Below the pieces are notes generated by a model, which was given only the letters and a program-made list of their open reading frames with translations, was not told the origin of the DNA and made no database searches. Below are positions 1 through 64,000 of a DNA stretch of 64,000 nucleotides, in pieces. A program made the position numbers and the translations under genes. The first letter of the stretch is position 1, and each line of letters opens with the position of its first letter. The DNA comes from Dissulfurispira thermophila (GTDB taxonomy: Bacteria > Nitrospirota > Thermodesulfovibrionia > Thermodesulfovibrionales > Dissulfurispiraceae): contig NZ_AP022873.1 of the NCBI RefSeq assembly GCF_014701235.1, positions 1 through 64,000 on the forward strand, in the 5' to 3' direction.

Positions 1-100
1 GGCTATAATGAGCATGTCAAAACAGGCAAAGTTATTAACATTTGTTAATAACTTGTTAATAAATAATGGATATTCTAATTCTTTAATAAGAGGGTAGATA
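1..100 (+). promoter_or_regulatory. dnaA upstream region with AT-rich inverted repeat
   Basis: A TATAAT hexamer lies at 4-9; its -35 would fall outside the window. A perfect 9-bp inverted repeat, GTTATTAAC (31-39) and GTTAATAAC (44-52), is followed by a third GTTAATAA at 55-62. I see no consensus DnaA box (TTATCCACA). The repeats could be a dnaA control site or the edge of an AT-rich unwinding region. That role is inference. Confidence 0.45.
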
Positions 101-1444
101 TTGGCAGCGGTTATAGACATAGAAAAAATATGGGATAAGAGCCTTTTGATGATTGCTGAAAAGGTTGGAGACAGTACCTTTGACCTCTGGTTCAAGCCTA
201 TAAAACCAATTCAGTTGAAAGACAAAACCATTATCCTTGAAATCCCAAATAGATTTTTCAGGGATTGGATAGAGGATTATTACCCTACAATCATTGCAGA
301 TGTCCTGGAAGGGGTTTTGGGGTATCCTGTGACTGTAAAGTACAAAACAGCAGAGAAAGAGGATGCTGTTCTGAGAAAAATGGATTCAATACTCGAAAAT
401 AGAAGGTCCAAACTGGCAAGCAGAGGCATCTATTTAAATCCGCGATATACATTTGACACCTTTGTTGTTGGTCCTTCAAATCAGTTTGCCCATGCTGCTG
501 CTGTGAGGGTTGGAGAAAATCCAGGTTTTGCTTATAATCCTTTATTTATATATGGGGGAGTTGGTCTTGGAAAGACCCATTTAATAAATGCGATTGGAAA
601 CGCTATAGTTGATAAAAATCCGGGAATGATAGTCCACTATGTTTCTGCTGAGCAGTTTACCAATGAGGTGGTTTCTGCTCTTAGACATGAAAAAATGGGA
701 GATTTGAAGGAAAAATACAGGAATGTTGATGTGCTTCTTGTTGATGATGTTCAGTTTATTTCAGGCAAGACCACAACACAGGAAGAGTTTTTTCATACAT
801 TTAATACCCTTTATGAAAAACAGAGACAGATCGTAGTATCGAGCGACAGATTACCCATGGACATATCAGATATTACAGATAGGCTCAGGTCCAGATTCAG
901 CATGGGACTTATTGCTGATATACAACCTCCAGAGCTCGAAACAAAGGTTGCAATTATATATAAAAAGGCAGATGCTGAAAAACTTATAATAAGCGACGAG
1001 GTGGCATATTTTATAGCCGCGCATGTCAAGTCTAACATCAGAGAGTTAGAGGGCTGTCTTATAAAATTAGGTGCACATGCATCATTGACGGGGATGCCGA
1101 TAGATATAAATATGGCAAAAAATGTATTGAAAGATTTAATATCTGAAGATAATAAGCCAATAACACCTGATATAATACTAAAGGCAGTTGGTGAATACTT
1201 CGGGATAAAGGTTCAAGAACTCAAGACAAAAAAGCGCACAAAGGAAATAGTAAATGCACGGCAGATAGCAATGTATATTGCAAAACAGCAGACGCAGCTT
1301 TCCTTGAGCGAGATCGGCAGATACTTTGGCGGAAAAGACCATGCTACTGTAATCTATGCATGCAAGCAAATAGAAGACAAGCGTAGCAAGGATGAAAATC
1401 TGAATAAAAGCATAGAGAATATCAGTAAAAAATTAAAAGGCTAA
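101..1444 (+). CDS. dnaA: Chromosomal replication initiator protein DnaA
   Basis: DnaA is the AAA+ ATPase that binds DnaA boxes, melts oriC and loads the helicase. The 447-aa length is normal for the family. Walker A GGVGLGKTH lies near residues 152-160 and Walker B LLVDDVQF near 211-218. The C-terminal DNA-binding signature GGKDHATV is near 410-417. The N-terminal domain (about 1-90) is followed by a linker of about 20 residues. The start is TTG, preceded by AGAGGG; no ATG gives a better N-terminus. The stop directly abuts the dnaN reading frame, and the order dnaA-dnaN-gyrB is the classical origin-side arrangement. Confidence 0.97.
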   Translation: MAAVIDIEKIWDKSLLMIAEKVGDSTFDLWFKPIKPIQLKDKTIILEIPNRFFRDWIEDYYPTIIADVLEGVLGYPVTVKYKTAEKEDAVLRKMDSILENRRSKLASRGIYLNPRYTFDTFVVGPSNQFAHAAAVRVGENPGFAYNPLFIYGGVGLGKTHLINAIGNAIVDKNPGMIVHYVSAEQFTNEVVSALRHEKMGDLKEKYRNVDVLLVDDVQFISGKTTTQEEFFHTFNTLYEKQRQIVVSSDRLPMDISDITDRLRSRFSMGLIADIQPPELETKVAIIYKKADAEKLIISDEVAYFIAAHVKSNIRELEGCLIKLGAHASLTGMPIDINMAKNVLKDLISEDNKPITPDIILKAVGEYFGIKVQELKTKKRTKEIVNARQIAMYIAKQQTQLSLSEIGRYFGGKDHATVIYACKQIEDKRSKDENLNKSIENISKKLKG

Positions 1445-1456
1445 ATGGAGGGAAAA

Positions 1457-2557
1457 ATGAAGGTAACAATCGAAAAGGATGAATTACAAAGAAAACTTTC
1501 TGATATCCAGAATATTGTTGAAAAGAAAAATACAATGCCAATATTGAATCACTTTCTCCTGACAGTAGAAAAAGGAGGAGCAAATATTACTGCTACAGAC
1601 CTTGAAACAGCTTTTAAGGAGCCCATAAGCCTCACTATTACTGAAGAGGGCAAGATGTGCATCCCCGCAAGAAAGCTTTTTGAAATCGTAAAAGAGATGG
1701 ATGACAGCATAAGCCTTGAATCTGTTGATTCTCAGTGGGTAAAGGTCAGGTCTGGGAAGAGCAATTTTCGCCTTGCAAGCCTTTCAGCAGATGATTTCCC
1801 TGTCTGGCCATCCATTGAATCAACAGAAGAGCTTGAGGTAGATTCTTCGCTACTTCTTGAGATGATAGACAAATCCATATATGCTGCTGGAGAGGCAGAT
1901 ACAAGATATGTGTTAAATGGTCTTTTATTTCATGTAAAGACAAATGGTTCTCTTATTGTTGTTGGCACAGACGGGCACAGGCTGGCACTCTCTGAAAAGA
2001 CCATAGCAGCAAAATCAAAAGAAGAAAAAAAGATGATCGTCTCGAGAAAATCTATAGCTGAACTAAGAAGGTTTTTAAGCAATGAAGAAAAACCTGTAAA
2101 GGTCTTGATAGGGAAAAACCATGTCTTTTTTAAGATAGACGATATTCAGTTTCTGACCAGGCTGATAGAGGGAACATATCCAAATTATGATCAGGTTATC
2201 CCAATTGCAAATGAAAAGATACTCTCTGTGGACAGAAACTTACTTGCAAAGTCATTGAGAAGGGTCTCAATAATGAGCAAAGAAAGGAGCAATGCAGTAA
2301 AAGTTGATATAGATTCTAACACTGTAATTATTTCTGCTTCAAATCCGGACCTCGGCGAGGCAAGTGATGAAATCAGTGCGAGCTATTCAGGAGGTGCTAT
2401 GACGATAGCATTTAATGCACGGTATATACTGGATGCATTAAATGTCATGACATCCCAAAATGTTATACTCAAACTGAACGAACCACTTAGCCCAACTATG
2501 ATAATCGAGGAAGGAAATGATGACTATAAATGTGTAGTAATGCCAATGAGATTATAA
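1457..2557 (+). CDS. dnaN: DNA polymerase III beta subunit (sliding clamp)
   Basis: The clamp forms the ring that tethers polymerase III to DNA. It has about 366 aa with the three clamp domains and typical motifs: MPILNHFLL near the N-terminus, GTDGHRLAL in the middle and a C-terminal VMPMRL. The frame is open from an ATG at 1445, but GGAGG at 1447-1451 is well placed for the ATG at 1457, which gives the usual MKVTIEKDEL N-terminus; I choose that start. It follows dnaA with almost no gap and is probably co-transcribed with it. Confidence 0.96.
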   Translation: MKVTIEKDELQRKLSDIQNIVEKKNTMPILNHFLLTVEKGGANITATDLETAFKEPISLTITEEGKMCIPARKLFEIVKEMDDSISLESVDSQWVKVRSGKSNFRLASLSADDFPVWPSIESTEELEVDSSLLLEMIDKSIYAAGEADTRYVLNGLLFHVKTNGSLIVVGTDGHRLALSEKTIAAKSKEEKKMIVSRKSIAELRRFLSNEEKPVKVLIGKNHVFFKIDDIQFLTRLIEGTYPNYDQVIPIANEKILSVDRNLLAKSLRRVSIMSKERSNAVKVDIDSNTVIISASNPDLGEASDEISASYSGGAMTIAFNARYILDALNVMTSQNVILKLNEPLSPTMIIEEGNDDYKCVVMPMRL

Positions 2558-5045
<2,488 letters not shown>

Positions 5046-5078
5046 TTGATGATTTAGGCATAGAAAAAAGGGGGCTTT

Positions 5079-6014
5079 ATGAACATCTATATTTCTGGTT
5101 CAATGGCTTATGATAGAATTATGGACTTTCCGGGAAAATTCTCCGACCACATCCTGCCTGATAAGATACACATCTTGAATGTATGCTTTACAGTAAATGG
5201 AATGGTAGAAAAATTTGGAGGCACTGCTGGAAACATAGCCTATTCCTTAAGCCTTCTTGGAGAAAAGCCAATAATAATAGCAACAATAGGAAAGGACTAT
5301 GAAAGATATTTTGAGTGGCTAAAGAAAAATAACATCTCCACAGAAGGCATTAAAATAGTAGATGAAGAATTTACAGCATGCGCTTATATAACAACGGACA
5401 AGGCAGACAATCAAATAACGGGATTTAATCCTGGCGCAATGAAGTATCAATCAGGGTATGAATTTAAAAATCCTGAATCAAAAGACTCTTTGATAATCAT
5501 TGGTCCAGGCAATCTTCAGGACATGAGAAAATATGCAAAAATAGCAAAAGACAGGGGCATTAAGTGCATTTGTGACCCCGGTCAATCGCTAACACAATGG
5601 GATGGTGATTCCCTCACGGAATGGATAGATGGCTCATATATGTTGATTACCAATGATTATGAACTTGAGCTTATTATAAAGATGACAAGGATTGACAAGA
5701 GAAGGCTCCTAAAAATGACAAAAATAATTATCACAACACTTAGTGAAAGGGGATCTCTTATAAGCACTTCTGAAGGTGATGTTCAAATACCTGCGGTAAA
5801 GATCTCAGAGATTCTTGATCCCACAGGTGCTGGAGATGCATATAGGTCAGGACTGATTAAAGGGCTTGCAATGGGTAAGGATATAGAGACCTCTGCAAAA
5901 ATGGGTGCAGTAGCAGCAGCATATGCTATTGAAAGATATGGCACGCAAGAGCACTATTTTACTTATAATGAATTTGTTGAAAGATACAGAAGCAATTTTG
6001 GAGAATTTGGATGA
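5079..6014 (+). CDS. PfkB-family carbohydrate/nucleoside kinase (adenosine-kinase-like)
   Basis: This is a ribokinase-fold enzyme that transfers phosphate from ATP to a sugar or nucleoside hydroxyl. It has 311 aa. The N-terminal substrate-side motif GGTAGNIAYSLSLLG is near residue 47. The C-terminal PfkB signature DPTGAGDAYRSGL is near 247, with the catalytic Asp in GAGD. The overall pattern resembles bacterial adenosine-kinase-like members, but the sequence does not settle the substrate. A good ribosome binding site (AAGGGGG) precedes the ATG. It may be co-transcribed with gyrB (33-bp gap). Confidence 0.85.
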   Translation: MNIYISGSMAYDRIMDFPGKFSDHILPDKIHILNVCFTVNGMVEKFGGTAGNIAYSLSLLGEKPIIIATIGKDYERYFEWLKKNNISTEGIKIVDEEFTACAYITTDKADNQITGFNPGAMKYQSGYEFKNPESKDSLIIIGPGNLQDMRKYAKIAKDRGIKCICDPGQSLTQWDGDSLTEWIDGSYMLITNDYELELIIKMTRIDKRRLLKMTKIIITTLSERGSLISTSEGDVQIPAVKISEILDPTGAGDAYRSGLIKGLAMGKDIETSAKMGAVAAAYAIERYGTQEHYFTYNEFVERYRSNFGEFG

Positions 6015-6024
6015 AGGGTAAAAA

Positions 6025-6525
6025 ATGTTTTACGAAGAAATTTTTAAGAGTCTTAATAAAAGGCATATAGACTATGTCGTTGTCGGCGGAGTTGCTCTTG
6101 TGCTTCATGGAATTGTCCGCCTTACTGCTGATCTTGACCTTATGCTATCCCTTGAAGAAAAGAATATTGCCAGATTTGTGGATGTCATGAATGAATTTGG
6201 TTATAAGCCCAGAATTCCTGTTAAAGCAGAAGAATTATTAGACCCTAAAAAAAGAGATTATTGGCTGAAGGAAAAGAATATGAAGGTCTTTAGCTTTTAC
6301 CATCCCCATGAGGCGATAAGCCTTATAGATATTTTTATTTATGAACCAGTTGACTATAATGAGCTTAAAAAACATTCTGTCAAAATGAAGATAGGAAACT
6401 TTTTTGTCCCCGTGACATCAATAGACGACCTTATAAGGTTGAAGAAAATCTCGGGTAGAAAACAAGATATTGAAGATATTAAGGTTCTGAAAGAGATAAA
6501 AAAATATGAGAAAAAACAAAAGTAA
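6025..6525 (+). CDS. Nucleotidyltransferase-fold protein (DUF6036/AbiEii-like)
   Basis: This 166-aa protein has the minimal nucleotidyltransferase pattern VVGGVALVLHG followed by R-x-T-x-DLDLML (residues about 19-40). Such folds transfer NMP groups. Members of this group often sit in toxin-antitoxin or phage-exclusion loci with a small partner ORF, as here, where the next ORF overlaps the 3' end by 20 bp. The Lys-rich C-terminus may reflect mobility. Its substrate and a toxin role are unproven. It could equally be a solitary housekeeping nucleotidyltransferase. Confidence 0.65.
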   Translation: MFYEEIFKSLNKRHIDYVVVGGVALVLHGIVRLTADLDLMLSLEEKNIARFVDVMNEFGYKPRIPVKAEELLDPKKRDYWLKEKNMKVFSFYHPHEAISLIDIFIYEPVDYNELKKHSVKMKIGNFFVPVTSIDDLIRLKKISGRKQDIEDIKVLKEIKKYEKKQK

Positions 6526-6697
6526 AAATATAGAAATTATTCAATATTTTTCTAAAGAAAGGCTTGATGAGTTCAGGCATATGTCTGCAAAGGCAAGACT
6601 TCAATGGCTTGAGGAGGCTAATGCATTTATAAATAAGGCACTTGGTTTTAAGAAAAGGGCATTTTTTGACAATAGATTTAAAGGGATGGAAACTTGA
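6506..6697 (+). CDS. Small basic hypothetical protein, partner of the nucleotidyltransferase
   Basis: A 63-aa ORF overlaps the upstream nucleotidyltransferase gene by 20 bp. It contains the motif SAKARLQWLEEANAF followed by a basic tail. Short proteins with an 'R-L-x-WLEEA' pattern recur next to this class of nucleotidyltransferase as far as I recall, which suggests a two-component (possibly toxin-antitoxin) unit. I cannot name the family. Overlap and shared strand support translation, but the Shine-Dalgarno is weak. Confidence 0.5.
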   Translation: MRKNKSKNIEIIQYFSKERLDEFRHMSAKARLQWLEEANAFINKALGFKKRAFFDNRFKGMET

Positions 6698-6732
6698 GCT
6701 TTTTGAGGTAATATTTATGTTAATCTTTCTTT

Positions 6733-7785
6733 ATGCTTAATGAGAGCGCCGTAAAGTCATATCTTAAGGATAAGTTTAAAGATGCCTTTTATGTTGAGAT
6801 TACAAGGCTTGGGGCGGGTGTGCATGGTGCTGGTTTTCTTATAGAGATTCAAACAGAACAAGGGATTAGTCAGTATGTCGTAAAAGGACTTTTTCCTGAA
6901 GGGCTTGGGCATGATTATCCATCGGATAGGGCGCAGGTATTTCTTTTAGACCTCGAGACATATAATGAACTTCCAAGGCATGCAAAGGCTATTGATGTGC
7001 TTGCTGAGATGCCGGATGGCTCAATAAAATCCATTGGTGGCGGAAAAGAATACTATCTATTGATGGAGAGGGTTGAAGGGAGGGATTATTTTAATGACTT
7101 AAGAGAATTCTCAAAAAAACAGGGACTTGAACAAGCTGACATCAAAAAGATAAAGGCAATGACATCTTATTTATCTGACATTCATTCTGTAAAAAAGGAT
7201 TCCCGATCACTTTATTTAAGAAAAATAAGAGACATCATAGGACATGGTGAATGCCTGATGGGTGTGTTTGATATATATCCCGAAGGCGTATTGAGTTATG
7301 AAGATATGGCAGAGATAGAAAAGATGTGCATTGACTGGAGGGCAAGACTCAAATCAAAAACCCATAGGCTTTGCCAGATTCATGGCGATTTTCATCCGGG
7401 CAATATCTGGTTTAAAGGAGTCAGGGATATAGATTTTGTTTTGCTTGATAGAAGCAGAGGACCTTTTGGGGATGCAGCAGATGATGTGACAGCCCTTTGC
7501 ATCAACTATATATTTTTCTCTGTGATGTATTATGGAGATGTAAGGGGTGCATATCTTGAAGGTCTTAATCTGTTTCTTGAGGAATATATAAAACAGACAA
7601 ATGATAATGAATTATTAGAAGTAGTTGCACCATTCTTTGCATTTAGAGGAGCAGTTGTAGCCAATCCTGTGTTTTATCCTGAACTAACTGAAGATGCACG
7701 AAATAAGATTTTTAGATTCATCAGGTTTGTGCTTTCATCTGAAAGGTTTGATATAAACAGAGTTAATTCTTATATGGCTGATTAG
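6733..7785 (+). CDS. APH-fold phosphotransferase of unknown substrate
   Basis: This 350-aa protein has the kinase-like APH fold. The catalytic loop is HGDFHPGNIWF (near residue 217) and the metal-binding LLDRSRGPFGDAADDV follows (near 236; DR replaces the usual D-F/W). The family phosphorylates small alcohols such as choline, homoserine or methylthioribose; resistance to aminoglycosides is only one specialised role and nothing here supports it. The ATG at 6733 has no ribosome binding site of its own. A GAGGT site instead leads a 7-codon reading frame (6718-6741) that overlaps the start, so coupling is possible. Its 3' end overlaps the convergent exonuclease gene by 23 bp. Confidence 0.75.
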   Translation: MLNESAVKSYLKDKFKDAFYVEITRLGAGVHGAGFLIEIQTEQGISQYVVKGLFPEGLGHDYPSDRAQVFLLDLETYNELPRHAKAIDVLAEMPDGSIKSIGGGKEYYLLMERVEGRDYFNDLREFSKKQGLEQADIKKIKAMTSYLSDIHSVKKDSRSLYLRKIRDIIGHGECLMGVFDIYPEGVLSYEDMAEIEKMCIDWRARLKSKTHRLCQIHGDFHPGNIWFKGVRDIDFVLLDRSRGPFGDAADDVTALCINYIFFSVMYYGDVRGAYLEGLNLFLEEYIKQTNDNELLEVVAPFFAFRGAVVANPVFYPELTEDARNKIFRFIRFVLSSERFDINRVNSYMAD

Positions 7786-8470
7786 GTTGGAGCTTTATAT
7801 AGTTTTCCCAGATTAGGAATAATTCTTTTGTTGCTATGAGGTCTCTTGCGCAGTATCTGGCAATATCCACATATCGGCCTGATTTGAAGAGGTCCTTTAC
7901 CTCATAACCTGTTATTACTTCGCCTGATTCATTTGCTGACTTTGGGCTTTTAATGCCAAAGGTTTTGCACCACATATCAAGGCTGAATCTCCTCTTTGAA
8001 GCACCATAAAAGGTTAACTGATCCAGTAGATCTATATGCGTGCCATTGTACCTATTTGGCATCAAATCCCTCGAGGGTTTTATCCTGTTTACGGCAGAAC
8101 GGATCATGATGAATGGACAGTCAAATGTTCTGCCGTTAAAGGTGATGAATTGGTCATATGTTTTTACAGCACTCCAGAATTTTTCTATAATCTCTTTTTC
8201 TGTACCGCTTTCGAATCTAATGCCATTTTCTTCAAAAGGCAAGAGCATGTCTTCAGGTGTCTGAAAATATACAGCACCTTTATTTGAATCAGGATTTAGC
8301 ATGCCAATGGCAACTATCTCTCCTGTAAGGGGATATAAAGAGAGACTCTCCCTTACCCTGTCTTCTTCCTCTTCTGTCTCTGCCCATTTAAGAAGATATT
8401 GTTGTGTTGAGGTATCAAGGGAATTAAAGTCTATACCTACAGTTTCTATGTCAAAAATAATTCTCTTCAT
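7763..8470 (-). CDS. DEDDy 3'-5' exonuclease (PolB-exonuclease-like)
   Basis: This 235-aa protein is related to the stand-alone 3'-5' exonucleases similar to the family B polymerase proofreading domain. Exo I is FDIETVGID (D7, E9), Exo II is FNGRTFDCPF (about residue 114) and Exo III is the tyrosine type YCARDLIATKE (about 210). All acidic catalytic residues are present. It has no polymerase domain. It is last in the minus-strand series that includes ctpA and envC, and lacks an obvious Shine-Dalgarno before its ATG. Confidence 0.8.
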   Translation of the reverse strand: MKRIIFDIETVGIDFNSLDTSTQQYLLKWAETEEEEDRVRESLSLYPLTGEIVAIGMLNPDSNKGAVYFQTPEDMLLPFEENGIRFESGTEKEIIEKFWSAVKTYDQFITFNGRTFDCPFIMIRSAVNRIKPSRDLMPNRYNGTHIDLLDQLTFYGASKRRFSLDMWCKTFGIKSPKSANESGEVITGYEVKDLFKSGRYVDIARYCARDLIATKELFLIWENYIKLQPNQPYKN

Positions 8471-8513
8471 AATTATAAAGTTATTACTGTTTAGCCATGA
8501 GCTATTGGCTAAT

Positions 8514-9806
8514 TTACGCTGCTTTTTTCATTTTTTCAAATACCTTCCATGTCTTGATGGTGTCAATAGCCCTTTGCAACTGGTTGTCATCCTTTTCATC
8601 TACTTCAAGAGGAGCTGTTTCTTTTTCTTCAGGCCCTTCTTTTTGCTGTTCATTTTTAAGATGTCCTTCAAGGTCTTTTTCTCTTATAACTCTATGCTGT
8701 TCTTTTCCATCCTTAGCCTCAAGTTTTACCACAATATCAGGGGTAATCCCGATTCCCTGAATGCTTGTACCTTTTGGTGTATAGTATTTTGCGGTGGTGA
8801 GTCGCAGTCCTGAACCATCACTGAGCGGAATAAGGCTCTGCACAGAACCTTTCCCGAATGTCTGAACACCTATAATTACCGCCCTGTTCCAGTCTTTTAA
8901 TGCACCTGCAACAATCTCAGATGCACTTGCACTACCCTGATTTACAAGGACTACCATTGGGATATCTGTATATGACTTTTCTTCTTCAGTGAAGTACTCA
9001 GTTTTTTCACCGCTTTTACTTTTTATATAAACAACAAGCTTTTTTGGTGGAAGAAACTGTTCTGTAACTTCAACTGCACTATTTAGAAGCCCCCCCGGAT
9101 CATTCCGTAAATCAAGGATTAACGAAGTCATGCCTTCTTTTGAAAGTTTTTCTAATGCTTGAGAGAGATCAGGCCCTGTAGCTTCCTGAAATTGGGTTAT
9201 TTTTATATAACCAATTCCGTCTTGAAGCATCTTAGATTTTACGCTCTTGATTTTTATGATGTCCCTGATTATAGTAAAATCCTTTGGTTCTTTCCAGCCT
9301 TCCCTGAAGATGGTTAATACAATAGCTGTGCCTTTTTGACCCCGCATTTTAGAGACAGCATCTGTTAGAGCCATATTTTTTGTGGATTCCCCTGAGATTT
9401 TTAGTATCCTATCGCCGGCCTTGATACCAGCCTTAAATGCCGGTGTATCTTCTATTGGGGCTATGACCGTGAGTATCCCATCCTTAATACCTATTTGAAT
9501 GCCAAGTCCACCAAATTCGCCTTTTGTTTCTACCTGTAATTCCTTTAGTGCCTCTGGTGTCATGTAACTCGAATGCGGATCAAGAGAGCCAACCATTCCC
9601 TTGATAGCACCGATTATGAGGTCTTTTGTCTTGACATCATCTACATAGTTCTTCTTTATGAGGGTTAAAACTTCTGTAAAAGTGCGCAGCTCTTCATAGC
9701 CATTTTGCGCATTTACAGTTTCCACTGCCCATTTGCCTACTACAATGCCTGTTAAGGCAATGGAGAATATTACCGCTATCAATATCCATTTCTTTTTCCA
9801 ATACAT
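8514..9806 (-). CDS. ctpA: S41 carboxy-terminal processing peptidase
   Basis: This is a periplasmic serine protease of the CtpA/Prc type, with Ser-Lys dyad chemistry. It has 430 aa. An N-terminal hydrophobic segment (about 7-26) acts as signal/anchor. A PDZ domain covers about 95-180 (GGLGIQIG, AGDRIL). The S41 core has LDLRNDPGGLL near 230, the nucleophile motif GSASASEIVAGAL near 292 and the Lys in FGKGSVQ near 319. The C-terminus is charged and low-complexity. GGAGGA precedes the ATG. It directly follows envC, an arrangement in which such peptidases act on cell-wall hydrolase systems; that functional link is inference. Confidence 0.92.
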   Translation of the reverse strand: MYWKKKWILIAVIFSIALTGIVVGKWAVETVNAQNGYEELRTFTEVLTLIKKNYVDDVKTKDLIIGAIKGMVGSLDPHSSYMTPEALKELQVETKGEFGGLGIQIGIKDGILTVIAPIEDTPAFKAGIKAGDRILKISGESTKNMALTDAVSKMRGQKGTAIVLTIFREGWKEPKDFTIIRDIIKIKSVKSKMLQDGIGYIKITQFQEATGPDLSQALEKLSKEGMTSLILDLRNDPGGLLNSAVEVTEQFLPPKKLVVYIKSKSGEKTEYFTEEEKSYTDIPMVVLVNQGSASASEIVAGALKDWNRAVIIGVQTFGKGSVQSLIPLSDGSGLRLTTAKYYTPKGTSIQGIGITPDIVVKLEAKDGKEQHRVIREKDLEGHLKNEQQKEGPEEKETAPLEVDEKDDNQLQRAIDTIKTWKVFEKMKKAA

Positions 9807-9866
9807 CCTTTATCCTCCGTAAATTTATTCATGGCTTTTAGTCTCTTTGAAACTATGAACTATGAA

Positions 9867-11096
9867 CTATTTTTTCAGCCACTGTTGAGGGTCGAGGGGC
9901 TTGCCTTTATATCTGATTTCAAAATAAAGACCACTTGCTCCTATGGCATTAGACTCCCCAACCTCTCCGATGGTTGTATGTTCTTTTATTATAACTCCAT
10001 TTTTCAAAAAAATCTTGGATAGATTCCCATACAGTGTATGATACCCGCTTCCGTGACTGATTATGACTAATTGACCATATCCTTTAAATTCATCTGCAAA
10101 CACTACCTTGCCTTCATGAACTGCCTTTACAGGTGTGCCATTAGATGCCTTTATATGAATACCGCTTCTGAAGACAGGCAGATTAAACAGTGGATCAATC
10201 TGCGTTCCATACTGAATGGCAACAGTGCCATTTACAGGCCATGGAAGCCTTCCTTTTAATCGAGCAAAACCACTGTCCTCGACTGTTTCTTCTTCCTTTA
10301 TTTTTGGCTTTGCTCCCTTCTTTTTTCTTAGTTCACTTTCTCGCCTTTCTGATTCTTGTATTATTCTCAGAAGTCTGTTTGATGCCTCCTGTAATTCCTT
10401 TATCATCTTTTCGTAATTCTTTTTTTCCTTTCTAACACTGACAAGGAGGGTTTCTCTCTCTTTTTTCTTTTCTTTGAGAGAGGTTTCAAGGCGGGACAGT
10501 TTTTCTTCTTCTGTTTTCAGTTCTGAATGTAATTTTTTAAGATTGTTTTGTTTTTCGCTCAGGATATTTACAGTCTCTTTATATTTAGTTATAAGCTTCT
10601 GGTCATATGTAGATATATCGCTTATATACCTGAGAGACCTTACAGTTTGCGATATATCTTCACCACTCATGAGTATAAGGAGTGCATCGTTTGTCTTACT
10701 CATCTTCTGCAAGACCCTCAATCTCTTTTTTAGGAGATTGTTTTGTAGATTAAGATTTTCTTTGTTTTTGTTAATATCAACTTGTAGTGCTGATATATTG
10801 CCTTGTATTTTTTTTATTTTTCCACGCTGTAAAGAAAGCTGATTTTCTATTTCATTAAGTTCAGCATTTGTTTTTTTTAGTTCTTCTATTACGGATTTTT
10901 CTGCTTTTTTTACTGATTCGAGTTTTTTCTTATGGCTTTTTAGATCTTTTTGAATCTGCTTGTATTGTTCGTGGGGATTTTCAGCATAAGCGGTAAGTAG
11001 AAAAAAAATAAAAGGCAAGAAGACAACAAGATAATGAGATAAGAAGTTATAATGTCTCTTGATCTCTGAACCTCTGACCCCTTGAACCTCTTTCAA
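9867..11096 (-). CDS. envC: EnvC-like murein hydrolase activator (coiled coil plus LytM/M23 domain)
   Basis: EnvC couples FtsEX to septal amidase activation. The protein has 409 aa: a hydrophobic signal at about 20-42, a long coiled coil (about 45-260) and a C-terminal LytM domain (about 280-405). In the LytM domain the zinc motifs are degenerate: 'SGIHIKA' stands where HxxxD is expected, and 'SGYHTLYGNL' replaces H-x-H. This is typical of EnvC activators that are not themselves peptidases. The start is TTG overlapping the ftsX stop by 4 bp. The first ~15 residues are encoded by a GGTTCA/GGTCAG low-complexity repeat. Confidence 0.9.
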   Translation of the reverse strand: MKEVQGVRGSEIKRHYNFLSHYLVVFLPFIFFLLTAYAENPHEQYKQIQKDLKSHKKKLESVKKAEKSVIEELKKTNAELNEIENQLSLQRGKIKKIQGNISALQVDINKNKENLNLQNNLLKKRLRVLQKMSKTNDALLILMSGEDISQTVRSLRYISDISTYDQKLITKYKETVNILSEKQNNLKKLHSELKTEEEKLSRLETSLKEKKKERETLLVSVRKEKKNYEKMIKELQEASNRLLRIIQESERRESELRKKKGAKPKIKEEETVEDSGFARLKGRLPWPVNGTVAIQYGTQIDPLFNLPVFRSGIHIKASNGTPVKAVHEGKVVFADEFKGYGQLVIISHGSGYHTLYGNLSKIFLKNGVIIKEHTTIGEVGESNAIGASGLYFEIRYKGKPLDPQQWLKK

Positions 11097-11968
11097 AGCC
11101 TCAGTCTCCCAATAGCAATGGCAGAGCCTATGACTCCAAGTAAGACGCCTGTCACAGGCAGAGCGATTAAAATTTCAGGAGGGAAAATTAGAGTTTTAAG
11201 CATAGGGATAACCCTGCCAAGTCTATATGTAATGCCAAAATAAAAGAGCAATGCACCAATTATTCCAGTGATTCCGCCGAAAAATCCAATAATACCACCC
11301 TCTATGAGAAAAGGCATTCGAATAAAACCCTTTGTAGCTCCGAGCAGCTTGATTATCTCAATCTCTTCTTTTTTCCTGTAAAATAAGATCTTTACTGTGC
11401 TATAAGCAACAAAGACAACGCCTGAGGAAATGGTTAATAGGATAATAATGCTCATATTCCTCAGAGATTTCTTCAAGAGGTAAATTGCCTGTGCTATTTT
11501 TTCTCCATAATACACATCATCAACACCTGGTATTTTTTTTATTTCCTCAGAGATTTTTTTTGTAGCAGAGGATGTCACAAAGTCCTCTTTTAGCTTTATT
11601 TCTATGGATGGTGAGAGTGGGTTTTCATTTAACCCTTCGAGAATATATTGAGCTTCTTTCAGTGTTTGTTTTAACTCTTTTATTGCATCATCCTTTGATA
11701 TATATTTTAAGTCAGCAATTTCATATCTTTTTTTCAGGGCATCTACAATGCCCTGAGCATCTTCTTGAGAAATATTATCTTCAAGATATGCCACCATAGA
11801 AAAACGTTCAGGAAGGTGCTTTGCAACAAGTTCTACATTGTAGAGAAAAAAGGCAATGAGGGTGATTATCAATAGACTGGATGCCACAGTAAATATAGAA
11901 AGTATATTGATCCATTTTTCTCTGCAGAGACTCTGGAGAGCTGCTGTGAACGAATAGGATATTGACAT
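11093..11968 (-). CDS. ftsX: Cell division protein FtsX (permease)
   Basis: FtsX is the membrane partner of FtsE; it transmits ATPase cycles to EnvC in the periplasm. It has 291 aa. TM1 is at about 20-45, a periplasmic domain covers about 50-165, and three TM segments lie in the C-terminal half (about 170-290) with the FtsX/MacB-type core. The start overlaps the ftsE stop (TGATG) and is preceded by GGAGGT. ftsE-ftsX-envC form a tightly coupled unit. Confidence 0.95.
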   Translation of the reverse strand: MSISYSFTAALQSLCREKWINILSIFTVASSLLIITLIAFFLYNVELVAKHLPERFSMVAYLEDNISQEDAQGIVDALKKRYEIADLKYISKDDAIKELKQTLKEAQYILEGLNENPLSPSIEIKLKEDFVTSSATKKISEEIKKIPGVDDVYYGEKIAQAIYLLKKSLRNMSIIILLTISSGVVFVAYSTVKILFYRKKEEIEIIKLLGATKGFIRMPFLIEGGIIGFFGGITGIIGALLFYFGITYRLGRVIPMLKTLIFPPEILIALPVTGVLLGVIGSAIAIGRLRL

Positions 11969-12630
11969 CAGCCTACCTCCTCACCAATAAGACTCCCGCT
12001 GTCTAATTTCAGCACTCGTCTTTTAGTGTTTTTGAACAACTCTTTGTTGTGTGTTGCAATAATTATTGTTGTTCCCTGTAAATTTATTTCTTCAAACAGT
12101 TTTATTATATCAATCGCTGTATTGGGGTCAAGATTTCCTGTTGGCTCATCAGCAAGCAGAACAAGAGGCTCTGTCACTATTGCCCGTGCAATTGCTACTC
12201 TTTGCTGTTCACCTCCTGAAAGGATGAGTGGATAACTATCAGAGAGGTGACGAAGGTGAACCCTTTTTAATGCCCCTGAAACGAGGTTTTTAATATCCTT
12301 TTCAATTACTCCTTTGATTCTTAAAGATAACGCTACATTATCAAATACAGATAGGGTATTTATAAGCTTGAAGTCTTGAAATACGACCCCTATACTCCTT
12401 CGCAGCATAGGAATCTGGGATGGACTCAAAGACTGCAGTTGAAAATCTCCAATGACAATATTACCTTCATCAGGCCATTCAGCAAGATACATGAGCTTTA
12501 ACAGAGTTGATTTGCCTGCGCCGCTTGGACCTGTCAGAAATGCCATCTCACCTTTTTGGATAGTAAAGGTTATATTTTTGAGGATGGACTGATGCTCATA
12601 ATATTTTGAAACATTTTGAAATGCTATCAT
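11968..12630 (-). CDS. ftsE: Cell division ATP-binding protein FtsE
   Basis: FtsE is the ABC ATPase of the FtsEX divisome complex. It has 220 aa. Walker A is GPSGAGKST (about residues 34-42), the Q-loop VVFQDF is near 84, the signature LSGGEQQR near 138 and Walker B LLADEPTGNLD near 158. The H-loop ATHN is near 194. It lies 12 bp downstream of the transketolase C-subunit gene, so it may be read from the same message. Confidence 0.95.
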   Translation of the reverse strand: MIAFQNVSKYYEHQSILKNITFTIQKGEMAFLTGPSGAGKSTLLKLMYLAEWPDEGNIVIGDFQLQSLSPSQIPMLRRSIGVVFQDFKLINTLSVFDNVALSLRIKGVIEKDIKNLVSGALKRVHLRHLSDSYPLILSGGEQQRVAIARAIVTEPLVLLADEPTGNLDPNTAIDIIKLFEEINLQGTTIIIATHNKELFKNTKRRVLKLDSGSLIGEEVG

Positions 12631-12642
12631 TTACCCATTAAC

Positions 12643-13599
12643 TCATTTACTCATGAACTCAGTCACTGTTTTTACTATATCCTCTGCTGTGAGTCCATAG
12701 AGTTTCAGCAATTCATCAGGTTTGCCGGAGCCACCGAATGTATCTTTAATGCCAATTCTTTTTACAGTAATGGGGTGGTTTTCTGATAAGAACTCTGAAA
12801 CAGCACCTCCAAGACCTCCTATTATGGAATGCTCCTCAGCAGTGATTATCAAATTTGAGTTTTTGGCAGCCTCAAGCAATGCTTGTGTATCAAGGGGTTT
12901 TATTGTTGACATATTAATAACCCCTACATCTATTCCTTCCTTTATCAGTATCTCTTTTGCTTGAAGCGCTGCTGAAACCATTATGCCGCTGGCAATGATA
13001 TTTACATCACTCCCTATACGGAACTTATAAGCCTTACCTATCTCAAACTTGTAATCAGGTGGCATTACAGCAGGGACCTTGGCCCTACCGAGTCTTACAT
13101 AAACCGGCCCTTCATATTCAGCAATAGCATCGATTACCTGTCTTGTTTCAAAACCATCTGAAGGGACTATTACTACCATATTGGGCAAGACGCGCATCAA
13201 TGCCACATCTTCCAGTGCCTGATGAGATGCTCCATCTTCTCCAACAGTTATACCAGCATGTGTAGCAACAAGTTTTACATTGAGGCGAGAGTAACAGATG
13301 GTCTGCCGTATCTGCTCCCATGCCCTCCCTGTCTCGAATATGGCAAATGTTGATGCAAATGGTATCTTGCCTGTGAGAGATAGCCCTCCAGCTGTGCCAA
13401 TCATATCTTGTTCTGATATGCCCATATTAAAAAATCTGTCAGGGAATGCCTTTGCAAATTTGGCTGTCTTTGTCGAACCTGAAAGATCCGCATCGAGCAC
13501 CACTATGCGACTATTTCTTTTCCCAAGCTCTGCAAGGGCTGCCCCATAGGCATCCCTTGTTGCAATATCCTGACCGCATTTTTCTTCCCTACTTGCCAT
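12643..13599 (-). CDS. Transketolase, C-terminal subunit
   Basis: This is the pyrimidine-binding plus C-terminal half of a split transketolase (pentose phosphate pathway), about 318 aa. The pyrimidine-domain motif is RFFNMGISEQDMIGTAGGL, with the catalytic Glu, and the C-terminal domain follows from about 185. The frame is open from TTG at 13608, but AAGGAG is correctly spaced for the ATG at 13599, which I choose. It overlaps the N-subunit gene by 11 bp, so the two are translationally coupled. Split transketolases are common outside Proteobacteria. Confidence 0.92.
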   Translation of the reverse strand: MASREEKCGQDIATRDAYGAALAELGKRNSRIVVLDADLSGSTKTAKFAKAFPDRFFNMGISEQDMIGTAGGLSLTGKIPFASTFAIFETGRAWEQIRQTICYSRLNVKLVATHAGITVGEDGASHQALEDVALMRVLPNMVVIVPSDGFETRQVIDAIAEYEGPVYVRLGRAKVPAVMPPDYKFEIGKAYKFRIGSDVNIIASGIMVSAALQAKEILIKEGIDVGVINMSTIKPLDTQALLEAAKNSNLIITAEEHSIIGGLGGAVSEFLSENHPITVKRIGIKDTFGGSGKPDELLKLYGLTAEDIVKTVTEFMSK

Positions 13600-14431
13600 G
13601 TTCCCCAAGCTCCTTTAATGCAATTTCAAGCTCTTCTTTTGTTGGTGCAAGACCGTGATATTCTACTTTGCCTTCGAATATTGATACACCTTTGCCTTTT
13701 ACTGTCTTGGCGAGTATTACTGAAGGCTTGCCTTTTATCTTTTCTGCCTCATCAAGGGCAGTTACAACCTCTTCCATATTATTGCCGTCTATCTCAAATA
13801 CATGCCAGTTAAATGCATTCCATTTTGCGGGCACAGGCGTTATTTTCATCACATCCTCACATCTACCGTCTATCTGGAGTTCATTTAAATCTACAATGGC
13901 ACATAAGTTATCAATGGCATAATGGCCTGCTGTCATTGCAGCCTCCCATACCTGTCCTTCTTGAATCTCTCCATCGCCAAGCAAGCAATAAACCCGTGCA
14001 CGACTATTATCAAGCCTTAGTCCGAGTGCTATCCCATTTGCAATAGATAATCCCTGTCCAAGCGAGCCTGTTGAGACCTCCACCCCTTGAAGCATTTTTG
14101 ATGAGGGATGTCCCTGAAGAGGACTCCCTGTTTTTCTAAGTGTGCTAAGGAGGGATTTGTCGAAGTAGCCTGTTAATGCTAAAACAGTGTAAAGGAGTGG
14201 AGCTGCATGGCCTTTTGATAAAATAAATCTATCCCTTTCAGGCCATTTTGGGTATTCAGGTTTATGCCTCATTTTATAGAAATAGAGAGCAGTAACAATG
14301 TCTGCTGCAGATAAAGAGCCGCCTGTATGGCCTGACCCTGCCAGTGTCAGCATTTTTAAGATCTCTATTCTTACTAATCGAGCTTGCTCTTTAAGAAATC
14401 CGATGTCGCGAGATTGTGTTAGTGTAGTCAT
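13589..14431 (-). CDS. Transketolase, N-terminal subunit
   Basis: This is the thiamine-diphosphate (PP-domain) half of the split transketolase, about 280 aa. Typical motifs are GSGHTGGSLS near residue 32, RFILSKGHAAPLLY near 67 and the ThDP/Mg motif GDGEIQEGQVWEA near 148. An upstream in-frame extension exists, but AAAGGA sits 8 bp before the ATG at 14431, giving MTTLTQSRD; I choose that start. It is followed by, and overlaps, the C-subunit gene. Confidence 0.92.
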   Translation of the reverse strand: MTTLTQSRDIGFLKEQARLVRIEILKMLTLAGSGHTGGSLSAADIVTALYFYKMRHKPEYPKWPERDRFILSKGHAAPLLYTVLALTGYFDKSLLSTLRKTGSPLQGHPSSKMLQGVEVSTGSLGQGLSIANGIALGLRLDNSRARVYCLLGDGEIQEGQVWEAAMTAGHYAIDNLCAIVDLNELQIDGRCEDVMKITPVPAKWNAFNWHVFEIDGNNMEEVVTALDEAEKIKGKPSVILAKTVKGKGVSIFEGKVEYHGLAPTKEELEIALKELGEHGK

Positions 14432-14516
14432 AAGCAATATCCTTTCACAATGAAAAATTAGGATATTATATACCATGCAGACAAAAAGAGCAAAGAGCAA
14501 GCATTTATTATTGTTT

Positions 14517-15224
14517 TTATCGTGGCATTGACCGTGCTAAAGCAATTACGACTACACTTTTTGCACCTGCTTTTATCAAGACCTTGCTGCACTCTCTTAT
14601 TGTAGCACCTGTGGTTATGACATCGTCAATCAATAATAAATTCATGCCATTTATTTCCCTGCAAACCTTAAATGCATTTCTGATATTTTTAAATCTTTCC
14701 TTTCCTGAAACATCTGTCTGAGGAGGAGTCTCCTTGATTTTTTTTAGGACATCTATCATTAGAGGTATTTTGAGATTTTTTGATAGGTGTCGGCTAATAG
14801 ATGCTGTCTGGTTGAATTCTCTTTTATAAAGTCTATTGGGATGCAAGGGGACTGGAATGATTCCATCTGCTTTAGGGATTGGTAATTCAGAAAGCATTAA
14901 ACTCAGTGGTCCTGAGAGCCTTTTTACTCCATTGAATTTCAAGAGGTGGATGGCTTCTTTTAATGCACCATCATAGATGCCATAATAGAGGACTTTTGAA
15001 AATGCTGGAGGTTTTTTTAGACATAGCTCGCAGATTGTTGATAGATTTGATGTTGTTGGCATCCCGCATATATTACAAGCAGGTCCTGAATATCTCTCGA
15101 TTCCTCTCCAGCATCTTGTGCAAAAGGGATTATAGAGATGATAATCTGACTCATTTCCGCAGATAGGACATTTTGCAGAGAAGAAAATATTAAGTAATTT
15201 ACTAACAAACATTTTAAGAAGCAT
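14517..15224 (-). CDS. ComF-family phosphoribosyltransferase-like protein
   Basis: The N-terminal double zinc-ribbon (CPICGNE, CTRCW, CNICGMP, CELC) is followed by a PRTase domain with the PRPP loop LLIDDVITTGATI near the C-terminus. ComF proteins act in DNA uptake and late steps of competence in some bacteria, but are found in many non-competent ones. The start is uncertain: the frame is open to 15245 (GTG), and ATG codons occur at 15224 and 15212, none with a good ribosome binding site. The upstream bases belong to a CAGAAGCC-type repeat. Confidence 0.85.
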   Translation of the reverse strand: MLLKMFVSKLLNIFFSAKCPICGNESDYHLYNPFCTRCWRGIERYSGPACNICGMPTTSNLSTICELCLKKPPAFSKVLYYGIYDGALKEAIHLLKFNGVKRLSGPLSLMLSELPIPKADGIIPVPLHPNRLYKREFNQTASISRHLSKNLKIPLMIDVLKKIKETPPQTDVSGKERFKNIRNAFKVCREINGMNLLLIDDVITTGATIRECSKVLIKAGAKSVVVIALARSMPR

Positions 15225-15347
15225 CAAAAACAGAAGCCAGAACACAAACTTTCAGAAGGAAAATAGGCTTAAGACGGTAGGCTGAAGAATATTAAAACTA
15301 ACTTAAAAAACTTCAGCCTTCAGCCTGTCTTTTGTCCTCTGTCTTCT
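15225..15347. repeat. Low-complexity dispersed repeat between purA and comF
   Basis: The gap contains GGCTGAAG and its inverse CTTCAGCCTTCAGCC (15314-15328), plus CAGAAGCCAG. The two halves can pair (TTAAGACGGTAGGCTGAAG against CTTCAGCC...). The same degenerate units appear near 22560, 25200 and 51360. It could serve as a terminator after purA. Confidence 0.45.
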
Positions 15348-16676
<1,329 letters not shown>

Positions 16677-16683
16677 TTAACCT

Positions 16684-18261
16684 TTATAGATTTATCACCT
16701 TGACATCAAGGATATTGGGTAGATTCTTTATCTCTTGTAAAATTTTATGTGTTACAGGAGCATCTATGTTCACAACGGATATCGCCTTTCCACCGGCTTT
16801 TTCTCTGCCAAAATGCATTCTTGCAATATTAATGTTGTTTTTCCCCAAAAGCGTCCCTATATTGCCTATAACACCGGGCTTATCATTGTTATACATAAAA
16901 AGCATATTGCCTTCAGGGACTATCTCAACTGTAAAGTCATTTATTTTTACAATCCTTGGATCTCGTTTACTGAAAAGGGTTCCTGTTACTGACAGAATTT
17001 TTTGTGGAGAAGTGATTTTCATTGTTATTGCACCCTGATAATCTCCAGCATCTGTGCTCTTTGTCTCTTTTACCTCTATTCCTCGTTCTTTTGCAATGAA
17101 AGGTGCATTTACAAAGTTTACAGTTTCCTCCAATATCGGAGTTAGCAATCCCTTAATAGCAGCTATAGTCAAAGGAGAAATGTTTAGTAAAGAGGCATCT
17201 CCTCTGTATTCAAGAGTGACCTCAGTGATTCCTCCTTCAAATATCTGTGAGGAAAAACTTCCTATCTTTTCTGAAAGTGTTATGTAGGGCTGTAATACTG
17301 CTACCTGGTCTGCTGGTATGGATGGGAAGTTTACAGCATTACGAATTGTTCCATATATTAGATAGTCTGCAATTTGCTCTGCAATTGCTATTGCCACATT
17401 CTCCTGTGCCTCTTGAGTTGAAGCACCAAGATGTGGTGTGCATACTACTTTTTCATGTCCAACTAATGGATTGTTTTCAGGAGGCTCTTTTTCAAAGACA
17501 TCCAGTGCAGCCCCTGCTAACTTGCCACTTTCAAGGGCATCGTAGATGTCTTTTTCATTTACAATCCCGCCCCGTGCGCAGTTTATTATATAAGCACTAT
17601 CTTTCATGGTTTTTATTGTTTTTGCATTTATAAGATTTCTGGTCTCTGCTGTCAAAGGGGTGTGTATAGTTATAAAGTCTGCCTGACTAATAAGCTCTGC
17701 AATTTCCATTTTTTTTATGCCCATTTTTTTTGCCTTTTCTTCGCTTAAAAATGGGTCATAAGCAATTACATTCATCCCAAGACCTTGAGCCCTTTTTGCT
17801 ACCTCTCCGCCTATATTCCCAAGACCAATGATACCAAGCGTTTTATTGAAAAGTTCCACTCCCATGAACTTCTTTTTCTCCCACTCACCTTTAGCCATAG
17901 AGGCATTTGCCTGAGGAATCTTTCTTGCAATAGCGAACATCATGGCGATAGTGTGTTCAGCAGTTGTTATGGTATTTCCACCTGGGGTGTTCATAACTAC
18001 AATACCTTTTTTTGAGGCAGCAGCCTTATCAACATTATCAAGGCCAGAACCTGCACGGCCTATTACCTTAAGATTTTTTGCAGCATCGATTATGTCTGCT
18101 GTGACTTTTGTTGCACTCCTTATAACAAGTGCATGATATTCTCCGATAATAGACTTCAATTCTTCTGGTTTTAGCCCTGTCTTAACATCCACATCAAGCC
18201 CAGCTTTTTTGAGTATCTCGATTCCCTTTGATGAGATGTTGTCACTAACAAGAACCTTCAT
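16684..18261 (-). CDS. serA: D-3-phosphoglycerate dehydrogenase (long form with ACT domain)
   Basis: SerA oxidises 3-phosphoglycerate with NAD+ as the first step of serine synthesis. It has about 525 aa. The Rossmann motif GLGNIGGEVAKRAQGLGM is near residue 148. Catalytic Arg lies in NCARGGIVNE near 233 and His in TPHLGASTQEAQENVA near 285. An intervening domain (about 320-450) and a C-terminal ACT domain (about 455-525), the site of serine feedback in this form, follow. AAGGAGGT is ideally placed for the ATG at 18261, so the longer frame to 18315 is rejected. The next gene upstream is an aminotransferase of the serine/glyoxylate type. Confidence 0.95.
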   Translation of the reverse strand: MKVLVSDNISSKGIEILKKAGLDVDVKTGLKPEELKSIIGEYHALVIRSATKVTADIIDAAKNLKVIGRAGSGLDNVDKAAASKKGIVVMNTPGGNTITTAEHTIAMMFAIARKIPQANASMAKGEWEKKKFMGVELFNKTLGIIGLGNIGGEVAKRAQGLGMNVIAYDPFLSEEKAKKMGIKKMEIAELISQADFITIHTPLTAETRNLINAKTIKTMKDSAYIINCARGGIVNEKDIYDALESGKLAGAALDVFEKEPPENNPLVGHEKVVCTPHLGASTQEAQENVAIAIAEQIADYLIYGTIRNAVNFPSIPADQVAVLQPYITLSEKIGSFSSQIFEGGITEVTLEYRGDASLLNISPLTIAAIKGLLTPILEETVNFVNAPFIAKERGIEVKETKSTDAGDYQGAITMKITSPQKILSVTGTLFSKRDPRIVKINDFTVEIVPEGNMLFMYNNDKPGVIGNIGTLLGKNNINIARMHFGREKAGGKAISVVNIDAPVTHKILQEIKNLPNILDVKVINL

Positions 18262-18337
18262 AACAAATACCTCCTTTTTATTTAGCTCCTCACAATAGAG
18301 TGAGCGATATAGCAATCATTTTACCGTGATTTAAGAT

Positions 18338-19477
18338 TTATTCCATCAGCAGTTCCTGCGCTCTGGCAACTCCTGTTCCTAATCTAATAGGATGCCCAAG
18401 CTGTTTCAGCACCATTTCTAATGCAGCAATGCCTGTAATTACATCAAATGTATCTGCATAGCCGAGGTGTGCCATTCTATAAATCTTTCCCTTTGCTTTG
18501 TCCTGACCGCCTGCACCAGTGATACCGTATTTTTCGCGTAATGTTTTATAAACCAATTGCCCATCAATTCCTTCAGGCATCTCAATAGCAGTGACAGAGT
18601 TGCTCGGCGATTCCTTTGAGTAGATGCCAAGACCTAAAGCCTTTACTGCCTCTCTTGTTGCATTAGCAAGTCTTGCATGCCTTTTAAATACATTTTCAAG
18701 CCCTTCTTTTTGTAGTATCTTTATTGCCTCATTGAGACCTATAATTAATGTAACTGCTGAAGTGAAATTTGTCTGGTTTTTTGCCAGATTCTCTCTTTCC
18801 TTTTTGAAATTGAAATAGAATCTTGGCATTTTTGATGCCTCACTTTTCTTCCACGCCTTATCACTCACACTTACAAAGGCAAGCCCTGGAGGCAGCATTA
18901 ATCCTTTTTGTGAGCCTCCAACCATTACATCAATACCCCATTCATCAGTTCTTATGTCTTCTGCAACGAGGGCGCTTATTGCATCAACAATAAAAAGAGT
19001 GTCAGGATAATTTTTAATTACACTGCCAAGACCTTTAATATCATGGTACACACCAGTTGATGTCTCTGTTGCCTGAACAAAGACTGCTTTAATTTCAGAG
19101 TCTTTTTTTAAGGCAGATTCAACCAATGCTGGTTTTATTGAATATCCCCACTCAACGACTATTTCTTCAACCCTTAATCCATACGCCTGACAAATCTTTG
19201 TCCATCTCTCACCAAATTTTCCACCATTTATTACGAGTACTTTTTCTCCGGGATTGAAGAAGTTATTTACAGCACCAACCATGCCACCTGTACCTGTTGA
19301 AGCAAGTATGAGCACATCATTCTTTGTCTGAAAGAGCCACTGAAGACCCTTCTTTGCTGAATCCAGTACTGGCAAAAAGTCAGGAGATCTGTGATGTATT
19401 ATTGGCATTGCCATTGAAAGCAACACCTCAGGGGGCACAGGCGTTGGCCCTGGGGCTAAAAGGTATCTCTTTAACAT
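18338..19477 (-). CDS. Class V pyridoxal-phosphate aminotransferase (serine/alanine-glyoxylate type)
   Basis: This fold-type I enzyme of about 379 aa is related to alanine-glyoxylate and serine-glyoxylate aminotransferases. The N-terminus LLAPGPTPVPPEV is diagnostic. The PLP lysine lies in VGGSQKGLMLPPG near residue 190. VDAISALVAEDI near 165 binds the cofactor. The ATG at 19477 has GGAGGA upstream. It sits directly upstream of serA, so conversion of phosphoglycerate-derived hydroxypyruvate or of glycine/serine intermediates is likely; the exact donor is not readable from sequence. Confidence 0.88.
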   Translation of the reverse strand: MLKRYLLAPGPTPVPPEVLLSMAMPIIHHRSPDFLPVLDSAKKGLQWLFQTKNDVLILASTGTGGMVGAVNNFFNPGEKVLVINGGKFGERWTKICQAYGLRVEEIVVEWGYSIKPALVESALKKDSEIKAVFVQATETSTGVYHDIKGLGSVIKNYPDTLFIVDAISALVAEDIRTDEWGIDVMVGGSQKGLMLPPGLAFVSVSDKAWKKSEASKMPRFYFNFKKERENLAKNQTNFTSAVTLIIGLNEAIKILQKEGLENVFKRHARLANATREAVKALGLGIYSKESPSNSVTAIEMPEGIDGQLVYKTLREKYGITGAGGQDKAKGKIYRMAHLGYADTFDVITGIAALEMVLKQLGHPIRLGTGVARAQELLME

Positions 19478-19577
19478 AAATCCTCCAGATTGTTTTGTAT
19501 TCAAAGCCGAGTATGTATAATAATACAAACTCGCCGTATTTGAAAAGAGTTTTACTTAAAGGTAAAATAGAGGCAGT

Positions 19578-19745
19578 ATGAATGAACAGATAGAAAAAAT
19601 CAAAAAACTAATAAAAGATTGTATATTGCTTGTGGACAAAAATTCTGAAAAAAGGATAATCTTTGAAGCGAAATCGCTTTGTAAATATCATGATTATCAA
19701 TATTTTTTAAAAAGACAGATGGTGCAGAAAGATTTTAAATCTTAA
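19578..19745 (+). CDS. Small hypothetical ORF upstream of the relic R-M genes
   Basis: A 55-aa ORF (begins MNEQIEKIKKL, ends QKDFKS) lies 12 bp upstream of the truncated methyltransferase gene and on the same strand. GAGGCAG precedes its ATG. It is Lys-rich with a central Cys. I do not recognise it; it might be a remnant of a specificity or controller gene, or spurious. Confidence 0.35.
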   Translation: MNEQIEKIKKLIKDCILLVDKNSEKRIIFEAKSLCKYHDYQYFLKRQMVQKDFKS

Positions 19746-19757
19746 GAGAAGGAAGTT

Positions 19758-20255
19758 ATGGTCATGAAAACAAAAGGGGATATAATGCTTAAAAAGGCAG
19801 AAGATGCTACGCTAATGTGGGCTTATGATTTAAGTTTTTCAGGCACATCTGACCTAACGCTTCTTGATAATGCGCAGTTTATTTATGAACTATCATTGGC
19901 GGAACTGGAACTAAAGGCATTGGGAGCAGATTTTGAACTTACTAATGGCTTGAGGGAATTTAAGATTCATAGCAAATCTCGATATCTTATAGATGTGCTA
20001 AAAAGGCGTACAGCTTATTTTAAAGCTATTGGGCATGAGTTTACGGATTATTTTCAGATAATTCAAAAAAATAGAACACGCTCTGTAAATCAATATCTTA
20101 CGCATTGGATATATCCGTATAAAGGAAAATTTCATCCGCATGATTATATGACTGGACTTGGTTTTAAGTTAGAAAAGAATATCCTGAAGCTGATATTTGG
20201 TCTTTATAATATGATGAAAAAAGAGCATATCTTAATTTTTAAAAAGGCAGCGTAA
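19758..20255 (+). pseudogene. DNA methyltransferase lacking its catalytic core (in-frame deletion)
   Basis: The 165-aa product joins two ends of a DNA N6-adenine/N4-cytosine methylase. The N-terminal part ends in YLTHWIYPYKGKFHP (about residues 109-123), which in intact family members leads into the DPFxGSGT SAM-binding motif. Instead the sequence goes directly into GLGFKLEKNILKLIFGLYN and ILIFKK, which resemble the last ~35 residues of such enzymes. The DPFxGSG and catalytic DPPY-type motifs are absent. The frame is open throughout and has a good ribosome binding site, so a short protein may still be made. It abuts the truncated endonuclease gene without a gap. Confidence 0.7.
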
Positions 20256-20699
20256 ATGACAGGCACAGATTATGTAAAAAGATTAGAGAATGTTATAAAG
20301 CAAATGCTTACGCCTCTCAACGATATTCCCTTCAATCTTGTTATAGAAGCTATGACAGGGGAAAAAGTCCTTTTTTTTGATTCTCAAAATTCTGAACACA
20401 ATGAAGTATTAAAATTTCTGCAAAAAGCCGCAATAACGGCTGCAAAAGAGATAAATAAAATAGGGATTTTGAGACCTCGTCCTAATTATGATGCCAGTCA
20501 CTTTTTATTGCCATTTGAAATTTATGTTGATAGCGAACAAGGTAGAAACCATAGCTACAAATGTAGGCACTACAAGATATTGTCTTCAGAGTCCCTATCC
20601 CTTGGTGTAAAATTTGAATTCAATTCTGATAATCAGAGGATGTATTCGGGCGATTGCGGGACAAGGCTTTTAGCTGAAGGAGAGATTAAAAATGAATAA
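20256..20699 (+). pseudogene. Type II restriction endonuclease remnant (MjaII-like) with internal deletion
   Basis: The 147-aa product starts like MjaII-type type II endonucleases, with ITAAKEINKIGILRPRPN (to about residue 73). Intact homologues, as I recall them, continue NEVGNDIEPFV and then the catalytic PD-(D/E)xK region. Here the sequence jumps directly to YDASHFLLPFEI and the C-terminal LGVKFEFNSDNQRMY segment. The catalytic core is missing, but the frame stays open. Its 3' end overlaps the selA start by 8 bp, so translation here may feed selA. Confidence 0.65.
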
Positions 20700-22086
20700 A
20701 CAAAAGCTCTTGTCATTATTACCGTCTGTAGATGAAATCCTTAAATCTAAAAAAGGATCGCAATGGCAAGAAATATATCCCCGGCGGTATGTACTTAAAG
20801 CAATTCGTGAGATTATCGAAGAAAAAAGACAGGCAATTCTCAGAGATGAATTGAAAGAGATTTCTATTGAAGCCATGCTCCCTGATATTGAGCACAGGGT
20901 TGAGAGGCTTTCTTCATTCAGCCTTAAGCCTGTGATTAATGCAACAGGTGTTGTGGTTCATACTAATTTAGGCAGGTCAGTGCTTTCTGAAGAGATACTG
21001 GAGAATGTTAAAAGGGTTGCTTGTGGATACTCAAATCTTGAGTATGACCTTGAAAAAGGTGAGAGGGGCAAGAGGTATTGGCATGTACAAATGCTGCTAA
21101 ATGAGATTACAGGTGCTGAGAGTAGTTTAATAGTCAATAATAATGCTGCTGCAGTATTTGTGTGCCTGAGCGCCCTTGCAAAAGGCAAGGAGGTAATTGT
21201 ATCAAGGGGAGAGCTTGTTGAAATAGGGGGATCTTTTAGGGTGCCAGATGTGATGGCAAGTAGCGGAGCGATTTTACGAGAGGTGGGAACAACTAATAAG
21301 ACACATTTATATGATTATGAAAATGCAATAAATGAAGATACAGGCTTGTTGTTGAAGGTCCATCAATCAAATTTCAGGACAATAGGCTTTACAAAACTTG
21401 TAGGGATTGAAGAACTTGTAAATCTCGGCAGGACATATAATATCCCTGTGATGTTTGATTTAGGGAGCGGCTGTCTTATGGATTTAAGGCCTTATGGTAT
21501 TTATGTGGAACCAACTGTCCATGAGATTATAAAATCAGGTTGCGATATTGTTACATTTAGTGGAGATAAACTATTAGGTGGACCACAGGGAGGGATTATT
21601 GTAGGAAGGTCAGAACTCATTGAAAAGATTGCAAAAAATCCACTTATGAGGGCTGTGCGCATAGACAAACTCACCCTTTCAGCATTTGAGGCAGTGCTTA
21701 TGCATTATTTAGATGAAGAAAAGGCAAAGAAAGAGATCCCCACATTAAGGATGTTATTGCAGGATATAAATGAAATAAGGGCAAGGGCAAAGAAGATAGC
21801 CACAAGGCTGCACAGGGAGATAAAAGATGATGTTGCAAAAATTGAGATAGTAGAAGACTCTTCCCAATCAGGCGGGGGTGCATTGCCTGAGGTAGAATTT
21901 AAGACCTTTGTTATAACAATTAAACCTGAGAACTTGTCTGTTAACCATCTCCAAGAGCGTCTGCGTCATGGCAATCCACCTGTAATTGTAAGGATAAAAG
22001 AGGATAACATTATTCTTGATGTCAGGACAGTGAGGGATATTGAAATAAAGCCTCTGGTTAAAGTAGTTTCAGAGGCATTATTATAA
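20692..22086 (+). CDS. selA: L-seryl-tRNA(Sec) selenium transferase (selenocysteine synthase)
   Basis: SelA is a PLP enzyme that converts Ser-tRNA(Sec) to Sec-tRNA(Sec) using selenophosphate. It has 464 aa, a normal length. The N-terminal domain begins [31 protein letters not shown] is near residue 83; the PLP lysine lies in [13 protein letters not shown] near 290. The start overlaps the relic endonuclease gene. selB, selD and tRNA(Sec) are not in this window. Its presence supports reading the in-frame TGA at 45006 as selenocysteine. Confidence 0.95.
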
Positions 22087-22580
22087 TGCAAAAAGAGCAG
22101 AAACCATTCGTTGAAATTTATGCTGATGGAGCATGCAGTGGAAACCCCGGTGTCGGAGGTTTTGGCGCGATCTTGCGTTCAGGCAAAAAAGAAAAGGAAA
22201 TATCAGGCTGTGATAAGATGACAACAAACAATAGGATGGAACTTTTGGCAGTTATTTCAGCATTAGAGGTGCTTAAGAAGCCGTGTAAGGTGGCTGTTAC
22301 TACAGATTCTAATTATGTTGTAAAGGGAATGACTGAGTGGATTCAAGGTTGGATAAAAAACAAATGGAGGACATCGCAGAAAAAAGAAGTAATGAACAGG
22401 GATTTATGGGAAAGGCTTTTAAAGGCATCTTCAGGTCATGAGATTGAATGGAAATGGATAAAAGGGCATAATGGTCATCCAGAAAATGAGAGGTGCGATA
22501 AGCTTGCACAGAATGCAATTAAAAACTGTCAAACCATCAGAAAACAGAGGGTAGATGACAGAAGACAGACTGAAGGCTGA
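22086..22580 (+). CDS. rnhA: Ribonuclease HI
   Basis: RNase HI cleaves the RNA strand of RNA-DNA hybrids. It has 164 aa. Active-site residues are visible: D in [13 protein letters not shown] in [13 protein letters not shown] in VTTDSNYV and a final D in [11 protein letters not shown]. The ATG overlaps the selA stop (TAATG). The last ~16 residues (from QTIRKQR) are encoded by a CAGAAAACAG/GACAGAAGACAG-type low-complexity repeat that extends past the stop. Confidence 0.95.
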
Positions 22581-22669
22581 AGTATTGGTGAAGGGGTGAA
22601 GGCTGAAGGTGGTAGGTATTTAATAAAAGTCAGTGTTCTGTATTCTGACTCCTATCTTTGGTGCTTTTT

Positions 22670-23707
22670 ATGACTATTCGTGAACAAACAGAACAAATAG
22701 AAAAACAGATACTGCACTCAAAGGCATGTCTGAGTTCCATGAGTAGGGGAAGGGTAAGGTATGAGAAGGATTGCAGTGTAAGGACTTGCTTTCAGAGGGA
22801 TAGAGACAGGATAATTCATTCAAAGGCATTTCGCAGGTTAAAGCATAAGACACAGGTTTTTCTTGCACCCAAAGGAGACCATTATAGAACAAGACTCACT
22901 CATGTGCTCGAGGTATCTCAAATAGCAAGGACAATTGCAAGGGCGCTGAGGCTCAATGAGGACCTTGTAGAGGCTATTGCACTCGGCCATGATTTAGGTC
23001 ATACACCTTTTGGGCATGCAGGAGAGGCAATTTTAAGGGAAATTCATCCGGGCGGATTTGATCATTACAAGCAGAGCCTCAGAGTCGTTGATTTTTTAGA
23101 AAGGAATGGGCAAGGGCTTAATCTCACACATGAGGTCCGAGATGGAATTGTCAAACACTCAAAAGGAAAAGGGGTGATAATATCAGATAACCCAAAAGAT
23201 AAACCTATAACGCTTGAGGGTCAAGTTGTCAGAATATCAGATATTATAGCCTATGTGAATCATGACCTTGATGATGCCATAAGGGCGGGAGTTGTAAAAA
23301 AGGCAGATGTGCCGCGCGATATAATAAAGGCTATAGGAGAGACATACTCAAGGCGCATAGATACAATGGTCAGAGATGTGATTCAAGCAAGCATTAAAGT
23401 TGATCTTGAGAATATAGTCATGAGCGATGAAATATCATTTATTGTTTATAAACTCAGGGACTTTCTCTTTGAGACAGTTTATGAGAGTGATGCCATAATA
23501 AGGGAATTTAACAAGGCAAAGAATATCCTAAAAGCCCTCTATGAGTATCACCTTGAGCATACAGATGAAGTTTTTAAGGACATTGCACCTGAAAGAAAAC
23601 TAGATAAACACCGAATGGTTTGTGATTTTATTGCAGGTATGACTGACAGTTTTGCTTTTATGACATATGAGAGACTTTTCCTTCCAGAGCAGTGGAAGGT
23701 GTTTTAA
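22670..23707 (+). CDS. dgt: Deoxyguanosinetriphosphate triphosphohydrolase-like (HD dNTPase)
   Basis: This HD-domain hydrolase of about 345 aa removes triphosphate from dNTPs. The metal-binding H...HD...D set is visible: [13 protein letters not shown], then [16 protein letters not shown], then [16 protein letters not shown]. The N-terminal [22 protein letters not shown] block is typical of the bacterial Dgt type 2 family. The frame opens at TTG 22658, but the ATG at 22670 is preferred. The stop codon overlaps the A of the parS palindrome that follows. Confidence 0.9.
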
Positions 23708-23724
23708 TGTTCCACGTGGAACAT
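23707..23724. promoter_or_regulatory. parS: parS centromere-like site (ParB binding)
   Basis: The 16-mer TGTTCCACGTGGAACA (23708-23723) is a perfect palindrome, extended to 18 bp by flanking A/T. It matches the broadly conserved parS consensus recognised by chromosomal ParB. The site lies about 23.6 kb from dnaA, where origin-proximal parS sites normally occur. It begins exactly at the dgt stop codon. Confidence 0.9.
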
Positions 23725-23856
23725 CCATCTAAAATACTTGAGTTCAAAAAGCTCTTTGGGATAATCGCTGACTTTGCAAAGAGCAATGCATCTCGAAGGA
23801 AGAGGTGGAGTGACTATAGTGACTTTAAGGTAAAGGAAAGGTATTTTGCCTATTGA
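23707..23856 (+). CDS. 49-residue ORF starting inside parS; probably a decayed gene
   Basis: An ATG formed by the parS palindrome opens a frame [15 protein letters not shown]... ending RYFAY, then TGA. In a different frame the sequence continues GILPIEMNAGLEISYLDGIL to a stop at about 23902, which suggests a frameshifted remnant of a longer gene. There is no recognisable family. The 'MFHVEH' N-terminus is simply the translation of parS. Confidence 0.3.
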   Translation: MFHVEHPSKILEFKKLFGIIADFAKSNASRRKRWSDYSDFKVKERYFAY

Positions 23857-23896
23857 AATGAACGCAGGACTTGAAATTAGCTATCTTGATGGAATA

Positions 23897-24062
23897 TTAT
23901 AACCTAATCTGAGCGATTTTATTGCAAGCAGTCACAGCGATTAAAAGCATCATGGTGTCAGAGCCTTTGATGCACTGATGCTTTTAAGGCTTGAGGCTCT
24001 GACACCATGATGCTCTGGTGCTTGCATAGCCGATGGTAAGAATCGCTTGATTTAGGTATAAC
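23897..24062. repeat. ~165-bp imperfect palindrome (MITE-like or structured RNA)
   Basis: A perfect 20-bp inverted repeat (23947-23966 against 23994-24013; arm starts GCATCATGGTG) forms the core around a 27-bp loop. Outside it TGCAAGCA pairs with TGCTTGCA, AGCGATT with AATCGCT, and the outer TATAACCTAATC with GATTTAGGTATA. The whole unit therefore folds on itself end to end. It has no ORF. It resembles a non-autonomous transposon or a large hairpin RNA. Confidence 0.65.
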
Positions 24063-24080
24063 TCAAGAATCTGTAATTAG

Positions 24081-24115
24081 GGTCCCCCAAAAAATCACAA
24101 GATTTTGGGGGGTGC
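24081..24115. repeat. GGTCCCC...GGGG hairpin repeat (copy 1)
   Basis: CCCCCAAAAAATC (24084-24096) pairs with GATTTTGGGGGG (24101-24112). A second copy of the same hairpin lies at 58022-58056 in front of hsp20. It could stop transcription entering the small membrane-protein gene. Confidence 0.6.
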
Positions 24116-24134
24116 AGAAAAGGAGGTGAGAGTA

Positions 24135-24356
24135 GTGGCAGAAAAGACTAATGGGGTTTGCTGGAGGTCGATTATAATTCTATCTATTTTCTGTATTATG
24201 GCTGGATTTGGAGGTGGTATCACTGTCCAGAATGTATTGAGCGGTGGTAATCATGCAGCATGGGTGTCTGTTGGATATGGGATTGTTGCTGGAGTATTTA
24301 TAGCTATATCTGTTGTTATATTTAAAACTGTGCTGTCATCTTTAAAACAGCAATAG
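24135..24356 (+). CDS. Small two-TM membrane protein of unknown function
   Basis: A 73-aa protein starts at GTG (24135), 7 bp after a strong AGGAGGTG ribosome binding site. Two hydrophobic spans are visible: SIIILSIFCIMAGFGGGI and a second around VSVGYGIVAGVFIAISVVIF. It has a Gly-rich first helix and a basic C-terminus. No family is recognised. The gene stands alone between a hairpin repeat and a terminator. Confidence 0.65.
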   Translation: MAEKTNGVCWRSIIILSIFCIMAGFGGGITVQNVLSGGNHAAWVSVGYGIVAGVFIAISVVIFKTVLSSLKQQ

Positions 24357-24379
24357 ATTTTTTAGTAATTGATTTATTA

Positions 24380-24412
24380 TGGATAAGGGGGGGCAGCCTT
24401 ATCTTATTTTTA
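24380..24412 (+). terminator. Rho-independent terminator after the small membrane protein
   Basis: GATAAGG pairs with CCTTATC around a GGGGCAG-type loop and is followed by TTATTTTTA. It lies 24 bp after the stop. Confidence 0.7.
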
Positions 24413-24933
24413 CTCAAAAAAGTTTACACTGAAAAAGATTTTTGCTATGCTAATGATGTAGCAAGTGAGTGAGACACGCTGGCGGAATAGATGCATTGGT
24501 TGCTGCTATTAGAGATATTTGCGTGTGACTGATGTTCTTTGACAAGTCGGGCATGTTAGAGCTGGTGGACAGTGGCAGACAAACAGAAGAGAGAGATGAC
24601 ATACCTCTTCGTTCCTCTGTAAAGGCAAGCATTTTTATGACTAATCTGAAGAAATTATTTAAATAAAGATGACTTGCTTAAAGAACATATTGAAATAAAA
24701 CAAAGAAATCTCCATCAAGCGATGTAAAGGGGGTAAAAAAGGGCTTTAAAATGGCATTAAGGCATGTAAAAATGAGCAAAAAGGTGCAGAGTAAAAAACA
24801 GAAAAATACTTATAAAACAATGACAAAAATAAAATTTGCAGTTTAAACGCTACTTCCATTAAAACAAGGATAAAATGGGTTAAATGATGGTGAGGTGGTA
24901 AATCGCCAAAGGCGTAAGGCGGTAGCTTGATTT

Positions 24934-25148
24934 TAGATGACAGACGCTGCTCAAAGTCTTTAAAAAGTGTTTGTTGCAAGTGTATATGGTTTCACAAAAT
25001 TAAAAAATTCCCTCTCCCTTTTGGGGAGAGGGGTATGGTGAGGGGAGAGGAAGTAGTAAGACATAATAGGTGGTGACGGATGACGGATTCAAGATAGATG
25101 TGGTTACAAGTGCGGAGTTTAAAGCCTTTTCGCAGCGTCTGTCATCTA
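24934..25148. mobile_element. MITE-like element, copy 1 (215 bp)
   Basis: The ends are perfect 17-bp inverted repeats, TAGATGACAGACGCTGC (24934-24950) and GCAGCGTCTGTCATCTA (25132-25148), extending imperfectly to about 30 bp. Inside is a REP-like hairpin, CCCTCTCCC-TTTTG-GGGAGAGGG (25010-25032). There is no ORF. A longer copy lies at 35205-35590. Flanking TA dinucleotides would fit a TA target duplication (Tc1/mariner or IS630-type), but that is inference. Confidence 0.75.
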
Positions 25149-25250
25149 ATTGTTTTTTGAATCTTGAACTTTGAACCTTAAATTTTGAATCGCCGAAGGC
25201 GGTAGCCTAATCTTCAGCCTAATTACCCCCTTCACCCTTTCACCATCTGT

Positions 25251-25290
25251 CATTCTAAAAGAGCGAAGCGACTGAAGGATCTCAAACTCA
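25251..25290. repeat. GAGCGAAGCGAC-type dispersed repeat
   Basis: The string GTCATTCTAAAAGAGCGAAG and following CGACTGAAGGATCTC belongs to the widespread 'TCATTGCGAG-GAGCGAAGCGAC-GAAGCAATCTC' class of bacterial interspersed repeats. Related copies lie before clpB and hsp20. Confidence 0.5.
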
Positions 25291-25378
25291 CTGTAAGGTA
25301 GTTATTATGAGTATTGTTATCTTAAATTAAAAAGGCAAAAGTCAAGACCTGACCCCCAAAAAAACCTATCAAAAAAAG

Positions 25379-25960
25379 GTGAGACGCACCCTGGGAAGTC
25401 ATAAAAGATTAAGGGACTCAATAATTGCAAAAGGAAAACCTTTATCAGAGTTAGTTTCTGAATCGAGAAAAGAAGAGAAATATTAATGTCATCCCTCTTC
25501 GTTGATACAAGCTCTCTTGTCAAATTCTACTATCCCGAACCTGACAGTGACAGGATTGAGACCCTTTTATTAGGAGCAGAACATATATACATCACCAATC
25601 TGACCATTGTAGAAATAGCATCTGCCTTAGCCAGGAAGGTAAGAACAGGTAATATATAAAAAAGAGCAAGAGACTGTCTTATGGAACACCTTTCTCGATG
25701 ACCTTCAGACAAGCCAAATCGAGATAGTAACCCTTGATGAGAGAGATTATTTCAGGGCAGATGACCTGATAAGAGAATTAGGAAAAAGACATGGTATCAA
25801 AACCCTGGACCCTCTTCATCTGTCCGCCGCCTTAAGCTTGAATAATGTGGAGTTTCTCTGTTCTGACAGCCCCCTCAATCAGGTGGCATTAAAGATGGGT
25901 ATAAACTCGCTGTACAGAAATAATCCATTCTTAAAATTTGATGGGCTTTCAGAGTTATAA
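25379..25960 (+). pseudogene. Relic PIN-domain toxin-antitoxin locus (truncated antitoxin, frameshifted toxin)
   Basis: The antitoxin survives only as a C-terminal tail (KRLRDSIIAKGKPLSELVSE..., to about 25485). The toxin ATG at 25486 opens SSLFVDTSSLVKFYYPEP, a PIN/VapC N-terminus with the first Asp. The frame stops at 25657-25659. In the +1 frame the rest continues to 25960 with LDERDYFRADDL and KTLDPLHLSAAL (second and third acidic positions) and a C-terminal CSDSPLNQVA. A single frameshift near 25650 therefore breaks an otherwise complete PIN ribonuclease. Confidence 0.75.
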
Positions 25961-26057
25961 TAAACCATGCTCGATGACACAATCGCTGGCATCTCGCCCC
26001 CTTTATGAGAGGGTGGTATAGGGATAGTCAGGAAAGAATAAATGGCTCAAGGGGAGG

Positions 26058-26369
26058 ATGGAGTCACTTGGAATTAGAGAGGCTGACATTGAAGAGAAAT
26101 TTATCTGCTCATCAGGTAAAGGTGGACAGAATATTAACAAGACAGCTACATGTGTTTATCTCAAACATATTCCAACAGGCATAGAAGTGAAATGTATGAG
26201 AGATAGAAGTCAGTCTGTCAATCGCTTTCTTGCCAGACTGGAATTTGTGGAGAGGTTCGAGGAATTGTTAAATATAAAAACAGGTGAGAATATAAAAAAG
26301 AAAAGCACAGGAAGCAGAAGGCAAAAAGAAAAAAGAAGGCAAGGTAAAAATACGATGGATAATTGGTAA
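26058..26369 (+). CDS. RF-1-domain peptidyl-tRNA hydrolase-like protein (ribosome rescue)
   Basis: This 103-aa protein contains the release-factor GGQ catalytic motif in SSGKGGQNINKTAT (about residues 18-31) but no codon-recognition domain. Short family members with basic Arg/Lys-rich tails (here SRRQKEKRRQGKN) rescue stalled ribosomes in the manner of ArfB/ICT1. That role is by family resemblance. The ATG lies only 2 bp from GGGGAGG, so spacing is poor. It is followed by an FKBP gene 11 bp downstream. Confidence 0.75.
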   Translation: MESLGIREADIEEKFICSSGKGGQNINKTATCVYLKHIPTGIEVKCMRDRSQSVNRFLARLEFVERFEELLNIKTGENIKKKSTGSRRQKEKRRQGKNTMDNW

Positions 26370-26380
26370 AGGAGAAATAG

Positions 26381-26809
26381 ATGAAAACAGTAAAACAGGG
26401 AGATACAATAAGGGTCCACTATACAGGAAGGCTTGAGGACGGCACGGTCTTTGATTCATCAGAAAATCGCCCTCCTCTTGAGTTTACAGTCGGTGAAGGA
26501 GAGGTCATTTCTGGCCTTGAACGAGGAGTTGTCGGGATGAACATCGGAGAAACTAAGATTATTACAATCCCCCCTGAACTTGGATATGGTCATTACATGA
26601 AAGAGCGTATCTTTGAGATGGACAGAAAGAAAATGCCGGGCAATTTCAATATAGATGTTGGACTGAGACTACAAATGTATAGGGCTGACGGCATGCCTGT
26701 GATGGTAACAGTTATAGGTATATCAGAAAATACCCTGACTATGGATGCAAACCATCCACTTGCAGGAAAGACTTTGATATTTGAAACAAAACTTGTTGAG
26801 ATAGTCTGA
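26381..26809 (+). CDS. FKBP-type peptidyl-prolyl isomerase (SlyD-like)
   Basis: This 142-aa prolyl isomerase and chaperone has VHYTGRLEDGTVFDSS at the N-terminus and EVISGLERGVVGMNIGE in the FKBP core. Residues about 65-125 form an inserted 'IF' chaperone flap as in SlyD. It has no signal peptide and lacks the His-rich metal-binding tail of E. coli SlyD. GGAG lies 8 bp upstream of the ATG. Confidence 0.88.
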   Translation: MKTVKQGDTIRVHYTGRLEDGTVFDSSENRPPLEFTVGEGEVISGLERGVVGMNIGETKIITIPPELGYGHYMKERIFEMDRKKMPGNFNIDVGLRLQMYRADGMPVMVTVIGISENTLTMDANHPLAGKTLIFETKLVEIV

Positions 26810-26810
26810 A

Positions 26811-28979
26811 TTGAACATCTCTGATATTGATAACGGTTTATTTTTCCTTATAAATCATGGCACTTCCAATGCTATATTTGACAGAGTAATGCCATTTATA
26901 ACAGCAAAGGGCTATCTGCTAATCATTCCATATCTATTGTATGTTGTTTATAGGGTGTATCAAAGACAGAGGACAAAAGACAGATTGAAGGCTTTAGGCT
27001 TAAGCCTATCTTCAGTCTTGTGGGGCTTTGTTTTATCAGCATTTGCCTTTCTTTTAAGTGACTGGCTTAGCAATGAGTTAAAGCATATAGTAATGAGGAT
27101 AAGGCCATGTAATAGCCTTGCTGATGTCAGGCTGCTTGTGGGATGCACAAAGTCATATTCTATGCCATCGAATCATGCTGCTAATTCCTTTGCTGCTACA
27201 GTAGTTTTGTATTATTTTACTCGCCAATATGTTTCAGCAGTGATCAGCATTTACCCTTTAGCTATTGCTGCACTTGTTGCTTTTTCAAGGGTATATGTGG
27301 GAGTTCATTATCCGAGCGATGTTGTAGTTGGAGCCTTTTTAGGCACTGCTACAGCACTTGTAATCATAGTGTTGTTTAGGTATGCATTATCGCGCTACAG
27401 AATTAAACCTCATTTAACCTTGCTCTTTTCCTTTCTGTTTGCCATAAGCGTTTTCAGGATTTATTACATTCTTCATGGACCACTTGATTTGAGCCCTGAT
27501 GAGGCACATTACTGGGAATGGTCAAGAAGGCTTGATTTGAGCTATTACTCAAAGGGGCCAATGATTGCATATCTCATCTATGCAGGCACTTCAATATTCG
27601 GAGATACAATATTGGGTATAAGGATAATGGCAGTGATATTTTCTGCATTGAGCAGTATTTATATGTTCAGGCTTGTTAATCATATGTACCCACAACAGAC
27701 GGAAAGTAATGGACAACTTATTGCTTTATCCTCTGCTATTTTGCTACAGATTATACCTATGTTTGCACCCTTCGGCGTTATTTTTACGATAGATTCTCCA
27801 TTTATATTTTTCTGGATACTTTCTCTGTACCTCTTTTATAAGGCTATAAATTCACAGGACAGTGCACAGAGATTCTGGCTGCTCCTGGGTATTTCCATAG
27901 GACTTGGTCTTTTAACAAAATATACAATGGCATTTTTTTATATCTGCGCTTTTTTGTTTTTGCTGTTTTCAGAAAAAAGGCATTTTCTTAAGAGCAGCAA
28001 ACTTTACACAGCATTACTGATTAGTTTCATTGTTTTCAGTCCTGTAATTATTTGGAACTTTCAGCATGATTGGGTAACGATCAAGCATACAGCGGGGCAA
28101 GCGCATGTTTCAGAGGGATTAAAATTGTCTTTTAAGAATTTTATCGGGTTCATCGGCTCACAAATAGGTGCTGTCACCCCAATAATCTTTGTGGCGATGT
28201 TTTATGCCTTGTTCAAATTAAACGGAAAGGGTATTTTACAGAATTCTTTTTTGCTGTATTTTTCCATACCAGTTTTAGTATTTTTTCTGCTAAAAAGTAT
28301 TCATGGAAAGGTGCAACCAAACTGGGCAATGACAGGATATTTAACAGGAATAATAGCATTTGCAAAATATTTTATTAACGAGCATCGCATAATGAATAAT
28401 ATTAGCTGCTCACTGTTTCCGTCCCCAAAAAAGTCTTGTAATTTTAGAATGGGCGCTATAGCATTTGGTATCGGTCTGGCATTGTTTGTTAGTGTGATAG
28501 CGCATTATCCTTCGATAATAAAATTACCTCCTAAATTGGACCCATCATCAAGATTAAGGGGTTGGAAGGAATTAGGTGTGGAGGTTAGTAGGATTTATGA
28601 TTCTATACAGGATGAAGGGGAGGTGTTTATTTTATCAGATAGGTATCAGGTATCAAGTGAGCTTGCCTTTTATGTAAAAGGGCACCCAAAAACATATTGT
28701 GTAAATACTGGCAGGAGGATGAACCAGTATGACCTCTGGCCTGATATGAATAGTGATGCATTAAAAATCAGGCAAAATAAACAGGGTATAAACACTATTA
28801 ATGCTATTTTTGTTAGGATAGACAATGTTGATATGCCCAGAAATGTGGCAGTAGCTTTTGAGAGGTATGAAAAGAAACTGTTTCAGGTATATGACAGGGG
28901 ATATTTGCTCAGGGAATATTCTATATTTATATGTTATAATTTCAAGGGTATAAATACAGTAATACCAGAGGTGTATTAA
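26811..28979 (+). CDS. Fusion of PAP2 phosphatase and GT39-type lipid-linked glycosyltransferase
   Basis: This 722-aa membrane protein has two parts. Residues about 1-195 are a PAP2/LpxE-like phosphatase with KHIVMRIRP, MPSNHAANSF and SRVYVGVHYPSDVVVG, covering the three phosphatase motifs. Residues about 205-720 are a PMT/ArnT-like glycosyltransferase starting with LDLSPDEAHYWEWSRR and followed by about ten TM segments. The linker region contains a CAGAGGACAAAAGACAG repeat-derived stretch. The start is TTG right after the FKBP stop. It is followed by a polyprenyl-phosphate glycosyltransferase and a flippase-like gene, so lipid A or undecaprenyl-linked sugar transfer is likely. Confidence 0.82.
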   Translation: MNISDIDNGLFFLINHGTSNAIFDRVMPFITAKGYLLIIPYLLYVVYRVYQRQRTKDRLKALGLSLSSVLWGFVLSAFAFLLSDWLSNELKHIVMRIRPCNSLADVRLLVGCTKSYSMPSNHAANSFAATVVLYYFTRQYVSAVISIYPLAIAALVAFSRVYVGVHYPSDVVVGAFLGTATALVIIVLFRYALSRYRIKPHLTLLFSFLFAISVFRIYYILHGPLDLSPDEAHYWEWSRRLDLSYYSKGPMIAYLIYAGTSIFGDTILGIRIMAVIFSALSSIYMFRLVNHMYPQQTESNGQLIALSSAILLQIIPMFAPFGVIFTIDSPFIFFWILSLYLFYKAINSQDSAQRFWLLLGISIGLGLLTKYTMAFFYICAFLFLLFSEKRHFLKSSKLYTALLISFIVFSPVIIWNFQHDWVTIKHTAGQAHVSEGLKLSFKNFIGFIGSQIGAVTPIIFVAMFYALFKLNGKGILQNSFLLYFSIPVLVFFLLKSIHGKVQPNWAMTGYLTGIIAFAKYFINEHRIMNNISCSLFPSPKKSCNFRMGAIAFGIGLALFVSVIAHYPSIIKLPPKLDPSSRLRGWKELGVEVSRIYDSIQDEGEVFILSDRYQVSSELAFYVKGHPKTYCVNTGRRMNQYDLWPDMNSDALKIRQNKQGINTINAIFVRIDNVDMPRNVAVAFERYEKKLFQVYDRGYLLREYSIFICYNFKGINTVIPEVY

Positions 28980-29000
28980 TTAGCTCATAAGGCAAATGGA

Positions 29001-29075
29001 TGAAATCTTAAAGGGATTTTGTCCCTTTAAAACCCTTTTTATTAGGGAGTTTGAGGGACAGAGTCCCTTTAAGAT
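29001..29075. repeat. GGGAC-AGAGTCCC palindromic repeat
   Basis: TTAAAGGGA (29008-29016) pairs with TCCCTTTAA (29022-29030), a likely terminator after the fusion gene. It is followed by TTTGAGGGACAGAGTCCCTTTAA (written 29050-29072). The same family recurs at 44117-44213. Confidence 0.55.
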
Positions 29076-29080
29076 TGAAT

Positions 29081-30037
29081 ATGGAGAAGGAAATGTCAGT
29101 ATCTGTTGTTGTCCCATTATATAATGAGGAAGAAAATATAAACATATTGCATGAAAGACTGAAGGATGTGCTTGATAATATAGGCACAGAATACGAAATC
29201 ATCTATGTTGATGATGGAAGCAATGACAAGACATTAAGCCTTCTTGAAGATATACAAAAAACAGATAAAGATGTTATTGTCCTCAGCTTGAGAAGAAATT
29301 TTGGGCAGACTGCTGCTTTTGCTGCGGGATTTGATTTTGCAAGAGGCGATATTGTTATAACAATGGATGGAGATCTACAGAATGACCCAAAGGATATACC
29401 AAGACTCCTTGAGGCTATAAAGGATTATGACCTTGTCAGCGGGTGGAGGAAAAAAAGGAAAGACAAATTTCTGACGAGAAGGCTCCCTTCAATGATAGCC
29501 AACTGGATTATAAGCAGGGTTACAGGGGTCAGGCTCCATGATTATGGGTGCTCATTAAAGGCTTATAGAAGGGATGTTGTAAAGAATCTGAGACTTTACG
29601 GTGAGATGCATAGATTTATCCCCGCTGTTGCAAGCTGGTATGGCGTGAGGGTTGCTGAGATAGAAACCAGACATCACCCAAGACTGAGAGGAAAATCAAA
29701 ATATGGAATTTCAAGGACAATAAAGGTGTTGCTTGACCTGATAACAGTGAAATTCCTTCAGAGTTTTTCTACAAAGCCTATGCAATTTTTCGGACCTGTG
29801 GGTATGATATTCGGGATAACTGGTGTTGGCATATCCTTATATCTTTCTGTGGAAAAACTTTTCAGGGGAGTTAATATTGGCGGGAGACCCCTTTTACTTT
29901 TAGGTGCTCTTTTGATAATAGTAGGTGTTCAATTTGTTGGCATGGGACTTCTTGGCGAAATGCTTGTAAGAGTTTATCACGAGAGCCAGAAAAAACCAAT
30001 ATATGCAATAAAAAAGATACTCGGTCCGGGAAAGTAA
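29081..30037 (+). CDS. GT2 polyprenyl-phosphate glycosyltransferase (DPM1/GtrB-like)
   Basis: The product of about 318 aa transfers a sugar to a polyprenyl phosphate on the cytosolic face. The GT-A domain shows VVVPLYNEEENI, VDDGSNDKT and the catalytic DxD in TMDGDLQNDP. Two C-terminal TM segments (around 225-255 and 265-295) anchor it. The frame opens further upstream in a repeat; ATG codons at 29081 and 29093 are both plausible. It provides the lipid-linked sugar that the upstream GT39-type domain could use. Confidence 0.88.
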   Translation: MEKEMSVSVVVPLYNEEENINILHERLKDVLDNIGTEYEIIYVDDGSNDKTLSLLEDIQKTDKDVIVLSLRRNFGQTAAFAAGFDFARGDIVITMDGDLQNDPKDIPRLLEAIKDYDLVSGWRKKRKDKFLTRRLPSMIANWIISRVTGVRLHDYGCSLKAYRRDVVKNLRLYGEMHRFIPAVASWYGVRVAEIETRHHPRLRGKSKYGISRTIKVLLDLITVKFLQSFSTKPMQFFGPVGMIFGITGVGISLYLSVEKLFRGVNIGGRPLLLLGALLIIVGVQFVGMGLLGEMLVRVYHESQKKPIYAIKKILGPGK

Positions 30038-30044
30038 AATAACC

Positions 30045-31046
30045 TTGTATATCTCAGGACAAAAAATTCTCAGTTCAGGAATAAATAATATAGTCAAAAA
30101 AACAGTAATACTTATTTTAAAGCTTTCTGTAAGTTCTATTCTTTTTTATTTCTTGATTTCAAGGGTTGGCACTCATACTATTATTAATAACATCAAGGCA
30201 TTAAATCTTACTGCCTTTCTTTCAGCAGTAGGAATATATATAGTTGCGACCTACATTTCTTCTATGAGATGGAATTTACTTATACACGAGAGCATAAAGA
30301 CAAAAAGGCTCTTTTCTCTTTACATGATTGGATCATTTTTCAATGCCTATATGCCAGGAATAATAGGGGGAGATGCTGTAAAGGCATATTATCTAAGCAG
30401 GGTGCTGAAGAGTGTTGAGCATCATGCGTCACGCACTCAACACTCAACACTTGATGCATTTACTATTGCAATAGCCTCTGTGTTTATGGATAGATATATA
30501 GGATTTTTTGCTCTTTTAATAATCAGTATTATTGCCTTTCCATTTGGGTACCAGTATTTGGAGGGAACACATGTAAAGTGGCTCATGCCCGCTGTTTTAG
30601 CTGCCTTTATTTTAGGCAGCCTTGTTGTCTTTAAGTTTAGATTTGGTGAAAGGATTAAGTTTCTTTTTAAAATCTATGAATATTTCCAGCTCTATAGCAG
30701 AAAGAAAGGTATATTGTTCAGGGCGTTTTTGTATTCCGTAATTATACAGATTTTCGGTATCACTGCTGTTTATATTTTATCGAGGGGTATTTCCTTGAAT
30801 ATATCATTCATGTCTCTTATGATTTTTGTGCCGATTATTATCTTGATTTCATTCATTCCCGTATCCATATCAGGTATTGGTCTGAGAGAGGGGGCTTTTG
30901 TTGTTTTTTTAGGGACATTAGGGGTGCCGTCTCATTTGGCAATGACCCTTTCAATCGTATGGTTTTTATCTTCAGTGACTGCAAGTTTGTGGGGACTCTT
31001 TGAATATTTAAGATTCAAGGCGGTGCTTGGCAGCGAGGTAAAATAA
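30045..31046 (+). CDS. YbhN/UPF0104-family integral membrane protein (flippase-like)
   Basis: This 333-aa protein has about eight TM helices and the family's EGAF-like signature near the C-terminus (GIGLREGAFVVFLG). Relatives include the lysyl-PG synthase membrane domain and proteins tied to polyprenyl-glycolipid translocation. The start codon is TTG at 30045. A cytoplasmic loop near residues 122-140 (SVEHHASRTQHSTLDAF) is encoded by an 'AACACTCAACACT' repeat. It lies just downstream of the GT2 gene and overlaps the convergent AAA+ gene by 39 bp. Confidence 0.75.
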   Translation: MYISGQKILSSGINNIVKKTVILILKLSVSSILFYFLISRVGTHTIINNIKALNLTAFLSAVGIYIVATYISSMRWNLLIHESIKTKRLFSLYMIGSFFNAYMPGIIGGDAVKAYYLSRVLKSVEHHASRTQHSTLDAFTIAIASVFMDRYIGFFALLIISIIAFPFGYQYLEGTHVKWLMPAVLAAFILGSLVVFKFRFGERIKFLFKIYEYFQLYSRKKGILFRAFLYSVIIQIFGITAVYILSRGISLNISFMSLMIFVPIIILISFIPVSISGIGLREGAFVVFLGTLGVPSHLAMTLSIVWFLSSVTASLWGLFEYLRFKAVLGSEVK

Positions 31047-32588
31047 GAGTCTTTTTAGGTCTTTTAAATTATTCTGGAATGCGTGTGTTTCATAATACTC
31101 TTTCAGCCCAAGAAGTAATGCCTTATCAGTGAGATTGAGATTGTATTTTTCTATTATACTATTTCCGATAAATTCAATATCTTCTCTCCTTTCTCTCAAG
31201 GGTGGAATATAAATACTTACAGGTTTTAAGACCCTCAATAGCCTTTCTGAAAACCTTGCTTCTTTTGCCTCTTCAAAGATATTCTTTCTTGATGTAATAA
31301 AAAATCTGACATCAAAAAATGATAGGCGTGTCTCTCCGATTTTGTAGAACTCATCTTTACAGAATATTTCAGATAGCTTGTCCTGAAAAGTTAAAGGTAT
31401 TCTGTCTATATCCTTAAGCAGTATTGTGCCGCCATTTGCAAGCTCTAATGCGCCTTTGTGCTTTTCTTTTCCCAGAAATCCACCTTTTGCTCCAAAGAGT
31501 TCTAATTCGAGGGTTTCGCTGTCTAATGCACCACAATGAATGGATAAAAATGGTTTTGTCTTTCTTGGATTGTCAGGACGGTTGTGAAGTGCAACTGCTA
31601 GCAATCTTTTTCCAACATTGGTCTCTCCATATATAAAGATATTTTTTTCTTCTCTGTTTGCAGCATATATTTTTTCGAGGGACTCTTTTAATGGTTCAGA
31701 TTTTGTCAAAAAACTTATTCCTGAAAAATGGTATTGCTCAGCAGCAGTTATAAATTTTTCTGAGAGTTCTCCGACCTTGAATTCCTTGCACACATCTTCA
31801 AATCTTTCTACAATATCAGCAAGCAGTTCCTCAACTTCATTTTCAGGTATTTTGAAGTATCTCTTGCTCATCTCTCTGAACTTTTCTTGTGCCTCCACTA
31901 CAGCAGGGAAGAGGATAGAACGAGCTGCATGTTCGCTCACATCAAGCAACTGGAAGAGTTGATATGATTTATAATTTGCAGAAAACCTTGCTGGATGATT
32001 AAAGAGTTCGACGCGTTGTCCATCGTCTGAAAATATAAAATTCATGATATTTATCAATTCCCTGTATATTTGTGGAGATGTAATATTTTTATCAAGTTGT
32101 TTTAAGAGATTAGTCTTGAACAATTTTTCTTCTATAAAAATCTTGTGTTCAACTGGCACCCTGAGCAATAAATCGCAGATCTTTTTGTGTTTGGGATGCT
32201 TTATATACATAAATAAAATCCCAATACATGACATAATTCCCGCAAAAAAAGCCTCTTCGTCTTCTGCTATATCGGCTTTTTCATTTATAATGGATGCTGC
32301 CTCTCCTGACAATACTGCGTAGCACCACAATAGTATATAATCTTCATCAAGGAAAAAATCTTGCTCCAGTATATGATTTTCTATACCTTCTGCTCCTATA
32401 AGCGAGATGGCCTGTGATATAGATGTTATTTCTGCCCTTGTTGTCAGGGAATTAACTTTTTCAAGGAGAGAGAAATATAGCCCGGGATCATATTTTATTA
32501 GCCTCGAAACTTTTTGCAGAGGCTCTTTTTCATTATTCACAATTGCATGCAAGGAACTGATTGTATGTTCAAACACAGGTAAATTCAT
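31008..32588 (-). CDS. HDOD plus degenerate sigma-54-activator-type AAA+ protein
   Basis: This 526-aa protein has an N-terminal HDOD-like domain (about 1-200) and a sigma-54-interaction-type AAA+ domain (about 290-526). Walker A is GETNVGKR (321-328). The sigma-54 contact loop GAFTGA is replaced by GGFLGK (369-374), and Walker B reads LLKDID (390-395) in place of the usual LDEI. There is no C-terminal helix-turn-helix. It is therefore unlikely to be a classical enhancer-binding activator; it may be a signalling or scaffold ATPase. It is divergent from mnmG. Confidence 0.75.
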   Translation of the reverse strand: MNLPVFEHTISSLHAIVNNEKEPLQKVSRLIKYDPGLYFSLLEKVNSLTTRAEITSISQAISLIGAEGIENHILEQDFFLDEDYILLWCYAVLSGEAASIINEKADIAEDEEAFFAGIMSCIGILFMYIKHPKHKKICDLLLRVPVEHKIFIEEKLFKTNLLKQLDKNITSPQIYRELINIMNFIFSDDGQRVELFNHPARFSANYKSYQLFQLLDVSEHAARSILFPAVVEAQEKFREMSKRYFKIPENEVEELLADIVERFEDVCKEFKVGELSEKFITAAEQYHFSGISFLTKSEPLKESLEKIYAANREEKNIFIYGETNVGKRLLAVALHNRPDNPRKTKPFLSIHCGALDSETLELELFGAKGGFLGKEKHKGALELANGGTILLKDIDRIPLTFQDKLSEIFCKDEFYKIGETRLSFFDVRFFITSRKNIFEEAKEARFSERLLRVLKPVSIYIPPLRERREDIEFIGNSIIEKYNLNLTDKALLLGLKEYYETHAFQNNLKDLKRLLFYLAAKHRLES

Positions 32589-32611
32589 CTTAATGCTATA
32601 ATAATAAATCT
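32589..32611 (+). promoter_or_regulatory. Extended -10 promoter giving a near-leaderless mnmG transcript
   Basis: TGC-TATAAT lies at 32594-32602 (TATAAT at 32597-32602), just 9 bp before the mnmG ATG at 32612. No Shine-Dalgarno exists in this gap. The transcript from this promoter would have only a few leader bases. Confidence 0.5.
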
Positions 32612-34492
32612 ATGTATAAAGAGCAAGACTTTGATGTAATCGTCATAGGTGCAGGCCATGCAGGATGTGAGGCAGCCCTTGCATCTGCCCGTCTCGGTCT
32701 AGAGACATGTATCTTTACAATTAATATTGATACCATTGCACAACTCTCATGCAATCCAGCCATCGGAGGACTTGCAAAGGGACACCTTGTGCGAGAGATC
32801 GATGCCCTTGGCGGTGAAATGGCAAAGGTTACTGATAGGTCAGGGATACAATTTAGAATGCTTAATCTTTCAAAAGGTCCTGCTGTCTGGTCACTGAGGG
32901 CTCAGGCAGACAGGGTTCTTTACAGGAATAACATGAGGCAGTCTCTGGAAAGACAAAAAAATCTTTCAATAAAGCAGGCCATGGTCGAAAATATAGTGGT
33001 CAGTGATAACAGTGTTAAAGGGGTTATTACTTCACTCGGTGTTTTCTATGGTGCGAGGGCTGTGATTGTGACTACAGGCACTTTTTTAAAAGGGCTTATG
33101 CACATAGGTCTTGATAGCTTTCAGGCTGGAAGGGCAGGCGAATTCCCGTCAATAGGGCTTTCAGATTCTTTAAAAAGTCTTGGACTTAAAATGGGAAGGT
33201 TAAAGACTGGCACCCCACCAAGACTCGATGCTAAGAGTATAGATTTTTCTAAAACAACAGTGCAGTATGGTGATGATCCACCTCTGCCATTTTCTTATTC
33301 AACCCAGAAAATAACAAATCCTCAGTTGCCATGTTATATTACATATACAAATAAAAAGACTCATGAAATAATCCTTAAAAGTCTCCACAGGTCACCTCTT
33401 TATAGTGGCAAGATAAAGGGTATTGGTCCCAGGTACTGTCCGTCAATAGAAGATAAGGTAATTAGGTTCGCTGAAAAGGAGAGGCATCAAGTATTTCTGG
33501 AACCTGAAGGCATCGAGACAACAGAATATTATGCAAATGGCATATCTACAAGCCTCCCCTACGATGTTCAGATTGAGATTGTCAGGAGCATCGAAGGCCT
33601 TGAAAATGCAGAAATCATGAGGCCAGCATATGCTATTGAATACGACTTTGTTTATCCTATACAACTAAGGCATACCCTCGAAGTCAAGAATATAGATGGA
33701 TTATATCTTGCTGGACAGATAAACGGGACATCAGGCTATGAAGAGGCTGCTGCACAGGGTTTAGTAGCAGGTATTAATGCCTCTCTAAAATTAAAAGGTA
33801 AAGAACCTCTTATTCTTGGAAGAGACGAGGCTTATATTGGCGTGCTGATAGATGACCTTGTAACAAAGGGGACTACTGAACCTTACCGTATGTTCACTTC
33901 GAGGGCAGAGTATAGACTTCTTCTCAGACATGACAATGCAGATTTTAGGCTAATGGATAAGGGATATGGCATAGGCCTTGTGTCTGAGGCTGTATATGAA
34001 CGATTTAGAGAAAAAAAGAGATTGATGGATAGAGAAATTGAAAGGCTTAAGAAAGTGCGTGTAAAGCCTTCTCATGAAATAAACAATGCCCTTTTATCTT
34101 TAGGCACATCTGCGATAAGTGAAGATACATCATTGGATAAAATACTTAAAAGACCTGAAATAAGATATGATTTTATAAAAAAATTTTCTTCTCCTCCTGA
34201 GCCATTAACTTCAGAGATTGAAGGCATTGTAGAAATCAATGTCAAATATGAGGGTTATATTCAAAAACAAATGGAGATGGCAGAAAAATTAAAAAAACTG
34301 GAGTATAAGAAAATCCCGGCAGATTTTAATTATAAAGGCATTGCAGGGCTATCGCATGAGATTATAGAAAAGCTATCAGAAGTCCGTCCTGAGACAATAG
34401 GACAGGCGAGCAGAATACCCGGCATTACCCCTACTGCAATATCTATAATACTAATTTCAGTGGAGAGGTATTGGAAAGAGAAAGGCTTTTGA
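32612..34492 (+). CDS. mnmG: tRNA uridine 5-carboxymethylaminomethyl modification enzyme MnmG (GidA)
   Basis: MnmG uses FAD and methylenetetrahydrofolate, with MnmE, to modify U34 of tRNAs. It has 626 aa. The FAD dinucleotide-binding motif is VIGAGHAGCEAA (about residues 11-22). SCNPAIGGLAKGHLVREIDALGG is near 46 and GTPPRLD near 200. The C-terminal helical MnmE-binding domain follows from 550. No ribosome binding site is evident; see the promoter entry. rsmG overlaps its 3' end by 22 bp. Confidence 0.97.
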   Translation: MYKEQDFDVIVIGAGHAGCEAALASARLGLETCIFTINIDTIAQLSCNPAIGGLAKGHLVREIDALGGEMAKVTDRSGIQFRMLNLSKGPAVWSLRAQADRVLYRNNMRQSLERQKNLSIKQAMVENIVVSDNSVKGVITSLGVFYGARAVIVTTGTFLKGLMHIGLDSFQAGRAGEFPSIGLSDSLKSLGLKMGRLKTGTPPRLDAKSIDFSKTTVQYGDDPPLPFSYSTQKITNPQLPCYITYTNKKTHEIILKSLHRSPLYSGKIKGIGPRYCPSIEDKVIRFAEKERHQVFLEPEGIETTEYYANGISTSLPYDVQIEIVRSIEGLENAEIMRPAYAIEYDFVYPIQLRHTLEVKNIDGLYLAGQINGTSGYEEAAAQGLVAGINASLKLKGKEPLILGRDEAYIGVLIDDLVTKGTTEPYRMFTSRAEYRLLLRHDNADFRLMDKGYGIGLVSEAVYERFREKKRLMDREIERLKKVRVKPSHEINNALLSLGTSAISEDTSLDKILKRPEIRYDFIKKFSSPPEPLTSEIEGIVEINVKYEGYIQKQMEMAEKLKKLEYKKIPADFNYKGIAGLSHEIIEKLSEVRPETIGQASRIPGITPTAISIILISVERYWKEKGF

Positions 34493-35094
34493 TAAAAGGG
34501 CTGAAAGAGTTAGGCATTGAGCCCTCTGATGAGATAATTAATAGATTTGATAACTACCTCTTTGAGCTAAAAAAGTGGAACCGAGCCTATAATCTGACTG
34601 CCTTAAAAAACGACGAGGATATAATCATAAAACATTTTTTTGATTCTCTTTTGTATCTGAGGGTTATACCTGAAGGGCAAAGGGATATTTGTGATATTGG
34701 CAGTGGTGCTGGTTTCCCAGGAGTGCCAATGGCAATTGTAAACACACGGTTAAATATAACCCTGATAGAGCCTTCGAGAAAAAAAGTAGCATTTTTGAGA
34801 CATATGAAGAAGGCTCTCATGCTTAATAATATAGAAGTTCTTGACAAAAGGATAGAGGATGTTAGAAATATGCTCTTTGATATTGCTGTGACAAGGGCAC
34901 TTTTTAATATAAAGGATTTAATAAAAAAGGCAGGACATATTTTGAAAGAAGATGGATTTTTTGTGTTGAATAAAGGTCCAAGGTTTGAGGATGAAATTAT
35001 TGGTCTTCCTGATAATGTGAAATTTGAGGTTATTACAATAACTTTGCCATGCACTTCTTTGCAGAGGTATTTGATAGTGCTTAAATTTGCTTAG
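34471..35094 (+). CDS. rsmG: 16S rRNA (guanine527-N7)-methyltransferase RsmG (GidB)
   Basis: RsmG is a SAM-dependent methyltransferase of 16S rRNA G527. It has 207 aa. SAM motif I DIGSGAGFPGVPMAI is near residue 73, with KWNRAYNLTALKN upstream, and VTRALFNIKDLIKKAG downstream. Translation is coupled to mnmG by overlap. Usually parA and parB follow this pair; here a MITE-like element and a tRNA follow. Confidence 0.95.
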   Translation: MERERLLIKGLKELGIEPSDEIINRFDNYLFELKKWNRAYNLTALKNDEDIIIKHFFDSLLYLRVIPEGQRDICDIGSGAGFPGVPMAIVNTRLNITLIEPSRKKVAFLRHMKKALMLNNIEVLDKRIEDVRNMLFDIAVTRALFNIKDLIKKAGHILKEDGFFVLNKGPRFEDEIIGLPDNVKFEVITITLPCTSLQRYLIVLKFA

Positions 35095-35204
35095 CAAATT
35101 TAGGTTTGGATTTTAAAAATATTCTTTCAGCCTTAAATCTGTCTATCAGCAGATTCCCAAATTTGTTGATAAAAATAAAGTGGTAGATGGGAAACGCTTT
35201 TAAT

Positions 35205-35590
35205 TAGATGGCAGACACTGCTCAAAGCCTTTAAAAAGTGTTGGTTCAAGTGTATATGGTTTCACAAAATTAAAAAATCCCCTCTCCCTTTTGGGGAGAG
35301 GGATAGGGTGAGGGGTAAACTGCTAAAAATGGGGTGAAAGGGAGATTTTTAGACATATAACTAATTGAAAATAAATGAAAATCTTGATAGGAGGGCAAGC
35401 CTAAAGACAATAGGTCAAATAAATCAATAATATCAAGGGGTTACGAATTTCGTGAAACCCACTTCAAGTGTATATGAGGAGACTATAAATGTATTGCTCA
35501 ACAAGTATTTGCTAATAGGTGGTGACGGATACAAGATAAATGTAGCTACAAGTACCAAGTTAAAGTCTTTTTCGCAGTGTCTGCCATCTA
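35205..35590. mobile_element. MITE-like element, copy 2 (386 bp)
   Basis: Terminal 17-bp inverted repeats are perfect: TAGATGGCAGACACTGC (35205-35221) and GCAGTGTCTGCCATCTA (35574-35590). They differ from copy 1 at two positions on each arm, in a compensatory way. The shared interior includes GTATATGGTTTCACAAAATT, the CCCTCTCCC/GGGAGAGGG hairpin (35280-35302) and AATAGGTGGTGACGGAT near the right end. About 170 extra central bases are absent from copy 1. Confidence 0.75.
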
Positions 35591-35595
35591 AACTC

Positions 35596-35622
35596 ACAGA
35601 AATAGTTTTCTATTTCTATCGG
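35596..35622 (-). repeat. Fragment of the 78-bp palindromic repeat
   Basis: On the minus strand these 27 bases match the first third of the repeat copy at 53622 (CCGATAGAAATAGAAAAC and following). The fragment lies 6 bp outside the right end of the MITE-like element. Confidence 0.55.
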
Positions 35623-35683
35623 TAGTTTAGGCAGATTTAAGCCCCTTGAAAAGATAGGCTCTTAACTGGTATATTGATAGAAC

Positions 35684-35768
35684 GCCGAAGTGGTGGAACT
35701 GGTAGACACGCACGTTTGAGGGGCGTGTGGGGCAACCTGTGCGGGTTCGAGTCCCGCCTTCGGCACCA
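35684..35768 (+). tRNA. tRNA-Leu (anticodon GAG)
   Basis: An 85-nt class II tRNA. The acceptor GCCGAAG pairs with CTTCGGC, followed by ACCA, so CCA is encoded. The anticodon stem CACGT/GCGTG holds loop TTGAGGG with anticodon GAG. There is a long variable arm, and the T-arm is GCGGG-TTCGAGT-CCCGC. All arms pair. Confidence 0.96.
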
Positions 35769-35771
35769 TTG

Positions 35772-37658
35772 CTAATACTTTTCATCAGCCCACATCTCTG
35801 CTGAAAATCTTACGACTCTGTTTCTACCCCTCTCTTTTGCCTTATAGAGAGCTACATCTGTATATTTTACAGCCTCCCAGAAATTCTGCGTGTCTGTCGG
35901 GAATTCGCTGACACCTATGCTGATAGTCTTCTGTATAAATCCACCCGCGATCTTCACCTTTGAATCTTCTATTCTTTCTCTTATTTTTTCGGCTACATCT
36001 AAAGAATCTCCCGGCTTTGTATCTATTAACAATACAAGAAACTCTTCTCCGCCAAAACGAATAACGAGGTCTGATGTCCTTACATTCTTTCTTATGTTAT
36101 CTGCAGCTTCTTTTAATACCATGTCTCCAACATCATGACCATAAACATCATTTGTTTGTTTGAAAAAGTCTATATCGCACATCATAAGGCCAAGAGTTGT
36201 TCCCCTTCTTAAGATACCAGCTACTATATTCTCGAAGCTCTCTTCAAGAAATCTTCTATTATAGAGGCCTGTCAGTGCATCTTTAAATGCTGATTCCTTT
36301 AAAGTTTTCATGAGCCTTTTTGCTTCTAAAACTGGTTGTGCCTCTGTTATATATTGCTTTGCTCTACTTATTTTCCTCTTTATATCATCTATATCACACA
36401 CCCCGCGTTTGCCACACACAAATTGGACAACACCACCAACATTTCCACCAACGATTATTGGGATACAATAGTGGATATCGTTTGCTGATTCTGTATAATA
36501 TTTGCATATATTTGGATAATCAGCGGATGTGACAATGTGTCCTGTCCTCTTTACTCTGCACAACTCGCAATCCAATTGAATATCTCTTTTGCAATGCAGT
36601 TCAATGCCCTCAGCCTCTGGCGGATATACTATTTTCATATTATTTTTACTACTTGAGACTTCATATATCACACAGTTGTCAAACTCAAGGTCATCTATAA
36701 ATATCCTTCCGAGTCGCATATAAATGTCTTCTACTGATTCGTCTTCTTCTATTATCTTTTTGAACGATGTCACGTGCCCTATTGTATCCATTAATCTATT
36801 GAATTCAGCAGAAAGCGCACCAAGTTCATCCTTTGAAGCTACATCTAACTTTTTTGTCAGGTCTATTTCACCAGCGGACAATGCCTTGATTTGTCCTATA
36901 ATGGCTTTAATAGGCCTTGATAGGGATCTTGATATGAGTATTCCAAAAACACCTGAAAGCATGGCAGCAATAGCAAATGCAAGACTTATTAGGACTATGG
37001 CTATATTGAATCTGCTTTTTATTATGTTAGCAAATGTCCCCCATTCCTTTCCAATGCTTATGGCATATTCATTCATAACAATTACAGTGTTTCTTGTAAG
37101 GGCATCATATTCTGAGAGTGTCTCAAGCATGGTGCCCTCTCCCTTACCACTGAGCTTTTTCTCTGACAGCTCTGATAGAAGTTCTTCGAGATTACTGACT
37201 TTTACAATAACATCTTCTACAAATTTTCTCTTCTCAGGGTCATACAATGGAAGCACGATAAACTCATTGTAGAACTGCCCTGTCCCCCTCGAGTAGTCTT
37301 TTATACGGCCGCCCGTTAGCAGGATTTTTAAATACGAGCGGCAGTCTTCTAATCTTGCCTTGCCGTTGAGGTAGTTGTTATTGATTCTTTCTGTATCTTT
37401 GTAAAGCACTATTTTGTGTGCTGAAATACTTGCGCCTCTCAGCTTTCTTACCACAATATTTGCGGTCTTTTCATGAGGACCAATAACATCTACCATCAGT
37501 TTGGATTTGGCACTCATATCAAACATTGTAATCAATCCGATAGCAGATATTACTGCAAGCCAGAAAAGAGAACCAAGTGAAAACAAAATGAATTTCTTAC
37601 GAACAGGGAGATCAGTAAAGGTAAGTAGGTTTATAATTTTTTTGAACATGTCTCTCAT
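35772..37658 (-). CDS. Membrane diguanylate cyclase (HAMP-GAF-GGDEF)
   Basis: This 628-aa protein would synthesise cyclic di-GMP. TM1 is at about 22-45, a periplasmic sensor covers about 46-215 and TM2 about 218-242. HAMP follows (about 243-300; [11 protein letters not shown]), then a GAF-like region with several Cys (CELC, CKYY; about 310-445) that could bind a metal or cofactor. The GGDEF domain starts [12 protein letters not shown] near 470. The active site is GGEEF, and RTSD nine residues upstream is an intact inhibitory I-site. It lies next to and convergent with tRNA-Leu. Confidence 0.9.
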
Positions 37659-37748
37659 GTGAATTTTGGTTTATAACCTCTACAATTATACTCATGTCTA
37701 AAAAAGTAATCAAGATTTTTTTTAAATTGTAATGTATACTAATTCATT

Positions 37749-39011
37749 ATGCCTCTATTTGGTGAATTATTCCTGAGTGAGATTATTAAAAAACCTGTAT
37801 TTGATCCAAAGGGAGATATTGCCGGAAGGGTCAGGGATGTTACTATTGTCAAAGGAGACCCTTTGCCTAAAATATCTGCAGTCATTGTGGAGAGAGGAAA
37901 TCAATTATTCAGGATCAGATGGGAACAGATTAATTTGTTCAATAAGAGGATAATCTCCACATATTTGGCTATAAGTCTTATAGAACCTTACTCTATCAGC
38001 GAAGACGACCTCCTTGCTGCCAGGGATATCCTTGATAAACAAATAGTTGATGCTAATGGAGCAAAGGTGGTAAGGGTAAATGACATCAAGCTCGAAGGCT
38101 ATGATGGAGAGGCTGTATTGATAGCAGTTGATGTAGGCATGAGAGGTATATTGCGAAGGCTTGGTATAGAGAGGGGAAGCGAGGGATTTCTCAAGCTCTT
38201 TCAGGCGCAGATGCCGTATAACTTGATAAGCTGGAATTATCTCCAGCCTCTAAAACCGAAATTGAAGACTATAGCGCTTACTGTGCCAAGGCAGATGGTA
38301 TCAGAACTCCATCCCGCTGACATTGCTGAAATAATCAGTCAGGTATCAAGGGAAGAGGGTGCCCATCTCTTCAAAGATCTGGATATAGAAACCGCTGCAG
38401 AGGCTCTATCAGAATTAAAGCCTGAAATGCAGGCGGATATAATAAATGCAATGGATGCTGAAGAGGCTGCGGATATAATAGAGGAGATGCCTCCTGATGC
38501 TGCTGCTGATGTGCTTAGTGACCTTCCAGCAGAAAAGGCTAAAGAGATACTCGAGCATATAGAAAAAGAAGAGGCTGAAGACATACAAGAGCTGCTCTGT
38601 CATGAGGAAGATACAGCAGGTGGTCTGATGACAAATGAATTTATTGCATATCCTCCAGATATGAGCATAAAGGATGCTATAGAATGCTTTAAGAAAGATG
38701 CAGAAGATATAGAGACAGTTTATTATATTTACATTGTTGATGAAAAAGAAAAGCTTATAGGAGTCACTTCTCTAAGAGAGTTACTGCTTGCAGAGCCAGA
38801 AGCGAGACTTTCAGAAATCATGGAGACCAAACTCAAGACTATTACGCCTGAGACAGATGAGATGGTGGTGGCTGAAATTATCTCTAAGTATAATTTAGTT
38901 GCCTTGCCTGTTACAGACAGCGAGGGGACCCTTCTTGGCATAGTTACCATAGACGATATAATAGACAGAATACTTCCACCTGCTGCAAAGCGCAAGCGGA
39001 GGAAAATGTGA
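37749..39011 (+). CDS. Soluble MgtE-like sensor: PRC barrels, MgtE N-domain and CBS pair, no channel
   Basis: This 420-aa cytosolic protein has two PRC-barrel-like segments (about 10-145). A MgtE N-terminal superhelical domain follows (about 185-290; repeats of AADIIEEMPPDAAADVLSDL type), then a CBS pair (about 295-415; DTAGGLMTNEFIAYPPD, VALPVTDSEGTLLGIVTIDDI). In MgtE these domains sense Mg2+ and gate the channel, but the TM domain is absent here. Its stop overlaps the start of an NRAMP-type transporter by 4 bp, so it probably regulates that transporter. Confidence 0.85.
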   Translation: MPLFGELFLSEIIKKPVFDPKGDIAGRVRDVTIVKGDPLPKISAVIVERGNQLFRIRWEQINLFNKRIISTYLAISLIEPYSISEDDLLAARDILDKQIVDANGAKVVRVNDIKLEGYDGEAVLIAVDVGMRGILRRLGIERGSEGFLKLFQAQMPYNLISWNYLQPLKPKLKTIALTVPRQMVSELHPADIAEIISQVSREEGAHLFKDLDIETAAEALSELKPEMQADIINAMDAEEAADIIEEMPPDAAADVLSDLPAEKAKEILEHIEKEEAEDIQELLCHEEDTAGGLMTNEFIAYPPDMSIKDAIECFKKDAEDIETVYYIYIVDEKEKLIGVTSLRELLLAEPEARLSEIMETKLKTITPETDEMVVAEIISKYNLVALPVTDSEGTLLGIVTIDDIIDRILPPAAKRKRRKM

Positions 39012-40231
39012 CCCGTTGGAAAAAGTTTTTGATTATATTATCTGTCATAGGTCCTGGCATAATAACAGCCAATATAGATAATGACGCTGGAGGCATTGCC
39101 ACATATTCGATAGCAGGAGCTCATTTTGGCTATTCCTTACTCTGGACACTTATTCCTACTACTATTGCACTCATAGTGGTTCAGGAAATGGCAGCGAGGA
39201 TGGGGGCAGTTACCGGCAAGGGACTGGCGGACCTTATAAGGGAAAATTATGGTGTAAAAATTACTTTCTGGTTGATGGTGGCCTTATTTATAACAGATCT
39301 CGGAAACACAGCGGCAGAGTTTGCAGGATGGGCAGCAAGCGCTGAGATATTAGGAATCAATAAGTATATAGCTGTGCCTTTAGGCGCAATATTTGTTTGG
39401 GTCATTGTTGTAAAGGGGTCCTATCGTATTTTTGAAAAGATATTCCTTTTTGTATGTGTAGTATACATTGTATATATCCCATCGGCAGTACTGGCAAAAC
39501 CCGACTGGTCTCAAGTCGCCATTCAGACGATAAAGCCTTCTTTTCAGTTTAGTTCTGCCTACATTGTTACATTCATCGGTTTAATTGGTACAACAATAAC
39601 ACCATGGATGCAGTTTTATCTGCAGTCAGCGGTTGTCGAAAAAGGCATTAAAAAAGACAACTACTGGGCATCCCGGATTGATGTAATCTTTGGCTGTTTT
39701 ATGACGGATATAATAGCATTTTTTATAGTTGTTGCCTGCGGCGCCACTCTTTTTAAGGCTGGAGTGAAAATAAGCAGTGCTGAAGAAGCAGCAGTGGCCC
39801 TTGCCCCAATTGCTGGAAAGTATGCTTCTATCCTGTTTGCAATAGGTCTTGCAAATGCATCGCTTTTTTCAGCCTCGATACTTCCATTAGCCACGGCCTA
39901 TTACATCTGCGAGGGCATGGGTTGGGAGGCAGGGGTAAACAAAACATTTAAAGATGCGCCGCAATTTATGTGGCTTTACACCTTTCTAATAGCTGTTGGC
40001 TCACTAATCATTCTGATTCCAGGCGCGCCGCTCATTGCTATAATGTGGATTTCACAGGTAATAAATGGTATTATGCTCCCCTTTGTACTGATTTTTATGC
40101 TATCACTTATCAATAAACCTGAGTTGATGGGCGATTATATGAACTCAAAGACATTTAACCGGATTGCATGGACAACAGCTATTATAATGATTGCACTGAC
40201 GGGAATGTTTATTATTACCCTATTTGTCTAA
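39008..40231 (+). CDS. NRAMP-family transporter with atypical metal-site motifs, probably Mg2+
   Basis: This 407-aa protein has about eleven TM helices. In canonical NRAMPs, TM1 carries DPGN and TM6 carries an MPH motif for Mn2+/Fe2+. Here TM1 has DNDAGG (residues 24-29) and TM6 has TITPWMQFYLQ (196-206), without the metal-selecting Met. Such changes resemble the NRAMP-related magnesium transporters. The start is GTG overlapping the stop of the MgtE-like gene (ATGTGA), so the two are translationally coupled. Transport of Mg2+ is inferred. Confidence 0.8.
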   Translation: MTRWKKFLIILSVIGPGIITANIDNDAGGIATYSIAGAHFGYSLLWTLIPTTIALIVVQEMAARMGAVTGKGLADLIRENYGVKITFWLMVALFITDLGNTAAEFAGWAASAEILGINKYIAVPLGAIFVWVIVVKGSYRIFEKIFLFVCVVYIVYIPSAVLAKPDWSQVAIQTIKPSFQFSSAYIVTFIGLIGTTITPWMQFYLQSAVVEKGIKKDNYWASRIDVIFGCFMTDIIAFFIVVACGATLFKAGVKISSAEEAAVALAPIAGKYASILFAIGLANASLFSASILPLATAYYICEGMGWEAGVNKTFKDAPQFMWLYTFLIAVGSLIILIPGAPLIAIMWISQVINGIMLPFVLIFMLSLINKPELMGDYMNSKTFNRIAWTTAIIMIALTGMFIITLFV

Positions 40232-40256
40232 AATAGACTGTCAGGAGGATATTTAT

Positions 40257-41315
40257 ATGGTAAGTACAATAGAATGGAGAGACAGCAAGGTCTTGATGCT
40301 CGACCAGAGCAGGCTTCCGCTTGAGGTCAGATATGTTGAGTGCACTGATTATCAGATGGTTGCAGAGGGCATAAAAAAGCTCTGGATAAGAGGTGCACCT
40401 GCTATCGGCATTGCAGCAGCTATGGGTATCGCACTTGGCGCTCAGGATATAAAGGCAGGTAGCTATGATGACTTTATAGAGAGGCTTGAGCTTATAATGC
40501 AAACAATGCTTGACACAAGACCTACGGCAGTAAACATAAAATGGGCAGTTGGAAGAATAAAAAAACTTCTTTCTGAAAAGAGGGATGAATCTATAGACAA
40601 CATAAAAAAGATTCTTATTGATGAGGCAAAAAAGATCCTTGAGGAGGATATAGAGATAAACAAGGCAATAGGAAAGTGGGGAGCAGAGTTTATAAAGGAT
40701 GGGGATACTATACTTACGCATTGCAATGCAGGAAGTCTTGCCACGGGGGGGTATGGTACAGCAACAGCGCCCATGCTTATTGCAAAAGAACAGGGTAAAA
40801 GAATTCAGGTGATTGCAGATGAAACAAGGCCTGTGCTACAGGGAGCAAGATTAACAGCGTGGGAGTTAATGCAGGCAGGCATCCCTGTGACATTGATAAC
40901 AGACAATACAGCAGGTGCCTTAATGAAAAAAGGAATGATTGACCTTGCTATTGTTGGAACAGACAGGACGACGCGAAATGGAGATGTGGCAAACAAGATA
41001 GGGACTTACACTGTTGCTGTGCTTTGCAAAGAGCACAATATACCATTTTATGTTGCAGCACCTTTAAGCAGTATAGATTTCAGTATGAGCTCAGGAGATC
41101 TCATACCCATCGAGGAGCGTCCGCCTGAAGAGGTAACAACAATATGGGGGCATAGGATTGCACCTGATGGAGTGTGTGTAATAAATATGGCATTTGATGT
41201 TACACCAGCAAGATATGTGACAGCCTTTTTTACTGAAAAAGGTGCATTTAGACCAAAGGATATAAAAAAAATAATGAGAGAGGATGTGGATATTGAATCC
41301 ATAAGGATACGATAA
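40257..41315 (+). CDS. mtnA: S-methyl-5-thioribose-1-phosphate isomerase
   Basis: MtnA isomerises methylthioribose-1-phosphate in the methionine salvage pathway. It has about 352 aa. Signature stretches include IRGAPAIGIAAAMG near residue 45, THCNAGSLATGGYGTA near 155 (catalytic Cys) and VGTDRTTRNGDVANKIGTY near 235 (catalytic Asp). AGGAGG precedes the ATG at 40257; the frame open from 40224 is rejected. The stop overlaps the next ATG (TAATG). Confidence 0.95.
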   Translation: MVSTIEWRDSKVLMLDQSRLPLEVRYVECTDYQMVAEGIKKLWIRGAPAIGIAAAMGIALGAQDIKAGSYDDFIERLELIMQTMLDTRPTAVNIKWAVGRIKKLLSEKRDESIDNIKKILIDEAKKILEEDIEINKAIGKWGAEFIKDGDTILTHCNAGSLATGGYGTATAPMLIAKEQGKRIQVIADETRPVLQGARLTAWELMQAGIPVTLITDNTAGALMKKGMIDLAIVGTDRTTRNGDVANKIGTYTVAVLCKEHNIPFYVAAPLSSIDFSMSSGDLIPIEERPPEEVTTIWGHRIAPDGVCVINMAFDVTPARYVTAFFTEKGAFRPKDIKKIMREDVDIESIRIR

Positions 41316-42304
41316 TGAATGCAAAAAAAATATTTGCTGATTATTCAGAAGAATTGAAAGTAGTGGATAAAAAACTATTAGGAATATTTGAAAGCAATGT
41401 CTTTCTAATACCGATGGTTGGTCAGCATATAATTAGTGGTGGCGGAAAGAGGATTAGACCGCTTTTTCTGCTGCTCTGTGCTGACCTTTGCGGATATAAA
41501 GGGCAAAATCGTTCTCTTTTTGCTGCAATTATAGAGGCGATACACACTGCCTCTTTGTTGCACGACGATGTTATTGATGGTGCTGATACAAGAAGAGGAA
41601 GACCAACAGCACACTCTATCTGGGGAAATCAGGTAGTGGTTCTTACAGGGGATTTTCTTTATTCGAATGCATTGAGGCTTGCAGTTGCCCAGAGAAATCA
41701 AAAAATAATGGAAACATTATCAGAGGCCACAACACGAATGACAGAGGGAGAGATACTCCAGCTTAATAAAATAGGAGATCCTGATATAACTGAGGATGAG
41801 TATTTTCAAATAATATCTGCGAAGACAGGTGTTTTAATATCAGCAGCGTGCAGGATAGCTGCAATACTGTCAGAACAGTCTGAGGAAAAAGAGATGGCGC
41901 TTTTGAGATTCGGGATGAAGACAGGCATTGCATTTCAACTTGCAGATGATATACTTGACTATGTTGCTGAACAAAGAGACCTTGGTAAAAGACTTGGCAA
42001 AGACCTTGAAGAAGGAAAGATTACAATGCCATTGATATATTTACTGAAGGTGGTATCAGAACACGAGAGTGATGAAATAAGAAAAATAATAAAATGCCAG
42101 AGGCCGGAGGACAAAGAGCAAGCTAACAATGGACTAAATAGAATATTGGAGTTATTCTCGAAATACAATGCAATAGAAGAGTCCTTAAAGATAGCTCGCT
42201 CTATTATTGATGAGGCAAGATCAGAGCTGGACATCTTCCCTGATTGTAAAGAAAGGGATGCCCTTATGGTAATGGCTGAATATGCAATGCAGAGGGAAAG
42301 GTGA
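41315..42304 (+). CDS. Polyprenyl diphosphate synthase
   Basis: This trans-isoprenyl diphosphate synthase of 329 aa chain-elongates farnesyl-PP to a long-chain product for quinone tails. The first Asp-rich motif is LLHDDVIDGADTRRGRP (about residue 86) and the second is LADDILDYVAE (about 210). GGGKRIRPLF near 45 binds IPP. The bulky residues upstream of the first motif (AIIEAIHTASLLHDD) are consistent with a C35-C40 product. The chain length cannot be read exactly. Operon with mtnA. Confidence 0.92.
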   Translation: MNAKKIFADYSEELKVVDKKLLGIFESNVFLIPMVGQHIISGGGKRIRPLFLLLCADLCGYKGQNRSLFAAIIEAIHTASLLHDDVIDGADTRRGRPTAHSIWGNQVVVLTGDFLYSNALRLAVAQRNQKIMETLSEATTRMTEGEILQLNKIGDPDITEDEYFQIISAKTGVLISAACRIAAILSEQSEEKEMALLRFGMKTGIAFQLADDILDYVAEQRDLGKRLGKDLEEGKITMPLIYLLKVVSEHESDEIRKIIKCQRPEDKEQANNGLNRILELFSKYNAIEESLKIARSIIDEARSELDIFPDCKERDALMVMAEYAMQRER

Positions 42305-42305
42305 A

Positions 42306-42815
42306 ATGCATCCTTATGTGGAGCTTGCAAAAAAGGCTGTTGAAGAGTATGTAAAAAACAGACGCATCCTTGTATGTCCGAAAGATGCAGTTCCTGATAT
42401 GCAGAAAAAGGCGGGTGTTTTTGTGTCGCTGAAAAAGCACGGGCAATTACGAGGCTGCATTGGTACATTTATGCCAAGTGAGGAAAATATTTGTAAGGAA
42501 ATAATAAAAAATGCTATTGCTGCTGCCACAGAGGATCCGAGATTTTATCCTATTCAGGAAGATGAGCTTAATGATATAATTTATTCTGTGGATGTGCTTT
42601 CAGAGCCTGAAAGAATCAAAGACATATCAGAGCTTGACCCCAAAGTCTATGGTATAATTGTTACTAAAGGCTACAAAAAGGGATTGCTACTGCCTGACCT
42701 CGAGGGAGTGAATAGTGTTCGGGAACAATTAATGATTACAAAGATCAAGGCAGGCATAGACCCTTCTGATGAAGATGTAGAAATATTCAAATTTACAGTT
42801 GAGAGGTTTAAATAA
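42306..42815 (+). CDS. AMMECR1-domain protein
   Basis: This 169-aa protein has the AMMECR1 signature LRGCIGTF (about residue 52). It also has VSLKKHGQLRGC and an ending of the GLLLPDLEGVNSVREQL type. AMMECR1 is conserved from bacteria to humans. Prokaryotic members often neighbour MEMO/radical SAM genes, but none is adjacent here. The biochemical function is not established. AAAGGTGA lies just before the ATG at 42306, so the earlier ATG at 42282 is rejected. Confidence 0.88.
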   Translation: MHPYVELAKKAVEEYVKNRRILVCPKDAVPDMQKKAGVFVSLKKHGQLRGCIGTFMPSEENICKEIIKNAIAAATEDPRFYPIQEDELNDIIYSVDVLSEPERIKDISELDPKVYGIIVTKGYKKGLLLPDLEGVNSVREQLMITKIKAGIDPSDEDVEIFKFTVERFK

Positions 42816-42821
42816 AGACCT

Positions 42822-43541
42822 ATGGCAAAAAATAAAGTGCTTGTTGTTGATGATATGGCATCTGTTCGGAGATTTATAAAATTTGGCCTCGAAAAAAATC
42901 ATCCAAATTTAGAGATTCATGAAGCAGCTAATGGTAAAGAGGCACAGACAATGTTAGAGGCAGAAAAATATGACCTTATCTTGTGTGACTGGGAAATGCC
43001 ATTGATGAGTGGAATGGAATTGTTAACATGGGCAAGAAATCATCCTAAATTAAAGGAAATACCTTTTATAATGGTTACAGCAAAAAATGAGAAAGAGCAT
43101 GTTATAAAGGCACTGCAGGCAGGTGTGAATAGTTATGTGATAAAGCCTTTTACTATCGAAGGGCTTATACAAAAGATGGCAGAGGTCAACAGGAAGTTTG
43201 ATAGAAGGCAGTATGAGCGATTTGATTTGAGCGGAGAGGTTGTCCTTCAATTCAGGGACCTCGTTTCCAGAGGCAATCTGCTTGATTTGAGCATAGGTGG
43301 TTTTTTGTGCAATGTTCACAGAAAAAGTCCTGTTCCGATGATATTTGAAAGACTGTTGTGTGATATAAAATTGGATAATAATCACAAGGTATCAGGGCTT
43401 GAGGGCTTTGTTGTGAGGATTCAGGCTGCAGAGGCTTTTATTGATTCTGAATACATAAAAGTAGCTGTCAAGCTTATGGACCTCGAGGATAAAAAGGCAA
43501 GAGAACTTAAAGATCTGCTAAGTTCTGTGTCGCAGATGTAA
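42822..43541 (+). CDS. Response regulator with receiver and PilZ domains
   Basis: This 239-aa protein has an N-terminal CheY-like receiver (1-120) with DD at 10-11, phospho-acceptor D56 in LILCDWEMP and K107 in YVIKPF. A C-terminal PilZ domain follows, with RRQYERF (near 128) and DLSIGG (near 152). These match the c-di-GMP-binding RxxxR and D/NxSxxG motifs. It probably couples phosphorelay and c-di-GMP signals, as needed for motility or surface control. The diguanylate cyclase at 35772 could supply the ligand; that link is inference. Confidence 0.92.
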   Translation: MAKNKVLVVDDMASVRRFIKFGLEKNHPNLEIHEAANGKEAQTMLEAEKYDLILCDWEMPLMSGMELLTWARNHPKLKEIPFIMVTAKNEKEHVIKALQAGVNSYVIKPFTIEGLIQKMAEVNRKFDRRQYERFDLSGEVVLQFRDLVSRGNLLDLSIGGFLCNVHRKSPVPMIFERLLCDIKLDNNHKVSGLEGFVVRIQAAEAFIDSEYIKVAVKLMDLEDKKARELKDLLSSVSQM

Positions 43542-43550
43542 GACACGTCA

Positions 43551-44039
43551 CTATTTTTGGTTACTTTTTATTCTTTTGAATTCCCCGCTTTTTCCTCCCC
43601 TTTTTTCAAGGAGCATTATTTCAGAAATTATCATTTCCTTATCTACAGCTTTACACATATCATAAATCGTCAGTGCAGCAACAGAAGTTGCTGTTAATGC
43701 CTCCATCTCAACGCCTGTTTGTCCCGTTATTCGCACAATTGTTTTTATATCAACCTTACTTTTATTTTCATCAATATCAAAATCAATGTTTACAGAGGTT
43801 ATATTCAACGGGTGACACATTGGAATGAGATCAGGAGTTCTTTTTGCAGCCATAATTCCTGAGACCCTTGCAACTCCTAATACATCACCCTTTGAAATCT
43901 GTCTATCTTTTATAAGCCTTATTGTTTCAGGCTTCATATAAACTGAACCTATAGCAATAGCTTCTCTTTTGGTTAAAGGTTTTTCTGAGACATCAACCAT
44001 CCTTGCTTTGCCTTCATCATCAAAATGTGTAAGTTTCAT
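43551..44039 (-). CDS. moaC: Cyclic pyranopterin monophosphate synthase
   Basis: MoaC converts the MoaA product to cPMP in molybdenum cofactor synthesis. It has 162 aa. [16 protein letters not shown] is near the N-terminus, IPMCHPL near 72, [25 protein letters not shown] near 105 and the catalytic Lys in [11 protein letters not shown] near 147. GGAGG lies 6-8 bp before the ATG. Confidence 0.96.
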
Positions 44040-44429
44040 AAATCCTCCACGAACTGAATATTACTTTATTCTAATCAAATCCATCTCTCATAAACAACTG
44101 GCATATCTGTCTCCTAACTTTGAGGGACGGAGTCCCTCAAACTCCCTGATAAAAATTGAATTCCTTTTTTATTAGGATTTTAAAGGGACGCAGTCCCTTT
44201 AAGCTTTGAGGGATAGTTAGATCCTGCAAGCACAGTCGCACATGAACAAAGACTTTTTAAAGTCTTGTAGCAGGGCATGCTTTGCAAAGTCATTTAATAT
44301 AGCTGCTATGAGTTTATAAGTTTAAAAATCTCTTGACAACAAACATATCCAAATATAAACTTATAATTATAAATATAGATTACCTAAAATCATGCCTTTG
44401 GCATAGAATATCAAAACAAGGAGGGAAAT
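44040..44429. other. Intergenic region with palindromic repeats and rhodanese promoter
   Basis: It contains two GGGAC-GGAGTCCC-type palindromes (44117-44150 and 44178-44213). A hairpin AAGACTTT/AAAGTCTT lies near 44250. TTATAAGTTTA pairs with TAAACTTATAA around 44313-44366. A TTGACA at 44333-44338 with a 17-bp spacer to TAAACT suits the downstream selenoprotein gene. There is no ORF. Confidence 0.55.
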
Positions 44430-45779
44430 ATGGGAAGGAAGTCATTATTAACTATTCTTGCTGTCTTTGCTGCTGCAACCATGGTTATAGCGGTATCCAG
44501 TGGTGTTGCAGAGCAAAAGCCAACAGTGGCAAAGTCATGTTCTCTGCCCGGATGCCACACTCCACAGGATAAGGTATTGAGGGGTAATGCTGGAGGAGTT
44601 TCTGCTAAAGCAGAGACAATCCAGATAAACACAGGGGTTGTATGGACAGTAAAATTCAGCGATGCCACGAAGATAGCAAACTGGGACAAACCTATAAATA
44701 AAATACCGCGCAACAAAGAAATTGCTATTACCTATACAGAAAAAGATGGACAACTTTATGCAATTGCAATAGCCGTAAAACCACCTGTTAAAGTGCCTCC
44801 TGAAAAGCTGCTGAATGTCGAAGATATGAAGAGATTCCTTGCAGAAGGTAAGGCTCTGATAATAGACGCAAGACCAGCACCGAGATACCATGAAGGGCAT
44901 ATCCCGGGGGCGATAAACATCTGGGATGCTGAATTTGATAAAAATATTAACAAACTCCCAAAGGAAAAAGATGCTCTTATTGTTTACTACTGCGCTGGTC
45001 CTACTTGAGCACTTTCACCATCATCTGCCAGGAAGGCAGAAAAAATAGGTTACACAAATGTAAAGATGTTTGTTGGAGGTATGCCTGAATGGAAAAAACA
45101 GGGTAATTTAGTAGTATCTACTAAGACAAATCTCAAAGAGCTAATGGACAAAGATATTCCACATGTGCTTATTGATGTTAGACCACCCGATGTAGCATCA
45201 AAGGAGCACATAAAGGGAGCAGTTAATATTTCACTTAATGAACTCGAAAATGCAAGGGATAGATTTCCTATCCAAAAAAATGCACCTATAATTATTTACT
45301 GCAATACGGAAAAGCTCTCTCAGGATGCATTTAAGGTAGTCAGAAAATGGGGGTATGTGAATGCAAGTTATCTCGAAGGCGGAATAGAAGGCTGGAAAAA
45401 GGCTGGCAATCCTGTATTAAGCGGACAGTTGAAAACTAATATTGTTTATGTGCCAAGACCGCGTCCCGGTGAGATAGCAATCACAGAGTTCAAAAAGATT
45501 GCTGATGCAATACCTGCTGATAAGTTTATTCTGGATGTAAGGGATGAAGACGAAGCAGCAAATGGTATGATTAAAGGGGCTGTAAATATTCCTACACAGG
45601 ATATTCAAAAAAGGCTTTCTGAAATCCCCAGAGATAAAGAGATTATAACTCATTGTTCAACTGGTGTGAGGGCTGAGATTGCCTACAATGTGTTAAAAGA
45701 AGCAGGATATAAGGTTCGATTTCTTAATGCAAATGTAAAGATAGATAAAAGTGGAAAATACGAAATAAGCAAAGACTAA
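44430..45779 (+). CDS. Periplasmic triple-rhodanese selenoprotein (TGA at 45006-45008 read as Sec)
   Basis: Reading through one in-frame TGA gives a 449-aa protein. Residues 1-27 form a signal peptide. C37-x4-C42-H43 follows, possibly a haem or metal site. Residues about 50-125 form a domain I do not recognise. Three rhodanese domains follow. The first (about 130-228) has D and R in IIDARPAPRYHEGH, C188 in YYCAGPT and the recoded residue at 193, then ALSPSSARKAEKIGY. In related proteins, as I recall, the second position is Cys (C-x-GPTC). The second domain has C291; the third has the canonical loop CSTGVRA (C409). The two halves are exactly in frame (57 nt apart), and the downstream half lacks its own ribosome binding site. 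Confidence 0.85.
45006..45045 (+). promoter_or_regulatory. Candidate bacterial SECIS element
   Basis: Downstream of TGA (45006-45008) a hairpin TCTGCC (45024-45029), loop AGGAA, GGCAGA (45035-45040) begins 16 nt after the codon. Its small G-containing loop and spacing match the general form of bacterial SECIS elements. SelB recognition is not proven. Confidence 0.6.
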
Positions 45780-45790
45780 AAAACATTTAT

Positions 45791-45824
45791 ATTAAGGCGA
45801 CCAGCTTGGGCTGGTCGCCTTAAT
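45791..45824. terminator. Bidirectional terminator that also encodes the TolB C-terminus
   Basis: A perfect 15-bp stem (arm ATTAAGGCGACCAGC, loop TTGG) lies between the selenoprotein gene and tolB. It is followed on the plus strand by GCCTTTTTTG. The same bases on the minus strand code the last residues of TolB (GIKATSPSWSP). Confidence 0.8.
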
Positions 45825-47090
45825 GCCTTTTTGAGTTATTCTTTTTTGAGCCTCCCCATTTGACCTCATCAGATATATCCCTTTTGAACCATCTCTGTCA
45901 GATGTAAAGGTTATGTATCTTCCATCAGGTGAAAAACAAGGGTCTTCATTGTTTCCACTGGTCGTTAATTGCATTATTCCGCTCCCATCAGGCTTCATGA
46001 TAAAAATCTGATTTTTTCCATTTATCATCCTTACAAATGCAATCCTATCACCTTTTGGAGACCATGCAGGAGATGTATTGTATGAGCCTTCGAATGTGAG
46101 CCTTCTTATTCCATTACCCTCTTTGTCTGAAATATATATCTGAGGGCTTCCTGACCTATTAGAAACAAATAATATATAATTCCCGTCAGGAGAAACAGCA
46201 GGCGAAACATCAATCCATGGCGATGATATGAGTTTCCAGCCCTTCATGCTTGAGATATCACCAACATGGATATTTGATTTTCCATCCTTTGATGATGAAA
46301 AAACAAATTCCTTGTTATTAGGGAAAAAATTCCCTACCATATTTAATCCATTCAATCTCACGATATTTTTTTCTTTCAGTGTATTCATGTCAAGCAAGTA
46401 AATATCCCAGCTTCTATTCCTCTCTGCTGAATAAATGATTTTGGTTTTGTCATATGACCATCGAGGAGAAAGCAATATACCCCCGGTTACGCCAAGACTA
46501 TATATTCGATATCCATCCCAATCCATTAAGTAAAGCTCTTTAGTGCCATTTCTTTCTCCGACAAATGCAATTTTTGTCTTGAATATGCCATGCTGTCCTG
46601 TAAGAATCTTATATATGTCATTGGCTATCGAGTGAGAAATTAGTCTTAAAATATCAGGAGATCCAGCATACTCTTTGGTCAGCAACTCTCTATTTTCTGC
46701 TACATCATAGACAGAGACAATGACACTCAGAGGGTTGTTCTTTATAATCTTACCTTTTACTACAATCTCTACACCAAGACCCTTCCAGTTGTTTGTATTA
46801 AAAGGCTGTTCAGGTCTTTCTATATGAGCAGATTCATCAATGCAGTCAAAAAGCCCTGTGAATGTTAGATCATTCTTCACAATATCCGATATTTCGCTTC
46901 CGCCGATAAAACCCTGGACAGCAATGGGCAATCTCTTAATACCGGGAGAGGTTATGTCAATGTAGATCTTATCAGCATGGGCGAAATTTAGAACACAGGA
47001 CACAGAAGATAGGATACAAACTATAAAAAATAGGAGCCATTTTTTTTCTGACCTCTGACATCTGATCTCTGACTTCTGACTTTTATTCAT
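45792..47090 (-). CDS. tolB: TolB periplasmic beta-propeller protein
   Basis: TolB is the periplasmic part of the Tol-Pal outer-membrane system. It has 432 aa: a hydrophobic signal (about 17-39), an N-terminal alpha/beta domain (to about 165) and WD40-like PD repeats such as SPDGNYILFVSNRSGSPQIY, PAWSPKGDRIAFV and PCFSPDGRYITFTS. The first ~15 residues (SQKSEIRCQRSEKK) are encoded by a CAGAAGTCAGAGATCAGATG-type repeat. Its ATG overlaps the stop of the TonB/TolA-like gene by 4 bp. Confidence 0.93.
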   Translation of the reverse strand: MNKSQKSEIRCQRSEKKWLLFFIVCILSSVSCVLNFAHADKIYIDITSPGIKRLPIAVQGFIGGSEISDIVKNDLTFTGLFDCIDESAHIERPEQPFNTNNWKGLGVEIVVKGKIIKNNPLSVIVSVYDVAENRELLTKEYAGSPDILRLISHSIANDIYKILTGQHGIFKTKIAFVGERNGTKELYLMDWDGYRIYSLGVTGGILLSPRWSYDKTKIIYSAERNRSWDIYLLDMNTLKEKNIVRLNGLNMVGNFFPNNKEFVFSSSKDGKSNIHVGDISSMKGWKLISSPWIDVSPAVSPDGNYILFVSNRSGSPQIYISDKEGNGIRRLTFEGSYNTSPAWSPKGDRIAFVRMINGKNQIFIMKPDGSGIMQLTTSGNNEDPCFSPDGRYITFTSDRDGSKGIYLMRSNGEAQKRITQKGIKATSPSWSP

Positions 47091-47788
47091 GGCTTAAACC
47101 TCACTCCTATCTCAATTTCTTGCGGTGGTGGTGGTAATGGACTTGCCTTACTTATTGCCCTTAGTGCTGATCTATCAAAAAGGGCATTACCAGAACTCCG
47201 TTCTATTTTGCTAATTGTTACGCTTCCGTCTTTTGCTATTTTAATTGTAACTATTGCAAGCAAATCCTTGTCAATGCTTTCAGGAAATATCCACTGTTGC
47301 TTTATTTTGTTTATAACTGTTGAATAATAGTCTCCTCCAAAGGCTTGATTTCCAGATGTTGAATCTTTAGTCTTTGCTTCTGACTTCTGGGTTCTGACTT
47401 CTGACTTTATTCCCCCGATATCTACTATTTTTCTGAGGGCTGCCATTTTTTCTATCTTCTTTTTTGCTTGAAGAGCTTCTATCTGTTCTTTGATTGCTAT
47501 TTCATCTCTTTTTGAAGTATTTTTTGATTTTGGTGATGTATTTATGCTTTGAGTTTCAGATTTTGCTTGCTGATGATTTGAACCATGGACCTCTGTTTCA
47601 GATGGGCGACTGCTAACTGTTGCTGACTGTTGATTGCTAAATGCTGTGCTATCAACTATTGTTACAATATATGTCTGTGATAATTTGTATAGACTCGAAT
47701 GCTGTGCAATAACTAATGCTATAGCAGCTATCAAAACATGCAGAAAAAGGGAAAATGTAAAGGCACTATAAATGCCAGAGGTCTTCAT
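47087..47788 (-). CDS. TonB/TolA-type energy transducer protein
   Basis: This 233-aa protein has an N-terminal anchor (about 9-28), a long Lys/Glu/Ser-rich linker and a C-terminal TonB-like domain. The last carries YYSTVINKIKQQWIFPESID, SVTISKIERSSGNALFDRSALRAI and PLPPPP. By position between tolR and tolB it acts as TolA, transmitting proton-motive energy to the outer membrane. Part of the linker (GIKSEVRTQKSEAKTKDS) derives from a GACTTCTGGGTTCTGACTTC-type repeat. Confidence 0.85.
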   Translation of the reverse strand: MKTSGIYSAFTFSLFLHVLIAAIALVIAQHSSLYKLSQTYIVTIVDSTAFSNQQSATVSSRPSETEVHGSNHQQAKSETQSINTSPKSKNTSKRDEIAIKEQIEALQAKKKIEKMAALRKIVDIGGIKSEVRTQKSEAKTKDSTSGNQAFGGDYYSTVINKIKQQWIFPESIDKDLLAIVTIKIAKDGSVTISKIERSSGNALFDRSALRAISKASPLPPPPQEIEIGVRFKP

Positions 47789-47797
47789 TGCCGAAAA

Positions 47798-48205
47798 CTA
47801 TGGGAGGGTGATTTTAGGCTCTGTTATCATGCCCAATTTCTCTATCCCCGCCTCTTTTATCTCTCCCATGACCTCTACCACCAATCCATAAGGCACATCC
47901 TTATCTGCTTTTAAAAAGACATTTGGATTCAACTTGCTTATTGCTGATAGTTTTTTAACCATATCATTCATAGATACTGGATTGTCGTTCATAAATATAT
48001 TCCCGCCTTTTTTTATAACAATGGTAACCCTCTCTTCTGGTGGGAGGTCTTTCCCTTTTGCCTTTGGAAGGTTCACATCAACACCTTGCTGAAGCAGCGG
48101 AGCAGTGACCATGAAAATGATTAAAAGCACAAGCATTACATCAACAAGAGGGGTGACATTTATCTCGGACATTACTGCCTTATGTCGGGATGTTTTGAAT
48201 GCCAT
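47798..48205 (-). CDS. tolR: TolR/ExbD-family protein
   Basis: This 135-aa protein has one N-terminal TM helix with the conserved Asp in EINVTPLVDVMLVLLIIFMV. The periplasmic domain contains FLKADKDVPYGLVVEVM. It pairs with TolQ to harvest the proton gradient. It overlaps tolQ by 1 bp. Confidence 0.93.
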   Translation of the reverse strand: MAFKTSRHKAVMSEINVTPLVDVMLVLLIIFMVTAPLLQQGVDVNLPKAKGKDLPPEERVTIVIKKGGNIFMNDNPVSMNDMVKKLSAISKLNPNVFLKADKDVPYGLVVEVMGEIKEAGIEKLGMITEPKITLP

Positions 48206-48828
48206 TAGTGCTTTAATATATAGTCAACGAGTTCTTCTGAAAAATCTTCCATCTCTATTATCATCCTATTTGCTCTGCTGAGGTAGTAGTTATATGCAAT
48301 GACAGCAGGAATAGCAGCAGCAAGGCCTATAGCAGTTGCTATCAATGCCTCTGCAATATGGGGTGCAACAATTGCAAGTGATGCAGAGCCAGCGCTGCCA
48401 ATGCCCCTGAATGCATTCATTATTCCCCAGACAGTTCCAAAAAGGCCAATAAACGGTGTTGATGACCCAGTTGTTGCAAGAAAATTAAGATACCTTTCTA
48501 ATTTTGCAGCCTCAAGAGCACTATATCTCTTAAGCATTCGCTTGAGTTCGTCTCTGTCTGTATAAGTTTTTTCAGAATAAACTGACCTGAATAAATTCGA
48601 TAATGGGCTTACTGTAAATTTCTTTGAAGATGAAAAGAGGTCTTTAGGATTCTGTGTTGCCTCATATATTCTTAGGAAGTTGTATGTTTCTTTATCTGCA
48701 TTTGCAAAATGACGCCATTTCTGAAAAATTATTGTCCATGACACTATAGAAAAGAAAAAGAGGATTGCAAGGACTATTTTTACTACAACCCCTGCCTGAA
48801 GTACCAATTGAATTGCTGAGTGTTCCAT
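48205..48828 (-). CDS. tolQ: TolQ/ExbB-family proton channel protein
   Basis: This 207-aa protein has three TM helices: about 14-34, then LATTGSSTPFIGLFGTVWGIMNAF and HIAEALIATAIGLAAAIPAVIAYN. The polar Thr residues line the proton path. GGAGG precedes the ATG. It heads the tolQ-tolR-tolA-like-tolB unit; pal is not present in this window. Confidence 0.93.
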   Translation of the reverse strand: MEHSAIQLVLQAGVVVKIVLAILFFFSIVSWTIIFQKWRHFANADKETYNFLRIYEATQNPKDLFSSSKKFTVSPLSNLFRSVYSEKTYTDRDELKRMLKRYSALEAAKLERYLNFLATTGSSTPFIGLFGTVWGIMNAFRGIGSAGSASLAIVAPHIAEALIATAIGLAAAIPAVIAYNYYLSRANRMIIEMEDFSEELVDYILKH

Positions 48829-48890
48829 ATGCCTCCTAAATTTTTTAACTTTATATAATATCCATATAAAATGTCAAATCTCATCCTAAA

Positions 48891-48968
48891 ATTGCCGATA
48901 GAAATAAAAAACTATTTCTGTTTAAAAGTGTTTCTCCTCTACCATTTCATTTCTATCAGCAATCTCGA
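48891..48968. repeat. 78-bp palindromic repeat, copy A
   Basis: The ends are inverted (ATTGCCGATAGAAAT and ATTTCTATCAGCAAT), with an inner GAAATAAAAAACTATTTC hairpin. Copy B at 53622-53699 is 75/78 identical by eye. It lies in the divergent interval between tolQ and the heptose kinase. Confidence 0.75.
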
Positions 48969-49010
48969 GTTTCATTTGATTTTTTTGCTATTTATGAGTT
49001 ATTTTTGACT

Positions 49011-49988
49011 ATGGGTTTTGCCAAAATCATCAATGCCTTTAAAGACAAAAGAATACTAATAATTGGCGACTTGATACTTGACCGTTTCATCTACGGAAAG
49101 GTAAACAGGATTTCTCCTGAAGCCCCTGTGCCTGTGGTTGAAGTGGTAAGTGAATCGTTTCTGCTTGGTGGTGCTGCAAATGTTGCAAACAATGTTATAG
49201 CACTTGGCGGAAATGTATCCATTGCTGGAATAGTAGGGAAAGACACAGCAGGGAGGATTTTAAAAGAATTGTTCGAGGAGAGAAATATAAATATAGAAGG
49301 CTTAATTGAAGACAAAAGGCCTACAACAGTGAAGACAAGAGTTATTGCCCATCATCAGCAGGTGGTGAGATTTGATAGGGAGGACAGGAAAAGACTGGAT
49401 GGTAAAAATCTCTTGAATCTCACTAACTATATAAAAAAGGCATTAAAAGAGCATGACGCAGTGATTATTTCTGATTACAAAAAAGGAGTTATATCATCGT
49501 CTCTGATTAGAACAGTGGTAAAGCATGCAAAACAGAACAATACATTTGTTGCTGTTGACCCTAAGGTTGGACATTTCCATTTTTATAAAAATGTGTCTTT
49601 GATAACTCCAAATCTCATGGAGGCATCGCAAGGATCAGGTGTTGAGATAAAGGACGAACCAAGCCTTTTAAAGGCAGGAAAGACATTGATGACCAAATTA
49701 TCTTGTAGGTCTGTGCTTATAACACGTAGTGAAGATGGCATGAGTCTTTTTGAGAGGGATGAATCTAAAAAAATCAAGACAACACATATTCCGACTGCAG
49801 CAAAAAAGGTATTTGATGTTACCGGTGCTGGAGATACTGTAATTGCTGCGATTACCCTTGCCCATGTAGCAGGAGCATCTCTTGAACAGGCTGCAGTAAT
49901 AGCAAATCATGCAGCAGGAATAGTGGTGGGTGAGGTTGGAACAGCAGTTGTAACACCAGAGAGACTTATGACATCTTTGCAGGGATAA
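49011..49988 (+). CDS. rfaE1: D-glycero-beta-D-manno-heptose-7-phosphate kinase
   Basis: This stand-alone kinase domain of bifunctional HldE makes heptose-1,7-bisphosphate for LPS core. It has about 325 aa. IGDLILDRFIYGKVNRISPEAP is written in two parts: IGDLILDRFIYG near residue 17 and RISPEAPVPV following. GGAANVANN is near 49 and DVTGAGDTVIAAI near 268 carries the catalytic Asp. The nucleotidyltransferase half (hldE C-terminal) is not fused. The ATG at 49011 is preferred; the frame also opens at TTG 49005. Confidence 0.9.
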   Translation: MGFAKIINAFKDKRILIIGDLILDRFIYGKVNRISPEAPVPVVEVVSESFLLGGAANVANNVIALGGNVSIAGIVGKDTAGRILKELFEERNINIEGLIEDKRPTTVKTRVIAHHQQVVRFDREDRKRLDGKNLLNLTNYIKKALKEHDAVIISDYKKGVISSSLIRTVVKHAKQNNTFVAVDPKVGHFHFYKNVSLITPNLMEASQGSGVEIKDEPSLLKAGKTLMTKLSCRSVLITRSEDGMSLFERDESKKIKTTHIPTAAKKVFDVTGAGDTVIAAITLAHVAGASLEQAAVIANHAAGIVVGEVGTAVVTPERLMTSLQG

Positions 49989-50002
49989 AGATATTTACAA
50001 TC

Positions 50003-51025
50003 ATGCCTAAGGCAATCGCATTATATTCAGGAGGCCTTGACAGCACCCTTGCCATACTTGTTGCTAAGAGGCAGGGAATAGAAGTTACTGCTATTACCTG
50101 CCTTACACATTTCGGATGTGATATTTCTGATAAATCATCTTGCTCTAAAAATCCATTCGCTGCTTCAGAGAAATTTGGCTTTGAAGTCAAACTTTGCCAT
50201 CTTGCTGACAAATTTATAGAGATAGTGAAAAATCCTAAATTTGGGCATGGCAGAAACATGAATCCTTGCATTGACTGTAGAATCCTCATGCTGAAAGAGG
50301 CAAAAGAGTTTATGAGAATGACAGGTGCAGAGTTTATTATCACTGGAGAGGTTTTAGGACAGAGGCCTATGAGTCAAAGGAAGGATACATTCCCAAGAAT
50401 AGATAGAGAGTCAGGTCTTGAAGGTTATGTATTAAGACCTCTCAGCGCAAAACTACTAAAACCAACCATTCCTGAGCAAATGGGAATTGTGGATAGAGAA
50501 AAACTTTACGATTTTCACGGCAGGTCGAGAAAGCAGCAGATGAAACTGGCGGAAGAATTTGGACTTACGGAATATCCAGCACCAGCAGGCGGATGTCTTT
50601 TGACAGACCCTATATATGCCTATCGCCTTAAAGAATTGCTAAGGCATAATCCATCACCTTCATTAAAAGATATAAATCTGTTGCGTGTAGGCCGCCATTT
50701 CAGAATTTCCAATAACTGCAAAATAGTCGTTGGGAGAGACGAGAATGAAAATAATACAATTCAATCGCTGGTTGAAAATACAGACTATCTTTTAAGTGTC
50801 AATGGTTTTGGCAGCCCTTTGACAATTATCTGCGGAGATGCATCTGACGAAGCCATTAAATTGGCTGCAGCAATATGTGCGAGGTATTCTGATGCAAAAA
50901 AACTGCCTGTTGTAGAGGTTTCAGTGCTTGGCAATGGTGAGGAATTTAAGATTCAGGCAAATCCTCGAGTAGATAATATTGTTGATTCTCTCAGGATACA
51001 ACCTTTTAAGGAAGTTATAGCCTGA
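50003..51025 (+). CDS. PP-loop tRNA thiouridine synthase with NFACT-R-type C-terminal domain
   Basis: This 340-aa protein has an ATP-pyrophosphatase PP-loop, [14 protein letters not shown] (about residues 8-21), and a Cys pair in [15 protein letters not shown] (near 91). It lacks the MnmA-specific layout. Residues about 225-335 resemble the NFACT RNA-binding domain ([24 protein letters not shown]). It is probably a tRNA 2-/4-thiouridine-type enzyme of the COG0482-related class. The exact tRNA position is not readable. It ends 11 bp inside the convergent hisF gene. Confidence 0.75.
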
Positions 51026-51878
51026 CAGGTATCCCTTTGTTCCTAAGATACTCCTTTGCCTCTCTTATCGTATATTCTCTGTAATGAAATATGGATGCTG
51101 CAAGCACAGCATCTGCTTTACCCTTGACAATGCCCTCATGCAGATGTTCAAGATTTCCAACGCCTCCAGATGCTATTACAGGTATTGAGACTGCCTCTGA
51201 TACAGCTCTTGTGAGCTCAAGGTCAAAGCCTTCTTTTGTCCCATCTCTATCCATGCTCGTAAGGAGGATTTCTCCTGCTCCAAGTTCCTCCATATATTTC
51301 GCCCATTCAATAGCATTTATTCCTTTTGGTCTTCTTCCGCCGTGCGTATAGACCTCCCAGAGAGGCTGAAGGCTGAAGGCTAAGGGCTGAAGACACAATA
51401 TCTCACTCAGTTCTTTTGAATTCTTGAGCCAGTCAGGGATCTCCTCAGGATCTCTTATCTCAAACCTCGAGTCATGAACCCGTTTAGCATCTATTGCTAC
51501 AACTATACACTGGCTGCCAAATCTTTCTGCTGCCTCTCTTATGAATTCAGGGTTGTTTACAGCAGTTGTATTTATCGAAACCTTATCACATCCAGCATTC
51601 AGCAAGTCTCTGATGTCATTTAGGCTTTTAATACCGCCGCCAACAGTTAAGGGCATAAACACATCTGTTGCTGTTCTTTCAACAACATCGAGAATAATCT
51701 TTCTCTTTTCATGAGATGCAGTTATGTCGAGGAATACAAGCTCATCAGCACCCTGCTCATCATAAAAAATGGCATTTTCAACAGGGTCTCCAGCATCCCT
51801 AATATCGAGAAATTTTACACCCTTTACAACCCTGCCGTCCCTAACATCAAGACATGGTATTATCCGTTTTGCAAGCAT
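51015..51878 (-). CDS. hisF: Imidazole glycerol phosphate synthase subunit HisF with repeat-encoded insertion
   Basis: HisF is the cyclase subunit of histidine synthesis. It has 287 aa, about 35 more than usual. Both catalytic Asp are present (CLDVRDG D11; VAIDAKR D130), and phosphate-binding loops are normal ([21 protein letters not shown]). The excess is an insertion at residues about 135-173 (from [13 protein letters not shown] to [11 protein letters not shown]) just after AIDAKRV and before WEVYTHGGR. The inserted DNA includes GGCTGAAGGCTGAAGGC, the dispersed low-complexity repeat. The frame is intact. Confidence 0.92.
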
Positions 51879-51909
51879 TTAGAGTAAATCCCTCTTTCGA
51901 GCATATTCT

Positions 51910-52074
51910 TTATATCTTTTCATATATCTCGCAGAGCCTTTTTGAGATCTCAAAGAGTTTATTTATTCCCCTTGCAATCTCATCCTCGTTGTCACTGTAT
52001 TCATGGTTAGGATGTTTCTCAATTCTCTGAGCATGATCCTTGATAAACCTTAATGTCTTTTCTGAGATCCTCAT
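51910..52074 (-). CDS. Small hypothetical protein between hisA and hisF
   Basis: A 54-aa ORF (MRISEKTLRFIKDH... ending RLCEIYEKI) lies in the ~220-bp hisA-hisF gap on the same strand. It is acidic and helical, with HPNHEYSDNEDEIARG in the middle. GGTGGTGAAA precedes the ATG at a long spacing. No family is recognised. Position in the his operon supports transcription; coding status is moderate. Confidence 0.5.
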   Translation of the reverse strand: MRISEKTLRFIKDHAQRIEKHPNHEYSDNEDEIARGINKLFEISKRLCEIYEKI

Positions 52075-52098
52075 TGTTACACTTTCACCACCTAATCC

Positions 52099-52821
52099 CT
52101 ACCTCTTCACTGCAATCTCTATCGCCTCTTTTAGATCTATTGCCCCTGAATAAATAGCCTTTCCCGTTATTACTCCGTAGAGCCCCTTTATCTCCTTGAG
52201 CCTCTTTATATCCTCAATTGACGACACCCCTCCCGATGCTATAACAGGGATAGTAAGTGTCTCTACCATCTCTCTTGTTGTCTCAATATTTGGACCTGTC
52301 ATCATACCATCCTTAGAAATATCAGTGTAGATGATCCCAAAAACACCGCGGTCTTGCATTTTTAATGCAAGTTCCTTTGCCCTCACACCGGTAACTTCTA
52401 CCCATCCTTTTACAGCCACAAAGCCATTTTTTGCATCAATACCTACAAGAACCTTACCGGGGTATTTTTTACATGCCTCTTTTACAATCTCTGGGTTTTC
52501 TATAGCAGCAGTGCCCAAAATAACCCTATCAATTCCAATAGATATAAGCAAATCAATCTGCTGTAAATTTCTTATCCCTCCTCCCACTTCTATATCCATG
52601 CCAACTGCTTGCCTTATTTTACGAATACCCTCTATATTTTTTTGATTGCCGGTAAATGCGCCATCAAGGTCAACAACATGAAGAAGTTTTGCCCCGCAAG
52701 ATTCCCATCTTTTAGCTGTCGATGCAGGGTCATCAGAATAAATGGTCGCATCTTCTTTTCTTCCCTGAAGAAGTCTTACGCAGAGACCATCCTTTAGATC
52801 TATTGCAGGAATTACAAGCAT
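52099..52821 (-). CDS. hisA: HisA phosphoribosylformimino-ribotide isomerase
   Basis: HisA is the Amadori isomerase of histidine synthesis. It has about 240 aa. The N-terminus is MLVIPAIDLKDGLCVRLLQG with catalytic D8; VDLDGAFTG is near 46, VGGGIRNL near 80, and YTDISKDGMMTGPN near 167 with the second catalytic Asp. The longer frame to 52941 is rejected because the normal N-terminus begins at the ATG at 52821. It shares its upstream region divergently with the DUF3108 gene. Confidence 0.94.
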   Translation of the reverse strand: MLVIPAIDLKDGLCVRLLQGRKEDATIYSDDPASTAKRWESCGAKLLHVVDLDGAFTGNQKNIEGIRKIRQAVGMDIEVGGGIRNLQQIDLLISIGIDRVILGTAAIENPEIVKEACKKYPGKVLVGIDAKNGFVAVKGWVEVTGVRAKELALKMQDRGVFGIIYTDISKDGMMTGPNIETTREMVETLTIPVIASGGVSSIEDIKRLKEIKGLYGVITGKAIYSGAIDLKEAIEIAVKR

Positions 52822-52858
52822 AGAGTAATATAACAGAAAGTGCTTTAGGAAATGAAAT

Positions 52859-53602
52859 ATGAGATTTAAATTTTTGTTTTTTGCTTTTTTTCTATATATC
52901 TGCACTAATGCTTTTGCCTTTGATATTTCTGAAAAGCTCAATTATGACCTCACATGGGCAGGAATAAAAGTGGGGGAATCCATGCTTGAGGTAAAGGACA
53001 ATGGTTCAGAGATACAGATTACATCAAAGGCATCATCAGCAAAATGGGTATCTGTTTTTTATAAGGTAAATGATTCAGTAATCAGCACCTTAAAGAAGCA
53101 GACAAGTGAAGATAGTAAGCAGAAAGCAGATAGAGTTTTTATGTGGATTCCAAAAAATTACAGGATAAAGCTCAAGGAAGGCAAATACATAAGAGACAAA
53201 GAGATAATATTTGACCATGCAACAAAAAAGGCTAAATATATAAATCATATTACCAATGAATCATTGGTTTTTGACATAAACGATTCGACTCTTGACCCAC
53301 TTTCATGCCTCTATTATGTCAGGAGACTTCCTCTAAAAGTTGGAAAATCTATTTTTATCGAGGTATTTGACAGCAAAAAATTATACAATGTGGAAGTGCA
53401 GGTATTAAATAAAGAGATTGTAGAGACCCCACTTGGCACCTTCAGGACTATTCTTATAAGACCCATTATAAAATCAGAGGGCATTTTTTACAGAAAAGGG
53501 GACATCCTGATATGGTTAACAGATGATGAAAAAAGAATCCCCGTGCTGCTGAAAACAAAAGTGCAACTCGGCTCTGTCAAGGCAGTGCTTGTGAGCAAAT
53601 AG
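52859..53602 (+). CDS. Secreted DUF3108-type protein
   Basis: This 247-aa protein has a clear signal peptide (RFKFLFFAFFLYICTNAFA, cleavage after Ala near residue 20). The mature part, starting FDISEKLNYDLTWAGIKVGE, and the later YYVRRLPLKVGKSI and TPLGTFRTILIRPI stretches match the DUF3108 pattern of periplasmic beta-rich proteins. Function is unknown; an envelope role is inferred from export only. It is divergent from hisA with 38 bp between starts. Confidence 0.75.
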   Translation: MRFKFLFFAFFLYICTNAFAFDISEKLNYDLTWAGIKVGESMLEVKDNGSEIQITSKASSAKWVSVFYKVNDSVISTLKKQTSEDSKQKADRVFMWIPKNYRIKLKEGKYIRDKEIIFDHATKKAKYINHITNESLVFDINDSTLDPLSCLYYVRRLPLKVGKSIFIEVFDSKKLYNVEVQVLNKEIVETPLGTFRTILIRPIIKSEGIFYRKGDILIWLTDDEKRIPVLLKTKVQLGSVKAVLVSK

Positions 53603-53621
53603 ATAGTTATCAAATCCTGAA

Positions 53622-53699
53622 ATTGCCGATAGAAATAGAAAACTATTTCTGTTTAAAAGTCTTTCTCCTCTACCACTTCATTTCTATCAGCAATCTCGA
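53622..53699. repeat. 78-bp palindromic repeat, copy B
   Basis: Three mismatches separate it from copy A (48891-48968). The inner hairpin GAAATAG-AAAA-CTATTTC is perfect here. It lies between the DUF3108 gene and the dnaJ promoter and might stop transcription between them. Confidence 0.75.
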
Positions 53700-53713
53700 A
53701 TCAAATAAAAATA

Positions 53714-53745
53714 CTTGACAAACTATGACTAAAGTATTATTATAA
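53714..53745 (+). promoter_or_regulatory. dnaJ-hspR promoter with HAIR-like operator
   Basis: TTGACA (53715-53720) with a 17-bp spacer to TATTAT (53738-53743) is a sigma-70-type promoter. CTTGACA-N7-ACTAAAG (53714-53734) matches 11 of 14 defined positions of the HspR operator HAIR (CTTGAGT-N7-ACTCAAG) and overlaps the -35. HspR is encoded two genes downstream, so autorepression is likely. Confidence 0.6.
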
Positions 53746-53765
53746 GAACAAATAGAGGTGAAGAG

Positions 53766-54842
53766 ATGTCCACAACAGTAAAAGACTATTATCAAATACT
53801 TGGGGTCAGCAAGGGTGCATCTCAGGATGAGATAAAAAAGGCTTTTAGAAGGCTTGCGCGAAAGTATCATCCTGATCTGAACCCAGGAGACAAGACCGCA
53901 GAGGAGAAGTTTAAAGAAATAAATGAGGCATATGCTGTGCTTAGCGATCCGCAGAAAAGGGCAGAATACGACAGGGCAGGCACGACATTTGAGCAATTTG
54001 CAGGATTTGAGGGATTCAAGGGGTTTGATTTTAGCGAGGCATTTGACTTTGGAGATATTTTCGGCGACATATTTGGCACGAGATTTGGTGCAACAGAACA
54101 CTATGCGAAGGGTGAAGACATTCTCATGAGTATAGAGCTATCCCTTGAGGATGCATTTGCAGGGCTGACACGGCCTATAAGTATTACGCGGACAATTATT
54201 TGTGATGTATGCAAAGGCACGGGTGCAGAGGCTTACCAAACATGTTCGTTATGTAAAGGCACTGGAAAAATCCAGACAGCAAAGGGATTTTTCAAAATTG
54301 CTCAGACATGCCCTGAGTGTCACGGCACAGGGAAAAAAATTACATCTATATGCAAGAAATGCGGGGGAAAAGGCAAAATCGTATATACAGAATCTTTAAA
54401 GGTCAAGATCCCGTCTGGTGTTGACAACGGCTCGATTGTAAAACTAAAGGGAATGGGTAATGCAGGCATAGGAGGGGGACCAGCAGGTGATCTGCTTTTG
54501 GAGATAACAATAAAACCCCATCCTGTATTTAAGCGAAAGGGTGATGATATATATGTTCAGTTGCCTGTAACATTTGGTGAGGCAGTGCTTGGTGCAAAGG
54601 TGGAGGTTCCTACAATTGATGGTACCGCTGTTATGAAGATTCCACCCGGCACGCAAGGAGGACAGAGGTTTAAGCTTTCAGGAAAGGGTTTTGTCTCTCC
54701 AAAAACAAAAAAGAGAGGCGATGAATATGTGGATATAAAAATAGTGGTGCCAAAGGATATTCCTGATAGTGCAAAAGAGGCAATAAAAAAGATAGAGGCG
54801 CTTTATAAAGAGGACCCGAGAAAAGAACTGAGGAGGCAATGA
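53766..54842 (+). CDS. dnaJ: Chaperone DnaJ
   Basis: DnaJ is the Hsp40 co-chaperone that stimulates DnaK. It has 358 aa. The J-domain (about 6-70) has HPD in [11 protein letters not shown] Gly/Phe-rich segment (about 75-110) and four CxxCxGxG zinc repeats follow ([32 protein letters not shown]). The C-terminal substrate domain starts near 205. AGGTG lies before the ATG. It is followed 1 bp later by hspR. dnaK/grpE are not in this window. Confidence 0.96.
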
Positions 54843-54843
54843 G

Positions 54844-55197
54844 ATGAATAGAAAGAGACAGGACAGAACTAACCCTGTATATATGATAAGCGTTGTTTCC
54901 AGAATTCTTGAGGTGCATCCTCAAACACTACGGATGTATGAAAGGGAGGGTTTTGTTCGACCACACAGGATAAACAAACAGAGACTTTATTCTGATGAGG
55001 ATATAGAGAAACTAAATCTTGTTATAAAGCTCACAAAAGAACTTGGGGTCAACAAGGCAGGTGTGGACATAATCCTGCGGATGCGTCAGAGGATGCAGGC
55101 ATTACAGGAAGAGATAAGAGAGATGATGCGATTTATGGAAGATGATATAAGGCGTCATTTTGAAGAGAGATTAAAAAGGATATTTTCAGAAGAATAA
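54844..55197 (+). CDS. hspR: MerR-family heat-shock repressor HspR
   Basis: HspR represses heat-shock operons and senses free DnaK. It has 117 aa. The winged-helix MerR-type N-terminus contains MISVVSRILEVHPQTLRMYEREG (split here: ISVVSRILEVHPQTLRMY then EREGFVRPHR) and RLYSDEDIEKL; a coiled-coil C-terminus follows. It lies 1 bp after dnaJ with AGGAGG upstream. It probably controls dnaJ and clpB through HAIR sites. Confidence 0.9.
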   Translation: MNRKRQDRTNPVYMISVVSRILEVHPQTLRMYEREGFVRPHRINKQRLYSDEDIEKLNLVIKLTKELGVNKAGVDIILRMRQRMQALQEEIREMMRFMEDDIRRHFEERLKRIFSEE

Positions 55198-55214
55198 GAC
55201 ATAAAGTAATTTTG

Positions 55215-55290
55215 TGTCAGGCCATCGCGAGGAGCAACAGCAACGGAATAATCTAAGACAAGATTGCTTTGCTACGCTTGCAATGATAGC
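55215..55290. repeat. TCATTGCGAG-type dispersed repeat before clpB
   Basis: CATCGCGAGGAGCAACAGCA is followed by AATCTAAGACAAGATTGCTTTG and TTGCAATGA. This is an inverted pair of the widespread 'CATTGCGAGnnnCGAAGC...AAGCAATCT' repeat. It stands where a clpB promoter would lie. Confidence 0.5.
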
Positions 55291-55308
55291 AAAATTAGAG
55301 GAGGAAAC

Positions 55309-57951
55309 ATGAGGTTAGATAAATTGACAGTAAAAAGCCAGGAGGCAATACAGGAGGCTCAGAGGATTGCAGAGGCAAAGGGTAATCAACAGCTTGATGT
55401 TGAGCATCTCCTTTATGCGCTTCTTGAGGATGAAGAAGGAATAGCATATCAGATACTGAAGCGCATTGGTGTAGATATAAATGCAGTAAGGGCAGACCTC
55501 AATAAAGAAATTGATAAATTTCCAAAGGTCTCAGGTGCAACACCTCTCGGGCAGATATATATAGGTCCGAGACTGAAGACCGTGCTCGAAAATGCATTTC
55601 AGGAAGCAATGCACCTGACAGATGAATTTATAAGTGTTGAACATCTGTTGCTCAGCGTATCAAAGGCATATGGCCCTGCAGCAGATATTCTCAAAAGATA
55701 TGGTGCAACGGCTGATAATATACTGTCGGCAATGAGAGAAATTCGAGGGGTTCACAGGGTAACAGACCCAAATCCAGAGGAAAAATATCAGGCTATTGCA
55801 AGATATGCCAAAGACCTTACAGACCTTGCAAAGAAAGGAAGGCTTGACCCTGTAATTGGAAGGGATGAAGAAATAAGAAGGGTGATACATGTGCTTTCCA
55901 GAAGGACGAAAAATAATCCAGTGCTTATAGGGGACCCTGGCGTTGGGAAGACAGCCATTGCTGAAGGGCTTGCACAGAGAATAGTTGCTGGTGATGTGCC
56001 AGAGACATTAAGAGATAAAAGGTTGATAGCCCTTGATATAGGAAGCCTTGTTGCTGGCTCTAAATATCGAGGTGAATTTGAAGAAAGGTTGAAGGCAGTA
56101 TTAAAAGAGATAGAACAATCTGAAGGAAGAATAATAACATTTATTGATGAGCTTCATACACTTGTTGGAGCAGGTGCTGCAGAGGGTGCTGTTGATGCAG
56201 CAAATATGTTAAAACCTGCTCTTGCCAGAGGAGAGTTGAGATGCATTGGTGCTACAACTGTTGATGAATATAGGAAGCACATAGAAAAAGATCCAGCTCT
56301 TGAAAGGAGATTTCAGCCTATTTATATAAAAGAGCCTTCTGTAGAGGATACTATCTCGATTTTAAGAGGACTCAAAGAGAAATACGAGGTGCATCACGGA
56401 GTAAAAATAAAAGACTCTGCTCTTATAGCAGCAGCAGTTCTTTCCCACAGGTATATAACAGACAGATTTTTGCCTGATAAGGCAATAGACCTTATTGATG
56501 AGGCTGCAGCAAGGCTGAGGATGGAGATAGACAGCATGCCTGTGGAGCTTGATGAGATAGAAAGAAGATTGAGACAGCTTGAGATAGAAAAACAGGCATT
56601 GATGAGGGATGATGGCTCATCAGATGCAAAAGATAAACTCGAAAAACTCAGCAGGGAGATGGCAGAACTGAATGCAAAAAGAGATTCCTTGAGAGCACAG
56701 TGGCTGAGTGAAAAAGAGGTCATACAGAAGATAAGAGATATAAAGGAACAAATAGAAAAGACAAGGATTGAGTCTGAAAGGGCAGAAAGAGAGGGCGACC
56801 TCACGAAGGCGGCTGAACTTAGATATGGGCGTCTCCTTGAACTACAGAAGGCACTCGAAAGTGAAAATACAAAACTTCAAGAAACACAGAAAAAAAGAAA
56901 AATGCTCAAAGAAGAGGTAGATGAAGAAGATATAGCAGAGGTTGTATCAAAATGGACTGGTGTTCCTGTTTCGAGGATGCTTGAGACAGAGGTGCAGAAG
57001 CTTATACATATGGAAGACAGATTGAGACTCAGGGTTGTTGGCCAGGATGATGCGATTGTAGCGGTGTCAAATGCCATAAGAAGGGCAAGGGCAGGTCTTC
57101 AGGATCCAAATAGACCAATAGGCTCTTTTCTGTTTTTGGGACCAACAGGAGTTGGAAAGACAGAACTGGCAAAGGCACTTGCAGAATTTATGTTTGATGA
57201 TGAGTCTGCAATGATAAGGATAGACATGTCTGAATATCAGGAGCGTCACACAGTATCAAGACTTGTTGGAGCGCCTCCCGGCTATGTTGGTTATGAAGAA
57301 GGAGGACAACTTACAGAGGCAGTGAGGAGAAGACCATATTCTGTAATCCTATTTGATGAAGTCGAAAAAGCGCATCCAGAGGTTTTTAATATACTGCTAC
57401 AGTTGCTTGATGATGGCAGACTCACAGACGGACATGGCAGAACAGTGGATTTCAGAAATACAGTAGTGATAATGACATCAAACATAGGCAGCGCTCATAT
57501 TCAGGAGATACTTGAAGAGAGGATGAAAAGGCCGTCACACTGGAGTGAAAATGAGAGAGAACTAAAAGAAAAGGTCATGGAGGACTTAAAGACATTTTTC
57601 AGACCCGAGTTCTTAAACAGGATTGATGAGACCATAATATTTAATCCATTAAGTGAAGATTTGCTTAAACAGATTGTGGAGATACAGGTAAACAGAATGA
57701 AAAAATATCTTCAGGAGAAAAAGCTCGATATTGTTCTTACTGAAAATGCCAAAGACTTCATTGCAAAGGCAGGATATGACCCTGTTTACGGAGCAAGGCC
57801 GTTGAAGCGGGCAATACAGAAGGAGATACTTAATCCTCTTGCATTGAGGTTGCTTGATGGCACATTTAGTGAAGGAGACGTAGTAGAAGTAGATTTTGTA
57901 GATGGGAAAATTGTATTTAGCAAATTAGCAGTTGCTGAGGTTGTGTCATAA
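55309..57951 (+). CDS. clpB: ATP-dependent disaggregase ClpB
   Basis: ClpB pulls polypeptides from aggregates together with DnaK-DnaJ. It has about 880 aa. The N-domain has [17 protein letters not shown] at the start. AAA-1 has Walker [10 protein letters not shown] (near 202). The middle coiled-coil (about 400-525) is diagnostic of ClpB rather than ClpA/C. AAA-2 has GPTGVGKTE (near 610) and [27 protein letters not shown] precedes the ATG at 55309; the longer frame from 55264 runs into the repeat and is rejected. It probably belongs to the HspR regulon. Confidence 0.96.
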
Positions 57952-57993
57952 GGGTCTTTGACCCTTAAATATAAACTTATAATTCCTTGAAAC

Positions 57994-58110
57994 AGATTGC
58001 TTAGCCTTCGGCTCGCAACGAGGTCCCCAAAAAATCCCAAGATTTTTTTGGGGACCAGAATGGCAGCCTTAATAACTGTCATTGCGAGAAGCGGAGCGAC
58101 GAAGCAATCT
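57994..58110. repeat. TCATTGCGAG repeat pair with GGTCCCC hairpin, between clpB and hsp20
   Basis: AGATTGCTTAGCC (57994 on) and the inverted TCATTGCGAGAAGCGGAGC...AAGCAATCT (to 58110) flank the hairpin GGTCCCCAAAAAATC (58022-58036)/GATTTTTTTGGGGACC (58041-58056). The latter is a second copy of the hairpin at 24081. The region may act as terminator for clpB. Confidence 0.6.
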
Positions 58111-58131
58111 CAAGGAAAAAAGGAGGACACC

Positions 58132-58587
58132 ATGTCAATCGTAAAATGGAGCCCATTAAAAGAACTGGAGGAGATGAGAAAGGATATGGACAGGCTTTTT
58201 GAGGACTTCTTTGCACCTGTGGCAAGGAGGAGACGCTGGCTTAAACCTGAGGTTGGTGTTGTTGTGCCAAATATCGAAATGTATGACAGAAAAAACGAGA
58301 TAGTATTGAAGGCAGAATTGCCAGGGGTGCATAAAGAAGATATTGACTTGACCATAACAAAAGATTCGTTAACACTGAAAGGCGAGGTCAAGAAAGAAGA
58401 AGAGGTGAAAGAAGAAGACTACTATGCATGCGAGAGGAGCTATGGGAGCTTTACAAGGACAATTGCCCTTCCTGTGGAAGTTGATAGTGAAAAGGCAAAG
58501 GCATCGTTTAAAAACGGTGTGCTTGAGATAGTGCTTCCAAAGAAGGAAGAGGCAAAACCAAAAGAAATAAAGATAGAAGTATCGTAA
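58132..58587 (+). CDS. Hsp20/alpha-crystallin small heat-shock protein
   Basis: This 151-aa holdase keeps unfolded proteins soluble. The alpha-crystallin domain covers about 45-140: VPNIEMYDRKNEIVLKAELPG, then GSFTRTIALPVEVD and ASFKNGVLEIVLPKK with the conserved GVL. The N-terminus is short and has the KDMDRLFEDFF pattern. AGGAGG lies 7 bp before the ATG; the frame open upstream into the repeat is rejected. It has a strong terminator behind it. Confidence 0.93.
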   Translation: MSIVKWSPLKELEEMRKDMDRLFEDFFAPVARRRRWLKPEVGVVVPNIEMYDRKNEIVLKAELPGVHKEDIDLTITKDSLTLKGEVKKEEEVKEEDYYACERSYGSFTRTIALPVEVDSEKAKASFKNGVLEIVLPKKEEAKPKEIKIEVS

Positions 58588-58594
58588 AAATATC

Positions 58595-58625
58595 AAAGAG
58601 GGCGGGATTTTATCCCGCCCTCTTT
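58595..58625 (+). terminator. Terminator after hsp20
   Basis: A perfect 13-bp stem (AAAGAGGGCGGGA/TCCCGCCCTCTTT) with loop TTTTA sits 7 bp after the stop. It also separates hsp20 from the convergent tRNA-Asn. Confidence 0.85.
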
Positions 58626-58636
58626 ATGCCTTTAAG

Positions 58637-58709
58637 CTCCTGGGGAGGGACTCGAACCCCCGACCAAGTGGTTAACAGCCACCCGCTCTGCCGGCTGAGC
58701 TACCCAGGA
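58637..58709 (-). tRNA. tRNA-Asn (anticodon GTT)
   Basis: A 73-nt cloverleaf on the minus strand. The acceptor TCCTGGG pairs with CCCAGGA, the anticodon stem GGTGG/CCACT holds loop CTGTTAA (anticodon GTT), and the T-arm is GGGGG-TTCGAGT-CCCTC. The discriminator is G, and CCA is not encoded. Confidence 0.96.
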
Positions 58710-58756
58710 AATCTAACAAAAGTTATTTATATCAAAAAATTTGGGTTGTTGTCAAA

Positions 58757-59239
58757 CTAACCGATGTCCTCGTTATCCTTATCTTTTTCCTGTTCTTCAA
58801 TAAATCTGAAAAGTCTTTCCATCGCATCTATCTGCTGGAGTTTTTTATTTCTGCCCGACAGTCTTATTACATCCTCTATAAAATCAGGGGACTCTGGCAT
58901 GTTTGTATTATAAACACCTCTTTTTGTAATTTTGTATCCCTCCAGTTCTGTTCTGACAGAATTTTTTGACCCGATTATTTTTCTTACGAGCATATGTCCA
59001 CTCTTTGCATTCAATAAAGTGATTACTGCCCTCAGATACCCTATAGCCTCATTCCAGTTTGACAGATTAAATTCAATATCAGAATGAATCAGCACTTCAT
59101 TATTTTTACTTATATCTATGGCATTTATGGCAAAGCCTTTTGAAAGTTCCCACAGATTATCTATTGTGTCAGGAGTAACGATTTTATACGAATAAGGCAG
59201 CTTTATATAAAATGCCCTTATCTCTCTGTAAAGTTCCAT
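58757..59239 (-). CDS. Hypothetical cytosolic protein
   Basis: This 160-aa protein starts MELYREIRAFYIKLPYSYKIV. It has no signal or TM segment and ends in an acidic tail (EEQEKDKDNEDIG). Alternating hydrophobic residues suggest a compact alpha/beta fold. It resembles no family I know. The gene stands alone on the minus strand beside tRNA-Asn, divergent from the porin. Confidence 0.6.
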   Translation of the reverse strand: MELYREIRAFYIKLPYSYKIVTPDTIDNLWELSKGFAINAIDISKNNEVLIHSDIEFNLSNWNEAIGYLRAVITLLNAKSGHMLVRKIIGSKNSVRTELEGYKITKRGVYNTNMPESPDFIEDVIRLSGRNKKLQQIDAMERLFRFIEEQEKDKDNEDIG

Positions 59240-59337
59240 TCAGTCATTATACCATAAATGCACAAGGCATCGAGAGTCGAGTCAAAGACTATTTTTGCCT
59301 CATCTATAGTTTCGTAATCTTTAAACTAAAAAACATC

Positions 59338-59366
59338 TTGACATCTTAATCAAGAAATGTTATAAC
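59338..59366 (+). promoter_or_regulatory. Porin promoter
   Basis: TTGACA (59338-59343), a 17-bp spacer and TATAAC (59361-59366) lie 32 bp before the porin ATG. GGGGGTG precedes the start. This is the best sigma-70-type match in the window together with that of dnaJ. Confidence 0.7.
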
Positions 59367-59397
59367 TCTTTTACAAAATTTTAACAGGGGGTGTTTT

Positions 59398-60909
59398 ATG
59401 AAGAAGTTTTTGGTAGTTCTCCTTTCGCTCTCTCTTATGCTTCCTCTTCCTGTATTCGCTGCTGATCAGGCAGACCTCCTTCAGAAAATCGAGGCACTGT
59501 CTAAAGAACTCGACCGTCTGAAGCAGCAGATGCAGGAGATGCAGCAAAAAGAGGCAGCAAAGGAGGAAAGAATCACGGTAGTTGAGAAAAAGGCTGAAGA
59601 AGCCGCAGGGCCAAGCTGGCTGGAGATTGGTGGAGACTTCAGGGCAAGGATTGACAGCCTAAGTGGTAAAACGCATGATGCACGTCTTTTGGGTGGTACT
59701 CCATTTGGTTCAACAATTACGGGAGTTGATGGGAAGGATGTAAAAAACGATTCTTTGTTTACCAATCGCCTCGGACTTAATCTCAGGGCAAAGGCAACAG
59801 AAGACATTACAGTTAAAGCAAGACTCCTGATGTATAAGGTCTGGGGAATGGGTAATACCAATCCTGTAACAACCAATGCATTCTTTGCTGACAGGACAGT
59901 ATTTGATGGGACTACAGGCCACATACCGCAGGATAATACCCTCAGGGTTGATCAGGCATATGCAACATGGAGCAATATCGGCGGCGCACCAGTATGGTTT
60001 TCTATTGGAAGAAGGCCTTCAACAGGCGGTATCCCACAAAATCTGAGAACGAACACAGAAAAGACAGGCACAGCAGGTGTTCCTTCGCTGCTCGTTGATT
60101 ATGCATTTGATGGTCTGACAATAGGTTATGCCCCTGACATAGAAGCTCTTCCGGGTGCATATGCAAAGTTCTGCTATGGAAAAGGTCTTGACAGCGGATT
60201 CAGGCCGAAGAATAATAACCTTAAAGACACTTCTATGTTCGGCATAGATGTGGTTCCTTATGACACCGACAAATTTCATGTCGAGTTTAACTGGAATAGA
60301 GGTGCCAATATTTTCTTTAACCCAGACGCGATAGATAATAATACAAATCTTGGTGAAATAGATTGGTATGGGGCAACAGTCATGGGTAAGGTTGGAGACC
60401 TCAATCTGTTTGCATCAGGCGCTATTAGCAAAACACATCCTAATAATAATTCCATGGGACCATTTGCAGATGGTAATTCTTTCGGATTGATGTGGGACAC
60501 TGTTGAAGGTAAAAAATCACGCACAGGAAATGCTATCTATCTTGGTGGCAGATATGATATTACTTCCACTGGTACAAAGATTGGCTTGGAGTATAACCAT
60601 GGCTCTAAGAACTGGATAACATTTGTTCCCGCCAATGATGACATATGGACAGGAAAACTCGGAACAAGGGGCGATGTCTATGAGGTGTATCTTATTCAGG
60701 AACTCAATAAGAAGCCTATTGCTAAGAGAGGAAAGGCATTCTTCAGGCTTGGCTACCAATACTATGACTTCAAATATACTGGGAGCAACAACTGGGTTGG
60801 AGCACCACAAAAAATCTCAGATCTGAATAAAACAACGGGAGCGGGTGTATTCAAAGAAGTAATTGATAAGGCACACGACATCTACTTAACCTTTGATGTC
60901 TTATTCTAA
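59398..60909 (+). CDS. Outer-membrane porin-like protein (DUF3373-type)
   Basis: This 503-aa exported protein has a signal peptide (residues 1-21, ending VFA-A). A short coiled coil (about 24-72; LLQKIEALSKELDRLKQQMQ in the centre) follows, then a beta-rich domain to the C-terminus ending in Phe (TFDVLF), as for beta-barrel outer-membrane proteins. The barrel begins SWLEIGGDFRARIDS. Such porins with an N-terminal trimerising coil occur in Nitrospirota-like and delta-type bacteria. A terminator follows. Confidence 0.8.
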   Translation: MKKFLVVLLSLSLMLPLPVFAADQADLLQKIEALSKELDRLKQQMQEMQQKEAAKEERITVVEKKAEEAAGPSWLEIGGDFRARIDSLSGKTHDARLLGGTPFGSTITGVDGKDVKNDSLFTNRLGLNLRAKATEDITVKARLLMYKVWGMGNTNPVTTNAFFADRTVFDGTTGHIPQDNTLRVDQAYATWSNIGGAPVWFSIGRRPSTGGIPQNLRTNTEKTGTAGVPSLLVDYAFDGLTIGYAPDIEALPGAYAKFCYGKGLDSGFRPKNNNLKDTSMFGIDVVPYDTDKFHVEFNWNRGANIFFNPDAIDNNTNLGEIDWYGATVMGKVGDLNLFASGAISKTHPNNNSMGPFADGNSFGLMWDTVEGKKSRTGNAIYLGGRYDITSTGTKIGLEYNHGSKNWITFVPANDDIWTGKLGTRGDVYEVYLIQELNKKPIAKRGKAFFRLGYQYYDFKYTGSNNWVGAPQKISDLNKTTGAGVFKEVIDKAHDIYLTFDVLF

Positions 60910-60931
60910 GCGCTAACTTGTCATTAGATTC

Positions 60932-60960
60932 AAAGGAGGGGCTTACGCCCCTCTTTTTTT
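60932..60960 (+). terminator. Terminator after the porin gene
   Basis: GAGGGGC-TTAC-GCCCCTC is followed by seven T. It lies 26 bp after the stop. Confidence 0.88.
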
Positions 60961-61004
60961 ATTGCCTAACTTACCTCCCCTTCTAAAGCAATCACAAATA
61001 TTCA

Positions 61005-61033
61005 TTGTTTATTCACAAATTTAATGCTATAAT
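61005..61033 (+). promoter_or_regulatory. Promoter of the TlpA operon
   Basis: TGC-TATAAT (61028-61033 for the hexamer) has a weak -35 TTGTTT at 61005-61010 with a 17-bp spacer. It lies about 40 bp before the ATG at 61074. Confidence 0.55.
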
Positions 61034-61073
61034 GTTTATAAATCAATAAACTATGCACTTATGGGGAGGTAGC

Positions 61074-61583
61074 ATGGGAAGACTCAGATTTTTGATATCA
61101 ATGCTTGTCTTTTTGACTTTATGTATGTTTCTTTTTGCAAATGCCTTTGCAGCACAATCGTTAGCACCTGACTTTGCACTTAATGACATCACAGGCAAAA
61201 AAGTAAAACTCTCGGAATTTAGGGGCAGGGTAATTCTTCTCAACTTCTGGGCAACATGGTGCGGACCATGCAAGGCAGAGATGCCGTCTCTGAATAATCT
61301 TTATAATGAATTTAAAGATAAAGGTTTTGTCGTCCTCGCTGTATCAGTTGATACATCGGAAAAATCTGTGAAGTCATTTATAAAAGACAACAAGCTCTCA
61401 TTTCCAGTATTAATGGACAAAAACAAGGCAGTTTCCTTTGATGATTACGGTGTATTAGGACTGCCAACCACATTTTTAATAGACAAAAATGGAGGCATTG
61501 TAGAAAAGATTATGGGTGAAAGGGAGTGGGATTCCCCACAAATAAAAGAAAGAATTCTAAAACTCATTGGAGGTAAAAAATGA
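61074..61583 (+). CDS. TlpA-like periplasmic thioredoxin-fold protein
   Basis: This 169-aa exported thioredoxin has a signal sequence (about 1-25, ending NAFAAQ). The active site is WATWCGPCKAEMP (near 57-62). The insertion and cis-Pro typical of TlpA/ResA proteins follow (GLPTTFLID). Such proteins reduce disulfides for cytochrome c maturation or periplasmic redox. GGGGAGGT precedes the ATG at 61074, so the frame open from 61053 is rejected. It overlaps the next gene by 4 bp. Confidence 0.92.
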   Translation: MGRLRFLISMLVFLTLCMFLFANAFAAQSLAPDFALNDITGKKVKLSEFRGRVILLNFWATWCGPCKAEMPSLNNLYNEFKDKGFVVLAVSVDTSEKSVKSFIKDNKLSFPVLMDKNKAVSFDDYGVLGLPTTFLIDKNGGIVEKIMGEREWDSPQIKERILKLIGGKK

Positions 61584-61942
61584 AGGAGATGAATAATAAA
61601 TGCAGGTTGTTAATTTTTTTAGCAATGCTATTGAACATAGCATTGGTAGCAGGATGCTCTGACACATTCGTTGTTACAAAAGATGGTAAGAGCTATTTTT
61701 TTGGCAGTAACAGGGAAGGATTTTACAAGATGATATGCGAGTCAGGGGATTTAGATAAAATCCTTGCTGATACAAAACTTCCTCAAAATATCAAAGACGA
61801 TCTTTATAAATACAATTGCACTGCTTCACAATCAAGGGACAAGGTAAAAGAAATTTATTCTTCTATGACACCTGAGCAGCGAAGGGATTTGAGACTTGCC
61901 TTTCAGCTTCATGGGTATGACATAAACCTCATGGCGTGTTGA
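61580..61942 (+). CDS. Small lipoprotein of unknown function
   Basis: This 120-aa protein has a lipobox LVAGC (Cys near 26) after a hydrophobic signal. The mature part holds two further Cys (ICES, YNCTA) and a terminal Cys (LMAC). It has SSMTPEQRRDLRLAFQ near the C-terminus. The ATG overlaps the TlpA stop (ATGA). With a thioredoxin partner, the Cys residues could be substrates; that is inference. Confidence 0.75.
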   Translation: MKEMNNKCRLLIFLAMLLNIALVAGCSDTFVVTKDGKSYFFGSNREGFYKMICESGDLDKILADTKLPQNIKDDLYKYNCTASQSRDKVKEIYSSMTPEQRRDLRLAFQLHGYDINLMAC

Positions 61943-62044
61943 GACCCAAAGATTCCTGTATCCGGTCGGATACAATAAGTTGGTAAAGTGGTGAAAGAAA
62001 AAATTGTTGATTTTGTTGAGGTATATCCTTAAAATTTATCTGTT

Positions 62045-62602
62045 ATGATAACAGACAGTCCTGATGGGATAAAACAGCTTAATACATTAATAGAACTTTC
62101 GGCACTTATTAACTCATCCCTTGATATTGCTGAAATTAGGAAAAGGTCAATACAGGCTGTTACAGAACTCGTGAATGCAGAGGCTGGAAGCCTGCTTTTT
62201 TTAGATGGAGATACAGGCGAACTTTATTTTGATGTTGCTATTGGAGAAAAAGGAGAGCATATAAAAACAATACGACTTAAAAGAGGAGAAGGTATTGCAG
62301 GATGGGTTGTAGAGCATAATGAGCCTGTGATTATAAATGATGTCCAGAATGACTCGAGATTTTTTAAAGGTGGAGATGAAAAGAGCGATTTTACAACAAA
62401 AAACATGATATGTGTGCCTGTAAAAACAAAAGACAGACTTGTAAGTATGCCACAGGCGATAAATAAGAATGATTCATCATTCAGCACATCTGCTCTTGAT
62501 TTGTTGGTAGGTCTTTTTAATCAGGTTGCTATAGCAATAGAAAATGCAAGGCTTTATAATGCATTTTTTAAGGCATATAAAGAGATGGAGATAGTGATAT
62601 GA
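62045..62602 (+). CDS. Stand-alone GAF-domain protein
   Basis: This 185-aa protein is essentially a single GAF domain (about 8-170): LIELSALINSSLDIAEI at the start, AGSLLFLDGDTGELYFDVAIGEKG, GIAGWVVEHNEPVIINDVQND and VAIAIENARLYN. No catalytic or DNA-binding domain is attached. GAF domains bind cyclic nucleotides or other small ligands. It overlaps the next gene (an MBL-fold hydrolase) by 4 bp, suggesting a two-protein unit. Confidence 0.82.
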   Translation: MITDSPDGIKQLNTLIELSALINSSLDIAEIRKRSIQAVTELVNAEAGSLLFLDGDTGELYFDVAIGEKGEHIKTIRLKRGEGIAGWVVEHNEPVIINDVQNDSRFFKGGDEKSDFTTKNMICVPVKTKDRLVSMPQAINKNDSSFSTSALDLLVGLFNQVAIAIENARLYNAFFKAYKEMEIVI

Positions 62603-63366
62603 AGGTAAAAGTGCTTGGATGTTCAGGAGCAGAATTTCCGGGGCATAATCCGCCTGGTTTTTTGTTGGATGATGAGATACTGTTTGATGCAGGCAGTCTT
62701 ACCAATGTCCTTGACAAAAGTGCTCAGGCAAAGATAAAAGATATATTCATTACTCATGCACACCTTGATCATATAAGAGGCATCTCATTTCTTGCAGACA
62801 ATATAATAGTTGCAAAAAGAAGACAAAGAGTAAATATTATCAGCATTCCGCTTGTGATAAAGACAATAAAGAAAAATCTCTTGAATGATTCTCTCTGGCC
62901 TGATTTTACGATGATACCTGATTATGAGAATGCAGTGCTGAAATACAGGGAAATAAAACCGAGTGAGTCAATAAGGATAAATGATTATAAAATCACTCCG
63001 TATAGTGTTCATCATTCAGTTCCAGCAGTAGGATATTTGGTTGAAGACTCAAGCAAGAAGCGATTTTTTTATACAGGGGACACAGGACCTACTGATTCCA
63101 CCTGGAATGCCATAGGAGACAAAAAGATTCATTGCCTGATAATAGAGGTCTCTTTCCCTAATAAAATGCGGAATATGGCAATATTAACAGGGCATCTTAC
63201 ACCTCAATTATTGAAGGAAGAGTTAATGAAAATCAAGCAAATGCCAGATAAGATATACATCACTCATCCAAAACCACAACACTTCAATGCCATTAAAAGA
63301 GAGTTGGAAAGGCTTAAGATAGAAAACCTGCGGTTGCTGAAGGATGGAGATATAATCAGGATATAA
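62599..63366 (+). CDS. Metallo-beta-lactamase-fold hydrolase (cAMP phosphodiesterase-like)
   Basis: This 255-aa protein has the MBL metal motif THAHLDHIRGISF (about residues 52-64). Further metal ligands are in VHHSVPAVGY, TGDTG and THPKPQHF. The N-terminal LGCSGAEFPGHNPPGFLLDD and the THAHLDH context resemble class II cyclic-nucleotide phosphodiesterases. The substrate is not certain. It is translationally coupled to the GAF protein, which could regulate it. Confidence 0.8.
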   Translation: MKVKVLGCSGAEFPGHNPPGFLLDDEILFDAGSLTNVLDKSAQAKIKDIFITHAHLDHIRGISFLADNIIVAKRRQRVNIISIPLVIKTIKKNLLNDSLWPDFTMIPDYENAVLKYREIKPSESIRINDYKITPYSVHHSVPAVGYLVEDSSKKRFFYTGDTGPTDSTWNAIGDKKIHCLIIEVSFPNKMRNMAILTGHLTPQLLKEELMKIKQMPDKIYITHPKPQHFNAIKRELERLKIENLRLLKDGDIIRI

Positions 63367-63371
63367 ATAAC

Positions 63372-64000
63372 TTATTGCTTATTGTCAGCAATAAATCCTG
63401 ATTTTTTGAGTGCTGACAGGAGTCCAGAATCTTGATTTTTACTTTGTGAGCCATGAGTCATGAGCAATGAGTTACTTAAGAATTTTGCCACATACTTCCC
63501 TAAAATATCAGGCTCAAGATTGACTGTATCTCCAATATTTTTGAATCCTATAGTAGTCATTTTTGCAGTATGTGGTATTATTACAACGTTGAAGGCATCT
63601 TTTAAGACATCCACAACTGTGAGACTTATGCCATCAACTGTAACAGAACCTTTTTCTATGAGGTATCTCAATATATTGTCAGGGGCTTGTATCTCAACCC
63701 TTATTGCATTGCCTATGTGGGTCTTGCTTTTTATTCTACCTGTGCCTTCTACATGGCCTGTGACAAAATGTCCGCCAAGCTTTGAGTTTGGTCTAAGGGA
63801 TGGTTCAAGATTAACCCTATCGCCTCTTCTAAGGCTTCCGAGATTTGTGCTTTTTAGGGTTTCATGTGAAACATCGAATGAGAAAATGTCTTTGTCTATA
63901 GATACCACAGTAAGACATACACCATTTATAGCAATGCTGTCTCCTATTACAGCATCTTTTATGACATCTGATGATTTTATAAATAACCGAGCGCTCTCTG
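63372..64000 (-). CDS. ribE: Riboflavin synthase alpha subunit, partial (5' end outside window)
   Basis: The frame runs from beyond the window edge. Visible text includes SDVIKDAVIGDSIAINGVCLTV in two parts: DAVIGDSIAINGVCL near the left edge of the protein and GGHFVTGHVEGTGRI downstream. These are the two lumazine-synthase-type barrels of riboflavin synthase. The second barrel has EKGSVTVDGISLTV. Near the C-terminus NSLLMTHGSQSKNQDSG is encoded by a CTCATTGCTCATGACTCATG repeat. A parS-like GTTTCATGTGAAAC lies inside at 63861. Confidence 0.9.
   Translation of the reverse strand, partial: ESARLFIKSSDVIKDAVIGDSIAINGVCLTVVSIDKDIFSFDVSHETLKSTNLGSLRRGDRVNLEPSLRPNSKLGGHFVTGHVEGTGRIKSKTHIGNAIRVEIQAPDNILRYLIEKGSVTVDGISLTVVDVLKDAFNVVIIPHTAKMTTIGFKNIGDTVNLEPDILGKYVAKFLSNSLLMTHGSQSKNQDSGLLSALKKSGFIADNKQ

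Follow-up and report, generated by a model that had tools for sequence, protein, structure and literature searches.

Does the TGA codon interrupting a rhodanese-like gene of Dissulfurispira thermophila end a protein or specify selenocysteine (Sec), and what kind of protein might result if the codon is read through? The question is posed by a 64,000-nucleotide stretch of the chromosome (contig NZ_AP022873.1, positions 1 to 64,000; hereafter the window), wherein open reading frame (ORF) calling under the standard code splits the gene 44430–45779 into a 192-aa ORF at 44430–45008, closing with TGA at 45006–45008, and a downstream ORF at 45066–45779. As a preliminary description of the locus had it, the two ORFs lie in the same frame, and reading through the TGA yields a product of 449 residues (...YYC(188)AGPT-U(193)-ALSPSSARKAEKIGY...).

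Domain architecture of the read-through product

The Pfam rhodanese model (PF00581) matches the 449-residue product at 193.8 bits, against a cut-off of 22.2, along three separate stretches. Thus, the earlier proposal that read-through restores a rhodanese domain was right about the domain but not about its number, for there are three such stretches rather than one (Table 1). The first of them carries both the residues of interest, with Sec193 at +5 relative to Cys188 (motif CxxxxU). Judging from their active-site motifs, rhodanese domain 1 (Cys188/Sec193) and domain 3 (Cys409) look active, whereas domain 2 does not: its Cys291 is not conserved, and it is probably inactive. A small beta-rich domain lies between the heme-c motif and rhodanese domain 1. 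The AlphaFold model of the product has a mean pLDDT of 91.5, and its best matches among solved structures are multi-domain sulfurtransferases; however, the whole-model TM-scores are low (about 0.2), and the arrangement of the domains relative to each other is therefore uncertain. A search of viral structures returned nothing useful.

Table 1. Features of the selenoprotein locus and of selA in the window
Feature	Coordinates	Strand	Remarks
Selenoprotein gene	44430..45779	+	Signal peptide, heme-c motif, beta domain and three rhodanese domains (predicted); 449 codons with TGA = Sec
Predicted signal peptide, residues about 1–28	44430..44519	+	Basic start and single hydrophobic helix 2–22 in the model; sequence poorly conserved
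Heme-c-type motif C37-SLPG-C42-H43 (CX4CH)	44538..44558	+	C37, C42 and H43 in 50/51 aligned homologues
Rhodanese domain 1, residues 130–223 matched, with Cys188 and Sec193	44817..45119	+	Pfam PF00581; Y187-C188-x-G190-x-T192-U193 near-invariant
Codon of catalytic-type Cys188	44991..44993	+	Cys in 51/51 aligned sequences
UGA codon, Sec193	45006..45008	+	TGA in 49/78 and Cys codon in 27/78 homologues
SECIS hairpin	45024..45040	+	6-bp stem 45024–45029/45035–45040; loop AGGAA 45030–45034
Rhodanese domain 2, residues 231–340	45120..45449	+	Column 291 variable: S, D, A, C, G or N
Rhodanese domain 3, residues 341–449	45450..45776	+	H408-C409-x-T-G active-site loop kept; C409 and G412 invariant
selA (selenocysteine synthase)	20692..22086	+	ORF translation, named by sequence recognition

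The heme motif takes the form CXXCH in most homologues and CX4CH in the window protein and in Thermodesulfovibrio. The latter spacing speaks against a typical c-type heme in the window protein; on the other side, cytochrome c assembly proteins are encoded in the genome. There is probably one c-type heme near the N-terminus, and the product is quite likely to be a periplasmic protein with such a heme, its motifs suggesting export.

Recoding of the TGA codon

Kinship with Thermodesulfovibrio sp. N1 places the source genome in the order Thermodesulfovibrionales. A survey of this order, covering 176 genomes, for full-length relatives revealed that most of them carry exactly one TGA, which falls on the same codon upon alignment, while nearly all those without a TGA have Cys at the aligned codon. 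Uninterrupted homologues, in which Cys replaces the TGA within a single ORF, are seen at six loci (L025, L033, L043, L050, L053 and L054). A scan of named genomes yielded a second set of 78 alignable homologues: here 76 have either Cys or Sec at this position (Table 1), one has Gly and one Arg, which bears out the earlier suggestion that the TGA sits at a conserved Cys column, with the qualification that the homologues are phylogenetically related, such that neither these counts nor those for the hairpin considered below represent independent events. On the tree of the homologues, Sec and Cys must have replaced one another at least 10 times. Neither Cys188 nor Cys/Sec193 varies in the aligned family, and the 19 residues from the TGA to the downstream ATG (194–212) are its best-conserved part, with a mean identity of 0.69 to 50 homologues as against 0.41–0.58 for the other mature parts of the protein. 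Possible loss of the site might be discerned in two relatives, at loci L060/L118 (Gly) and L091/L128 (Arg), where the residues flanking the Sec column are also altered.

A hairpin starts 15 nt 3' of the UGA. The bSECIS model of bacterial selenocysteine insertion elements specifies a loop of 3–9 nt, a stem of 4–16 bp, G in the first two loop positions, a spacing of 16–37 nt and an MFE <= -7.5 (PMC13188914); the hairpin in the window fits all these constraints, with a 5-nt loop whose second position is G, a 6-bp stem, a spacing of 21 nt and -9.4 kcal/mol. The fold of a 61-nt stretch is unremarkable (z -0.83), and it was a tighter 41-nt fold along with a comparative test that settled the hairpin. 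Among 66 distinct Sec homologues, 5.76 of the 6 stem pairs are kept, a value reached by none of 2000 synonymous-codon shuffles among the sequences; every one of the 66 has a standard third-position pair 18–30, and 64 have G at loop position 23. In contrast, the 28 Cys homologues keep 3.79 of the 6 pairs, which is the mean of the shuffle null, have the loop G23 in only 6 cases, and have for the most part let the hairpin decay. Since the Sec set exceeds the synonymous shuffles and the Cys set does not, selection acts on the hairpin over and above the encoded protein sequence, and does so only in genes with the TGA codon.

The machinery for Sec insertion is also at hand. The preliminary description had placed selA within the window, where it is indeed found (Table 1), and the three other components it named are present in the genome, a single contig of 2,370,875 bases: a tRNA-Sec with the UCA anticodon, selB (378 bits by model) and selD (327 bits by model). 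In 36 genomes of relatives (19 with the Sec form and 17 with the Cys form), selB is present in 19/19 of the former and 10/17 of the latter (Fisher p 0.002), with 7 of the Cys-form genomes being devoid of it.

Other genes of the same genome also contain in-frame TGA codons. The selD gene (L021, G000:C1:665512-666426) has one near its start (AAG*AAKMGP), in the usual place for SelD, and this selenophosphate synthetase is likely to be a selenoprotein itself; a molybdopterin oxidoreductase with a single in-frame TGA (L196, G000:C1:1180122-1182056) is perhaps a Sec formate dehydrogenase. Further, the chromosome codes for a divergent paralogue of the window protein (L002:1459-2826, minus strand; G000:C1 1931723-1933090), which is about 32% identical to it and has a single in-frame TGA at the corresponding codon (CRGGTU) as well as a CVSCH motif. 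Its neighbors, which by eye we take to be NosL-like and copper-chaperone-like genes and a sigma54-type two-component system, are not clearly informative.

The idea that the UGA is a true stop, be it in a pseudogene, through a sequencing error or between two proteins with re-initiation at the ATG at 45066, can appeal to the two ORFs of the standard calling and to the Gly and Arg loci, which show that the Sec site can decay, but it is left with a negligible probability by the same-codon TGA in dozens of species, the Cys in uninterrupted homologues, the conserved SECIS and the best-conserved stretch of the protein, which would go untranslated; conservation rules out all three versions of it. In particular, a sequencing error, named at the outset as something that would undo the proposal, can be dismissed in view of the paralogue on the same chromosome and of the dozens of independent homologues with the TGA; the two other conditions so named, a column without Cys or Sec and a genome without selB, selD and tRNA-Sec, do not apply either. 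On these comparative grounds, the TGA at 45006–45008 is almost certainly recoded as Sec, and the gene as a whole can be read as specifying one exported three-domain rhodanese selenoprotein with a predicted heme, an identity and architecture to which we would assign a probability of about 0.8.

Gene neighborhoods and a possible role in sulfur handling

Around the gene in the window there is no sulfur operon, its neighbors being what we take, by recognition, to be moaC-like and tolB-like genes. Farther along the window, a porin-like protein (59398–60909) resembles, by eye, the porin whose gene adjoins that of the Cys-type rhodanese in Geobacter (e.g., at locus L148). Among the loci of named relatives, 17 of 80 have a molybdopterin oxidoreductase nearby, which is closest to the thiosulfate reductase PhsA, yet falls below the cut-off for it (512 vs 694 bits). 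Accompanying genes include those for NrfD-type and FeS subunits in the Geobacter loci, cytochrome b in the Thermodesulfovibrio loci, multiheme cytochromes, and, in three relatives' loci, a YeeE/TsuA-like transporter. The source genome itself has no close copy of the relatives' molybdoenzyme, there being only distant relatives at 27–36% identity. Of the periplasmic sulfur or selenium transfer envisaged in the preliminary description, the context in relatives points to a form acting on periplasmic sulfane sulfur. A parallel might be drawn with Sud, a periplasmic sulfur carrier that works with polysulfide reductase; the proposed role and the Psr/Phs-type context of the relatives are similar, but Sud has one rhodanese domain only, of the Cys type, and lacks both heme and Sec, and the likeness is one of functional analogy only.

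A possible sequence of events can be sketched as follows. SelB and tRNA-Sec, guided by the SECIS hairpin, would place Sec at residue 193, and upon export of the product Cys188 would collect periplasmic sulfane sulfur as a persulfide. Sec193, at the far end of the same active-site loop, might then attack the persulfide, with sulfide being released or the sulfur handed on, and the ensuing Cys-S-Se-Sec bridge would be re-reduced, perhaps via the heme. It is the position of Sec193 that suggests it as the resolving residue, and we infer likewise the redox pair, the sulfur substrate and the partner, which in relatives would be the Phs/Psr-type molybdoenzyme. Such a persulfide mechanism, with a Cys/Sec redox pair serving the handling of periplasmic sulfane sulfur, is put forward tentatively, as a scheme that could well prove wrong. 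The more ambitious proposition of a new selenoenzyme class, in which heme-c rhodaneses would serve the sulfur metabolism of Nitrospirota and Desulfobacterota by reducing or transferring periplasmic persulfide or polysulfide, Sec acting as the resolving residue and electrons passing through the heme, is distinctly improbable at this stage.

The invariant pair of Cys188 and Cys/Sec193 is also what might be expected of a periplasmic thiol/disulfide or peroxide oxidoreductase, for which the rhodanese fold would merely provide a scaffold, and uncharacterized selenoproteins have been reviewed as being mostly probable redox enzymes (PMC9312934). However, the same protein retains a second intact and invariant rhodanese loop (C409xTG), and genes for sulfur enzymes occur near the copies in relatives; an oxidoreductase of this kind is unlikely, if still to be taken seriously.

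Relationship to known rhodanese selenoproteins

Five forms of rhodanese selenoproteins are listed in a 2026 review (PMC13188914), whose table gives the motifs UxxS, UxxG and UxxG for the rhodanese-like forms 1, 2 and 4. These three resemble the window protein in having a rhodanese domain with a single Sec. In form 3 (CxU; NF041203, rhodanese_LYCAU), the Cys is kept and a Sec added after it, as in the window protein, but the Sec is at +2 instead of +5 and the protein is a single domain of 126 positions; with 101 bits against a cut-off of 115, and with CxxxxU in place of CxU, the window protein falls outside that family. Form 5 (UxxxxU) is TsoB (NF045694), for which the source is reportedly Haft and Tolstoy (2025): it shares with the window protein the Sec at +5 of the rhodanese loop, but its catalytic position is also Sec, where the window protein has Cys, and it is fused to a DsbD-like part. 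Here too membership was rejected, the window protein scoring 78 bits, over the rhodanese region only, against a cut-off of 805. The earlier remark that a Sec five residues after the rhodanese Cys is unusual can therefore be retained in the sense of uncommon but not of unique, the UxxxxU of TsoB being a precedent (PMC13188914).

Variants of the loop are also seen. A family member at L068 (plus strand, gene from 2001; G035:C102) reads YUGGYHU, with TGA both at the catalytic Cys and at +5 (UxxxxU as in TsoB), and changes frame further downstream. Other genomes of the same order harbor small single-domain rhodaneses with a TGA near the rhodanese Cys (L074–L077, L079–L081, L084 and L092), mostly at +5 (CRGxGU-xLS), and with a hairpin in a slightly shifted register.

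It might be asked if the family is not already on record as "rhodanese-like form 1 (UxxS)" of Zhang and Gladyshev 2005 (WP_010941598.1). When compared by this short motif only, the U-A-L-S of the window protein fits UxxS, as does the CRGxGU-xLS of the single-domain rhodaneses, and some genomes from the order that includes Geobacter sp. OR-1 also harbor TGA-bearing members of the heme-c/triple-rhodanese family. Against this, the full-length members in the Geobacteraceae genomes searched are all uninterrupted and of the Cys type, and no NCBIfam model scores above its cut-off with the window protein, nor does NCBIfam have a model of its own for the CxxxxU heme-c/triple-rhodanese family. An identity with form 1 is less likely than not. 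A literature search of incomplete coverage brought up no description of a heme-c/triple-rhodanese selenoprotein. In sum, CxxxxU in a predicted periplasmic heme-c/triple-rhodanese protein matches none of the forms checked, though form 1 may overlap.

A selenoprotein that deals with selenium rather than sulfur, by way of selenite reduction or perselenide delivery, is improbable. A rhodanese able to carry perselenide is cited in a passage of PMC5877670, and in Geobacter the ext cluster, which serves selenite reduction (the selenite/tellurite operon), codes for the cytochrome selenoprotein ExtKL and for ExtH (NF040901), a rhodanese-like protein of about 49 kDa beside cytochrome genes. However, the ExtH model gives no match to the window protein at E 0.1 and just 17 bits with the paralogue, and the window protein is not assigned to that family; moreover, the neighbors in relatives are nearest to thiosulfate/polysulfide enzymes, and the Cys homologues persist in genomes that lack selB.

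Implications

Rhodanese selenoproteins were already known, as far as could be found only as bioinformatic entries, and the variant described here has a single rhodanese loop with Cys at one end and Sec at the other, a heme being predicted for the same protein. The family is common in sulfur- and metal-metabolizing bacteria, but standard annotation probably splits or truncates its members, and comparative work on sulfur disproportionation and reduction is therefore likely to overlook it. Closely related bacteria that have the one or the other version, Sec or Cys, offer a natural comparison for what selenium contributes to the chemistry of sulfur transfer.
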